The notes under the pieces: model-generated
The model's input: only the letters and a program-made list of their open reading frames with translations
Told to the model about the DNA's origin: nothing
Database searches by the model: none
Shown here: positions 1-64,000 of the stretch, piece after piece
Layout of the letters: the number at the start of each line of letters is the position of its first letter
Numbering within the stretch: the stretch's first letter is position 1
Translations under genes and position numbers: made by a program
Assembly: GCF_963576615.1 (NCBI RefSeq)
Contig: NC_088708.1
Span: 52,811,196 to 52,875,195, forward strand
From: Watersipora subatra
Taxonomy: Eukaryota > Bryozoa > Gymnolaemata > Cheilostomatida > Watersiporidae
Direction: 5' to 3'
Length of the DNA stretch: 64,000 nucleotides

Positions 1-2400
1 AAAACACTGCAGTTTTTTTAAATCAGTAAATCTGTAGCCTACGGTTTTCCTTCAAACTGTTTGACTCTATGATGTTTGAATAAAAGTGTTTTAAAATTAA
101 AAGTTTTAAAATAAAGGTATCCAATAAAATTAGTGCTAATGGGACAATGAGGGAAAAAAGATAAAGGCTTCCATTAAGTCAAAAGTTATAGAAAAAAGAG
201 CAAACTTCTATAAAACAAGAACAATACATTTGGATACCTTCTTCACAAAAACTCTAAAATTTTTTAGTGGTACCTAATAGTGAGAAAAAAGTGATGTGAA
301 AAAGATAACTCAAAGGCAATAAAAGTGGAGAAACGAGACATGATAATTAGTTTGAGATAAATTCATAAATTTTCATAATGGGTTCAAAGATGCAATTAGT
401 GTAGAAAATAGCTTATATCAGCTACGAAATTTTTACACAATAGATGACACCTTAATATTGGTCTATCTGCAAAGAGCTTTCAACAGAAAAAATAGTTAAC
501 GGAAACCTATTTAGCTATATTCAATTTCTGAAAGTATTACAAAATTTTTAATTTTGATTGGGCCTATATGATTCGAGAGAGAAAGATAATTTAATATGGT
601 AAAGTATAGTAAAATGCAAACCAATAATGCCAATGTACTAACTTTTGAAATTTGAAACAGTTGAGCATCGGCTATGCGATGTGAACCAACTATGATAGCT
701 GAATACAATCATTGGCATAACAAGATGTTGTAAAGTCAGTAGCAACCTAATTTATAAAAAGTATTGAACCACAAAGCGTAAAAAGTACAAGACCAAAATG
801 TGAAAATAGTGTCAAAATGATACATTGTTAACATGTTACAGGTATTCCTAGATAGCAGATCGTGATTACGAATGTTCGATTGTCAGGGCTTGCCTAAATG
901 ATATTAATGCTTATTGGTAAGCAAAACTTTAGTATTTTTATATAAACGGTAAAGATAAAGAATTCGTTCTTTACGGTATCAATAGTTACCGAACCGAATG
1001 ATATTAAAATGCATGCACCGCGGTAAGATTAAAGGCTACCTACTAATCTTTTAGTAAGTCAATGTTTGAATCGTAAAAACATAAACTACATACGTGTCTT
1101 CTCCATCAAAATAATTCAGTGCCAAAATAAAATCTTAATCAAAATAAAAAGCGACTTCAGACGCTGTTTGTTGCTGCGTGTAGCAGCAACAAAATGCTAA
1201 CGGCTATACATTTCACTTACTTTGGCATTGTGACAACTTGCAATACAATCTTTTCAGTTCAATCAAGCCAAAAGGTAAAATCGACTTCTCGTTAATCAAT
1301 GAACTGGTTGATAATGAGTATGTTAGTAGCAAATTAGCAGCGCAAGAGAAAAAATACAATTCCAGATCAACTTCTCCGTTTTTATTAAGCTCTTAGCCAC
1401 TAACACGAACGGAGAGAACATAATAATGCAAACGAACTTTGCGTATGTAGTGTAATATACTCGGACTAATTTTGCATTTAAAACCAATATGATAAACATT
1501 ATTACTTCTTTTTTCAAAAGCTTTAGACCAAATTAAACGCCGCTATTTTTGTAACATATATCAAAATAACTAACGATAACTTAAAGTTTGACCAAACATA
1601 AAGAGGCTGGTATCTTTTCCTGGTTTACTCCTAATTTTTAATGCTATCTGAATTGTGTACTTACAAAGGAAGATAACGTTGTAGGAAGGGTGAAACCCAA
1701 TGCGACGTTTGAAACTAAAATATAATTTTATTCAGGAAATAACTTTTTACACGTATATGTCATTCAGATGTTTCAGACTGCTAATTCACATACTTCGAGG
1801 TAGCATCATAACCTGCTTGTATAAAAAAGAATTGAGGAATAAAACTGGTTACGTGCAACAATGTTCAGGATAATGAACAAAACCGTTTATGTTAGATGTT
1901 AAAGAAGTTTAAGGAAGTGCATTAAAATATTCTCAAAACCTGTTGTACTGTGTCTTGAATACATGTACGTGTAGATTTCAATGAATTCTCTTACTTGACA
2001 TTCCGCAACAACATAAATAATTGGTAGCTCCTGTGATCTCACTTTATCTTGATTACGCTACGTACTCATGATTAATTGTTTTGAAGGCTAGTAGCCTTAT
2101 TATGACAGTTATGGATTGGTAATTCAATTTGTAGAGCATGACCTAGTTCTTCAATGCAAGTCTACTAGTTAGGGTATGTCAATACTCAGATATTTAGAGT
2201 CGCAATAGAAGTAATGTTTATTCTCTTAAACTAGCAGCTAATACATAACTAGCAAAATTCTAGAATAAACTGCAGATAGGAACAAGTAGAAAAATCTCAA
2301 TAGTACAAAATATACCCTTACACTCAAAACAGCTGTGTCACTCTTAAGCTCAGTCTTGTACGTCTACAAGGCTTCGAAGTCCAAAGAGAAAGGGCTATTA
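1..2400. other. intergenic, no gene seen
   Basis: AT-rich sequence with only short chance open frames and no exon with protein-like composition on either strand. The only local structure noted is a perfect 11-bp-arm hairpin at 1167-1193 (arms TTTGTTGCTGC / GCAGCAACAAA, 5-base loop). Nothing supports a gene here. Confidence 0.6.
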
Positions 2401-3059
2401 TAATTTTTCTCTTTTAAGATATTTCGGTTAGTCTGATACTAGATGTATAAGTGTTCAGGGTTGTATTTTTATGCCATAGAGGTTTGTTATTGAAGGAGCA
2501 CTGTTTTTTTGGTACGTCATCTGAAGAACGCCGGTCTATTTGGGGAGGGTGCCATGATTGTGTAAAATTGTTTTCATTGGTAAGGTTGGCACTTGCATAT
2601 GTCAAGGAAATTCACTGGATTAAAGTGAAAAAAAGCTCAGTTATTTTTGTTAATGTCTGGTGGTGGTGGTTGGTAGGTGTTATTGTTTCTACTTCCCTTG
2701 ATCGTTTCTCCAGTTGGGATTGAGGCATTTTCTATGCTTGATTCCTCTCATTTGAAGTTTCTAATTTGCTTGTTGATATTTTTTAATTATTGTATCTTTT
2801 GATGTTTTGCTGCTTGTACGTATTGTATGCATTACATGGTCTGGCTCCACTCCCTGTTAGTATTTTGCTTTCATGATATTTCCATACAGCAACTGACAGC
2901 ACAAACATTATGGAATTCACAAGATGCTGGTAGCAACTTGTTAGGCTAAAATTATATATTGAAGATCAGTAACTAAGGAGTCATTATATAATTCTCTCTT
3001 GGAGTCAGTCAGTATGATTTTGGCTTTATCACTGACTTCCATGCAGCTCTGTTTTCTGC

Positions 3060-5515
3060 CTTCTCTTGCCATCTGTTCGGTCTAGATTCCTCAGCCTTGT
3101 GTTAAGCTTAGCTACATTTTGTATCTTAGTCTGGGTCTGCCCTGATCTCCCTTTTCTTCGAAGAATTGTGAATATAATAGTTGTCTTGGCAATTGCTCAT
3201 GACCCATACGGTGTACAGGCCCTAGCCATCGTAGGCCTTTTTCTATCAGAATGTCCGCCATGGATGGGAGACCAGCTTGCCCTAAGATTTTGGAATTTTT
3301 GACCTTATCTTTCTAGGTGAGATGCATAGTTGTCTTATCATGACTGTGTGCAGTCTTTTTACTTGCTTTTGGTACACTGTCCAAGTCTCAGCTCTATATA
3401 ATAGGGCTGTTAGTCTTACATTTCTGTATACCTTACATGTGTACAGTTATGTGTACTGCTCCCACAACTTAGCTTGGATGGTTACATGCTTGTTCCTCCA
3501 CGAACGATTCTGAAGTTTTTCAAAGGAAGCACTGGCAGTTTCAATTCTCTGATTAAGTTCTTTATTATTTTTTGGCATTACTGGATACGATACCACTCAG
3601 GTATCTGAAATCTGTGTAGAGTGTGAGAGGTTTGTTGTCTATCAGAAAATCTGTAAGATCAGGTAGTAGATGCAGAAGCTTTACAGGTTGATACAGACAG
3701 TCTGTTTTCTCTATATTTATTGTTAGGCTTAGTTTGGATGCTACACATACAAATCAATCTATAAGCAGTTACATGTACTCAGTCAAGTGGGCAACCAGAG
3801 CGCTTTCATTCGCGAACAACATCTCTTTGACTAGGCATTTGGTTGTGCATGATTTGGATTTTAACTGAGAGACTCCGAAGAGATTGGCACTGTCTTGTTT
3901 GGATGTAAACTCCTTCGCTGTTGTCTTCAAGCATAGCACCGAGATATAATGAGAACAAGGTTGGTGCTAAGACAAAGCCCTGCTTGACACCATTATCTAC
4001 AAAAAACTTCTCTGAAGCATGATACGCCTGAACTACTCAAGTCTGCATTCCGTCATGTAATAATCTTTTTAGGTTTATCATTTTGTCAATGCAGCCTAAT
4101 TTCTTTATAACTATCCAGATACTTTGTCTCAAAACGTATCAAAGGTTTTGATGAAGTCAATGAAAACAGCGTACAAAGGCATGTTTTGTTTTAGATATTT
4201 GCCGTGTGCTTGACGGAGCCTGAACACCATATCCATTGTACAATATCCTTTGCAAAATCCATAAGGGGTGTTTTAGGCAGTACATTTTGTGATAATTTAT
4301 TGATCCTGTTGAATAGTACATGGCCATAATCCTTCCAGCAATTGACAGGAGAGAAATGCCTCGATAGTTCTCACAGCCCGTACGATCTTCTTTTTTAAAT
4401 ATAGGTTTAATGTTAGCATCTTTCCAATCCTGTGGCATTTTTTTCTTCTCTCATTTATCTCTCATCAGTTTGACTAGTGTCATTTGTAGCCGCTGACCAT
4501 CATATTGCTATACTTCTGCGGAGATCCCACATTATCTAGGTGCTCTATTTTCTTTCATTTTGGTGACTACAGCGATGACTTCTACTTCATCTGGTGGCTC
4601 ATCCAGACAGCTCATGATTGGCCTTTGCGTGAGGCAATCTAAAGCACACTGTTCTGTCATTCCTGAGACCTTTGGGAGCTGATTGAAATACTCGGCGAAG
4701 TGATCCCGAATCTGATTTTTGTCCTATTGAACTGTTTCTCCATCAAGTGTTTTTTAGCTGAACCATTGCCTTTTTTATGGGCCATGTGATTCTTTGGGAC
4801 CTGGTAGAATTTTTTCACATCTTTGCGATTGGAAACTGGCTGTAAATATTTTTGCTTTTTCTTTTCACCAATGTTACTTCAGTTTTCTGGTGTATTGCTG
4901 GAGCTTGTGCCCAATTGTTGAAAGTTTTGCCTTGTTCGCTCTGGTGCAACTTGGCAGATGCAAACTTTGTGCACCATTTCTCTCTTTAAGCAGCTGGTTT
5001 AGCTTTGCATTAACCTCTCCGTACCAATCTTAGCGTTTTACGGATAGTATGCCCAGTGCCTCATATGCTGCGTTAAAAGCCAGACTCTTTGAAGTCTACC
5101 AGCGTTCGGTGTTCTCCCCTATTACCTTCTCATCTGATCTTTTATTTATTTTTTTCCTCTATGCTTCCTCGAATCTTGATGTCTTTAAGATTTCCAGCAT
5201 ATATAGCTTTTTCAGTGGTTTTTGACCGTTCTTCCCTTGTTTCCTTTGTATTTTGACTATTATCATGGAACAGACCATGTTGTGGTCTGTACAGCACTCA
5301 GCACCTCTGTAAACATGGGTGTCCATAACATCTTTTTGGTCAACTTTCTTTGTAATCGCATAGTCTAGTAGGTGGCAATGCTTGAACCTTGGATGCATCC
5401 ATGTCGTCTTACGATGATTTTTGTGTTTGAAAATGGTGTTGGTAAGATTGTGCTCTGAGCAGAAAGCAAGCGAAAGTTCACCGTTATCATTATATTTTCC
5501 TAGACCTTGATATCT
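3060..5515 (-). mobile_element. degenerate non-LTR retrotransposon (LINE), endonuclease + reverse transcriptase
   Basis: On the minus strand the pieces of one LINE ORF occur in order. The C-terminal part of an EEP/AP-type endonuclease lies near 5165-5510 (LDYAI, GAECCTDH). A linker with HFAEYFNQLP and DEPPDEVE lies near 4590-4720. Reverse transcriptase blocks follow: WKDANIKPIFKK and NYRGISLLSIAG at 4330-4435, then NGVKQGFVLAPTLFSLYL near 3945-4000. The catalytic FADD box reads FANE near 3800-3840. The C-terminal LRWLGPVHRM and GRPRLRYK segment is at 3130-3270. Several stops and frame changes interrupt it, and the 5' end stops around 5515, as in typical 5' truncation. The clade (RTE-, CR1- or jockey-like) is not decided. 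The 2400-3060 stretch may be its 3' tail. It is not functional. Confidence 0.87.
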
Positions 5516-5554
5516 GAGGAGTGATTATATAGTGCACATTATGCTAAAACAGTA

Positions 5555-5961
5555 TCTATATACGTATATAAATCTCAAAGTTTGTGTGTGTTTCGGTTTG
5601 TCTAGCTATAGCTATTAAAACTTAGAAATGAAATATTCATTTCATGCTGGATTTTATCTCAGAATCTCCCTTTTGCCAGGCAAATATCTTACCAATTAAG
5701 CTACGCGAGATTGATGGGGTCATTTGGCAATATATGTTGCTATGTGGGTGAAAATATGCTACCTAACACTCTCCGTTACGGCGCAACTTCATTTTATGCT
5801 TGCTCTCATGGCTCTTGTTAGTAAGAGCCGTAGATAATTAGCGTACTCAAATTAGTCTTTGAAAATGTACCAGGCTAAGGGCAAGTGGCAGGCAACTACA
5901 GTACCTGCAACTGTTTATAAGCTGTTTATTAATACCCGTGCAACGCCGGACATTTGGCTAG
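5555..5961 (+). mobile_element. non-autonomous Helitron A (complete, 407 bp)
   Basis: The element starts with TC after A (A|TCTATATACG at 5555). It ends with CTAG at 5958-5961 followed by T, preceded by the imperfect GC hairpin CCCGTGCAACGCCGG. TC at the 5' end, a terminal hairpin plus CTRR at the 3' end and insertion between A and T are the hallmarks of Helitrons. The 5' text (AAATCTCAAAGTTTGTGTG, then a GTTTGTC run) recurs in the Helitron at 40322. No Rep/helicase coding is present, so it would have been moved in trans. It carries an antisense tRNA-like stretch (5642-5710). Confidence 0.75.
5642..5710 (-). other. tRNA-like module inside Helitron A
   Basis: Read on the minus strand this resembles a decayed tRNA. 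It has a perfect A-box (TAGCTTAATTGG), an anticodon-arm-like TTTGCCTGGCAAA and a degraded B-box (GATTCTGAGATAAAATCC). It starts about 90 bp from the Helitron 5' end. It is probably a tRNA pseudogene or Pol III promoter relic rather than a working tRNA, because the B-box and acceptor stem are poor. Confidence 0.5.
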
Positions 5962-6179
5962 TCATAGATAAATTTAAACAAAACTCTTTTCCGTTAGAAA
6001 ACTTCATAATCATCACATTTAATGATAAGCCATGTGAGCGTGTATTAATCTGTTCAGCAAAATGCATGAGCTGGGTTTGTCACAATCTAATCGCATAACT
6101 AAATTCACTTGCCAAGAAGGTGTTTGAAAGCTTAGCATAGTTTGATGGTATTAAACTGACATAAAGCTTTGCTGATTTT

Positions 6180-6375
6180 ATTGAAATGAAAGAAGAAATT
6201 GACAGAGGGAGGAAGAGAGTAGAAGAGAGATGAATAAGAAAGAAATTAAGAGAGATTGAAAAAGAGAGAATCTGAGATAGAGACTGCCATTGAGATAGAG
6301 AGTGACTGACACTGTAAAAAATACTGAAAACAAGAGAGACTGAGAAAAGAAGAGAGAAAGGATACGCAGTCATCT
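6180..6375 (+). repeat. purine-rich (GA)n-like tract
   Basis: About 195 bp in which the plus strand is mostly A and G, with recurring GAGAGA, GAAAGAA and GAGATAGAGA blocks. The opposite strand gives a long open frame made almost only of Ser, Leu, Phe and Ile; this follows from composition and is not a gene. Such tracts can form triplex DNA, but that is inference. Confidence 0.6.
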
Positions 6376-6399
6376 GTTGATTAGATTTTCTGACAAGAA

Positions 6400-7376
6400 G
6401 ATTTTCATGCTCATTTAGGTACACGACCACATGTGCCCTTTTTACTGTTTATAAGCTGCTTACTACTTAATTAACTCATGAGATACACACAGTGATTTCG
6501 TTCACATGTTGTTCCGATAATGCTGATAAACAACATAGGTAGACATTCATTTAAGCGTCTTGAGTGCAATGACAGACTAACGCATTATGCGCTGGTTTAA
6601 TTTTATTGGTCAACACACCTATTTTCTATTAAAATGTTTTTTAATTGAGTGGCTCTTTGATTTAAAGCCTTAGCAAGGTTTGTATTGGTTTAGGGCTCTC
6701 TTGCAAAGAAATATCAACTCCAACAGGAAGTTTTTATTGCTCTTTGAAAATATAAAGACATAAAGCAGCCTTGTTCATCCATTTTAGGTGGAAGCTTTAT
6801 ACAAATTGTATCAGCTTAACATCTAGCAGATACTTCTTTGTCATTGCAAATCATATATTATTCATTATTATTCATATATTATTCAAATGTTGCATTCATG
6901 TGAGTTATTCTCTTTACATTACAATAAATTATAGTCTTTACATTACAATAAATTATAGTAACAAGTTAGTTAAGAAAGTATAGCATTAACAGACCTCATT
7001 CACCTTAGAGCAGAAGGGACAAGTTCCTCTCAAAGCCAAAATACAATTCTCAGTATTTTTTCTCCATTTTGTTTTTGAGTCAAAAAGAATTTTCTAGTAT
7101 GTGATATGAACCTGTGAAAAAAACTGGTTCTACAGCTGTAACTCAAACATGCCCTTGTGGTTGCAGTCCCTCATCAAAAGAACAGTTTTTTTACTTGACA
7201 TCTATAAAAATGAAATTAGAAAACTTTGTATTCAAGTGTAAAAAGGAACTTTTCACAAAATAATCCTATTCTAGCTGTGCTCAAACCACAGCGTATAGGT
7301 TTGAGCTCAATAAGCTTTATTGTAAATAATAAACAACTTTGATTAGACTAATTACTAATCGATATTTATGTTTTAG
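6400..7376. other. upstream region of the methyltransferase gene
   Basis: AT-rich, with a 22-bp direct duplication around 6906-6955 (TTTACATTACAATAAATTAT twice). No coding signal. It presumably contains the promoter and any 5' UTR exon of the methyltransferase. A TTTTAG just before its ATG could be a splice acceptor, so transcription may begin further upstream. Confidence 0.4.
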
Positions 7377-7378
7377 AG

Positions 7379-10082
7379 ATGGGAGTAGCAAGCGATATTC
7401 TAAATTGGTGCGTCTTTAGGATATTCATGTTACTTGTCCCACTGTGTATGTACGCTCGTAAGATTTGGCCATTCTCGGTACTTCACAAATCAATATCAAA
7501 AAATTTAGGAAGGCCGGACAATGGAACTCTGATGTCTCTATTGATAAAACAAGTGAGTTTGGAAATGCCTTGCTTTACATTTCAGAGACAAACTTGGGTA
7601 GAAAAGTATGCTGTTAGTATTTTAGGGGTTGTCTTATCAATAATATTTTCTACGCAGTTCGCAAAGACGCATCCAAATTGTGAGCTTAATGCATTTAAAG
7701 TACGTTTACATTTGTATCAGAGCATGTAGCGTTGTTAAATGCTTATAGTACTCAACAATGCTTCTCACCCGCCTAACTTCTGCCCGCGATTGATTAGAAT
7801 CACTAAAATTAGATACTATTAACTAAAGATTTGTAGCAAAATCTATTCAGTTATTTGCTTATAGTGCTGTATTTCAACTACATGTATGCGAATTAGGGAC
7901 AGGAATTTTATACGATTCCTTTTTCATTTTATCATTTTTTTACTTTTAATGATAAAACTGATGCCTCCCTAAACTTGGAACATCGTAAGTTAGCAGTCAC
8001 TTTGAATATAGAGTTAAATATTAAGTAGAACTTTATGATGTATGCTGGAGGGTTCATATGCTAAGGTAATCGTCTGCACGGAGTTTGACAAAGACACATC
8101 CAAGCTGTGAGCCTAACGACTTCGAAATGATTGGATTTTTGTTCAAGCATATAGTGTTTTTAAATGCTTATGGTATGCATGCATTTAATGTCCTATCAAC
8201 TTACGAGCTGTAAAATTAGATACCATTAATTGAAGGTTTGTAGCGAAATCTATTCAGTTATTTGTTTGTAGTGCTATATTTGAAGTATGTAAACTAGGGC
8301 TTGGATTTGTCTTCCTTATCACTGTAAACGGTTGTCGGCTGTAAACAATCATTGTAATTTTATTGGTGTTTCTCTTATTTATCAACTGCTTATAGTTTTT
8401 AGAGGTTGGCAACGAAGCGGCTGAAACTTTAGCAGTGGATAAATGTGAGATACAATCCTCCGATAAGGTACTGGAGGTCGGCTTCGGACCCGGACTTGGA
8501 ATACAAAAAGCTGCATCCTTGATTGATAGTACATTTTTCAGTGTTTTTGTCTATGCATCACTTTCTTCTTTCCTTTATCGCTTACAAACCTCTAGACATG
8601 TATTGTTATTATATAACAATGTATTATTATATTATAATAATTATTATATAATAATAATTATTATTGTATAATTATTATACAATATTATTTTTGTATTACA
8701 ATATAATATTATACATGTATTCTACATGTATAATATTATATTTATGCCACGTCTTTCGAAACTGCACATCTTTGTGCCAAGATTTTATGCAAACAAAATA
8801 GTAAGTTGTCAGTTTCCAATTGAGTTATATAATAGTTTATCATGGTGAGTTTGAGTTACCTTTTTCTTTTGGTATGCAAATGGAGCTATTTTTAGGCAAA
8901 GTTACACAAACTTAACTTTCGTTTTCCCAGCAAGATAACGGCGTGCCTCATCTGATCAATACGAATTAGAATTACAGCTTACCACTAGGAATATTCTCAA
9001 CTATTTATTGGAACTCAATACCATTGAGTGTAGATGTAGTAACATTTTACTTAGTTATTTGCTGATATCATATGTTTTAGTTGACCTACTAGTCTATCAT
9101 TCATCTAATGTTATGAAATTCTTACACTTAATCTAAACATTTTAAAGTTAATAGATGACAGTCATGTGAGAAGGAATTTATATAGTTTCACAAAAGAGCT
9201 TAGCATGTTTTGGTCATTTTAATCTCATCGAAATGATCAAAATATATACATGAATATCTATGCAGCTCTGAAACATATTCCTTTAGCTCGGCTATGTTAA
9301 TGACGAAATGGGAATTCTACCTGTTTTTGGTAAGATACCTTCGTAAATCACAGTAGGTTTTGCTTTTGTACTTATTACTACAATTTGTTTCTTGTTGTGG
9401 TACAGCTTCTGCTTTTAGCATTTCCAGTCGCAAATGATTTCTTTTGGTACTTTGCGTAGGCCATTGTAAGCATATTTGTTCAGATATCTTTACAATTATC
9501 TGTTTGCGGGTTTTTGACAAACACCAACTCGCCTGCTATTCTTCTGTTGACTATATAAGATAATAGACATTTTATTGGAATGTTTTATATAGTTTGCATG
9601 TATATGCTTTCGATGTCGAAAGATTTAACACATGAAACTAAATTGTAGAATCATGCGGAGGTCATGTATCAGGAGTTGACTACTCCGAATCAATGGTATC
9701 TGCTGCGACTGAACGATTAACACAAGAAATTCATGATGGCCTTGTTGATCTACAACATGGTTCTGTAGCCGACCTACCATATGATAGCAACAGTTTCGAT
9801 AAAATCTTCCATTGCAATGTCTTTTATTTTTGGGACGATTGCGTAGGATGCTGCAGCGAGCTTCTTCGTGTTCTCAAGCCGGGAGGGCTAATGCTTACTA
9901 CCCTAAACCCCAATGCAGTAGCTAATGCCGTATCTTTTGATATTCTGAATAAACAGAATGCTAATATTCCAAACTACCTGGCCGCGCTAAAACAAGCCGG
10001 CTTTGTTAATGTGGTAGTGGTGGATCAACATAGGGGAGGTGCGGTACATGTATGTATTTATGCTTGGGCCAGGAAGGATTAA
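7379..10082 (+). CDS. class I SAM-dependent methyltransferase (Methyltransf_11 type), 3 exons
   Basis: Exons 7379-7552, 8405-8528 and 9649-10082 join in frame (phases 0 and 1) to 243 aa; donors are CAA|GTGAGT and GATA|GTACAT. The N-terminus has a hydrophobic stretch (residues about 7-25) that could be a membrane anchor. SAM-binding motif I is VLEVGFGPG (80-88), the post-I acidic strand is GVDYS (108-112), motif II is the SFDKIFHCNVFYFW region and motif III is ELLRVLKPGG. These motifs define the Rossmann-fold class I family; substrate and pathway cannot be told. Length fits small cytosolic or membrane-tethered members. The ATG at 7379 is the only one that gives the N-terminal exon; a preceding TTTTAG may be an acceptor for a 5' UTR exon. 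It is convergent with the MAP3K gene. A poly(A) signal candidate AATAAA is at 10380. Confidence 0.85.
7655..8310. repeat. tandem duplication inside methyltransferase intron 1
   Basis: Two diverged direct copies lie at about 7655-7905 and 8083-8310. Shared blocks include AAAGACRCATCCAARYTGTG, TTTGTAGCRAAATCTATTC and AGTTATTTGYTTRTAGTGCT. They lie between exons 1 and 2 and carry no open frame. They account for about two-thirds of the intron. This may be an unequal crossover product or two copies of an unknown element. Confidence 0.6.
8595..8760. repeat. AT-rich palindromic simple repeat in methyltransferase intron 2
   Basis: About 165 bp of almost pure A/T with TATTATTATA-type units and self-complementary TACATGTA segments. 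It lies between exon 2 (ends 8528) and exon 3 (starts 9649). A microsatellite with no coding content. Confidence 0.7.
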
Positions 10083-10700
10083 TACAGTTTTAATAGCGAT
10101 ATTCTCAAATTTTCATACCAGGTTTTTCAAAATCTTATTTCACAAATATTTCTTCCTGTTTGTTGCATACAATTTTAAGCTCTCTAAGGCCTCCTCTACG
10201 GGTCTATCGGTCTAGTTTCAAGATAGGATTTTACTCTTTCCTTGCTAAACCTTGAAAGGATGGGATAGAGTCTATACGTGCTAAAGAATTCATTCATAAC
10301 AGATTTTGTCTGAAGCTAACCAATATCTGTTAATTATTTCATAAATATATTGTATGATTTATAAAAAACTAAGCAGTTGAATAAATATCAAAACTGCTTC
10401 ATATAATTTTAATTTGTAATCCATTAAATTGAGTCAATCTTCTACCAATCACCCAAACTAGCTTTACATAAGGTAATTTTCAGACACATTGGACCACAGT
10501 ATTGACCAAGTTTCCTAGCAATTGTGTACTGGTCAGTGTTATGCTCCAGAGACTAACTACATCAATGTACACTAGCGAAATACAGCTATAAATATCTGTG
10601 AAAGTGCAAAATGTAGAAAATAATATCTAGTAAGAAAGAACAAAAGCGAAGTGATTGCCAGAGCGATAGAAAAAGTGGATACTGCGTTACTCCTCGCAGA

Positions 10701-13700
10701 TCAGCCGTAGCCACTGGCCAACCAAGGATCTCGTAGAAGCTCTTCCGCCTTGGGACGCTGTGTCTCTGGAGCAAATGTCTTCTCTATAAATTCTCTGGCT
10801 AGTTTGCTGACCTTCTTATCAAGGACGTACTGTGCTTTTTTTAGGTTGGCGATCTTAAACAACGCCGCCATGGCTTCAAGTTCATGCCAAGGAGGGTGTT
10901 TTGTCAGCATTTCAACAATAGTAGCTCCTATGCTCCTGTACATAAAGAAAGTTTTGTAGAAGCTTATTTAACAGAGGTAAATTTCGATGGAGCTTCTCTA
11001 CCGATAACATAACAATAAATTTATGGTCGAGTACCATCGACTAGATACTTTGTAGAAATAATCGTTATTTTGAACATTTTCCCATGACCAAACACGAGCG
11101 ATGCGATTGTTTGGGAGCTTTATGATAAATGCATATGTGCACACAACTCACGACAATTATTCATGAACAGCCGTCCCAAACCCTTGTGCCCAAATCTCAT
11201 CAACAAATTTAACCATTTTTCTATGGAGTCATTTAAGTATAATAATGATACAAAACGCATATAAACCTATTTAAATATGTTACCAAGTCTTTGAAATTTG
11301 TAGACAATATTCTAAAACTTACCCATCTGATCGAATTATATATAAATAGACAGATTAATTTGGCCTAAAATCGCCATTAAAACTTGAAAAGCCTTTTTTA
11401 ATCAAAATTAAGACCGGCCAACGAAACGCCGATAAGGCTGGGCGACAGAAAGTAGAACCATTAAGTCGTGCGCATTTCACGAGAAAAACATGCACATTTC
11501 ACCAGTCTATGGCATTGTATAATTGCCGAAGGTTTCTGTAATTAATGTAGAAGCACTGAAAGGTAATCGTTTCTTTTTTGCCGAGTTCAAAGTAACTGAC
11601 ATTTTGGACACTTATAATGAGTACTTTGGTATTCCAACTGATGTCCAAAGCAGTGAAAGTAAAGGAAATGACGATGATATTTTTCTAACGATTCTTATAA
11701 GATTATTACAATATTTAATTATAAGAAAAATTATTTGATTTTATAAGATTATTATAAGATTTAATTATAAGAATAATCATTCGAATTTACAAGATCAGGT
11801 ATATAGTGACCGACGTTGGGCAATATGTTACTGTTATTATTTTTCTAAAGATTGTGTTGATGATACTACGGCTGTGCCCAATATCGCGGTACTGCCAAGC
11901 CTTTTTAATATCTGCAAAATTAAGTTATAGGCTTACACTTTCTTATAGATATACAGCTATTTCTATGACAACCAACCAAAATCTGTTTAAATTTTTAAAT
12001 TCAGCATAATTTTTTGCATATAAATACAAAAATCTAGATAAATATCACAACTTCTTGATATTGGTCGCCATGACGTTTTGAAATGTAAACAAAATTGCGC
12101 ATTGGTTTTCGTTTCTCAAACTTTAAGACCAGTTTTCTCAAAACTATGTTTTTGCACTAATGGTAAACATGCATTCAGTTTATTGACCATAAAATCTGCT
12201 GTAATTAAGCTGGAATCAAATTTTTGTGTGCAAAATAACTGAGAATTTTCTCCTTCTGCTAGTGTAGATAACTCTAAATCTCACACACCAGACTTAATCA
12301 TGGTTTCTGTGATCATGACCCATTTCTTCACTTTGGTTACAGATCGCTGTCAAAACCATTCTGCATTCAACACAACCAACTTTCAAACTGTGTATATTAC
12401 ACAGCAGCTTGCCATTTTACTTCTAATACCGTATTACATTTCTCCTATTGCAGGGGAGAGATATAAACATATAATCTTTTCCTTTCATTATTGCTGTTTG
12501 TTGTACATAATAACACCTAGTACATTACAGCTACCATTGCAGCTAACATTGCAGTTATCCTATTGCACTGCAGTGCCATTTGACTGCTAATATTGCATTT
12601 CTCAACCAGCAGTACCCTTTCTTTTTTCCAATATCACTTAGGTCGTGGGCTGTATGACGGGAATTTCTAGTTAATATTTATGCTGGTTTTACAAACTCCC
12701 CAAAACTGTATAAAATGCATCATGTAACAAAAAAAATTGCTGGCAACAAGGAGATAGATGTTAAAACCGTGTTTCCAACTGATCGCGATAACAATTATCA
12801 AACATTTTGATAAACGCTCTTGAAACTTATTCTGCATTTTCCACTACTACTCAAACATACTGGCTGTGTAGCCTTACAATCCTTACCATATATCAGCTCC
12901 TCTTCCATATCCATTTCCATTGATAACCTCTGGAGACATCCAATATGGAGTTCCTATCACAGTTTTTATTCCATCTGATAGGGTTTCCCCTTTGAGTGTT
13001 TTGATATTGAGCAATCGTTTGGAGGCACCAAAGTCTGTGAGTTTAACGTTGCCATTGCTGTCTCGCAGGATATTGGCACCTGTTAGAGGCAAAAGATTTT
13101 TTTAGCCATTAAGTTTTTTTTATTTTTCCAATCCACAAAAACAAGCTTACATAATTTACATCTACTCATACACACTACAGACCCATACAACGTGAGAGAT
13201 TGTCATGAGTAATAACTACCATATATGAAGAATTATCTATTGCATCATTAGGGCTCCTGAGTAGTGTAATAGTATCATGCTTGCTTATGAATCTGATACC
13301 CTTAGTTCAATAACCATGTGGGGCACATTTTTATCGCTCTTAGCATGGCTGCGGGCAGACGGAGACCGCTCTTATTATAGTATGGATTGCATCTGACACA
13401 TGGTTGTTTGTTAAATTTTAACTGGCTACAGCTAGGACAAACCTAAACATATATACAATTCTCAATTCGCAAGATGAGCCGTAGTACTTACAGCTTCAGT
13501 GACCATGCATATTAAACCCTAGCTAAAAGCTAATCTAACATAATTTATGCGTTCCTGGAGCAATTTGTTTCAAATTTCTTGGCTTTAAACAACAATTTAA
13601 GTTCAACTCTGAGCTGTATCAAATGTCATGAAAAACTACTTTAATAAAAAGCCATAGTTGTTTGCTCAAAAAGAAGTAAACTCCTATTGAAAATACAAAC

Positions 13701-16700
13701 TCACCTACTTTATTATTGACTTTATAGCAAAAAAAGCCTACCGTAAGTCCTTATGCTCAAGCCGCGCGGCTTGTTTTTGGACGCGGCTCTGGTTCAAGGT
13801 CATAGGCCGCGGCTAAAGCCAAGTTTTTAAAACTTACGTGAGGCTTAGGGCGGCCTCTCGATAAATGCGGTCTCTGCTCAGTTCCGCGCTATAACCATAG
13901 AATCGCAGTCATGATACACTTTTATGTACTGGATTTTGGCAACCTACTCGTTTATTTTCAAGGTCATGTTTATGGAATACTTTAGACTAAAGAAGAATTT
14001 ATCGCTAATGTTTAACTCACCACAGTCATAGGTTATTAAAACCATTCCATTCTTGACCGGCATCTTTCCATAAACTTGAAGCCCTCTAACAGGGCAATAA
14101 AAATCTAGCTGAGGCATGGCAAGTAAGTTCTTGATGCAAGGGTTTAGGAATTTTAATTCGAACTTGGAAGTAAAAGAGAATTATTTTCACATGTACTGAT
14201 GTAGCCTGTTTTCTTATTCAAGAGGACGGGGGTATAGCGAAACCCTTCTCAACACTCTTGCTCCCGAAAGGGTCAAGGACGACAAAACCTCAGTCATTAG
14301 CCGCGGTCTGCGGGCATACGCGGCTTGTTGGAGGATTATTCTTTCGTGAGTCATCTGGTTTTGAGCACAAGCCGCGTGGCTTGAGCACGAGGACTTACGG
14401 TACATTAATTGGACCCCAAAGTTGTTTTAAAAAAATAACATTGTGTATCAAATATTAATAATTTTTTATTAATTTATTTAGTTAATTATTAATTCAATAA
14501 TTTCTAAATGATATTGAGAAGAGTGGTATGTAGGCCTACCTTTGATGCCTCGATGTACCATATATTGTTCATGTAAATATGAGACACCCTCGAGTATGTG
14601 AATGGTGCACTTAATAATAATGTAATGATTTTGAGTAGACTGGTATGTACCTTTGATGTCTCGATGTACAATATATTGTTCATGTAGATATGAGACACCC
14701 TCAAGTATCTGTATGGTGTACTTAATAATAATGTAATGAATTTGAGTAGACTGGTATGTACCTTTGATGTCTCGATGTACAATATATTGTTCATGTAGAT
14801 ATGAGACACCCTCAAGTATCTGTATGGTGTACTTGCGGGTAACGACCTCTGTTAAAGCACCATATGAGTTAAGTTCATCCTTGACCGAGCCACCAGGCAT
14901 GTACTCAATAAAGATGGAGAGAGTATTCTGTATTGTGTCAGCACCCATGTACTGCACTATACGTTCGTGGTGCAGGTTCTTGAGCAACAATATCTCACTC
15001 TCCAAAGCCCGCACTTCCTGTTAATATACAAGCATCAGATCAGAACGACAGTCAGATGTAATTGCTAAGTTGGCCTTATTAATATGTCAGAACTTCTATT
15101 CACAATTTGAGATCCTAAGGCTAAACCTAACCATACTCTATTTTCTCAACACCACTTTTAACTTTCACAACACCGCTTTTATGGTTACAAAAAAAATATT
15201 GCAAACCGAGTGCCACTAACAGCTGCTGCGTATTGAAGTTCAGCCAGTTGATTCGTTGCTGTTTGCTCGGCGCCAGAACCAATCAACGTGTGAAAACAAA
15301 ACAGAGTAAAAAATTTAACTTTGGCATCAACTTTGGAAAAGACAATTAAATGAGTAAAATACTCAAAGTTGAAACATGCCTACATAAAACCAACTGTAAG
15401 GTCAAATTTTATATTATGCAAAATAGCAGCTTTTTTGTCGAAGTAGCTAAGAGCTCGCAAAGGCTGTTAATATACATAGTGTGACCCCAGTTAACAAGCA
15501 AAACTGACATGTTTATTAACTAAATTAAATGTATGTTCCAATCTAACCAGTTTACAGATTGTCAATGGAAGTCATTTAAAGATGACTTCAAAATTAGCCA
15601 GTATACATGTAGAAAGTTCAGCAAGAATAACAAACTTTGCAAACGCTGCAGCTTTCAATTTTCAGCAAGTCAGCAAATTAATATCCTACCGGACCCAAAT
15701 ATTGGTCCGGTTAGGATAGAAATTTGGATATCAGGATATTAAATCTGGTTTCCTAACCAAACAGTTAAAGTAAAGATTATATAAATAGCTACCATAGTTA
15801 TTAGGATCACAAATTCCCTACTCATTTAGAAATTTTCTGTCAACATCTTATGCACGAAAGTGTAAAGGCAATTGTAACAATGTTTGTGGTACTGAGAGGT
15901 TCTAGCCTACTTTCTTTACGTTGTGATCAACTCTATTCTAGGAAACAGTAACGGATGGCATCAGAACTTTAATATACACAAGCAAGCTTGTCTTTCATAG
16001 TTACAATGGATAGCACTAATGATCATTTGTGCCACTTCTAACCATATAGGAATTTTTCTCTAACTATTAACAAAAGTTTGAACAATGAACGATGTTGAGA
16101 GGATTTTAGGGAGATTGAGACCATATATTGCTTACGCATATATATAAACTTAGTTTTACATTCGAACCAAACATTGGAAAAGCCAGACTTTTGAAAAGCT
16201 AATACAAGGATAATTATGATAAAAAAAGGGTGAACCTCTTGTACAAAACACTCATCGCCTTAATTGTACAGAGCTGCTGGTCGAATGACGTGTACTAAAA
16301 CTACTGTAACCGGTGCTGAAACACCTGATTAGTTAATATTTATGGCTAAGAAAAGAATATAATTTCCTTGTGGAAAAAACCTTAGTAATTGTTGGTACAC
16401 TTGAAAAATTCTGACACTGTATGCATGGCTTGTGACTTTATATCCACACGGTGGAAGAATTCTGATAGCTTAATTCACCAGCTCGTTTCACAAAAAAAGA
16501 CTAGAAACTTCCAGCAACATGACAGTGAGGTGGAACAGCGTTAGTACGTAAATGGAAAGCTTGTCATGCTGGTTTTATATATCTTTATAATATATAAAGA
16601 GAACGATAACCAATTATGCATGTTTCAATGACTGCAAATGATTGCGACATGGTTTCAGTTTCTCAGAGAGAACAATTTCAAAGCGACTGCAAGTCGAGCG

Positions 16701-19700
16701 TAAAGGCGAGTTACAATCTCTTCCTATGAAGCAGTTGGCAAATCTAATAAGTGTTTAGAGCTGAAACTTTGAAAAATAAGAATGTCTCCCTCTGCTAAGT
16801 AAACTATTTCTAACAGTGACAACAGCTTCAAAAGTACAAAATAAATTGTCATCATCTAATTCCCTTATCTGATCATGTTCATTAATCTATCGATCTCAAC
16901 CATACTAATTCTATGTTTAGCATGAGAAATAAACATTTTTTAGCTCAGCCTAAATTGAAAATAGTTTCTAGAAATAAACACTGTCTAATCATAGACCTAG
17001 ACACCATAGACTTGAGCATTGCTCCTATATCAGCTGCAAGACCCTGTTCAAGAAAGCATCGAGTGTGATTCACTTGTGAATCACACACCGACTCTTGCAA
17101 TCATCACTCGCGGCCAACAACAGTATTTGGAGTGCTGGTCCCCATTTCATTGCAATGTTCCGGTGAGCCTCTCACCGGTGCTTGCGGCCTAGATGAGGAC
17201 CAGTGCTTGCGGCCTAGATGGGGACCAGCCTCAACAACCTATTCACTACTCATTCTTTACCCCTGATACTATTTGAGAAGCACTAGTATGAGCTGGTTAT
17301 CAGTATATATCTGATAAGGAATCCTATAAAATGCAAACCTTCATACGAAAAGAAGGCCTTGGACATAAATTGTTTAAAATTAATAGTAAAATTGCTATGA
17401 AGACATCGTTGAACACTAGACCGCTTGGTGACACAGAAGAAACTTCCCTTTTACTTCCTTATAGCTCAAGGCAGAGTACTCTACCTTGGATACTTGAGAG
17501 TCTACAGTTCCGAGGTTGACCTGTTTGACGGCCAGCTCTCGGCCTGTGTCCGCGTCATAGCAAAGATAAACGCAACCAAAAGCCCCTGCACCCAGCTGCT
17601 TGCCACGCTTCCAGTTCTTTGGTTGCACAGGTGCTACAAGCATTGGCCATCAATAATAAAATTAAAATTATGTTTTATTAGAAATCTAATATTAATGAGA
17701 TTGAATGCATACAATGCAGTAGTGTTAATAATATTTACCAACTTTTTTAAGTTAACGCTATGACTTATTTTCCTAAAAACCACAATGAAGAATTTGCTGT
17801 AACTTTGTGACAAGGGAGGACAACAGCTTCAGAATTAAATGGTCGTGAGTTGTTTCTGTTACGCTTAGCAGAAGTGTGCTAGACAACAAAACCATACACC
17901 TATCATTGCTATCAAAGTTATGGCAGTGTAGAAGATCAACATTTAAAAAAAACTTTTTATCCGAAGATGTAAGCTTTTGAAAGATATTTTCTTCAAAATT
18001 ATATCTCTGGCTACAATTACCACAACATTGAATGTCTCAAAATTAAAAAATAAAGAATTTGGCAAAATAGAAAATAATTCTAAAGCAATAAAATTGACTA
18101 CTGTTTTTAGAATGAAACTGCTAAATTTCAAAAATATTTTCAATGTGATATCAAAATTATTCCTGCTGAAGTTTTAGTGATTACAGAAATTCAATAAAAG
18201 CAAATAAAGAACGAATAAATCATATCGACTAGGACAATAAGGAGTGACCCATACAGAGAAATGCCGCACGACAGGAAATGCTCCACAATAGGAAGTGCTC
18301 CACAACAGAAAATGAAATGTGCCACAACAGGAAATGCTCCACAGCAGAAAATGCTTTATAACAGGAAATGCTCTATAAGTAGCCATAAGAGTAACTCGAC
18401 AACTAACACTTACATTTGGGATTTTTCAAGTTTTTTAGGTAGGCTACAGCGGTGGTCTTCATGTTGTCATTCGTATCAAGGAAACCACTGCTGCTGGAGC
18501 TATTGCTAATATTTCCCGAGGATAGGGGTTTGTTCCACGACCCACTACCATTACTCAAATTGTCATTTGAAGGAATTTGTTGAAATGAGTTGCTGCCAGA
18601 GTTATCCCCGTTGTACATTCCGGGATTCAAGTTTGGTCTTTTATGCGATTGGCGAGGGAATGTCATAGAAGAAGCTGTAATGAATAGCAAAACCATCATT
18701 TATAACAACTCAACTACTCTATAGAAAAAACAGAATATTCAGATTTGGTGGGTACAGCTGACAACATCTTCTGGGAGAGGAGGGTGGGCGAAAGCGATGA
18801 GAAAAGGAGAAAAAAGGAGAAAAAAAGAAGGTAGAGAAAACGTGTTACATAAAAATGAAGAAATTAAATCCAACAAAATTGCATAACAAAATATTTCTCT
18901 AACCAATGCATATGCTATAATCTTGCTATGTGAAAATATGGTGAATACGTATATTTATTCTCACAAATATAATACCCATAGACACAAGCTAAAGAGCAGA
19001 CAGATAGAACTCTATCAAGTGAGATAATCATACGACACGTATAGACGAAAGTAACTGATCACACGCAGTTATAACTACCAGAAATGAAGCCCATAAATAA
19101 GAAATAAATCAAATGAAGAAAATCATTAAATTAGTTAAAAGCTTTTCGGCAGGTAAACTCAGCGATTAGATGATGAAATGAATCACGGGGATAAAGCAAC
19201 TTCAAACTGTCCGATCACGTGCAGAGTAATACGATATAATGGATTATAAAAAACGTTTGTTTGCGTTTCTACTTTTGACATTAATATGTGCCATCCATTG
19301 CCCTATAATATCCTGCGATCTACCAGCATGTTGGGCACATAACTATATAAAATTCATTTGCGCTGACAACATACAGCGGCTTGCTATAAGTTCTGAAGCG
19401 CTAACAAACCTTTAAGGTACTAAGGTTGTCCAGTATGAATAGCCAACCTTGAATAACTCCATTTTATTGGTATAATGGCATCATTATGTTAGCTCACACT
19501 TTTTCTAACCGACCTTTTCAACTCAGCCCTGACATTAGATTATACTTACTATTAACACGGATGGGAAAAAATTGAGAAAACGGCAGACACTTGGACAGCT
19601 GTCTTAAATGAAATTAGAAACAGCGATGACAAGCTATTCCTATTAAAATTTACATCTGTAAGGTTTGATTGTTCTTAGAATTACAGGTCAATTGGTTCAA

Positions 19701-22700
19701 AAAGAAATGAGAAAAAACAATCAGCTGGATGAAAGAAAGCTGTCAGCTAGCGATAGATGGCTGCGAACAGGGCAGCTTTGGCAAGATACATACAAAAGTA
19801 GACCAGGGGCAAAGCTTAGAATATTCTTGCGGTTGAAAAACAATGTAGATATAAATAACTCGAGGGATGACTAGCTGGCAACAAGCGCAAGATTGGCAAG
19901 TTGACATCTCCAGCAGAAAGGATGAGCAAAGTGCCTCCTAAGTTTTTGATTACAGCAAATGTTGTCTGTCGGTAGCCAGCTTATTCACTTGGCACATACC
20001 TCGATCCGATTCATGGATGTAGGCCGCCACATTCCTACGCGTTGGAAATGTTTCTCCATATTTCCTCTCACTCGGAGACGAGCTATGTCCGTGAATTTCG
20101 TAGCCAGAGTCCGACCGAATACTCATCCGTGAGGAAACATGTGAAAACTTACTGCAAACAACAACACAGTTCGATACACATATGAAACGAAAAATTGTAA
20201 ATTACGAAACCTCAGTAGTACAGCTGCAAGGTAAAAAATTGAATGGTAATTTCCCTATGATAAACCGTCAAATATTTGAATAGTAAATCAGCTGAATTTA
20301 ACTGGTGCAATAACAGTTTAAGGGTAATGCATAGACCTATTAACTACATCGTGGCTTTGCATTGCCCAGTCTAGCATAGTTAATAGGTCTTTGGGGTAAT
20401 GTATGTTAACAACCAGTGCTGCAGTTGAAATTGGCTGCAACGGACAGTTACAAGAGTTGCAAACTCCTATCTGAGTTAGAAGCAGCAATGCCCGTTGCAA
20501 CTGGTTGTAACAGACCAGTTACAACCAGTAACTGGTTCGCACGTTTACGGACCAGTAAATGTACTGTCTATACATTTACTGACTGTAAATGCACAGACAG
20601 TAAGCTGAAGCTCTCTAGTAATGACGGCTTCAACTTAAAGCACAGTTGAGCCAATACAAGCTTTTCCGGTCTTATCACAGTTGTATAGTGATAACTTAAT
20701 GACAGTTCACCGCGCCAGCTAAATTCCCTTCTTTCTTACTTACCTCCCCCGCAGCACCTTATCAAGTTTTTCACTCCATCAGTTATTTATCACCGGCATT
20801 GCATCAGAGAATCAGAGAGTGCCAGATACCTCTCTCTTTAGTAGCATATTCAATACAGACATTTATCAAAAACAAACCTTCACCAGCAGTTATTTAAACA
20901 AACTAACAATGAACAGCAAAACAGTGTGTAATTCACCACACTTTCATCAGACATTAACATAAATTCGAAACAGAAAATTCACACAATGTCGTTGATAAAA
21001 CTTGACCTGATATTTTGTTAATTAACTAACTAGAACTGCAGGAAAAATTAAAAGTTATAAAATTGTATTTAAACTAAGATAGCCAGGGTTCCACTTTTGC
21101 GATGCCTCTATGATTTTATATCATTTATCTTCTATCTTACGATAACCAAACCAACCGTTTCTATGTCAATCGTGAGCGAGAAAAGTTTGCCAAAGAACTA
21201 TGGCGACACAATTCCATACTCAGAATGTAGCGATAATACGCAGTTCTTCAACTCATTGAATAACTACTCAGCAGACGGACTCTGACAAACTTAGTCCTTG
21301 AGAGTGAAGTTAAAATACTGACACTAAATTGGAAAATTAATTTAATGATCGATAACCTGTCACGGACTGCTTTAAATAAAGTACATCGACGCGAAAAAAT
21401 TCCAAAAACTCCATAATTAAATATTTTGAAATTGTTGGTTTCCACGTGGGTCGTGGCACAGACTCACGCAGAAGCAATAACAGCGACACTCTGCAGGCTT
21501 TATGAACTCCCCTAACCGAGTGGAATACATACAATCCACAAACACATGGTCCTCGTTTATCTATAATATTAGGTGAGAAAAATGGAGAAGTTGTAGTGTA
21601 GCGGTTATAGTCCCGACTTATGATCAGTAAGTTGGTGGTTTGAGTTACAAAACAATCATTGGTGGTGTTAGGAAAGACATGCATCACAATTGTTCCTGTG
21701 CTACTCCAGAACAAGTCTGTAAACTGCCCTGAAAAGCCCTCAAGTTTTTTCACAAGGCTTTCATACCATAAACAAGCCGTGAGTTTTTAGTAGGTACGAA
21801 AAAAGGTCTTCAAGGCTTTGATATTTTAATGAAGTACATCCCTGGCCTGCAGCAGATTTATACTGAACAGGGTATGAAACAAACATTGAAACTGGTATAA
21901 CATGCTATAAAAAAGTTGCTCCGATACTCTTGGACATGGAGATAAACTTAATTAAGCCTTAATTAGACATCACTTCCATTTTTTTAAAACAAGGTCACCC
22001 ACTATTACTAATATTACCAAAACAAGGTCATCAGCTATTACTAATTTCACCAAAACAAGGTCACCTCCTATTACTATTATCACCAAAACAAGGTCACCCC
22101 CTATTACTAACATCACCAATACATCTTTGCAGCTGAGGATATTAATCAGTAGGAAACCAAATGCTTCAATAAATAAATAGTCTACATTTAATCAAAAACT
22201 TGCTACGATTTTTCATTAAAATGAAGCTATCAACGCTTTAACCCCGATATATCGAGTATGGAAAAAGCACTAAAATGTAAAATCGTGGGAGTTAGAGTTT
22301 GTATGCCAAGCGAAGACTGGTAGATTGAGACTATTAGCTTGGCATTTTAATAATGTCGTCATTTATTTGTCAATGGCAAATCGACAGCAATCACTCATAA
22401 TTATTGAGAGCTTATCTGTAATTTCTAACAGACAAGAAATTTGTTTAGTTTAAGTAAAGAATCATCTGGTGAGATGATAAAAAAAGCAAAAAGACTCGCT
22501 AGCAATTAGGTTGAGCAGTGATTGACTGATTTTTTCACCCCAACTGGTTAGTGATAGTTTCTTGTTGATTATTAGAAAATCATTTGGTTTTTTCAATGTT
22601 TTAAATATTATGAATGGCAGAAAAGTTTGCCAGAGCTTTAGAAAGACAACAAATGCCAACAGATGCCATGAACCACGTGCTTATAGTTTTGTATCTGCAG

Positions 22701-25700
22701 ACCTTATTTTTTGAAGCAAGATCATAAAATTACTAAATTCAATAAAACATTTTGTTTATTTCAAGTCAGAGTGAAGATAAGTCATACCAAACATCGTCAA
22801 ATGTTACTGTTTGTTTCCGTCAAAAAACAGAGTACACGCGAGTGAATATTCGATGCCATGGAAATTGTTTTTTAGCTACAAAATTTGGATTGCTTTTAGA
22901 ATCGACAATTACAATTCGAAGTCTGTTTCATGTCACAAATGCCAGTCAAATTTCCAAGGATTAATCACCATCTTCTTTTACCAGTCGACTCTTTCTACCA
23001 CTCAGAGATTGACCAGGTTCAACGCCTTCATTTTATTGTGACAAATACATTTCCTGTCATTTAACAATTAGCATTTCCCAAATGCGCAATATCCATGATC
23101 ACGTTCCTGAAACCGACCACTAAGACGTGAGGGTGTTTTACTGTTTTATCACATTTTGACTCGCAATAAGCTGCCATCTCGATCTCTCTAGTTACATACT
23201 TACTATTTATGTGAGGAGTCCGTATCGTCGTCTTCAGGAATAAACTCTCCATCGACACTGCTAGTTGTGGATCCCCTCGAGCCTGTCCGCCGGCCCATCG
23301 GAGTCGTACGGCTGAGAACAAGGTCCACATCTGTGAGCGTCCCTGGTGGAGGCGAAGGGCAACTAGCATTTCGACCGACATCCGAGATACCCTTTCAATA
23401 GAAATCAAGGGAACATTGCCCAAACAATGTCTTGGCAATAATAACAAAGTCTGGCCTATTCAAAAGATTATTCATATTTGGTGTGACCAGGTGCAGCGTG
23501 AGTAGTAGCTAGTAGCTATCATATTGAATAATAATAAGCGATAGATCGAAGGCATAATCGACTGGCCAATCACTCAATTTTGCAACTAACATAAAATGTA
23601 ATACATATAACAAACTGACATTGACTCTAGCTCATCTCCTATACACTTTATGGCACATAGAAAAAACTGCTAGTTGTCACAAGAGAAAGTCATGAAGATT
23701 GCAAAGCTATGATGACAGTAAAGACGAGGGTTAACAAGTGCCCCGACAGTGTCGCATAAAAGACCATCTAGTAGTGCAACCAAAAGCCTGCTATAGCAAG
23801 TCATGAAATGTCAAGTATTATCTGAGTGTATTACAATGCTTTAAAAAGGCAAACAGGTGACACAAACAAGAAACCTAGAGTAAGTTACCAGATAAGAGTC
23901 TATGGCAGTGAAGACAAAGAGTACATTAACGACACTCATCAAGTACTGCTTTAAACTCCATCAATTAAACAAAAGAAATCTAATGAATATTACTGACATC
24001 AGCCTAAAGAAGGAATGCGTGTATCACATCATGGAAAGAAGGACATGCCTAGCAGTTGTTATCTTGCGAGTCCAGTGTTTAACTAACGGTTTGAATGCAA
24101 ACTGAAGAAAATACTCAACAAACATTGCACAGCAACTACGCATGAACAAATAAGTGAAGGTAAAGCAACTCATTGTCGTAAGAACAAGACAAGTTAGCAG
24201 AAAATTGGTATCAACTACTTGTACGTATATAGCAAAACACACAGATGATCTCTCCTTTGTATATAACGGACAAACTAAAGCCTCAACAACATTCTTTTCT
24301 GCATTTGGATACATCAAAGAAACAAGCTTCCTGCATTTGACAAGACTTTATAAAATCATTGTTAGGCACAAAATGTGATTAGTTTACATTTCAATGTCAT
24401 TGAAAAACCATTTGATGTCAACTGCTTAAAATCAATACTATTGTTTTTACTTCAACTCGTGAAACCAGGAAATGGAACACAATTTCAGTGCAGAGACTGA
24501 AGGGTTACCACTCAACTATGAATACAATCTCATATAGGTGTATTTTAACATTGAAATTAACCCAGGGTCATCTGAATAGCCCAATGTCTATCGACTAGCT
24601 ATCTCTAAAGACTTAACAAATGAACAGACGCATTACAACAAATGAACACTTGTCCAAAGTAGCTCATTCTGAGTCACCATCAGCTATCAATCACAGATAA
24701 ATCATGAAAGCAATAACCATATCCTGTCTAGGTGTCACAGAGTCGGTGAGAGCAGCCTACGCTTTCGGGCTATTATCATGGAAAGAGACGAGATGATCAA
24801 AGATGAACTAGCAGTACATAACGGGAATATAGTAACAAGCAATATAATCTGAGCTGAAGCTACTATTATACATGTAAGATTTGACAAGGAGTGTTTAGGT
24901 TCTAACAGTGTTCTTTGTACACAAAACTAGTTATTCACCATGTGCTATACACAAACATTACTATATGATTAGCTGAGTAGATGCTTCCGAATGAAGGATA
25001 TATGCAGCAACTATCCGAGTTACGACCTACCCAACTTGCGCCCACCCATACTGACAACTAGACGCCGCAGATTCAATCTCACTCCTTGAGTGAATATCGT
25101 CGCGGAAACATCGGTAGGTTTTATAATGACTAGTGGACTGGTAGTCCCGTGCGCCGTGAGAGATTGCCATATGTAGTAAGTATGTGCACAGTTATTCCGT
25201 AATGCAGCAAGGTGGTTGAGTGGAGCAGTTGATAGTGCGCCTGGCTGCTAAGCCTAATAGCTGGGTATGATTCTTGTGTGATGCATCTTTTTCTAACCTC
25301 TAGAACATTTCTTCTATTCCGGTAAAGGAGATTATAAATTACTGTACAACCTTACGATGGTACCCAAAAACGAAGTCCGATTCAGAAGGCAATTCAAATT
25401 CATCCAAGAGAGCAAAGAAAACATTGTCAATGTAGATGGAGCTTGATGTGATGAAGCATGCGTCCTCAGACCTGCTGCCTGATCTGCACGTCCATCGAAT
25501 GCGCGAAAGATAGTCAGAACTGATCTGAGCCGTACAGTATCTTATCGCTTCTCCTCTATTGAATTTTTTGCAAAATCGTTGTTAGAAGTCTTCCGAGTTG
25601 GTGAAACTCAATAAACCACCACTACAGTGCTGTCAGAAATTATGAGACCATCTCACATTTTAACAGACATTTGCTGGTAGTGATGATTTACTGCTTTAAT

Positions 25701-28700
25701 TTTGCCAGAAATCTCTACAAATCATATACTATTGAATGCAGAACATTTTACAAATAAATATGAAATAATTTTCAAATAAGCAGCAATTGACAATTAGTTT
25801 TGTTCAATGAAAATGCATCTGCAACTGACAAAAACCAGAAGATAGCCTAATTATTCACTCATTGTATTCTCAACTAATTAATTTTGTGATACTACTGCAA
25901 CATAATTTGAACAAATTTTGTAATAATTGGTGACCCTAAAAAGGCCTATTGGAGGTGTGTAAAGTGATTTGTGATCAGACACTGAAGATATAACAAGATG
26001 ACACTAAATCCATCTCCTCGATTATAACATTAGACTGAAAGGTTTTTGCTTTATTTTGCTAAAACAAGGAGAAATCTCTGCATCAACTGATGTGCAATAT
26101 GTGGGAATTAAATGGATTAACATGGCTCCAGCGAGGGTGTCAAGATGAACAAAAGCATTAACTATTGGGGGTTTCATAATTTCAGACAACACTGTATTTG
26201 TGGAAGTCTGGTGCTACTATAGCGCGAGATCTACCACATTATAACATGGGATCTACCACACTATACAGCGAGGTCTACCTCCTGTTAGAACTATAACGTA
26301 AGGTCTACTGCTGAATTATTCATACCTTATAAATAAAACACATTTCATAAATTTATTTAAGTAATAAATGATATGTACATATCTTAGAAATGACGTAAAA
26401 ATAATTGGATTTCTAATTACACTAAAAAAATAAAGGTAAAAATAAACATATTATCATATACTTCCAGACATTAATTCTAGCGATACACTCTTCGTACATC
26501 AAACATGTTATCATATACTTCATGTGGTATCGAACGTGGTGTATTATACATTTTGTACATTATATAGTATATTATATTGGATATAATATACTATATAGTA
26601 TATAATATAGAAAGTATATAATAATGTGTATTATATATATTATAACATAATTATACTTATATTATAATATAATTGTATATATTATAAAATTATAATATAC
26701 CAATATAATATATTATATATAATATGATATACTGGATAGTATATAATATTATATAGCACATTAGACATTTCGAATGCAACATATATATTTTACATGGTAT
26801 ATTTCAGGGGTACGAACATCAGTCACATGGTAGACCTTACCCTTTGCCTGGGTAGGCCACATATGGCGATAGACCTCACGCTATAGTAGGGCCAGATGTC
26901 CATAGACTAAAAGGACAATTATAGCAGAAAAGGGTCAAACTCAAAGAAGCTCAAATCCCATGCTCTATGGAATAGTCTAGGAGGCAGGCTTACCGAGTCG
27001 GCCCCAGAGACCTTCTGTGGAGTATCCTGCAGCATGAGTCTGACGGAGTTACCCTGTCCATTGACCTGATCTAAAATAGCTGTCAAGTCATCTTGGTCTG
27101 TTACCTGAAAGTATGTAGGAGACACTTGAATAAGTCTGCCTCTCCAGTCATGCGAACTCGAAGCGATCTTAGGTTGAATTCATCGAAACGCTTAAAACTT
27201 GACTAAGCATTTTTATACACTACGAAATATCAGGAACTACCCATGCGCTCACTTGGTATGCATTTGATGGGTTGAGGGCTCTCATGTATTGATGATGAAG
27301 TGATTTATGCTAACCCAGACCATGAGCAATGATTACAAAATAACATAAGGGGGAAGGAGTAAAGTTACATGCAGTTCCACTTATTGTACCTAACAAATGT
27401 GTTGGTGTTGCGTAACAGGATGACATCAGCATAAAAATGATGTCTATATATTATTAGCATTTTTATCTTCATCTAAATCATAAGATTTACTATTAGTTTT
27501 GACTTTTTAAAAATTCTGATTTTTTAGAGAGTAGGTTTTGCAACTAACAAAATCTATAAAAACTGATAGTCCGAATTACCAGATATGCATCCAAATTCAC
27601 AACCACGAAATCATGAAAAGAATTATAATGTATTAGAAATTGCTCCTTATTTTGAAATGTCGAATCAAATACGAATGGTAATCACTAGTTGTAGTCATTG
27701 TTTTCAATTACCGGTTGCCAGATATCATCTTAGAAGGTTAAAAAAAGCCTTGTTGGTCTCTATATCCTGCAGGCTATATGCTGCAGCTATGGAAGCAATC
27801 AGCAATGCTAATTGATACCACTTCGATACGAGAATAATATATTGGCCCTTCTGACAATCAATCAGAATACATTATAATTTTTATGTCTAAATTAATTGTG
27901 GCTTTCTGCCAGACATGGATCGCTAGTTCGATGGCGTGACAGAGCTTTTAATCGACCATCCCGCTCTCAAGGCGCTTCTACACTAGCCACATGTTAAATT
28001 ACCAATTTGGACAAATACGGGTGAAACGACAAGAGCTGGTGCTTGCCCGAGAAGCCTATCATAAATCGACTGGTTGGAAATTCCATAACTAATTTATTAT
28101 CAGCAAACTGAATGAGATTACGTTCAACTACTTGCGCGACTGTAATTTTCAATAAACTACCTTTGCACGTCGCACAAATAAAGAATTTTTTTGCAGAATT
28201 ATAACAAATAAAAGTAAATGCGCTCGCTACCATTTAAGTAGCCCACTATAGGGCTGTCATGAGAAATTCTATTGCTGCAACAGATATAAGTTCTTGGCAA
28301 GTCTTACCATTTGATCAGTTTATTTTGGGGTTCTTCATAAAAACTGCCTTTTTTATACAGACATGTTAACTGAATATGCAAGATTAATGATGTTTTTCTC
28401 CCGGTTCATCACGCACTAGTGACACTCCAGTACTAGCCAGTTTTATTGCCAAACGTTTTATGCTTGGTATCTTTATTGAGATCTCATAAACAATGAACTT
28501 TAACCAGACTATCGAGTAGAGAAAAAACAACAATGAAAATTTGGCGTGATACATACTTGTCCTCGCTGTTGGTGAAAGACATGTTTGAATGAACCAAAAT
28601 AATCCTTGATTTTAGTCAGCAACTGATCATAGTAGACAGGCTTGGGTAGAGTGCATACCCTTGACTCGCCATTGTATGTAAGTTTAAACTTCTGTTCCTG

Positions 28701-31542
28701 AAATACATGAGCAGAACAGACTATTAAATGGAAAAGAGAAGGCTATACCAAATGCTTAGTGCAAAGGTATCTTATAAACATATTTCTTAAATATATATTC
28801 TGACATTTACTCACAACTGCCAGCGCTCTGAATGTCTCTAAACGCATGCATCTGCTATTAAGTAAATCTTACTCATCGTTATGTTAGTTTGTTCCATAAC
28901 AGCCAGTCGACCTTAAGAAGAGACCGTTCAATGTTATCAGACAAACCAACTCAAGCCATAATCAGTGGCTTTTCTGGACTTTGAAACTTCTTTGATTTCA
29001 GATTGTCAAAGAAATATGGATTCCGTGAAAAGGCGTTCTAACAGACCTTAGTTGTCAATGAAACCTCGCGAGAGCCTCTTATGATTGACTTCAACAGGTT
29101 TATTAATCCTTTCCTAAAGACTGGATTACACTATATCGCTGTATCTCGGCATTGATTCCACAATACTTTGGTGATAGTCAATGATAGCGATGTTCACATA
29201 ATCACATTATCACAAACCCATTTGTGTTTGCGTGAGTGACATCGTGTTCTCATTTATCTTTTTCAATTTTTGCGAAGAAACCTCTTTATTTTAGCGTGAC
29301 TCAAATCAAATACTAGTCCTGCAGCAACAGTCATAGACGGAAATGAATAAATCACGGTATCGGCGACCGCGAATTACCATCGCCGAAATGGTTCACATTT
29401 GAAAGGCGATCATCGATGCTCGGCGAAATATCGAGAAAGTTTGACAGCCGCAAACTTTCCCGACGTGTCGGCATTGCTTCATCGATGCCATTGGCTTACG
29501 GTTCACATAATCGACGATGAATGCCAGAAAGGAAAACGTGGACCAATGGCGATATAGTGTGAACTAGGCTTTAGGCTCAACTGCGGCTATCTGAGTTTTC
29601 TTGCAACCCATGCTTGATAAGGTCTGTATATATTTAATGTGATAGTATATTTTACACATGTATGATGCGGAGAAATTTTTAAATAGGTTTTGTATATGAG
29701 AACCATCATCTAAACACATTTTTGGGGACCGGTCTCTATGTTGTAGGATTTTGCAGAGAAGTTCCTCATCGTAATAAGAACAAAGCAAAAACAGAACCCT
29801 GAGATGTAAAATGTCAACCATCATGCATAAAATGTATTTTTTATTTCATCTGAAAGGCAGTTACATAAAGATGAAAATTAAACTATCTCCTCCAACATTT
29901 AAAAATACGCAGATGATGGAAGCTGATGGAAGCGCATCAATTCACATAATGGATTCTTGTGGGCAGCCAAATAAACTATTCAATTACTGGCAGTCTTGAG
30001 ACAAGCACTACATCATTGTACCTGCCAAAACAATTCTATGTAGCTTTACATCGAGAGCTCGCGGTGATCGATATTTGATGGACCTGGCCATTGAGACAAA
30101 CATACAGGAGGACAATAGAGAGAGTTATGACTGACTGAGCACTGACTAGCCGCGTGTATCAGTAGTGAGAAAGCGTCCATGATTGATCATATCTCATGCT
30201 ATAATCTCGTTGGAGTGATTCAATCTTGGAAGAGCAAATATGCTAATCCAATTGTATAATAGTTAAGCTGAGGCTCTAGGGCCATGATCAGCCCGAGGAA
30301 CTCTCTGGAAAGATGGTCACGAGGCTAAAGGATGCTTGCATGATTTGATTTCATACATAAAACTGTGAATTTAAACAGCAAACTATGGTCAAGCGAGTTG
30401 AATGAAAAATTTCTCAAAGTTAGCCACTAGAAACACTTTTATATCTTACATAAAGACGTAAATGTGAAGAAGCTGCGTATCAAAGGCAAGACTACTTGTA
30501 TTTCAAGCAGACCCTCGAAGCATTATTGAAAGTCACAGATCAAACAATAAAATGAACAACAGATTCACTCGTAAACTGAGGATGCTTCAAATTTTATCAC
30601 ATACTGACAATCACTCAACTAGAGAATTTCCTCTTCATCGTGCCACCAGACGTATAGTACATCAAGTATTGCAACAGGCTATCTGCCAAAGCTGTCAGAT
30701 ACTGGCCAGGGAGTCTCTAAGCAGTTCCTCTTGTTAGAGGATGGACAGCCAAACCATACAGAGGACATCACAGATGTGCTTGCCTTGTGACTCACATCAA
30801 ATTGACAGTTACTTGATCACGTACTAATTATTGACAGTACCGAGACGATTTTGGGAAGTTTTGTTTGTTACTGGTTGAGTCAGTGCAGTTCTTATTTCTG
30901 TAACACATGGCTGCTAAAGCTACATATCCAATATGTATGCTTACTTTGCATCTCTTTGCTTCATATAAAATCAGCAAATGTACAAGAACGCGAAGGAACA
31001 AAGAATGGTAGGGAACAGGTAGAAAACACCCTGACCCATAAGCTTGAACTCTATGAGGATGAAGTGAAAATAATCACTTTATCTAAAAGTACTTACTGCA
31101 GTTTAATGGTGAATCATATATATTCTGCAGTAGCTAAAACAAGATTTGCTTTAATTCGTATTACTGCTTAAAACTGATTAATATTGATGTTTGAATGGCA
31201 CTCATGTGAACATACAATTTCAATCAGTCCAGAGAGGAGCATTTTAAACTACTATGCAATCCTGATAGTTCGACTGCGGAACACCAGCGAAATGTGGTAG
31301 TTAAAAAGACTATTCATGCGATAAATACTGCACTCCATCTGACAGCTCAAGTCTTAACCACAAACATGAATATTCCAGACTTGGTATAATCTGACAATCG
31401 AGTGATGACAATGACGTCACTCTTCCTATGAAAACGAATGCCTCACCTGTGACATCGAAGGAACCCTGCTTGCATTTTGGCTCCTCTGAGATTGTCGAAG
31501 CAGCCTTTCTATTTCTGTCAAGGTCTGCTTGACATCCTTCAT
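10701..31542 (-). CDS. MAP3K2/3-like: MAP kinase kinase kinase, MEKK2/MEKK3 (MAP3K2/3) family, 10 exons
   Basis: Exons in transcript order: 31550-31447 (ATG 31542), 28697-28557, 27104-26994, 23391-23204, 20151-20000, 18674-18414, 17633-17485, 15017-14762, 13079-12887, 10935-10701. All phases match, giving about 593 aa (human MEKK2/3 are about 620). Residues 33-105 form a PB1 domain ([22 protein letters not shown]), the module that pairs MEKK2/3 with MEK5. A Ser/Pro-rich linker follows, with SPPPG and DGEFIPE as in vertebrate MEKK2/3. The kinase domain runs from about 325 to 590: glycine loop GAGAFGCV (331-338), Lys353, HRDIKGAN with Asp449, DFG 467-469, GTPYWMSPE. It phosphorylates MAP2Ks (by family: MEK5, MKK4/7, MKK3/6) in the cytosol. 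The vertebrate activation-loop Ser before VTGTPYW is Thr491. A 5' UTR exon may exist upstream. The introns carry many transposons. Confidence 0.93.
13185..13325 (+). mobile_element. tRNA-like SINE fragment
   Basis: A tRNA-like segment around 13251-13320 has an A-box-like GAGTAGTGTAATAGTATC, a central arm TGCTTGCTTATGA and a B-box-like TTAGTTCAATAACC. About 60 bp upstream lies CGTGAGAGATTGTCATGAGTA. The same CGTGAGAGATTGYCAT motif precedes the tRNA-Ser-like sequence at 25204, so both look like members of one composite repeat family. It lies in a MAP3K intron. Confidence 0.45.
13741..14400. mobile_element. Tc1/mariner-type MITE, 660 bp, TA target duplication
   Basis: The terminal inverted repeats are about 35 bp, beginning CCGTAAGTCCTTATGCTC on the left and, reverse-complemented on the right, CCGTAAGTCCTCGTGCTC. 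TA flanks both ends (13739-13740 and 14401-14402). The ends are GC-rich and contain self-complementary AAGCCGCGCGGCTT. No transposase frame. It sits in the MAP3K intron upstream of the DFG exon, about 360 bp from the triplicated exon. Confidence 0.82.
14524..14834 (-). repeat. tandem triplication of the MAP3K catalytic-loop exon end plus its splice donor
   Basis: Three direct copies: copy 1 at 14752-14834 (the real exon end), copy 2 at 14641-14751 (111 bp) and copy 3 at 14524-14640 (117 bp). Each holds about 72 bp of exon coding [20 protein letters not shown] plus the next residues DIKG, then about 39 bp of intron with the donor AAAG|GT. Copies 1 and 2 are essentially identical. Copy 3 has several changes, a 6-bp insertion (GGCCTA) after the donor and HRG in place of HRD. 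Units are multiples of three, so the reading frame stays open through all copies. The downstream donors (after 14651 and after about 14540) could therefore extend the exon by 37 or about 74 residues. Confidence 0.93.
15685..15720. repeat. GC-rich hairpin in MAP3K intron
   Basis: Inverted repeat ATCCTACCGGACC ... GGTCCGGTTAGGAT around a short AAATATT spacer. It stands out from AT-rich surroundings and may be the end or core of a decayed inverted-repeat element. Function unknown. Confidence 0.4.
17063..17230. repeat. perfect palindrome and short direct repeat in MAP3K intron
   Basis: A 24-bp palindrome at 17063-17086 has arms GTGTGATTCAC / GTGAATCACAC around TT. Around 17180-17230 a unit of about 28 bp containing GTGCTTGCGGCCTAGATG is repeated twice. 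No coding potential; about 250 bp from the kinase glycine-loop exon. Confidence 0.5.
18250..18390. repeat. short degenerate minisatellite beside a MAP3K exon
   Basis: About seven units of 17-20 bp resembling GGAAATGCTCCACAACA. The array ends only about 25 bp beyond the splice donor of the exon at 18414-18674, so array length changes could affect splicing. That consequence is inference. Confidence 0.65.
20320..20560. repeat. nested inverted repeats in MAP3K intron
   Basis: Two hairpins. AGACCTATTAACTA (about 20332) pairs with TAGTTAATAGGTCT (about 20378). CTGGTTGTAAC pairs with GTTACAACCAG near 20500-20528. Further related TGCAAC/GTTGCA pieces lie between them. Possibly a decayed inverted-repeat transposon; no coding content. 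Confidence 0.4.
21589..21745 (+). mobile_element. tRNA-derived SINE, copy 1
   Basis: The tRNA-like head has an A-box TGTAGCGGTTATAGT, then CCGACTTATGATCAGTAAG, and a B-box-like GGTGGTTTGAGTTAC. A body GTGTTAGGAAAGACAT...CACAATTGTTCCTGTG follows. The same head-body order is found in reverse at 47578-47722. The body resembles the 'GTGTCAGGAAGGGCATC' core common in invertebrate and fish SINEs. It lies in a MAP3K intron. Confidence 0.7.
21986..22117. repeat. 33-bp tandem repeat, four copies
   Basis: Four consecutive 33-bp units start at 21986, 22019, 22052 and 22085. Each begins AAAACAAGGTCA and continues with a CTATTACTA block and a CACC end. Only a few differences separate the units, so the array is young. 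It lies in a MAP3K intron. Confidence 0.85.
25145..25285 (+). mobile_element. tRNA-Ser(GCT)-like pseudogene or SINE head
   Basis: At 25204-25282 the sequence follows tRNA-Ser: A-box region GGTGGTTGAGTGG, the anticodon arm GCGCCTGGCTGCTAAGCC (anticodon GCT) and a decayed T arm GGGTATGATTC. The acceptor stem pairs at only about 5 of 7 positions, and the D arm carries extra bases. About 50 bp upstream is CGTGAGAGATTGCCAT, also seen upstream of the tRNA-like sequence at 13251. I read it as a repeat or pseudogene rather than a functional tRNA. Confidence 0.6.
25625..26194. mobile_element. Tc1/mariner-type MITE, 570 bp, TA target duplication
   Basis: The left end is CAGTGCTGTCAGAAATTATG. The right end, reverse-complemented, is CAGTGTTGTCTGAAATTATG. 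The match continues to about 25 bp with 3 mismatches. TA at 25623-25624 and 26195-26196 is the expected mariner target duplication. The interior is AT-rich with no transposase frame. It lies in a MAP3K intron. Confidence 0.85.
26212..26892. mobile_element. terminal-inverted-repeat element with an AT-rich core
   Basis: The left end contains CTACTATAGCGCGAGATC. The right end, reverse-complemented, contains CTACTATAGCGTGAGGTC. The AGGTCTAC-type motif recurs several times near the left end (26228-26310) and near the right end. The middle (26520-26790) is a dense TATAATATA palindromic simple repeat. Superfamily unknown; no coding capacity. It starts less than 20 bp after the mariner MITE at 25625-26194. 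Confidence 0.65.
29118..29570. mobile_element. MITE with TTCACACTATATCGCC termini, copy 1 (453 bp)
   Basis: The left end is AGACTGGATTACACTATATC. The right end, reverse-complemented, is AGCCTAGTTCACACTATATC. TAA and TTA flank the ends. Internal blocks (GTTCACATAAYCGACGATGA, GTGTTCTCATTT) are shared with the shorter copy at 42602-42822. The AGCC..GGTTCNCA ends and 3-bp T/A target resemble PIF/Harbinger MITEs; this is inference. It lies in a MAP3K intron. Confidence 0.65.
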
Positions 31543-31559
31543 GTCAGTGGCTATTAACA

Positions 31560-32140
31560 TGCAAAGAATGGTCAGGGAAGATCTCGATTGTGCAGTCTTG
31601 AGACTCGGCTGTTAAAACTTTAAACAATATAACAACTTTTTCATATACATGTATATGTGAAACCACTTGAGATTTGCCCTCCTCAGTTTGCTCTATACGT
31701 GATAACACATTCGAGTGCTGTAAATTATGCATTTTTAGAACAGTCAACACAATATTTTATTTGAGCTGAGATGACGAAATATTGAAACAATAGTTGTTTT
31801 CATATTTCTGGTACCTTTAAAAATGAAAGATATGCCGTTTCGATAACAATTAAATAGGTTCAATAAAAACAGACAAAAACATGTAACTTTAAGCTTTGCT
31901 GACTCTGGGAATAATACAATGATACAACATTGTTTGCATTAATATACAGCAGCACGCAATAAACAAGAATTCCTTAACACCGATACAAAAACTTGGGTAC
32001 AATGATAATTATATTTGAAGATCAGTTTTATGGCATATCTTAGGATGTCTTATACAAAATTCTACAAACTTTGACAAAAGTTGATGAGGCAGTAATAATG
32101 CACTGCCTGTAACATTAAAATTTTTCAGCTAGCCCAATAA
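31560..32140. other. upstream flank of the MAP3K first coding exon
   Basis: No second coding exon with matching phase was found here. The region is expected to hold a 5' UTR intron or the promoter. The acceptor TTAATAG just before the first coding exon implies that at least one 5' UTR exon lies further upstream on the minus strand; its location was not found. Confidence 0.35.
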
Positions 32141-32141
32141 G

Positions 32142-32742
32142 TAATCATCTATATAACTAGTTGTCTATATAACAAGTCGTCTATATAACTAGCAGACAAT
32201 ATAATTAGTGGTTTATATAACTAGTCGTCCATATAACTAGTTGTCCATAAACTAATCGTCCATATGACTACTGACTAGTCATCTATAAAACTAGTCATCT
32301 GTATAACTAGTCGTCTGTATAACCAATCGTCTGTATAACCAATCGTCTGTATAACCAATCGTCTGTATAACTAAACGTCTATATAACTAGTCATCTGTAT
32401 AACTAGTCCTCCATATAACTAGTCGTCTATATAACTAGTCGCCTATAAAACTAGTCGCCTATATAACTAGCCATCCATATAAATAGTCGTCTATATAACT
32501 AGTCCTCCATATAACTAGTTGTCCATATAGCTAGTCGTCTATATAACTAGTCGACTGTATAACTGGTCATCCATATAAATAGTCGTCTATATAACTAGTC
32601 CTCCATATAAATAGTCGTCTATATAACCAGTCCTCCATATAACTAGTTGTCTATATAACTAGTCATCCATAAACTAGTAGTCTATATAACTATTCGCCTA
32701 TATAATTAGTTGTCTATAAGCTAGGTCGTTGTCCATATAACT
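32142..32742. repeat. 17-bp minisatellite, ACTAGTCGTCTATATAA family
   Basis: About 35 tandem units of 16-18 bp spread over 600 bp. The constant part is ACTAGTC and the variable part is GTCTATATA / CTCCATATA / ATCCATATA, with longer-period alternation around 32400-32660. The units contain ACTAGT palindromes. No unique spacers, so it is not a CRISPR-like array. It lies just upstream of the MAP3K gene. Confidence 0.92.
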
Positions 32743-34240
32743 ATGCAGAAAATAATTATTCGTGTTTACTACCGAACTGCGATACTACTCGCCGAGCAGC
32801 ATGCCAAATGATTACAAACTGTTCCTTGAGGAAATTACTTTTGATTAAAATAATGTCGTCTGTCCGTAATGAGTTTCATAAATATGTAGACTTTGCCACA
32901 GTATGAATACTAATGAGTACTAGTGAGTTATAACAATAGCAGCAAAATTAGCAGATCTTTGTCCTGAATTGTTATGGTGTTCTAAGCAAGCTTTGTGAAT
33001 GATGGAGAGCTGATCTTACCGCAACCGTTTGACAACGTGTTATTACTTCTAATATTCTTGTAAGAAACCTGTGCTTTCAATTGTAACTTGAACCAAAACA
33101 TGGCCTTTCTGTGTGAAGGTCATTATAAATAATTGAAACCAATGTAAATAAACTAAACAAATAATTTAAAAATATAGAGGTGATACTAATGCATAAACAG
33201 AGATTATATTAAGATGTAATGTTTTAGGGTCATTCTAGAAATAATTATTATAAGTTATACATGTAGATATAAAAAATGAGAACAATCTTTATATGTTTAC
33301 CTTTTTAACTAAATTTTACTGTTTATATACTGAAAATTATTAGCAGTTTGGAGTGGAACTTAACTTACCTTAACTTACCTTAACTTACATAAAACTTACT
33401 TAATATGACTTAACTATAATATGAGCTCTTTTTAAAACATTAATTCAGTCATCATGGGTCAGCTCGCTCAAAAGTAATTTCAATAGCCAGCTTACGATTG
33501 TTAATAATAGCCAACATGTCAAATAGCGTAGTTACAAAAGCGTTTCTGGCTTGTGATACTCGAAATGAGACGATGATGTGTTAGTATTTACATATAGTGA
33601 CGTCTGTAACTAGAGATCATACTAATGACCAGCAAGAACATGAGAGAAAATAAACTTGATGGAATCATTATGTAAGAGTAGCTAAACAGAGTGTACATAG
33701 CGAATTTAATATGGTCGGTGTAGGTCTGAAGAAGAGGTAACAATGGTCGATGTTGATCTGCTGTGACATGCAAATGTTTTTCCTTAACAGTACACACCTG
33801 TTAGATTATGTAGCGGACAGCATAGCTCATAAATCATATCACAAAAACATGATGATTCAATGATTAGACAGCAAAGCGTATTAGATTGTCTGGTAGCAGT
33901 AAAACCGAATTTTTGGAACTCTTTTTACATAGCAAAAATTTACTGTTAAATTTAATTTGCTCTGCTACGTTTGATGCTTCTAACTGAATTATAGTCGTCT
34001 ACATTTGGCCAAGTACAGTTTTTTAAGTACAACTTTGCGAATGCTTGTCATTGTCAGAAAAAGATTAGTGACACCTAATATTTCTCTTCGTCAGTTTCTT
34101 TTCTGATAAAAAAGTCAAGGGGTCTTCAGGTTTAGAATTCTTAGCGATTTATATCTCTATAGAACTATATAGAGAGATAAGGATGAATGGAGTATTTAAC
34201 TAACACTGCAGTTTATACTTGCCATGTAAACTCGCTCATT

Positions 34241-34691
34241 CACTATGTTTTTATGACACGCATGAAACGCACAAGTTCCGTTACCGTGTGAATTTGGAGT
34301 TGAGTTACCGTGTGAATCAAGCGTTTCAGTGGACATTCGCATGGTGTGGATTGACTCCGGCCATTTTTTGAAAAATGGCCGGAGTCAATGGCAAGGAATT
34401 GTATGCTATAAGTTAATAATTAGCCACGTACATGTTAGCGACGCAAACATGCGAAACTTGATCGAGAAAGGATAACATAGGTATTGAAAATGTTTAACAT
34501 GGATTTTTATCAGTATTTTAATGCGCATCATTCACAAGTGCTGTTTCCATTATTCGCAAGCATAATGGATTCGATAAAGTTTTGCGAATCGCAAAACTCG
34601 CTTAGCTTGCGGATTTATGCCGTTTCCATGATGCGGTTAGCTCGCACATTGGCTCAAATTTGCAAATCATGCGCATCATGGAAACATAGTG
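34241..34691. mobile_element. MITE with CACTATGTTTCCATG termini and a central perfect palindrome
   Basis: The left end is CACTATGTTTTTATGACACG. The right end, reverse-complemented, is CACTATGTTTCCATGATGCG. Near the middle, 34351-34388 is a perfect hairpin with 18-bp arms TTGACTCCGGCCATTTTT around TG. Further self-complementary pieces (TTTTGCGAATCGCAAAA) occur inside. A related end starts at 63901. No coding capacity. Confidence 0.7.
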
Positions 34692-35112
34692 AATACTCAA
34701 CAATGATAGGTGCAGAAATACCCAGTCTCTCACCTAGTAACAAACGCCACATACATATTTTTTACATGAATAGAGATAAAAGAAATTCTTCATAGCGTAC
34801 ACTGTTTAACAAAGCTTAAAGTGAAATTTTGGGCAAGTCTGGGCACATCTTTTTTTCTGAGCGTTTTTACTGCGGTCACTTTTTGTCGATTTTAATTTTC
34901 AAATATCTTGACAAGAAATCACCTAAAACAACAAACAACATCTCAAATTATAGAAAAAATTGATACTTTCTGTTAAAATCAACTAAAATTGGACGCAATC
35001 ACATCTTTAAAATGTTTCTAACTTTTCGGCAAATAACAATATAATTTAACCATTGATTCTATACTTTATAATGAGTCATACACCACGTTAATCATTGCGA
35101 TGAGCAGCCTTA

Positions 35113-35481
35113 AGCCCGGTTCCCATATACGCCGGAAAGCACCGGCGACAGCACCGCAGGCTATTGCGGTAGAATGGGAACCTACACGCCGCGGATCGCA
35201 GTGCACTGCCGGTGGATGCCGGCGGTCAACGCAAGAGCTTGCGCATGTTCAAATTTCGCAAACGGCCGCAGGCAAAACATTCCCGAAATGCACTGTACGG
35301 GTAAAGGTCACCATTATAGGAATGGCATGGCGAGCGAAAATTTTATTTGATTACGCAATTATGTTTACAATATTATTAACGATGTGGTTTTATGTGAACA
35401 TATCCCGCAGAGCCTAGCGTCGCAAGCGTTTTACTGCGAGTGTTACCGCCGGAGTCTAGCAATCGATATGGGAACCAGGCT
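35113..35481. mobile_element. PIF/Harbinger-like MITE, 369 bp, TTA target duplication
   Basis: The left end is AGCCCGGTTCCCATAT. The right end, reverse-complemented, is AGCCTGGTTCCCATAT, so 15 of 16 positions match. TTA occurs directly at both sides (35110-35112 and 35482-35484), fitting the 3-bp T/A-rich target of PIF/Harbinger elements. The interior is unusually GC-rich for this window (GCCGGNGG motifs). The open frame inside has no protein-like signal. Confidence 0.8.
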
Positions 35482-36239
35482 TTACGGCTGACACAAACTG
35501 AAGAAATATTGAGCAAACTTGTAGGTTGATCTATCGGTGTTGACACAGCGACTGACCCTAACGTAATCGTAATAGGCGTGTCTAGAAGTTTATAAACCTA
35601 TGACTGAAATATTGTCCTGATTGTCTAGCAGATTGTCAAAGAGTAAATTTTAAAATCAACTTTGGATGTATCGAAACAAAAAAGTTGGATTTACAACTAA
35701 AAGGAAGTAACTCTAAAATAATGTAACGAAAACTAGACTAAAATTTTAAAACATGAAATCATTAAAAACATACATAATTAAAAACATACATAATTAAAAA
35801 CATACATTAAAAAATACAATTTATATTACCAGCAGCATATTCCAAATTGCTATGAATATTATGAACAGATAACTTCCATGTATTTTTCACCTGTAAGGTA
35901 CTTTACAGCGCATTCCTCACAAAATTGACACTAATAATAGCTTTTGCAATGTATCCTATGCAATATGTACTTCACGGTTTACATACGACCACGTCGACTG
36001 ATTTATATTGCCAATATGTGTTACACACCAAAATACATTCATTATCCCTATTGTTTATGAGCCCTGACAAACAAAAATGATTGAATTTGTATTTATGGTT
36101 GCAATATGAAGAGTTTCTTCTGAATTAGGAAACGAAACCTTCATCTGCTACCTACGATTGTCTGTCATGACTGAACAAATTTTTGCAAACTAAATAAGCC
36201 AAACCTACCGTTTGAACAACTTTTCGGTGCATTCTTTGT

Positions 36240-37790
36240 TAGTCGATAATAAAGATTTTTTAAGGAGGCATTTTTTTAAGGAGTAAAATTTGCCTAATTA
36301 TAGGCTCATGTACCAGCTGATTTGCACATCTTCATTTGTATTTTATAAGAATATGAGAAATCTATCTTTATTTTTGTCTACTATTTATCTGAAAGGAGCG
36401 ATGCCAAAATCGTTTGTGGCTAATACCCTGCATTATTAAACGACCGAACCTGATATCAGTGATCATTAACCTATCATAAATGTGGTAATAACAGCAATAA
36501 ATAATTCCAGATCTACAATAGCCACTTGCACTGGCCACTATCCATGCACTACTTACACTACTACTGAACTCTACACAGCAATTCTTATACTCTGTACTTA
36601 CAGGGCCATTTACTCTGTATATTTACAGTAAAATTCTTGTGCTGTTTATTTACAGTACTCTATTGTAACATGTGATGATTTAATTACAATTTCTATATTT
36701 AGCACTCAAAATCTCGCCATGAAAGCATAAATATTACATTTTTGGAATACTTTTTGCCCCAGTTCTTAAATATTAACCTAAACTTGAATACCACAATCCT
36801 CATCCCTGATGGTTTTTTTCACATATCTCTCCCAACCCTATTCCACCTCTCACCCACAGACTCGGTAAGTGACCACACCTGTTCATGCCAACTATGAATG
36901 ATTGCCGATTGCAACTGTTGGGGTTAGTAACTTGCGGCATGCAAATATTGAGAATAGACTCCTAGGCGCAGCTGTCTCAACTGCAAAGAAAGGTAACCAA
37001 TATCTGCATGCCTCACCAGCCTACTGCTAACGTAGCGTTGATCATAAATTACTATTAACATGGAAGATGAATTGTTAAAGAAGTCAGGTGTGCACTTTGA
37101 CAAAAGCTTCATAGTTCCCCGCGTGTTGTGTTACTCCATTTACGTGATACGTTATATTATGCCAGTTAACTCTGGAATGCGTCATACCAAAACTTTAGTA
37201 GTCTTGGCAAATTGCCAAAAGTACACCTCTCCATCGATACTACATACATTTGTAGTCTGAGAAATGAGATATACGCGGGCCACAGTTCTCGCTAATGATA
37301 TCCGGACCACAGTTATTGCTTCCTTTATCGCCTTCTACTAAATGACTCCTTACGTAATAGTAATCTGGGTGCAAACTGTGAGAAACAAGCTGGATGCTCA
37401 TTGAAGAAGCTTTGACAGGAATGAAGTCCTGCATTTCACCAAAATCTTCACGAAAACTGACAGTTTTTTAATCACAAGTGAACACCTGGTGTAGCGATGT
37501 ATAATAACATTTGTGCACAGCAGTTACGCGGTCATTAACAAATATAAAGTCTTGTTGTTATAATCATGCAGACAACCATTTACTCCACTAGCTAAAACAT
37601 TTAATACTCTGCTTAGTGCCTTATGATGTTTATGACATCATTTCCCGTTGCCAGAGGTTTGTGAATAACTTTATTTAAGATAGCCTAATTTTCATTACGA
37701 CAAAAACCTATTACGAATATAATGATGGGTGTGATGTCAGTCAACTTACTTTTTAAATACGTATTGTAAAGGAATTTATGTCCATTACAT
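36240..37790. other. intergenic, no gene seen
   Basis: AT-rich sequence with only short chance open frames, for example a 66-codon frame at 37060-37260 with no recognisable domain. Some TTTACAGT-like imperfect repeats occur at 36595-36660. Nothing else is supported. Confidence 0.45.
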
Positions 37791-37797
37791 CGCGCTA

Positions 37798-38178
37798 TCT
37801 ATCAATTTGTTTGTTGGTTTGTCGTATGTCTAGTTCTAGCGGTAAAATAAGCGCACTTGCAAGCGTTAGGAACGAAAAGACCGCTTCGTACTGAAAATGA
37901 ACTCGGAAATACCGGTTTCGTAGACTGACGCACTAACCATTACACTAGAGGATTTTTCATTCCTAAAATTTTGTCGCTTTAATTGAACATATGGACAAAA
38001 GACAAACATATAGATTCATGCCTAGATATAGCATGAAGGTTTTAAACTTTTAACACCCACAGAAATAAACAAACATCTTCATTTAAATGTTAGAATGGTG
38101 AATGTTGTATGTGTTGATTGAAAAGAAATCTGCGCAAAAACATTTTTATTACCTGTGCAATGCCGGGAATTCACCTAG
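37798..38178 (+). mobile_element. non-autonomous Helitron B (381 bp)
   Basis: It starts A|TCTATCAATTTG with the GTTTGT-rich 5' text and ends at CTAG (38175-38178) after TACCTGTGCAATGCCGGG. The last 90 bp (AATGGTGAATGTTGTATGTG onward) match the 3' ends at 40164 and 40976. The base after CTAG is C instead of T, probably a later change. It carries an antisense tRNA-like stretch at about 37893-37953. Confidence 0.65.
37893..37953 (-). other. tRNA-like module inside Helitron B
   Basis: Minus strand: TAGTGTAATGGTTAGTGCG (A-box and D-arm text), then CAGTCTACGAAACCGG and a B-box-like TTTCCGAGTTCATTTTC. It lies about 95-155 bp from the Helitron 5' end, the same place as in Helitrons A and C, although the anticodon arm differs. 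Confidence 0.5.
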
Positions 38179-38240
38179 CATATAGTAGGCCTGTAAATGT
38201 ATATACACTATATATGTAGCTCAAGAATCAGCAAGTTTAA

Positions 38241-38902
38241 CCCTTTTGCAGGCAGAGTGACATTATTGTCGTTTCGCGATACTGACGCCACTGGGCATAG
38301 CGACTATTATGTCGCCACGCGAACATTTTTTATAAATTTATTTCTGGTTAGCTTATTGCATTTTTTATTTAATTTTTTTTACTAATAGTAAACTAAAATA
38401 TATTGGTCTCTGTTAGCAACCAAAAAGTTAGCCGTTTTGAAAAAAAACGATCGTTTTTGCAATACTAAACGAACGAAAAATCTGAAATAAAAACGTATTT
38501 GAATAAAATGGAGATTTTTGTTTGTAGCCTGTTTATGCTTCTGTTACTGCTTTCTGAATATTTTCCCTGAGTGCAACAACTTTCTTTTACTGTCATGGCG
38601 TCCTCCAAAGGCTATAGGCAAAGCTATAGAGGAACAATAATAAGCACATGATGTCAAGACTGTTGTGTAGGCCTCTGCAAGGGCAAATGCTTCCAAAATT
38701 ACTATAGATAGAGAAACACTTAGGCTATATAATAATTTGACTTATAAATGTTTATTTGTATTTAGCTGTATAATAAAAACACAATACGCATATACAATAT
38801 CATAAATAAAGGTGTATCAATGAGTTTTTTTAAATCAATTTGTGAAAAATTAATCTGCCCGGGGGGGTCTAAAATTGCCAAAAAAACTTGTCTGCGAAAG
38901 GG
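38241..38902. mobile_element. piggyBac-type MITE, 662 bp, TTAA target duplication
   Basis: TTAA flanks both ends (38237-38240, 38903-38906). The ends are CCCTTTTGCAGGCAGAGT on the left and, reverse-complemented, CCCTTTCGCAGACAAGT on the right. Ends of the form TTAA|CCC(T)TTT are typical of piggyBac. A subterminal palindromic GACATTATTGTCG block recurs in the piggyBac-like end at 56871 (GACAATAATGTCG). No transposase is encoded. It sits 62 bp after Helitron B. Confidence 0.82.
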
Positions 38903-39083
38903 TTAATATTAGTGAAATTTTTGTTTTTATTAAACTTACTTTTAAACTTATTAACAGACATATAAAAATATATTTTTCACTGCGCTACAAATATTAAACA
39001 ACCTTAATTTTTAAGTTGTTCATCATATAGCCCGACACACCTATCTGTGGTTCATCACTTGTGGCCCAACATATTCATAAATT

Positions 39084-39335
39084 ATGCATGAAACAGGATT
39101 TTTCTCATTTATGGACATAGTTTGTTCGCTGAAATTATCCAATGCAATTGACAATTTCATGTCAGTCAACCTACAGGCTTCTTTTCAGTATTATGAAAAA
39201 ACAATAGAAACAGCTACCAACAACTATATCTTGAAGAAGTTATCCAAAATGTCTAACCAAGCCACACCTGAAAAAATGACACAACTTTTGGATTCTCTGG
39301 AAGAAATGGAAATTTCTCACCCAGTGTTCCAGTAA
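39084..39335 (+). other. unassigned open frame, 83 codons
   Basis: An open frame whose second half has protein-like composition (YEKTIETATNNYILKKLSKM and EEMEISHPVFQ before the stop). No family is recognised. It could be a terminal exon of an unseen gene, a transposon ORF remnant or chance. Surrounding sequence is transposon-rich, and no matching upstream exon was found. Confidence 0.2.
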
Positions 39336-39740
39336 CACAAAGTACTGTAGGTACTCGGTCTCTTTTTTATTAAAATCTATATAAGCTATATATTTCTCAA
39401 AGTATGTCGTTGTCGTATGTGGATCTGTCTGCATTTCGGCTAAAGATATAACTATAGCACACGCTGATTATTTCACCGATGCGGATACGCATTACGATGC
39501 CCCTGTTAAGAAATATTTTTCGTAAGGTTCAATTACTATATCTGGGATCGGGGCCGATTTTCCTCGCGCAGGCAATTATACCGTCACCGTGGAAAGCTTC
39601 GACATTCTTTCTCCTTTCGGTCAGACAAAGTACGATATATATATATATCTCATTTTTACATTTGTAGCAGTACCGAGAGGTAATAGTATCGTCGTATTCA
39701 AAGTTTTGATGGATACCTTCTGGTGGAACAGTAACCTTTT

Positions 39741-39790
39741 TTAACCCTTTCACTGCCGTAGACGCACTTATGCATTTTCTATGGTCGACT
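39741..39790 (+). mobile_element. isolated piggyBac-type left end
   Basis: TTAA|CCCTTTCACTGCCGTAGACG at 39741-39764 is a classic piggyBac-like terminus. No matching right end (AAAGGGTTAA) is visible downstream before the Helitron pieces at 40164 and 40322, so this is probably a truncated copy or a solo end. Confidence 0.45.
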
Positions 39791-40069
39791 GAATTCTATG
39801 GTCATTACCGAATTATATTTTATTGTAATAGTAGCAAAACCGACTTAATTTAGCTATCTCTTGCTAATTATTTCACATTTATATCTGAACCCTTTTATAG
39901 TTTTTTATTTTTTGTAATTTATTTGACCGGCACAAAACATTTTCCTCATGATATGAAGTTTGAAAGTTACAGTTGTTTGACAAAGTTTGAAAACCTTCAG
40001 TTGTTTTTATTTTCTCTGTTAATTTATTTCAATTACACAAAACACTTTTCTCATGATATGTAGTTTGAA

Positions 40070-40164
40070 ATCAGAATGGCAAATGTTGTTATATGTTAAA
40101 TACAAATAAATTTTCTGTCCAAAGACTTTTTTATTACCCGGGCAACACCGGGTGGTACAGCTAG
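40070..40164 (+). mobile_element. Helitron D, 3' end only
   Basis: AATGGCAAATGTTGTTATATG ... TTATTACCCGGGCAACACCGGGT ... CTAG|T in order. The hairpin has six perfect stem pairs (ACCCGG/CCGGGT). The text matches the 3' ends of Helitrons B and C. A 5' end was not recognised. Upstream, two imperfect copies of a unit containing CTCATGATATGWAGTTTGAAA occur at 39945 and 40051. Confidence 0.6.
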
Positions 40165-40423
40165 TATATTATAAAAGTGAAATATTAAAATACATGTGCT
40201 TAGATTATCATAAGAGCAAAATAAATAATACTTTGCATTCTTGTGAAATACTGTTAAATTATTATTGTTTGAATGAATATTGGTGTGTGTTTGAGAACAT
40301 TTCATATCTTATATTTATATATCATATTAATATTTTATATTGATAAATCTCAGTGTTTGTCTTTTTATCTGTCCTAGTTATAGCAATAAATTTTAAGAAA
40401 TTTTATGACAAATCCACTGTGAA

Positions 40424-40492
40424 CTGAATTTGAACTCGAAACCTACAGTTTTGCAGACAGGCATTTATCCAATACACTACGCTGTTCAACTG
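40424..40492 (-). other. tRNA-like module inside Helitron C
   Basis: Minus strand: GCGTAGTGTATTGGATAAAT (A-box and D arm), TGCCTGTCTGCAAAACTG (anticodon-arm-like) and GGTTTCGAGTTCAAATTC, a good B-box. Of the three modules this keeps the best Pol III promoter-like boxes. Position from the Helitron 5' end is about 100-170 bp, as in copies A and B. Confidence 0.55.
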
Positions 40493-40702
40493 GCTATACT
40501 ATGGAATAGATTGTGCACATAATTATTATATCTGCCAATCTTTCATGGCTTCACAGTCAACACTCCATCTAGCGTTATGCATTAAGCCATCCCAGAAGCA
40601 AAATATATGCCCATATGTTAAGAAAAATGCTTAAATTCACATGGGCAGCAAGACTATTGCAATCAGTATAGAGCTATAGTAGGTGCTGCAGTCGGTAAAG
40701 TA

Positions 40703-40870
40703 TGAATTACACAGAAATAAATATAGTACACAAAAATAAACACAGAACACAGAAACAAACACAGTACACAGAAATAAACACAGAACACAGAAATAAACAC
40801 AGTACACAGAAATAAACACAGTAACACAAAAATAAATACAGTACAAAGAAATAAACACAGAAATAAACAC
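40703..40870. repeat. 18-bp minisatellite inside Helitron C
   Basis: About nine tandem copies of a 17-19 bp unit close to ACAGAAATAAACACAGT. Opposite-strand open frames of repeated Cys-Val-Tyr-Phe residues come only from this array. Minisatellites near the 3' end are common in small Helitrons. Confidence 0.85.
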
Positions 40871-42601
40871 TTTAATTTAAAATTTGGAATGGTAAATGTT
40901 GTATATGTTGATTGAAAATAAATTTTCTGTGTACAAACCTTTTTTATTACCCGTGCAACGCCGGGCAATCAACTAGTAATCTCGTACATATACACTTTAA
41001 AACTGTCTCCAATATTCACCGTTGTCGCTACACACGATGGAGTAAAGAGCGTAACTGTACAGTTAAGATGATCATAATTTAAAATGGAAATATGAATGCA
41101 ATATAATGCGTACTGAGCAATTAAAATGTGTAGTTCTCCGACATATCTCATATCACAAAGGGCAGACTAAGGGAGGCAAATCCATAATTGGTTTTGACAT
41201 AAATCCGAGTATGACGATGTTATATATGCATGAAGTTGCTAAAATTCCCATATCACTTCCCCTTTAAAGCTGATGAGCAAATCTCAAAACTTCTACAGAG
41301 TAGTCTTCCAATTTACGATTCCTTTTTGCGATTACGCTCTGGCTCCGCTATAGGACCAAATCGGGCGAAGATTGTAGGGAGTTTTACACCAAAGACAATT
41401 AAGTCAAAACACACAATTTTTTGGTATTACACGTAATTTTCATGCACATTACCCGGTGTCCTCGGGTTTGTCTGGGTGAAGTTGCCAAAAACTTGAAGAC
41501 TAGAAATATTATCAACTGTTGCTGAGTTTCTACTATGAAGAATGTTCTTTACTCTTTAGAAATATTTTCATCATAAGCAATCTGAAGACAACTTATCAAA
41601 CTATCAATTTGGAGATTTACAGTTGCGTACATTATTTATATCACCTAAAGGTTTTTTAACACGACAGAAGAAACTTGTTCGAGGAGGTTTGAGGATGTTG
41701 TAGTAGGAAGGAAATGGTTTGAATCTTTAATTTCACAACACAAATGGAATTTTCCATGAATGAAAGTTATTTGGAGACAGCAGTCGGTGTAGAATGGATT
41801 CGAGATTGTGCAGTGAAAGATGAAGTACCTACAAAGGCTGTGGCCTCGCATCAAATGCATGGGTGTATTCAACGCATGCTTCTACGTTAGGCTCTGACAC
41901 TCTCGGAACACTTTAGGAACACTCTAGCTGTGCTCGTGTCTCATTGGCTGTTAGTGTAGAAACAGCTTTTACTTTTAGAATATTTAATGCAATGTTTGCC
42001 ATCGCAAAAGAAAAATTCAGATGATCATTAAAAATTGACCGAAATGTGCCAGTACACAGTGTGGACCTTATTGAACAAATACATTAGAATGTATGTTCAA
42101 CTTATGTTGCTATGAACACATAGCATGGTGCGCTAAACTAAACATTAGGACTATTAAACATTGACTTCTCTAGCTTTAAAACCCTTAAAGGTTAACTGAT
42201 ACCTATTTTAAATTACAACAACCATTTATATCAATAACATCATGACAGTTCATTTTCCAGCAACGATCTTGATGCTAGAGGAACGAATAATCAGTGTTGG
42301 AAACAAAAATACTCACAACGCAAGCTCTAAGCTGTGACATAAGGAGGTCATTTTTTCGGCAAAACATAGCCGTGTGATATACGACATCAACGCCGATGGT
42401 TAGCCAATGCATAAATGCAAAACAAAAGTGCTTCTATTGACTGTTTTTCTAATATTCTTAGCCATCTAGTCGTTATGCTACATGTTTTGGTTACCCAACA
42501 TGGCAGATAATTAGAACGGAAGGTTGAAGCAATTTCCACAAATACCAAAACCGTGTGCGCTGTATTTATACGTCCGCATTTAATTGTCAAGCAATGCTTA
42601 A

Positions 42602-42822
42602 AATCGGTTCACACTATATCACCATATTTCGACGTTGATGCCACAATGCTTCAATGATCGTCGATGATAACAATGCTCACACTATCACAAACCAATCCGC
42701 GTTTGCATCGGCAAACACTCCGTGACGTAGTGTTCTCATTTTTGTTATTTACGGTTCACATAACCGACGATGAGCGTCGAAAGGAAAACTCCATCATACG
42801 GCGATATAGTGTGAAACAGACT
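42602..42822. mobile_element. MITE with TTCACACTATATCGCC termini, copy 2 (about 221 bp)
   Basis: The left end has GGTTCACACTATATCACC. The right end, reverse-complemented, has GTTTCACACTATATCGCC. It shares internal blocks with the copy at 29118-29570 (GTGTTCTCATTT; GGTTCACATAA before a CGACGATGA) but is about half its length. The exact ends and target duplication are uncertain. Confidence 0.6.
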
Positions 42823-42886
42823 TCATAGAATTTCACTAATTGGCTAGTGCATCTCATCTTGCCGAGTTCACTAGCTAGACATTCTC

Positions 42887-43173
42887 CCTTCACACTAATC
42901 CATCGTTTTTTTGACGTCATCAAGCCGCTTGCACATGCGCTCGTTCATGAAAAAGCCGCCATATTTGTAGAAAACGATCGTTCTTCTTTTATTTAATAGT
43001 ACTTTTTTGTGTTGTTTTGATACTACAATAAAAAAATTGCAAACAAAAGCATCGTTTTCAAAAATTCATTGCAAAAGCCTCGTGTTTTTAACAATAAAAT
43101 TGTCTATTAAGATGGCCGACAACGATAAAATGACGTCACGAAAAAACGAAGGATAGGAAAAGCAAAACATTGT
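42887..43173 (-). mobile_element. MITE with CGTTTTTTTGACGTCAT termini, copy 1
   Basis: The left end is CCATCGTTTTTTTGACGTCA. The right end, reverse-complemented, is CCTTCGTTTTTTCGTGACGT. The interior (AAAAACACGAGGCTTTTGCA, ACGATCGTTTTCTACAAA on the minus strand) matches the copy at 59288-59550 on the plus strand along its whole length. The outer TTCACA/TGTGAA may belong to the element. No coding capacity. Confidence 0.65.
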
Positions 43174-43199
43174 GAATAAAAATTAGCTATTCTAGGAAA

Positions 43200-46100
43200 T
43201 TATAAGTGTGTAAAACCTACTAATGCATGCTCTGCATTCATCAGTAAGAATTTTGAACAGACAATTTTTGGATAATCTAGTTCAATAAATGATTGATTAT
43301 AATACAAGTATATAGCGTTGCAGCTCTTTCTGGTTGGTATTTTGTAAAGATAGCGAATCTCTTTATCCATTTCCACAACTTGAAAATGTTGATAAAATCT
43401 GGTATTTGCTCGAGATTTCCCAAAAACATTCAAACTCTAATATGTAATGTTATCTACTCCTGTTAATGCAATAACAAGGTGTGCTGCCAGTTAACCACTA
43501 AACATTGATCTCTCTAGCTATACCCACTAGACCCAGTTGAATTATACACATGCACTATGCTTTTAATAATTCAGCCATTGGTCTTTCAAAACAGAACTGC
43601 CAAAGGGCAAATGATATAATAACCATGCTGTCTTACTTACCCATGCTGATGACAAGTGTCACGGTTCAATATCCATCTCATTTCATCTACAAAATATTCA
43701 TAATATTAATTAAAACATTATCAGATGACAAATTTGAAACATCGCAAGGTATCCATAATTTATTCCTACACATTAAAAGTAGTTGTAAAAATATTGACGC
43801 CAAAATAGGCTAGTTGACTTTATAAATGTCGGCGTCCACCGCACCTGACCAACACTTGCCCTGCCCAGTTGATGAATTCCTGCTACAAAATCATTGTCTC
43901 GTTGCGACTTTGGCTGCGCCCTGGTATCCCGATGAATGGCTAGATTATTCAGGGTTGTGGTAGTTTCCCTATAGTAATGGATGCTTATGAGCAGTAAATA
44001 TTAGTTATGCAGTTATGCAGCTATTTGCGCGAGTCCCAGAATCAGATTCAGTAAAGACTGAAGAGCACTTGAGAAATATCGAACAAATTCGTGGGCGAAT
44101 TGGCAAATGTTGACACTGTGACTGACACGAGCATATCCCCGTGTGTAAGGAGTGCTAGATACCTTCACCTGCAGCTTTGCTAGTAGTTAGAAAGTATGCG
44201 TTAAAACAAACTCTGAGAGGCACTGAAACCAAAGAAGTACAACTTATTGTTTTAAAAAGAAAATTATTAAAAATGACTACTAAAAATACAATTTATATTA
44301 CATCACAATAATAAATTTATTTCTATACATGCCGAGGAAAAAAGGTCACTCGTAGGTCCGAACTAGCATTTTACAGCGCCTCTTGTTTCGCCCTCAGGGT
44401 GCTTCAGACTTGACAAAAGAGATTTTGTTAGCCAGTTAATTCTGCTTTTGATTATGTAAACTTACAGATTTCATTTCATAGCAGTCCCCAGACTATGAAG
44501 CTATTAAAGGTTAAATCAGTGAACGGTCCTAACATGAGACAAAGTTGTCTTGGTGTGATTAAAATTTTAACAACTTTAAGCAGCAAGTACTTTTCAATTA
44601 TCCAGATTTGTCGGCACCAAATTTAGAATTGCCTCCTCAATCTGCTCTTAACACAATGCTATTCTCAATTACTGCCAGCTGAACATTTTAATGCTTCATA
44701 AAAACGTATAAAGCAATAATCTCAAAACTTGGCAACTTTAAATGCAGCTAAATTCTGCATGCGCTGTTTTTATAATATTTAAGCAAAGCAATAAAATGCA
44801 AATTAAATTGAACAGTAATAAACTTTACCGACTTCCCAAGTATTACAGTGACAATATAATATTGCTTGTAATAATGGACAAACATACAAACTTGACAGAT
44901 TAAGTCTTTGAACAACACATACACAATCGTATCAGTAAGAAGATTTGTTAGCAACATGACTATAAGGTTATATCAAGGTCATGCAAAGTCTTTAGATAAA
45001 AGAAAAAGAGTGCCAAAATTTCCAGCGCTACAAACAATGACAATAACCTGCATTTGTCATTGACCTGTGCTAGCGCTCGTGTTCGAACCTGCTGAATGAT
45101 TTTATCTTACTGCATTACACAATTACTCCAGAATAAAATACAGTTGCTAGCGGTAAAAAATTTTGCAAAATGTATAAACTTTGCAAATACATAGCTTTTT
45201 AAGAACCCATACAGGCTTTTACTTCAACCGGAGCAATCATGTTTAAACCCTTATTACTGCTGAAAATACTTTACTGAAACTAAATGGTAAGATATTTATA
45301 TTCTATAGAAGATTTTAAAAAAAACCAAAGCACTTCATTATTTTAATCAAAAATAATTATATAAAGTATTTATAAAACCCGCAACATAATTTATGAGGTG
45401 TTCAGCCTTTATGTGCGTCTTTATTAACATAAAGGCTGATGTTAGTTATGCTTAGTGTTACTTTTGGATGGTATGTTTAGCCTCTAACAGTGCACATATG
45501 AAATTGCTCAATATTGTTGCCATTGGAATTAAGCTTTCTATTCCACAAGTACAATAACTTGAAGGATCAAATACAGCTAAAAATAAATGACTTACTTTAA
45601 TCTTACTCTAATGTAAAAATGAACCAGTAATAGCGGAAGTTCATGTATCATTATTCATATACCGGATTTGAAATAAAATTAATACCAAATGAGAACAATG
45701 AAATTCATGAGCTAAGAGTTACACAATAATCTGTCATTTTCATCTTCCATTTAGAATACTTCACTGAAAGGATGCCATATGTATTTGGAAACAAGTAGAA
45801 AATGCTTCCATAGCATGAAATTGTGGAACAAGAATCAACAGCAACAGACCAGTGACATGTAAACTATAGTGTCAAAATCCACACATGTCCCTTTCTGAAG
45901 CATAAATTCATCATACAAAGGACATCATCTGCATCTAGCAAGAAAATTGTTGGTCGAAAATTTAGGACTCCCGACGAAGAAATCATGTTGTAACGGCAAT
46001 GTTAATACTATTCACTTTTTAACATTAAATATCATCTTGGGTCATTTAGCCAGTTAGCCTGGTGAAGAGATGTCAAAATTGGTAAATGGTTACAAATTTC

Positions 46101-47575
46101 TAAATCAATAAATAATTAGAAACGGACATGAAACAAGAATGGCCAGCGAATCACATGACACAGCCTTAAAACTGGGTGCAGCTCTAGCCAATAACATTGT
46201 CAGTACAGAGCATTTGGAGAAAGTTAACAAATAATGCATCATAAAAACGTTATTATTTTTTGCATTTTGTTTTTAAACACTACATGCTTTCAAACAGACA
46301 TTCACCAATTGAAAACCACAATAAATGAAATCGGACAGTTTTTTGATCGAATTTACACTTGCTGACGCGATTGTTTGACGCGTGACAAATACTTGCTTTA
46401 GCTGCTTACGAAGACTTCCTGGAAACAATTTAATGACAAAAACAGACCTTGGTGTCTGTGTCAGACGTCATTGAGAAATAAGCTTTTCATTACTCCCTGC
46501 TATGATATTTTTTAACGAATAACCATAAAATCGTCATGTATCTTCTTATGAACTAGGGATAACAAACTAGCCTAGGTGATACATGTATATATTGGAAGAA
46601 AGCGTTACATAAGACGCTTGTAGAGCTTACAGTAACTAGCCCGGCAAGTTCTTACAACTCTTCTCAGCTGTCATTTTTGATAAATATTTACATACTGACA
46701 TCAGCGCCTCCATTGTTGTAGTCAATTTGTAGTGTCTATTGTGTTGAGAATGACCTCTGAATCTTGTTACCTACTTGAAAAACTTATTGCGAACAGCGAA
46801 GCAACTCGCACGTTTTGCTTCACGCATGACGAGTAGTACCTCTTACACTTTTAGGTAACATTAATAAACACGAGGCATTCCTTTATTAACAGGCTAGCAT
46901 GTAGAACTGGTGGACATTTAAAATTGTTACATGCCATGCTTGTGGGCGAGTAGATACGCATGAACAGCTGAGAGTGTGACATGACAAAAAACTTTTGGGA
47001 GTGCGAAAACCTTTGGAGCGAATTCACATCTTGCATATCCTATAGCCTGAGTACCTTCTTTAGCTCATGCTAAAGAAGAATATTGCTAAAGAGAAGGTGA
47101 ATATTGACACTGCTTTTTAGTTTATTAAAGATGACCTTATACAAAATGATTTTTTGTATTTTCTATGATTTGAGATTGTTTTTATGATTGAGGTGATCTA
47201 ATTGCCAGGATGTCTCAAGACTCAAATTGACAAAACTTGATTGCGGTTCAAATGCTCCAAGCATTCCTACTAATAATAATATAATACTATTTGTATGAGA
47301 CACTCTAAGGCCAAACCGGAAATTAAACATTTTCATGTTGCAATAATGCAAAACATGCATACAATATATAGGACATTTAAAAACTTGCTGACTATGACAT
47401 ACATGTCTTACATACAGTATCTGAATTTATTATATTTTACCATCAAAATATTTATTAAATAATATAAAAAAATTTTTTAGCTACCTTTTAAAATTTCATT
47501 ATTAAGATTTATTCCCTCTCTGCTGCATGTATGGCACTTTATTCCCAATTAGATTTATCCTTGAACTAAGTATAT
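43200..47575. other. intergenic, no gene seen
   Basis: No exon-like open frame and no recognised repeat beyond AT-rich simple sequence. The longest open frame (43550-43813, 87 codons) has no recognisable domain and no splice or homology support. Confidence 0.45.
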
Positions 47576-47577
47576 TG

Positions 47578-47722
47578 TGACCATTTGTGCATGGGGTTTG
47601 ACACAGGAGCAATTGTGACTGGAAACCCTTCCTAACACTACAAGTGGTCCTTCTGGGATTTGAACTGCTGACCTACTGATTATATGCCAGTGCACTAACC
47701 ACTGAACCACAACTACTCAGCT
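47578..47722 (-). mobile_element. tRNA-derived SINE, copy 2
   Basis: On the minus strand the head TTGTGGTTCAGTGGTTAGTG (A-box) is followed by ATAATCAGTAGG and the B-box-like AGCAGTTCAAATCCC. The body GTGTTAGGAAGGGTTTCC...TCACAATTGCTCCTGTG follows. It is better preserved than copy 1 (21589). No simple tail or target duplication was identified with confidence. Confidence 0.75.
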
Positions 47723-47724
47723 GG

Positions 47725-50700
47725 TTCAATAATTTACTTTTTTATACTGCCACTCAGGAAGCCATATTTTAATATAATTGATCACTTTATCACTTTATTG
47801 AGTACCTTTAAAATGAAACATTTACTAGTGTATTTGTTATCTTACGTAATCTTCCCGTTTAAACAGAAAAAATATTGTTTTTATTGCAAAAAAGTCGGCA
47901 GTACAGCTCTATAGATGTGTCATTGAAAGGCTAAGTCTACCGAATTATAGATGAAACATCTATGACTTTAAGGGAGATCTTACCACTCTTTATTGAAAAA
48001 GTTTAAAAGGAAGAAAAACAAGTGACCGATAAAATATTGTTAATGGAGGTGGAAGCTTACTCTGATCATCCTTGACAGCAAACTTTCCATATAACTAGAC
48101 GCTGCCTTATCGGTAGTTCACCTGCAGATAAAAAAGACATATAAGTTGAGAGTCATTATCGAACAAAAATATTTTGCAATGATAAGCCGGTAAAGAAAAA
48201 TATTTGCTTGTTACAATGCAAGCCACGCTATTCTTGTCATTCATGATAAGAGATAAGGTAGCAGAAGACGTTAGGTACTGCTCAGTATCGTCTCTACCCG
48301 ACCTGCCTGACTACATTGAGATATTTGAGCCAATGGTCCGATGATAAGAGCTGACTAAAGCAAAAGAATCTTAACGCCTGCACGAGCTGATAAAGGCCAA
48401 TTATTCTATTTGGAAAACGAAATACAACAGCTTCTTTAATGCTCTGTACTCAATCACCTTAATTTTTTCTTAAAAAAACACGACTACAATGAGCTGCTAC
48501 TCCTAGTTAAAATTCGTAATGAACAAACAGCGCGGCAGTTGACGCTGTAGTACATAACTATGAGGTAAACTGATAGTGGCAATTGCATTTTACCTTCTAT
48601 TAGCAGCATTCGAGTAACTGAAACCAAAATAATGAACAAAGCCGTAGAGAAATACATTGAGATAGGACATAGACAAGTACAGGCGTATAGGATAACATCC
48701 ACAACAATCAGAGTAAACCACAAGTTATTAGCGCAATATCTTATCTGAATAACTAAGCTAACTGATACACTATCATAGGCCTATTGCGACAAACACTGAT
48801 GAAGGACAGGCATTGATGTTATGACACCGGATGAAGCCAAACACCAAGTACGAAGGTACGAGCTCCATAAATACCCTTTTAGACAACTCCCGACCTTTAA
48901 TGTGCCAGACGAATCCTATATCATGGAGTTAAAAGGACATTTTAGGTGAACTGGAGATTTATTTATGAGAAGTTGTCGTTACTAGTGACAAATTAGCGCC
49001 AATCAGTTACGTTCTCATCTGACAGCTATCTCAGTGACTCAAGTGAAGATGACAAGATGTTTTATACATACAAATACAAGAATCCTTTACTGTCGGTGCT
49101 GTTGCTATGGCTTTCGCAGTTATTCATATTATCGCAGTTACTAGGTAATTAGATAGCCGATAGTGAGCACCACTGTTTTCAAAATCGTCAAGGGGCCCAG
49201 CATGTTGATATTCTTCCAAATGCTGTTGCGTTGCTCTGTCTCATTAGCTAATACTGTTAACTAAGTGTGTTGAAAAGACCGATAAACTCGCTGTTTTAAT
49301 AATTTTTTAACGATTAATAAAAATAGAAAAGAATGGTTAAAAATAGGCGGGAATCCAAGATCTAATTGCCTGATGTATCGTCAGGGCACCATTGAAAATG
49401 ATAGTGCATATAAAGCACCATGAAACCAAACAGTAGCATGCATGATCAGCCTTTGTAGCACCTAAAGCAATGGTGTGATGCTCCTTGCTGAACATCATGC
49501 CTCGAAACAACAGATCCGCATAGCATTCCTCACCAGGCTGCTAGTTTTTACAACCGTAGCCAGCCACTCTCACTGGTTGCTTCCATAAAACTGTTGCAAC
49601 TAACTACGGTTTACTGCCCTCCCTACTAAGAATATCGACATATCTAGACAAAAGGTGGAATCGCAGATAGGAATAATTAATCAACTTAATATGACATCAG
49701 ATGGTTTAGCTTTGAAATTGATGACTAAAAGTTACCAAATGAAGCATACCTCAGAAGAACTCTTAAGATATTTTTTAACAACAGTTCCTCGGCTGTACTT
49801 GCATCAACATCAAACAGACTCATAACGAGTGTACAACACTAGTCATTTACTGAGACAGACATAATGCTATGCGCCGCATACATCAACTCATCTCCATTCA
49901 AAGCAATTATAAGGTTCAAAAGAGCCGCAATGATTAACTAGTTGAAAAGATTTGACAAATTTGAATTATAGCGGGTGACAGTATCAACAAATGTCGAGAA
50001 TCTTATTTCAGCATAACAACACAAGCCTTTTAACGTAAGCCTCAGTCAGTGACTCAGCCACAACAAGTGGAGTCAGTGCGAAGATCTTATAGAGAATAAA
50101 GCTGTTTGCCGATTACTGAAATGCAGTAGTCGATATGAGTCATACAATCTCACAAATGTAGAATATCACATGAATATCAATCCTATTAACTCCGGTAGCT
50201 GTTCACATAAACAGCTTATACTTATATGCATCAAAACAAAATGCTAAACATCAGGATGATAAGTATTCCACATTTTGTGAAAACACTAATAAGGGTGCAA
50301 AATGAACAGTAACCATAATGCATGACTAAGTGCTCTGCAAGTGGCTAAACTTCTGTTCAAATATCAATAGCACTACACAATCGCTATGACATGTCACAGA
50401 TGACATTGAGCTTTGAACGCATTTTTTAAAAAATCCTATCCTTCTTTCTAACTTTCTAAGATTCTTTTTAAAATAATCTCACCAAAAAGTGTAAAACCTA
50501 CAATTAAAAACAATGAATGCTTAAGAGAAGTTCACAACTACGCGGTAATCATAACAGACACACGTCTCAGACTCAGCTATCTGAAGAATCTTAGTTGCCA
50601 TAATTAGTTACGGATGCATATTGAGAAACGATAAATTAACAAACAATAATAGACAATTAGAGAGGGTAAATGAAAGGTGAAGATTCATTAGCTTTAATAG

Positions 50701-52000
50701 AATAATTTCGGCTACCTTAAACAATAACTAGTCTAGGGTTACCTATAAGGTGTAGTAACAGACTTTCACATTAGTTAAATAATCATAGCAGCTGTAACAG
50801 TGTTGGTCTGAGGGAGAAATGCTTGTGCTGAATGAACTGATCCTTCAGGAGAAATTCACGCATTCAAGTTATTCCAATTAAGAGCTTTAAGAAAGTTGCT
50901 CTGATATTATTTACTGACTAAACTTCAACATACACAACATGCAAATAATGGGTTCTTATAACTATGAAAACAAATAAAATGACTGTAATCCTGTAACTGG
51001 ATGATATAAACTTTCAGTTTAAAAATACGTGTTCGGAGAGTGTCAATTAGATCATGAAGCAAAACGTTTAAGCGGCTTTAAAAGTGTTGCAATTTTTGTG
51101 AGATTGCACAAAAATGTATTTATAATGTTAGTAATAACAACAGCGTGTTTTGAGAACAGCATACTTAAAGAATGTTTCTCAAAATAGAATGTTAATCTTT
51201 CTTTATCAAGCATAGCATTCTTAAAAAAACATGGTTAGTTAATGATTGTTTCAGATTTTGCAACAAAACTCATCTTAATTTACTGACTCAAATAAAAAAT
51301 GTTATGTAACACACAGAGTAAAAAATATACAAAATGCTATAATGTTATTGTAAGCTCATATATTCATTATAATTGTAAATAGCATAGATTCAGATTAAAC
51401 CCTCATTAGTGTGATAACGTTTTGCATTATTGTCAAAGTTAAAAAAGTTAATAAGAAGGCAGAGACATTATCATTACTTGCTGAAAGATGTTACAGTTTT
51501 AGCAATGCATGCACCTCTTTTGTATGTGGGTGACTCTCGTGCAACTAACCTATATAAGACTTTTGCAACTAGTTTGCTAAACTTAGAAAAGGTGGAAGCA
51601 ATGAACATTGCTATTAGAAATACAATTCTTTAGTTCATTTTTAGCAGAATAGCACCAGTACATGCGTATTTTGTGTACTGCTCTCTTAGCAGTTATTTGA
51701 AAGAGAGAATCGTTTAGCTCAGCTTGGATATAATCAAAATAATATAGTACCCACTTTAGCATGGGCTATTAATCAAAATTGCATTGAGTTAACCCAGTTC
51801 GGTGTACTACTGACGTCTTCGATTACTTTTTTTCCTTAACATAAACAAATCTAACGCAGCTTGGAGCACGACACTACGATGCTTCCAAAACGATTATGTA
51901 AAACTTCATTTTCATCATACCGTCTAGTCATAATGGAATGGATAAAGTAGTGACTCTAAATTACTGTGATATAAAAGACATAAAAAACTCACTTATTGTA
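47725..52000. other. intergenic, no gene seen
   Basis: AT-rich, without convincing exons. A weak exon-like segment on the minus strand at about 48060-48122 (TTTTTATCTGCAG acceptor, ATCAGA|GTAAGC donor) could be a non-coding 5' exon of the MAP3K gene but cannot be joined in frame. Other open frames are short and unrecognised. Confidence 0.4.
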
Positions 52001-52009
52001 GAAGATGTG

Positions 52010-52132
52010 CAAATTATATTTGGTGATAACAGCCCAAATACAAAACCGTATAATTTTTAGATCCTCAAAAGCGATATTTCAGGTCCGTAAGAATTTGCGA
52101 TAACGCACTATTCCATGTTGATAAACAATCTG
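52010..52132 (+). repeat. source copy of a 123-bp perfect duplication
   Basis: The 123 bp here recur without a single difference at 53552-53674, about 1.5 kb away. The segment is ordinary unique-looking sequence with no coding signal. Because its flanks are not TA repeats, this is the more likely original. Confidence 0.85.
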
Positions 52133-53365
52133 GGACCATGAATGTGTACGTTGGAGTGGGTTACAACTGAACCAATGAAAACTTTGCTAACATAAATTGA
52201 CCAATATACATGTGGATAGCAAATGCAAAGTTTATATAAAATCCAAAAGGGAATCGCTGTATCATTCATGGCCGTTCTCATTCTCCTTCATTGTAACGAA
52301 GCGCCATCATAATTTCTATCATTACCCGCTTAGTTACTTATGTATTTATTTAGATAATTCAGAAAAGCAGTTTGTGTGTAATTTTTCTTACTCTTAACTG
52401 ATTTATGCCATTTTCAATATATGTAATATATTACATTGTTACATGATAAATCAACGCTCTTTTCGTTTTTGTATAATTCACGTACTAATGACTGCTCACG
52501 ATTTTAATAACTATTTGTAGCGGAGTTTCCTTGTCTGTTCTGAGTATTATAGCATTTATGACTTTAGACTAAATGTACCAAATGTGCAAATCAGCAAAAA
52601 CTGCAAAATATAAATTGAAACAATGGTGTATTTGCTTTTGCTAAATAATTTTCTCCAAGAAAACTAACAGCCTGACCTAATTTTAATTGGATAGCATAAA
52701 ATATTATGTTATAAATAACTCCTTTTTGATGTGCAATTATTTAAAGACGTATTATCTTGCATGTTTTTAGACGCTTAGGGTGATATTATGTTATTTTGTT
52801 ATCCTTTTTCTTCTAATTGTTGTAGGGTGATAGACGACAGTTATTTGTTTATATGGCGACAGTATCAGGTAAATAAGAATAATCTCCAGCAGTGTTTTTA
52901 TACCACTTCACAAAGCTTTTTTATGTTAGCTTTTATTTTTATATTAACATGTATAGGAATTATAAAACAACATTCTTGTGGCTGAAGAAAATTTTGTAAT
53001 TTGCTCTGTTGCGATTATATAAGTGATGTCCAAGTAATATCCTAGTACTATTACTAAAGCTGTGCCTAAATAACCTTTTTGTTTCAAGTCTGTTCTGTCG
53101 AAAACTTCACCAAGGTCCAATCACCCATGCGTGTAAAATGATATCTATCAAAGAAATAACCTAATGTGCACAATTCCAATCATGAAATAATGATTTGGAA
53201 ATATTAGTTGGATCATTGAGTACCGAAACATTCAACAAGCGACGCAAATGTTCAAGATAGGCTAGGCTATCATCAGTTCTTCACTACTCTCTTCTTTTCT
53301 ATTATGCTATTTAACTGCTCTTATAATTTAAATATATAATAATATATTATTACATATATTTATAA

Positions 53366-54040
<675 letters not shown>

Positions 54041-54591
54041 CAAATACTTCTCACTCTCTCTGTTTGTACGTTGTTTTAAAAATGGTTGCAGTCATCACAA
54101 ACTGTCACTGTTATCATATTACCAGTTTAACCAACACCCACACACAGCTGTGCATTAGATTTGGCTAATATCGTCTGTAACATATCTGTAAGTTTACCTT
54201 ACGTACTTCATGATATGATTGAGTGTCCTCTCATCGTTGCTGATGAAAATATCTCGTGAAAAGTACTGGAAGTGGGAAGTATAACTGGCTAAGATACCTT
54301 ACAATGTGTACAGTGTATTAGTGTTTTGCCAAACCATTTGAAATAAACATTAGAGCCGCTGTATTTGATTCTGGCGTATGATTACTTCAGTAGTTGCATT
54401 ATGTATTGAGATTTTATACATGTTTATTGATCACTGATCTGCTGTTTGCCTGGTTATTTTGTTTACATTCATGTACTTCAGCCATAAAGAAATTTGAATA
54501 GGCAAACCTAGTTAAATTAAAATTATTCGTTACGGAATAAATTATCTTTTTGGGAATACAAAGAAGACAGGTGACCTAGTTTAGAGTTTTC

Positions 54592-57500
54592 ATGAGAATG
54601 GAAGTGTGTAAGTTGCTGGAAAAATTGGTTCAAAATGTTTGTAAATAAGTTGAAAAATTTTCAGCTGAGGTTGGTAGAGCAGATGCTGTCATTTTAGTGC
54701 GGTGCTTCTCAAATAAGGGGGCACCCCTTTTCCTCACCCCCTCTCACAGGGCGGCACGTGGCTCAACCAAGGGGACGCATTTGACCTCAATGAGCATGAT
54801 TTTTTATTTTGATTTTTTACTATTCTAACATCAAGTGCAACTGCGCTTCTACTACTTGAGTGGGCATTGGCACTCTTGCTGTTAGAGCGTGCACAGAAAG
54901 CATTCGCTCTGTGGTATAAGGTTTTGTTTGTACTGGTCATGCGAGCTGTGCACAGAGTAAGAGTCTGAAGTGTTCAATATTTTTTACAGTTAATAAAATT
55001 ATCATTTGTTGTAAATTTGTCCACCTTTCTCTTTTTTTATCATTACATTAATAAGGATATAGTGTTATGCAGAAATGTGCTTACAACAATTTTATAGACA
55101 AATGATACTATTTATCGGCGCAGCGGAGGCACGAAATGTTTTCTTTTCCTTGGGTGGTCATAACAGAAAATAGTTGAAAGTATTGGTTTAGTGTAACTAG
55201 TGATTTATTAATATGTGAAAGTACAGGTAATTTTTTAATACACATATAAAGTATGCAGCTTGGAGGTAATGCAACTGTCGGGGCAGTAATTCACTTGTTC
55301 TGTTTTACAGATAGGATATACAGTGAGCTTCCTGACCAACCCGAGTTGATTACAACTGCATTTAATTTGAACAAGGTAATGTATTATTACTGAATTATTA
55401 CTATTTTGTCAACTGCTTTCTGTCAATATACTCTGTTGCCTTTGGTCCATGACAAAACCTTTTTTTATGTATTAATTGTTAAGATTCGCCTCTGTATTTC
55501 CCATTTTGCAACTACAGTTTGCTGACGGAGGGGTTAAGAAGTTTCCATAAATTATTGGAGCAAAGAGTCATTTTTGGTAATGTTGTCAGTTATCACATAA
55601 CCAACTGTGCAACATGCATGACTTGACATGCATGATTGCAACCATCTCCAAATAAAACCAAGTTTTTTTTCACTAAGTGGATATTTTTATAACTTCAATA
55701 CATGGCATGAAAAGTATTTGCATACTTTTAATCATGATGCGTGTATTATAATATAATAGCAAAAGACGCTGATAGGTAATCATAGTTAGGCATGCTACCC
55801 TAAGTTCCACATATACAAGTGGGGTGGAAGCAGATCACTGCAGCCATGGGATTTGAACTACATTGAACATATCGTTTGATCATCCAAGTCTGCATCATTT
55901 TAATGATATTTTTAGGCAGTTCCAAATGCATTCTGCACTCACTATCTGGAGCAAAATGTGACAGAGAAGAGTGTAATAGTAAGTACAAGTCATTCATAAA
56001 GACGAATTCTTCATAAAGTGATAATTTATAAGCTATGAAGCCAAAGTTTTTATTGTTTCAATTTAAGGAGCATTTATGTAAAATTGATCTATTACACAGA
56101 GCGCAGAAGATTCTGGTGATGTGTTTATGACAATATGAAGTTGGATATGACCATGCTGTGTAAATATATATATATTTTTTTCAAATTAATTGTTTCATTA
56201 CATCAATAACATAATCTTGCACTTATATTATGTGATACGAGAATTCTACGAAAAATATTTTGTTTGTAGAGGAAGTTCTCTGGATCTAAATGAGATTAAA
56301 GTACCCTAAGCATGCTAGCTTGAGTATTTTTAATTCAGATGCGTTATGGGTTATATTTTCCTGAGTCAGTGATGTGGTGCGTGAAGTATTTGCTCTGGCA
56401 TTTATGTCGGCTTTCTAATTTAGAGAAAAGGCGAGCATGACCTCAAGTTCTCACACTTCATCATTGATGGCGGAAAACGTGACAAAAATCTTCCTAAATT
56501 TAATAGAAAACATAAAAAGTTAACATCAAGGCAAATGCGAAAACTGCGAATACATGATGTGCCCAAAACAGGACAAAAGTAAGTAGTCTCTACTTACTTG
56601 TAAAATCATTTTATTGTAAATCCTGTTTAGCGATAGTAACATTGCTGATCGTAACAGTGTCTTTCGTTCTCTTGTTTTAGTGGTAAACATATTAGTCTTT
56701 TGATCAGATTCTACAAAATGTGAATACCATAAAACCTCTGTTTGAACACCATGGCATTCTATTTTTTAATCCTTCTCCTATAGTGGCTTTTTATTAGAGG
56801 TGGTGTTCAAATAAAGGGTGGCGTTGTATTTTTTGATTAGCTCATTAGAATTTTGGGAAGATAAATTTAACCCTTTTACGGACAAAGCAATACTTGGTTA
56901 AATATATTTTAAACTGTCCTTCGCGCAGATCGACAATAATGTCGCCATCCTCAGCATTCTTGCTAACCCGTTTTTCTGATACGTCAAAGTACCAGACCGA
57001 GTTGAACAAGGAACTACTTTAATTATAAAATGTTAGCGTGGTACAGTTCGCCCTCTGGTTATGATGACCCTGTGAAATGGTTTTTGTGCCTTACGATGTA
57101 GAACACGATGATTTTCTACTCTTTCCATGCGCAATTTTTTTTGCCATATGATATCAACAAAGGTTTCTCTCAAAATTCAAATTGGCAGTCGGTGGGCTAA
57201 TTACGTTGGAATAACAAATATACTGATATACTGTTCGCCAAAATCACTCTAACAACGAATGAAAAAGATACGATGCTCGATCTCGCTCAGTTCGGCATTA
57301 TTTGTTATTAGTTATTGGGAAAACGAAACCAGAAACAGATGCGTGATAAATTTTAGCCATGAAAAAGTGTAAGTTCAGTAAGATTTAAAAATACATACTA
57401 AACTTAGCTTTAGGTTTGTGTTTAATAAGCTAAATTCATTTAAGTTAAATTCAACGTTTATGTTATACGTCTGCCTCTAAGGTAAAACTCCCTACAGTAC

Positions 57501-60500
57501 GTACTGCGCATAGTGCATTGTAACGTTACATTTTATTGCAGATCATAACCACTGAATACACTAACGTTAATGTAGGTAACTATAGTTACTAAGGTTAACA
57601 TACTATTTTGTTGCTAATTTTTAATATGTGCAGTACATATATTAACTTTTGATGATTTTTACCAGGGGATGTTTGCATTAAATATTTATTATGGGTTTCT
57701 ATACCCCTTTATACAAAATCTTCGCTTTATGTTGCCAACACTAGAACGAATTAAAATCAAATGGCGAAGGTCTCCTGTACTGTTATTAATTATTTTGTTA
57801 GTGTCGTTTTCAAACCGAAGTAAAGCTTTAGTGTTGGAAAACAGACATTACGTTTTTGATTTTAAAAGACATTTTTAATGTTTTAAAGTTGGAATATCCC
57901 ATAACAATGGCTGCTATTAGATCGTCCAGTATTCCTGAAGAGTATTCTCATCGCTCATCAAAATGCTTTACTTCTTTAGCTCACTTTGTAAACCGCATTA
58001 TGGTCAACGCTGAAGATAATAGATAGGATTTAGACCTCAGTTACTTTGAATCAGAGTGTCGTTCTGATGATTGTGACGATTGATCTTCTCAGGATCGACT
58101 AAAATCGTGGCAACCACTACAGCTACAACGAAAGAATTAATTATTAGTAATGTAACCGAGTCACTATTAGTACTATTTTGTGGACACTTTTTTACTGATC
58201 ACTTTATATTATGGGTTTGTAAAGATCAAAGAATGTCAAAGTGGCGTTCAAATAGAGGTGGCGTTCAATTAAAGGTTTGTGTTGTATTTTTCAACTCTTC
58301 GTCTATTATAGTGGCGTTCTATTAGAGATGGCAGTCAAATAAAGGTGGCAGTCAAATAGAGGTTTTACGGTAAAGGCAAAGGGTATTGTCTTTGGGAGAT
58401 ATTAGGTTTATTTTTTTCACATCAATTAGTTTTCATTTACGCAAAGATTTTGATATTCTAAACTGTTTAAAGTTGTTTAAACTGTTCAACTTTATTTTAA
58501 TACTAAGTTAGTCTTTTACTATCCATCACTAAGGTTAGGCTGTTACTATTGCTAATTGCATAACATCAGTCATAACTTTGCTTCCTGAACAGTGAGTTGA
58601 AATTTTGACTATTATTGTAACTTCCTGGATTGGCAAAGGCATAATATAATAAATAATACATTTTGTGACTAGCTATTAATATATTATGACAAAGGGTTGA
58701 TAAGCGAACATTAACAAGGACAGGTTTTTATTATTAGTATTAATTATTTCTTCAGGTACGACAATTATCTTCAACTCCATCATCTTTGGCTAAGTTACAT
58801 GAAAGAAGTATTGCGGTTTGATCGGTATGTATATTTTTTGATCATTTCTTAGAAAAAGACAACTCCTGATGTAAGAAAATAACTCCTGATTTATTTAGAT
58901 CCGTCAACTACAAACCATTTCATAAACTTTTTTCTTTGACAAATGTGTCTTTTACCTGCTTCAGCTTAATCAATGACTGTTTAATTCACATTTATTGTAT
59001 GTTGAATTCTCTAAATACCCTGAATAGCAACAACACCAAAGCCTTTCAACTGCTAGTGATCATCTCTCTAACAAATGCACATTATTTTTTGTTTAACAAT
59101 CAAGTTGGCGCTAACCACTAGTATCTATAGTACCAGTACTATGCTAATGCTAGCAATAGACTGGTACTAGTACTAATAGAGTGCCAGTACATTGCGAGCA
59201 CTAGCATAATACTAGTACATGTACTAATGCTAAAATTGTATTGATAATACCGTAATACTAGCATTGTAGTAGTACCGTTGATAGCATGGTGTGAATAAAT
59301 GCAATCCTTCGTTTTTTCTATCGTTGTTGGCCATCTTTATGGACAACTTTTATCGTTAAAAACACGAAGCTTCTGCAATTAATTATTGCAAACAATGCTT
59401 TTGTTTGCAAATTTTTATTTTAGTATTAAAACAACATCGAAAAATACTATTAATCAAGAGAATGACGATCGTTTTCTACAAAGTTGGCGGCCTTTTCGTG
59501 GACAAGCGCATGTGCAAACAAGGTGATGACGTCAAAAACAATGATACCTTACCGTAGAAACACCTGCAGGCTTGGCAATGGGAAGGATCGGTGGTAGAGT
59601 GAATGATAGAGATACTTTGTGTAAATTTCGCTACCCGACACTAATATAATTTAAATTAACTTACAACATATGTTACATTTAATTTTGACTAGCTTTTTTA
59701 TGTTTGCTTACAAAACTGTAATGGTGCAAGAAATTGCGTACATCACATGTCAGAAATTATTTCCCATGTAAATACAAATATGTGCTCCTAATTTATGTCA
59801 TACATTAAAAAATTCATATGTATGTACATGTAGAGGTGATTGTAACACGAGATCTGACTGTAGTTATCATCTTTGTTCACACCAAAACTGATGACCACCT
59901 ATTTTTTGTGTTGATGTTCATTTTAAAGCAAATTGAGTTGTGCCTGTAAGTTGTGCCTGTAAGTTGCTGTTTACATACCCTTGATTTGCTTACCCAGAAT
60001 GTTATTGTTTCTTTAATCCGATATTATGGTATAAATGCTAAATGTAAATGTATGTAAATGACCGAAAAATAGTTTGATGAGTTTTTGACCTGTGCCTGCA
60101 GATCAACATTCAGTACGACTAATAAAGGCACAAGAGAGATCTTGCTAAGGGCAGACTACCACGGGTGTCTCATCACAGTGCTCCAGTCCAAGTGTCCTAC
60201 ATACGTTGGCAAGTCTGGTATAGTCATACAAGACACACGAGAGGTCTTCAAGATAATTGACACAGCCAATATGGTCAAGGGTATGTCGAGAGTGCGTGTA
60301 TGTGAATTGAAACTGTAGAGTGGTATTAGCTGGTGTATACTAGAGTAGGTTTACTACAAAGCACAATAATTGTTTTAATTTTGGTGTAAGTCATGTGTAA
60401 GTCTTTTATTTAAATCCCTAGTTATGAACTTTAATATAACTAGTAATTAACTGGTATACTAATCTCAATGGAATTAAATAAAATATGCATAAGCATAGGC

Positions 60501-61820
60501 ATTATGTGCATATTTTATGCATAAGCATAAAATGGCCTGCAGACTACGTTATTAGTGTCCAATGCGCACTTCCTGATCCGAATCGGACTCACGAAAAGCG
60601 GTTACAAATGATCTAATTGTCTTGAACATTGTACTGTCATATGAGTATCGTTGTCAGTTGAGTTGTACATCTTTCGATCGTTTTAATCTTTTGATTAAAA
60701 CATTGTCGATAATATAGGAGTGCTTTAGGTAAATTCATGAGTGTCGCCATTATACAAGCAATTAGTTAACAAATGGGAGATGTGAGCAATGAGTTTTCAC
60801 GATTGAGGCTCATTGGTAAATTATTACTAACAAGTTTACAAAAAGTTTGCTGTATGCTATTTCTATTCTGACTGATTGTTGAGGATACATTGTGTTAAGG
60901 GAAAACAATGTCTGTATTAAAAGAGGAATATCTGATGACAGTGTCTATGTATTTGATGCTGGTCAGTTTTCTATTGCAAAATTTTGTAAAGATTTGTTCA
61001 TGATAAAGTAGAGCTTCACATACTTGATCTTCATTAGATTACTTCAGTATCACACAATTTCATGACAGCATGTTACAGTTTCATGACAGCATGTTACAGT
61101 TTCATGACAGCATGTTGCAGTTTCATTTCAGAAAACACTTCGCTATCTTGGATGGCAATCCTTAGTGATGTACTGTTTCATACTTGTATAATTGATTTAC
61201 TCACAGATCCACATGACTACATTATATATTTGTTGATTTTGAAAACATCATACATATAGTAGATATAACATATTGATAAAAAGTCCTGTAGCTAGAAATA
61301 TAAAAGTTGGCTATTGCCATTTAAGCTACTCAAAAAATTTGCTTTACTAAATGGATTAGCCAGCATTTAGCGATTTGTTACTAGATTAATAGTTGATTGA
61401 AAGTAATTAATTTCCTCCATATTTCCTAAATTTAAATTAATATCTATGCACTGTCCTAAATGAAAGTCTACAAAAATTTTTTAAAACATTCCCACATAGC
61501 ATGAGTAGAGATTATACAGATTCTATCAATGAGAATTACCAGAACAAGCTTGGTAATAGCTGGAAAACTCTCAAATCTATATTTTTTACAAAGTTGTATC
61601 ATTTTAACAAAGTGATGAGAAACCAAGTGCAGAATCATCATGAAATGTTTGCTTACACTGAGACACAATGATTGTTGTAGTTATACCCAAGAAGAGCTGT
61701 ATATTTACATTTAAACTGGGCAGCTATGAGGTTAAAATATATGGACAGAACTTCAACTACAGACCAATGGATCGTGTGTCCAAGAAGTTTAAGGTGAAGT
61801 GTGCTACGCTTGACCTCTGA
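54592..61820 (+). CDS. POP4: RNase P/MRP protein subunit p29 (POP4/Rpp29), 7 exons
   Basis: Exons 54592-54607, 55311-55375, 55916-55978, 56424-56578, 58756-58824, 60102-60280 and 61681-61820 join with matching phases to 228 aa (human 220). Rpp29 binds the RNA of RNase P (tRNA 5' maturation) and RNase MRP (pre-rRNA cleavage) in the nucleus. Residues 60-95 are the basic Lys/Arg-rich segment (KRDKNLPKFNRKHKK; SRQMRKLRIHDVP). About 101-121 is LQLHHLWLSYMKEVL, matching the human LFLPLHELW region. Residues 124-228 are the Sm-like fold core: LRADYHGCLITV, SKCPTYVGKSGIVIQDT, VFKII, VIPKKSCIF, VKIYGQNF, KKFKVKCATLDL to the stop. Exon 1 (MRMEV plus one base, donor T|GTAAGT) is inferred; it aligns with the human MKSVIY start. 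Possible poly(A) signal ATTAAA at 62051. Confidence 0.93.
54700..55185 (+). mobile_element. hAT-type MITE, 486 bp, 8-bp target duplication, filling POP4 intron 1
   Basis: The left end is CGGTGCTTCTCAAATAAGGG. The right end, reverse-complemented, is CAATACTTTCAACTATT. These are decayed forms of the hAT CAGTG.TTCTCAA terminus. Eight bases flank each side: TTTTAGTG (54692-54699) and GTTTAGTG (55186-55193), 7 of 8 identical, as expected for hAT. GC-rich subterminal text (GGGGGCACCCC; GGCACGAAATGTTTTC) is typical of such MITEs. It makes up about 70% of the 703-bp intron 1. Confidence 0.78.
56727..58370. mobile_element. mariner-type inverted-repeat element in POP4 intron 4, with a nested insertion
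   Basis: TA flanks both ends (56725-56726, 58371-58372). The left end is CCATAAAACCTCTGTTTGAA. The right end, reverse-complemented, is CCGTAAAACCTCTATTTGAC. Subterminal arrays of GTGGCGTTCAAATAGAGG-like units occur at both ends (56795-56835 and 58228-58360). The middle is foreign sequence that begins with a piggyBac-type TTAA|CCCTTTT at 56867. The composite covers most of intron 4 (56579-58755). Confidence 0.72.
56871..58140 (+). mobile_element. piggyBac-like remnant nested in the mariner-type element
   Basis: It starts TTAA|CCCTTTTACGGACAAAGC at 56867, and a subterminal GACAATAATGTCGCC matches the piggyBac MITE at 38241. From an ATG at 57907 there is a broken frame with an acidic stretch (DLDLSYFESECRSDDCDD) between stop codons, which resembles the N-terminal region of piggyBac transposases. 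This assignment is inference. No right terminus was found, so the end coordinate is approximate. Confidence 0.4.
59120..59275. repeat. degenerate CTAGTACT-type simple repeat in POP4 intron 5
   Basis: About 155 bp made of imperfect ACTAGTACT, CCAGTACTA and GCTAGCA units. It directly precedes the MITE copy at 59288. No coding signal. Confidence 0.55.
59288..59550 (+). mobile_element. MITE with CGTTTTTTTGACGTCAT termini, copy 2
   Basis: The whole length is collinear with the element at 42887-43173 in opposite orientation. Shared blocks include TCCTTCGTTTTTTC, GTTAAAAACACGAAGCTT, ATGCTTTTGTTTGCAA, ACGATCGTTTTCTACAAA and GATGACGTCAAAAA. It lies in POP4 intron 5, on the sense strand of the gene. 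Confidence 0.7.
61058..61120. repeat. 21-bp tandem repeat, three copies
   Basis: The unit TTTCATGACAGCATGTTACAG is repeated three times with one change. It lies in POP4 intron 6. Confidence 0.85.
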
Positions 61821-62084
61821 TCTACGCCAATATTGGGACTCAGTAAAGCTTCCGTTTTTCCTTGTGCTTCATGATGATACTTTGAAAAAATGTTGCATAG
61901 AACATTCCTATCAGCCTGAATATGCCTATAAGATACACCTACAACAGATCATTGACAATTTGCCTTTCTTTGTTACAGCAATTTTTGTATATGTCTACCT
62001 GTACATTTGCGAATGATAAATACAGATTTAATACAAATGTTACCAGCCCTATTAAATTAAATTCATAATACTGTAACATATCTA

Positions 62085-62235
62085 TGTATACATTTATATA
62101 GATGTACACATACGCATATATGTGTATATATGTATATAGATGTACACATACGCATATATGTGTATATATGTAAATATAAATGTATACACACTGTATATGT
62201 ATATATAAGTGTATATATAATGTAAAAACTATGTA
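62085..62235. repeat. TATG/TATA microsatellite with a duplicated block
   Basis: A segment of about 45 bp containing TATAGATGTACACATACGCA is present twice in tandem (about 62097 and 62136), surrounded by TGTATATA repeats. It lies just downstream of the POP4 stop codon, so it may be in the 3' UTR or beyond it. Confidence 0.75.
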
Positions 62236-62639
62236 TATACTTTAGCATAACATCGTATTGCTGGGCTCTTGTCTTAAGATCCACTAAATAAGACCAGGGG
62301 CCTCAATTTAAAGGAAAAATGAAAGATATATTAATTTAGAGCCATTTCATGCAATAAGTCATAGTGGCATTAGGGAAAGCATTTTGCAAAGATTGTCCAT
62401 GGACCTCTTGTAATAAGCAACGAGTTATACTACACTATCTAAGTATGTGGCATTTGCTATGGTGAAAATGGGTCAACTCATACACCCTAATCCGATTTTG
62501 TTAAAAGTCCACAATTTATACAATATTCCACAGATCTCAGGAATTTCTTTTAGCTCATTCGTCAAGCGTAGATAGCAATATAACGAATTAAACTTTTTCA
62601 CCTGTGTATACCTAATTTGTTTAGATATCATATCATCGT

Positions 62640-63060
62640 CTCAGTTTGTATCTCAGCTCAAATTTACATCGTATCAGACCTGTTTGTATGTTATCAACTT
62701 GAGTTATGACTTTTCAACTCAGTTTATTCAGATCAGTTTATTCGTTATTAAACTAGCTTACACCTCATTGACTGAGTCCTTAACCTTAATATTTATTTTA
62801 TCAACTCAGTTTACACCTTATCACTTCAGTTTTACTCATCAACTTGACTTATTCATTATTAAATCAGTTCGTTCTTTAGTTCTTATCTTATTAAACTAGT
62901 TTATACTATAGTTTATACTTTTTAAATGAGTTTACACGTTATCAGCTCAGTTTATACCTTTTTAGCTCAGTTTACATCACATCAACTGAGTTTATGCCTC
63001 AACTCAACTACCTTAACTTGACATTAACTCAAATTTTCATCAACTTAGTGTATCTGAACT
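62640..63060. repeat. degenerate minisatellite, TTATCAACTCAGTTTACACC family
   Basis: About 15-20 units of 20-30 bp with a common CAACTCAGTTTA core and variable spacers. Units differ strongly, so the array is old. No coding or regulatory role can be read from it. Confidence 0.75.
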
Positions 63061-63146
63061 GGTCAGATTATACCTGATGTACAGTTTTTAAAGGTTGACT
63101 TGCAACAAAATTCACATTACAGTTATTTGATATGAAAAGATTCACC

Positions 63147-63899
63147 ATGTCTTACTCTGTTGTGTTGTAAGTACAAAATATGTGGAAATGTGATTACAAG
63201 CTCTTAAAAGCTAAAAAACGAACAGAAAATCGCAGCATCACAAGACCGCCGTAGTTTGGATTCTCTTTCCAAAACGGCTCAAATGTGATGTAGCTGTGAG
63301 AGATGGTTTCTGTTTACACTTTCATGCAACCTTATTCGTCGAAATATTTTCACAAATATACTTCACGCATTCAATAAAACCATGTCTATTGTTCTTACGC
63401 GTCTGTTTTATCGTCATCGTAATGCTGTCACTTTTAGCAGTGATATCTTATAACTTACCGTAAAAATTCGTTTAATTTTTTAGCCTTAGCTTGAAGAAGT
63501 ACATATCATTGTCTGATAATCATGACAAGCCTGTTGGTCACTTGTGATAATCGAAAAGTGCTGCAGAAATTATTTGCGAAGTATTGAGTCACATGATCAG
63601 ATTACGACTTGCCGATTAGACCAAACCAAAACAAAACTGTAAAATAGCGAGCATCTATATTTGATACGGGGTCTTCGAAGTGTTTGTTATAAACTAGTGC
63701 TACGATAAGTTTTATATGGAGCTTTTTATTGGCCTTTCAATTCACGTGAGTCACGTGACAAGACAATAACCAAATTTCATGACTACGTCAGAGAAGTAAA
63801 GAGATTCCAATCTACGGCGGCTTTTCGTTTTTGAGCTTTTAAGAGCTTGTAATCACATTTCCACATATTTTGCACCTACAACACAACAGAGTAAGACAT
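63147..63899. mobile_element. inverted-repeat transposon (about 75-bp TIRs), 753 bp
   Basis: The first about 75 bp (starting ATGTCTTACTCTGTTGTG, with AAATATGTGGAAATGTGATT inside) are repeated in reverse complement at the end with only a few differences. The long, well-matched TIRs suggest a fairly recent element. The interior has no transposase frame. No clear target duplication is seen, so the superfamily is open. It ends one base before the element at 63901. Confidence 0.8.
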
Positions 63900-63900
63900 A

Positions 63901-64000
63901 CACTATGTTTCCATGGTGCGCAGTACTGCGAAGCAGCCCCTTCCGAAGTCGAGGGGATTGTACGTTTCCATGCTGCGCAGTGGTTTTCAGCAAATTAGCC
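63901..64000 (+). mobile_element. end of a CACTATGTTTCCATG MITE, cut by the window edge
   Basis: CACTATGTTTCCATGGTGCG matches the terminus of the element at 34241-34691, and a second ACGTTTCCATGCTGCGCAG block follows at 63962. The rest lies outside the window. Confidence 0.55.

Follow-up and report, generated by a model that had tools for sequence, protein, structure and literature searches.

The stretch of Watersipora subatra DNA that we analyzed, 64,000 nucleotides in length and hereafter the window, carries on its minus strand a protein kinase gene whose catalytic domain is distributed over four exons. The first, K1 (17485..17633), encodes the glycine loop and the ATP-site lysine, ends in ...VSK and joins in frame to K2 (14762..15017, 256 bp), which extends from EVRALES to YIVHRDIK G between a TTAACAG just before 15017 and an AAAG|GTACAT at 14762. 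K3 (12887..13079) ends in ...ADIW and lies between the acceptor TCTAACAG and a GTAAGG donor, while K4 (10701..10935) is joined in frame and supplies the terminal ...SGYG and the stop codon; the placement of all four is based on reading frame and alignment to MAP3K2. With K2 spliced from the donor at 14762 to K3, the four exons give one frame encoding an uninterrupted kinase domain of 276 residues that closes with a stop. Among solved structures, residues 1-269 of these 276 match MAP3K2 (9p6a) with 349.9 bits (E 7.8e-104), the next relative being MAP3K5 at 160.9 bits in the best 60 of 2759 matches, a set from which MAP3K3 itself is absent; the Pfam Pkinase match scores 221.5 bits. Further upstream on the same strand lies a probable PB1-domain exon of the same gene (28557..28697, with CAG| and |GTATGT chosen by eye as its boundaries), whose top Pfam match is PB1 (E 0.0021), although at 18.4 bits this falls below the curated cut-off of 23.6 and covers only positions 3-37 of 84. 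A tblastn search with a MEKK3 probe also matches this exon (E 0.013) and weakly matches an upstream linker exon with SPPPG...GEFIPE (E 0.15). The gene fits the MEKK2/3 (MAP3K2/MAP3K3) type, in agreement with the identity given to it in an initial annotation made from the sequence. Tail to tail with it, on the plus strand, lies a Class I methyltransferase gene (8396-10082, the 8396 end placed partly by eye), in which 9642-10079 gives a Pfam match to Methyltransf_11 (E 4e-17).

At the 3' end of K2 the minus strand bears three head-to-tail copies of a 111-bp unit, from 14834 to about 14507. The unit starts at AAG TAC ACC (K-Y-T), which we take to lie in the alpha-E helix, runs through the catalytic loop YIVHRDIK G and ends 38 bases into the intron; copy 1 (14724..14834) accordingly consists of 73 bp of K2, including the leading AAG, and 38 bp of intron, a slight correction to the division into 72 and 39 bp first proposed. 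Since the unit spans the end of an exon and the start of an intron, the 5' splice site has been copied along with the exon end and the 3' splice site has not. Copy 2 (14613..14723) is identical to copy 1 at 110 of 111 bases, the one difference (0.9%) falling in the intronic part. Copy 3 (14507..14612, the 14507 end being approximate) shows 84.0% identity to copy 1 over 106 columns, with differences at 7 of 73 exonic bases, four of which alter the amino acid (Y>C, Q>H, I>M and D>G), and at 4 of 25 ungapped intronic columns. The catalytic HRD of copies 1 and 2 reads HRG in copy 3, which also has six extra bases (GGCCTA); the initial annotation had recorded both features, and we can place the insertion just inside the intronic part. 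Within the window copies 2 and 3 match copy 1 with E-values of 5.9e-53 and 4.5e-29, and repeat matches of such length are far beyond chance; Tandem Repeats Finder gives the array a score of 540, second among its 48 rows for the window (top score 611). The copies are in direct contact at spacings of 111 and 111 and share one breakpoint, ATTATT|AAGT, at both internal junctions, the configuration of a tandem genomic duplication. Elsewhere in the 64-kb window no further copy of the unit was found, apart from an 18-base match at 1662-1645 (E 0.22); weak palindromic self-matches occur within the array.

Each copy ends its exonic part in AAAG|GT, with the last exonic bases at 14762, 14651 and 14540 (donors 1, 2 and 3), just as had been annotated. 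Donors 1 and 2 read AAG|GTACAT and share the same 73 bases on their upstream side and 21 on their downstream side, whereas in copy 3 the six bases GGCCTA separate GTA from CATACC, so that donor 3 reads AAG|GTAGGC (compare GTAGGCCTACATACC in copy 3 with GTACATACC in copies 1 and 2). Being intronic, the insertion leaves the added peptide untouched but alters the donor. The six bases are flanked by two TA steps (TA GGCC TA), and copies 1 and 2 may instead have lost them by a short microhomology deletion, a direction of change that we infer and under which GTAGGC would be the ancestral donor. On a 5'-site matrix the three donors score 1.31, 1.31 and 4.62, and their computed U1 duplex energies are -5.6, -5.6 and -9.2 kcal/mol. 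The five other presumed donors of the gene, three of them from upstream exons placed by eye, range from 0.89 to 5.26 by the matrix and from -5.1 to -8.5 kcal/mol in U1 pairing; donor 1 is weak, yet inside this range. Donor 3 is the best of the eight by U1 pairing and the third by the matrix, where two others reach 5.26 and 4.93 against its 4.62. By U1 pairing the prediction favors the outermost donor over the other two, a point that the initial annotation had missed. RNA folding with three window sizes gives donors 1 and 2 mean unpaired probabilities of 0.55-0.60, and donor 3 values of 0.45-0.50; predicted structure would slightly disfavor donor 3 without being decisive, and offers no clear reason for donor 1 to win.

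A stop-to-stop open reading frame of 180 codons (14478-15020) remains open from the start of K2 through all three copies and both intronic spacers. Splicing to K3 is predicted to yield the normal domain from donor 1, with copies 2 and 3 lying in an intron at 13080..14761, and in-frame products longer by exactly 37 residues from donor 2 and 74 from donor 3, as the initial annotation had closely estimated. It had further expected both longer isoforms to be probably dead or dominant-negative, and here the two part company. The predicted donor 3 product joins HRG to GAN; such a junction lacks the catalytic base and should render the protein inactive. The predicted donor 2 product retains one intact, contiguous HRDIKGAN loop, as its last copy is intact, which would effectively place the insert within the alpha-E helix; such a protein is not necessarily dead, and may or may not be active. 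Going by these predicted products, only donor 1 would surely yield the normal enzyme. Some use of donors 2 and 3, giving in-frame +37 and +74 read-through isoforms, is nevertheless to be expected, because donor 2 equals donor 1 and donor 3 is both stronger and nearer to the acceptor.

If splicing ran chiefly from donor 3, most of the kinase produced would be dead, and we considered whether the array marks a loss-of-function allele, in which this strongest, acceptor-proximal donor is used, the haplotype produces mainly inactive kinase, and the gene is either redundant or rescued by the other allele. When the 110 GT sites between 15017 and 13080, covering exon and intron, are ordered by matrix score, donor 3 comes third and donors 1 and 2 take places 10-11, and where two donors are equal, splicing often favors the one nearer the acceptor. 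Set against this, K1, K3 and K4 are intact with open frames, although the diverged downstream copy is old enough to have gathered 7/73 exonic differences, among which the HRG change may have come early or late. We regard such an allele as improbable.

The same three donors invite a regulatory interpretation, raised in the initial annotation as a tolerated alternative-isoform switch: donor 1 would make the active MEKK and donors 2 and 3 longer isoforms, that from donor 3 being kinase-dead through its HRG, and damping of the pathway by the inactive form would be the reason for keeping the arrangement. Each of the three donors reads AAAG|GT and preserves the frame, both intronic spacers are open, and donor 3 has the best predicted U1 pairing of the eight donors compared, though two others stand higher by the matrix. 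Much of this pattern is likely to arise by chance, however, given that 8,995 of 19,807 random 38-base segments (45%) from the window's minus strand outside the array are open in the needed frame, and that a unit length divisible by three is expected in about 1 in 3 cases. When 7 substitutions were placed neutrally on the exonic part in 20,000 simulated runs, 66% stayed stop-free, so that the lack of a stop or frameshift in the exonic part of copy 3 is also explicable by chance. These stop-free runs carried a mean of 4.9 amino-acid changes, against the 4 seen in copy 3, and 35% of them had four or fewer; by this simulation there is no sign of constraint on copy 3, whose 4 changes are not significantly below neutral drift. 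Copy 2, with an exonic part identical to that of copy 1, is uninformative on selection. Nor is a difference in divergence shown between the exonic and intronic parts of copy 3 (7/73 against 4/25 ungapped columns; Fisher p 0.46, the six-base gap and the intronic columns beyond the 25 being excluded). The open frame is weak evidence and does not show selection. At each of the four sites where its amino acid differs, copy 3 has moved away from the residue found in MAP3K2 and kept in copies 1 and 2; it thus looks like decaying sequence, and the last duplication is almost unmutated, which leaves little time for selection on the three-copy state. A selected switch is possible in principle, finds no positive evidence in these figures and strikes us as unlikely. 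The same doubt attaches to its more specific form, a young three-way donor switch in a MAP3K in which the weak donor 1 gives the active kinase and the stronger donor 3, set apart by the 6-bp difference, gives a form longer by 74 residues; this we hold to be quite doubtful. If a switch did operate, splice-site competition would set the ratio of active to dominant-negative MEKK, and the only GAN-contiguous loop of the donor 3 form would be one without the catalytic Asp.

Based on the divergence of the copies and their shared junctions, we instead propose that the array arose by two successive tandem duplications spanning a 5' splice site, that donor 1 serves to make the working kinase, and that copies 2 and 3 persist as intronic passengers or give rise to aberrant isoforms; we assign this a probability of roughly 0.62. 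In the first step, a 111-bp piece comprising the exon end and the intron start of a single-copy MEKK2/3 exon would have been duplicated. The downstream copy, now copy 3, would then have accumulated changes as non-coding sequence, whereas constraint would have continued to act on the upstream copy, the true end of K2. Later, an in-register exchange or slippage within the array, or a conversion, would have re-duplicated the upstream copy to give copies 1 and 2. This order of duplication, downstream drift and recent upstream re-duplication (or conversion) is the likely one because copies 1 and 2 differ by 0.9% while copy 3 differs at 7/73 exonic bases, and the presence of ATTATT|AAGT at both junctions is most simply explained if the second duplication occurred in register within the first. 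The earlier description of the array as a very young accident would accordingly suit its last step, from copy 1 to copy 2, but not its first, to which copy 3 bears witness. Splicing from donor 1 to K3 would produce a working kinase, copies 2 and 3 leaving with the intron, and the +37 and +74 isoforms would be by-products and not a selected switch. That copy 1 was conserved and K1, K3 and K4 stayed intact during the decay of copy 3 suggests a sufficient level of splicing from donor 1 to K3. Counting against this reading, donor 1 is no different from donor 2, falls short of donor 3 in strength and has the longest distance to the K3 acceptor. We infer the order of events, the use of donor 1 and the lack of selection, and a tolerated accident with by-product isoforms is in our assessment the best-supported view of the locus.

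The close similarity of copies 1 and 2 could have another source, namely an error of assembly or haplotype merging, whereby the true locus holds two copies (1 and 3) and copy 2 stems from a mis-joined heterozygous array. A single-base difference is about what two alleles could show; on the other hand, an array of about 330 bp is within reach of ordinary long reads, which makes such an error rather unlikely, and copy 3 has diverged too far to have been created in assembly, which makes at least one duplication real.

Tandem duplication of AGGT-containing sequence is a proposed and partly demonstrated route to new splice sites, according to PMC4974935, and one might envisage intron gain or recursive splicing at the array, with each AAAG|GT serving as both a 3' and a 5' site (a zero-length exon) and the copies being removed stepwise to leave the mRNA unchanged. 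We think this very improbable, as no polypyrimidine tract precedes the AAAG (the sequence there is TTGTACATCGAGACATC) and the extra step would be superfluous should direct splicing from donor 1 suffice. The second site resembling an acceptor, TTATTATTAAG|T, fares no better: were the AAG at the start of copy 2 or copy 3 to act as acceptor, the resulting separate exon is computed to be a 70-nt cassette, leading through a frameshift to a stop codon. Mutually exclusive use of duplicated exons was likewise considered and rejected, given that each copy starts inside the exon and has no proper acceptor, and that the 70-nt use is out of frame.

Tandem duplications that copy splice signals are already known, and the MEKK2/3 array is a further case. 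In PMC4974935, the potato RdRp gene illustrates a tandem genomic duplication at an exon-intron border, with ATP2A1/2 cited alongside; there, as here, an internal tandem duplication copies splice signals together with exon sequence and alters the possible splicing. Those cases involve a new intron, however, whereas in the kinase gene the 5' splice site is multiplied with no strong new acceptor. Tandem duplicated exon substitution, described in PMC9741552 as the use of mutually exclusive exons in which key residues are maintained, shares with the array the adjacency of copies of a coding exon piece; it differs in that the copying here is confined to the 3' part of the exon, without a proper acceptor, and in that copy 3 has lost the catalytic Asp. 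Competition of several donors for one acceptor, with strength and position both of consequence, recalls intron 4 of DOK7, where, according to PMC5585400, strength and SRSF1 binding decide between donors 11 nt apart and of different sequence; the kinase donors lie 111 nt apart, and two of them are identical over the 73 upstream and 21 downstream bases. No MEKK2/3 exon duplication appeared in the titles and abstract openings among the literature matches listed, the gene name having served as a search term only in part. The array can be viewed as a natural duplicated-5'-splice-site experiment, with two donors of the same sequence and a third with a changed U1 match facing one acceptor in the catalytic segment of a kinase; as such it bears on position versus strength in donor choice, and on the survival of a gene after such an event, although as kinase biology it is probably ordinary.

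Several other repetitive features were observed in the window, in which Rfam and tRNA scans of all 64 kb returned 0 matches. Shortly beyond copy 3, in the intron between K2 and K3, 36-nt inverted repeats that are 92% complementary and 592 nt apart, with outer TA (TACCGTAAGTCC...), delimit an element at 13739-14402 that looks like a short non-autonomous Tc1/mariner-type element (MITE). Minus-strand open reading frames at 4157-5524 look by eye like endonuclease and reverse transcriptase pieces from a non-LTR retrotransposon; the two pieces searched gave no Pfam match at E 0.001. A 33-bp tandem repeat of 4.2 copies at 21986-22123 lies, judged by eye, within an intron of the kinase gene, and a large satellite-like array of 36 copies of a 16-bp unit (ATAACTAGTCGTCTAT) occupies 32137-32718.
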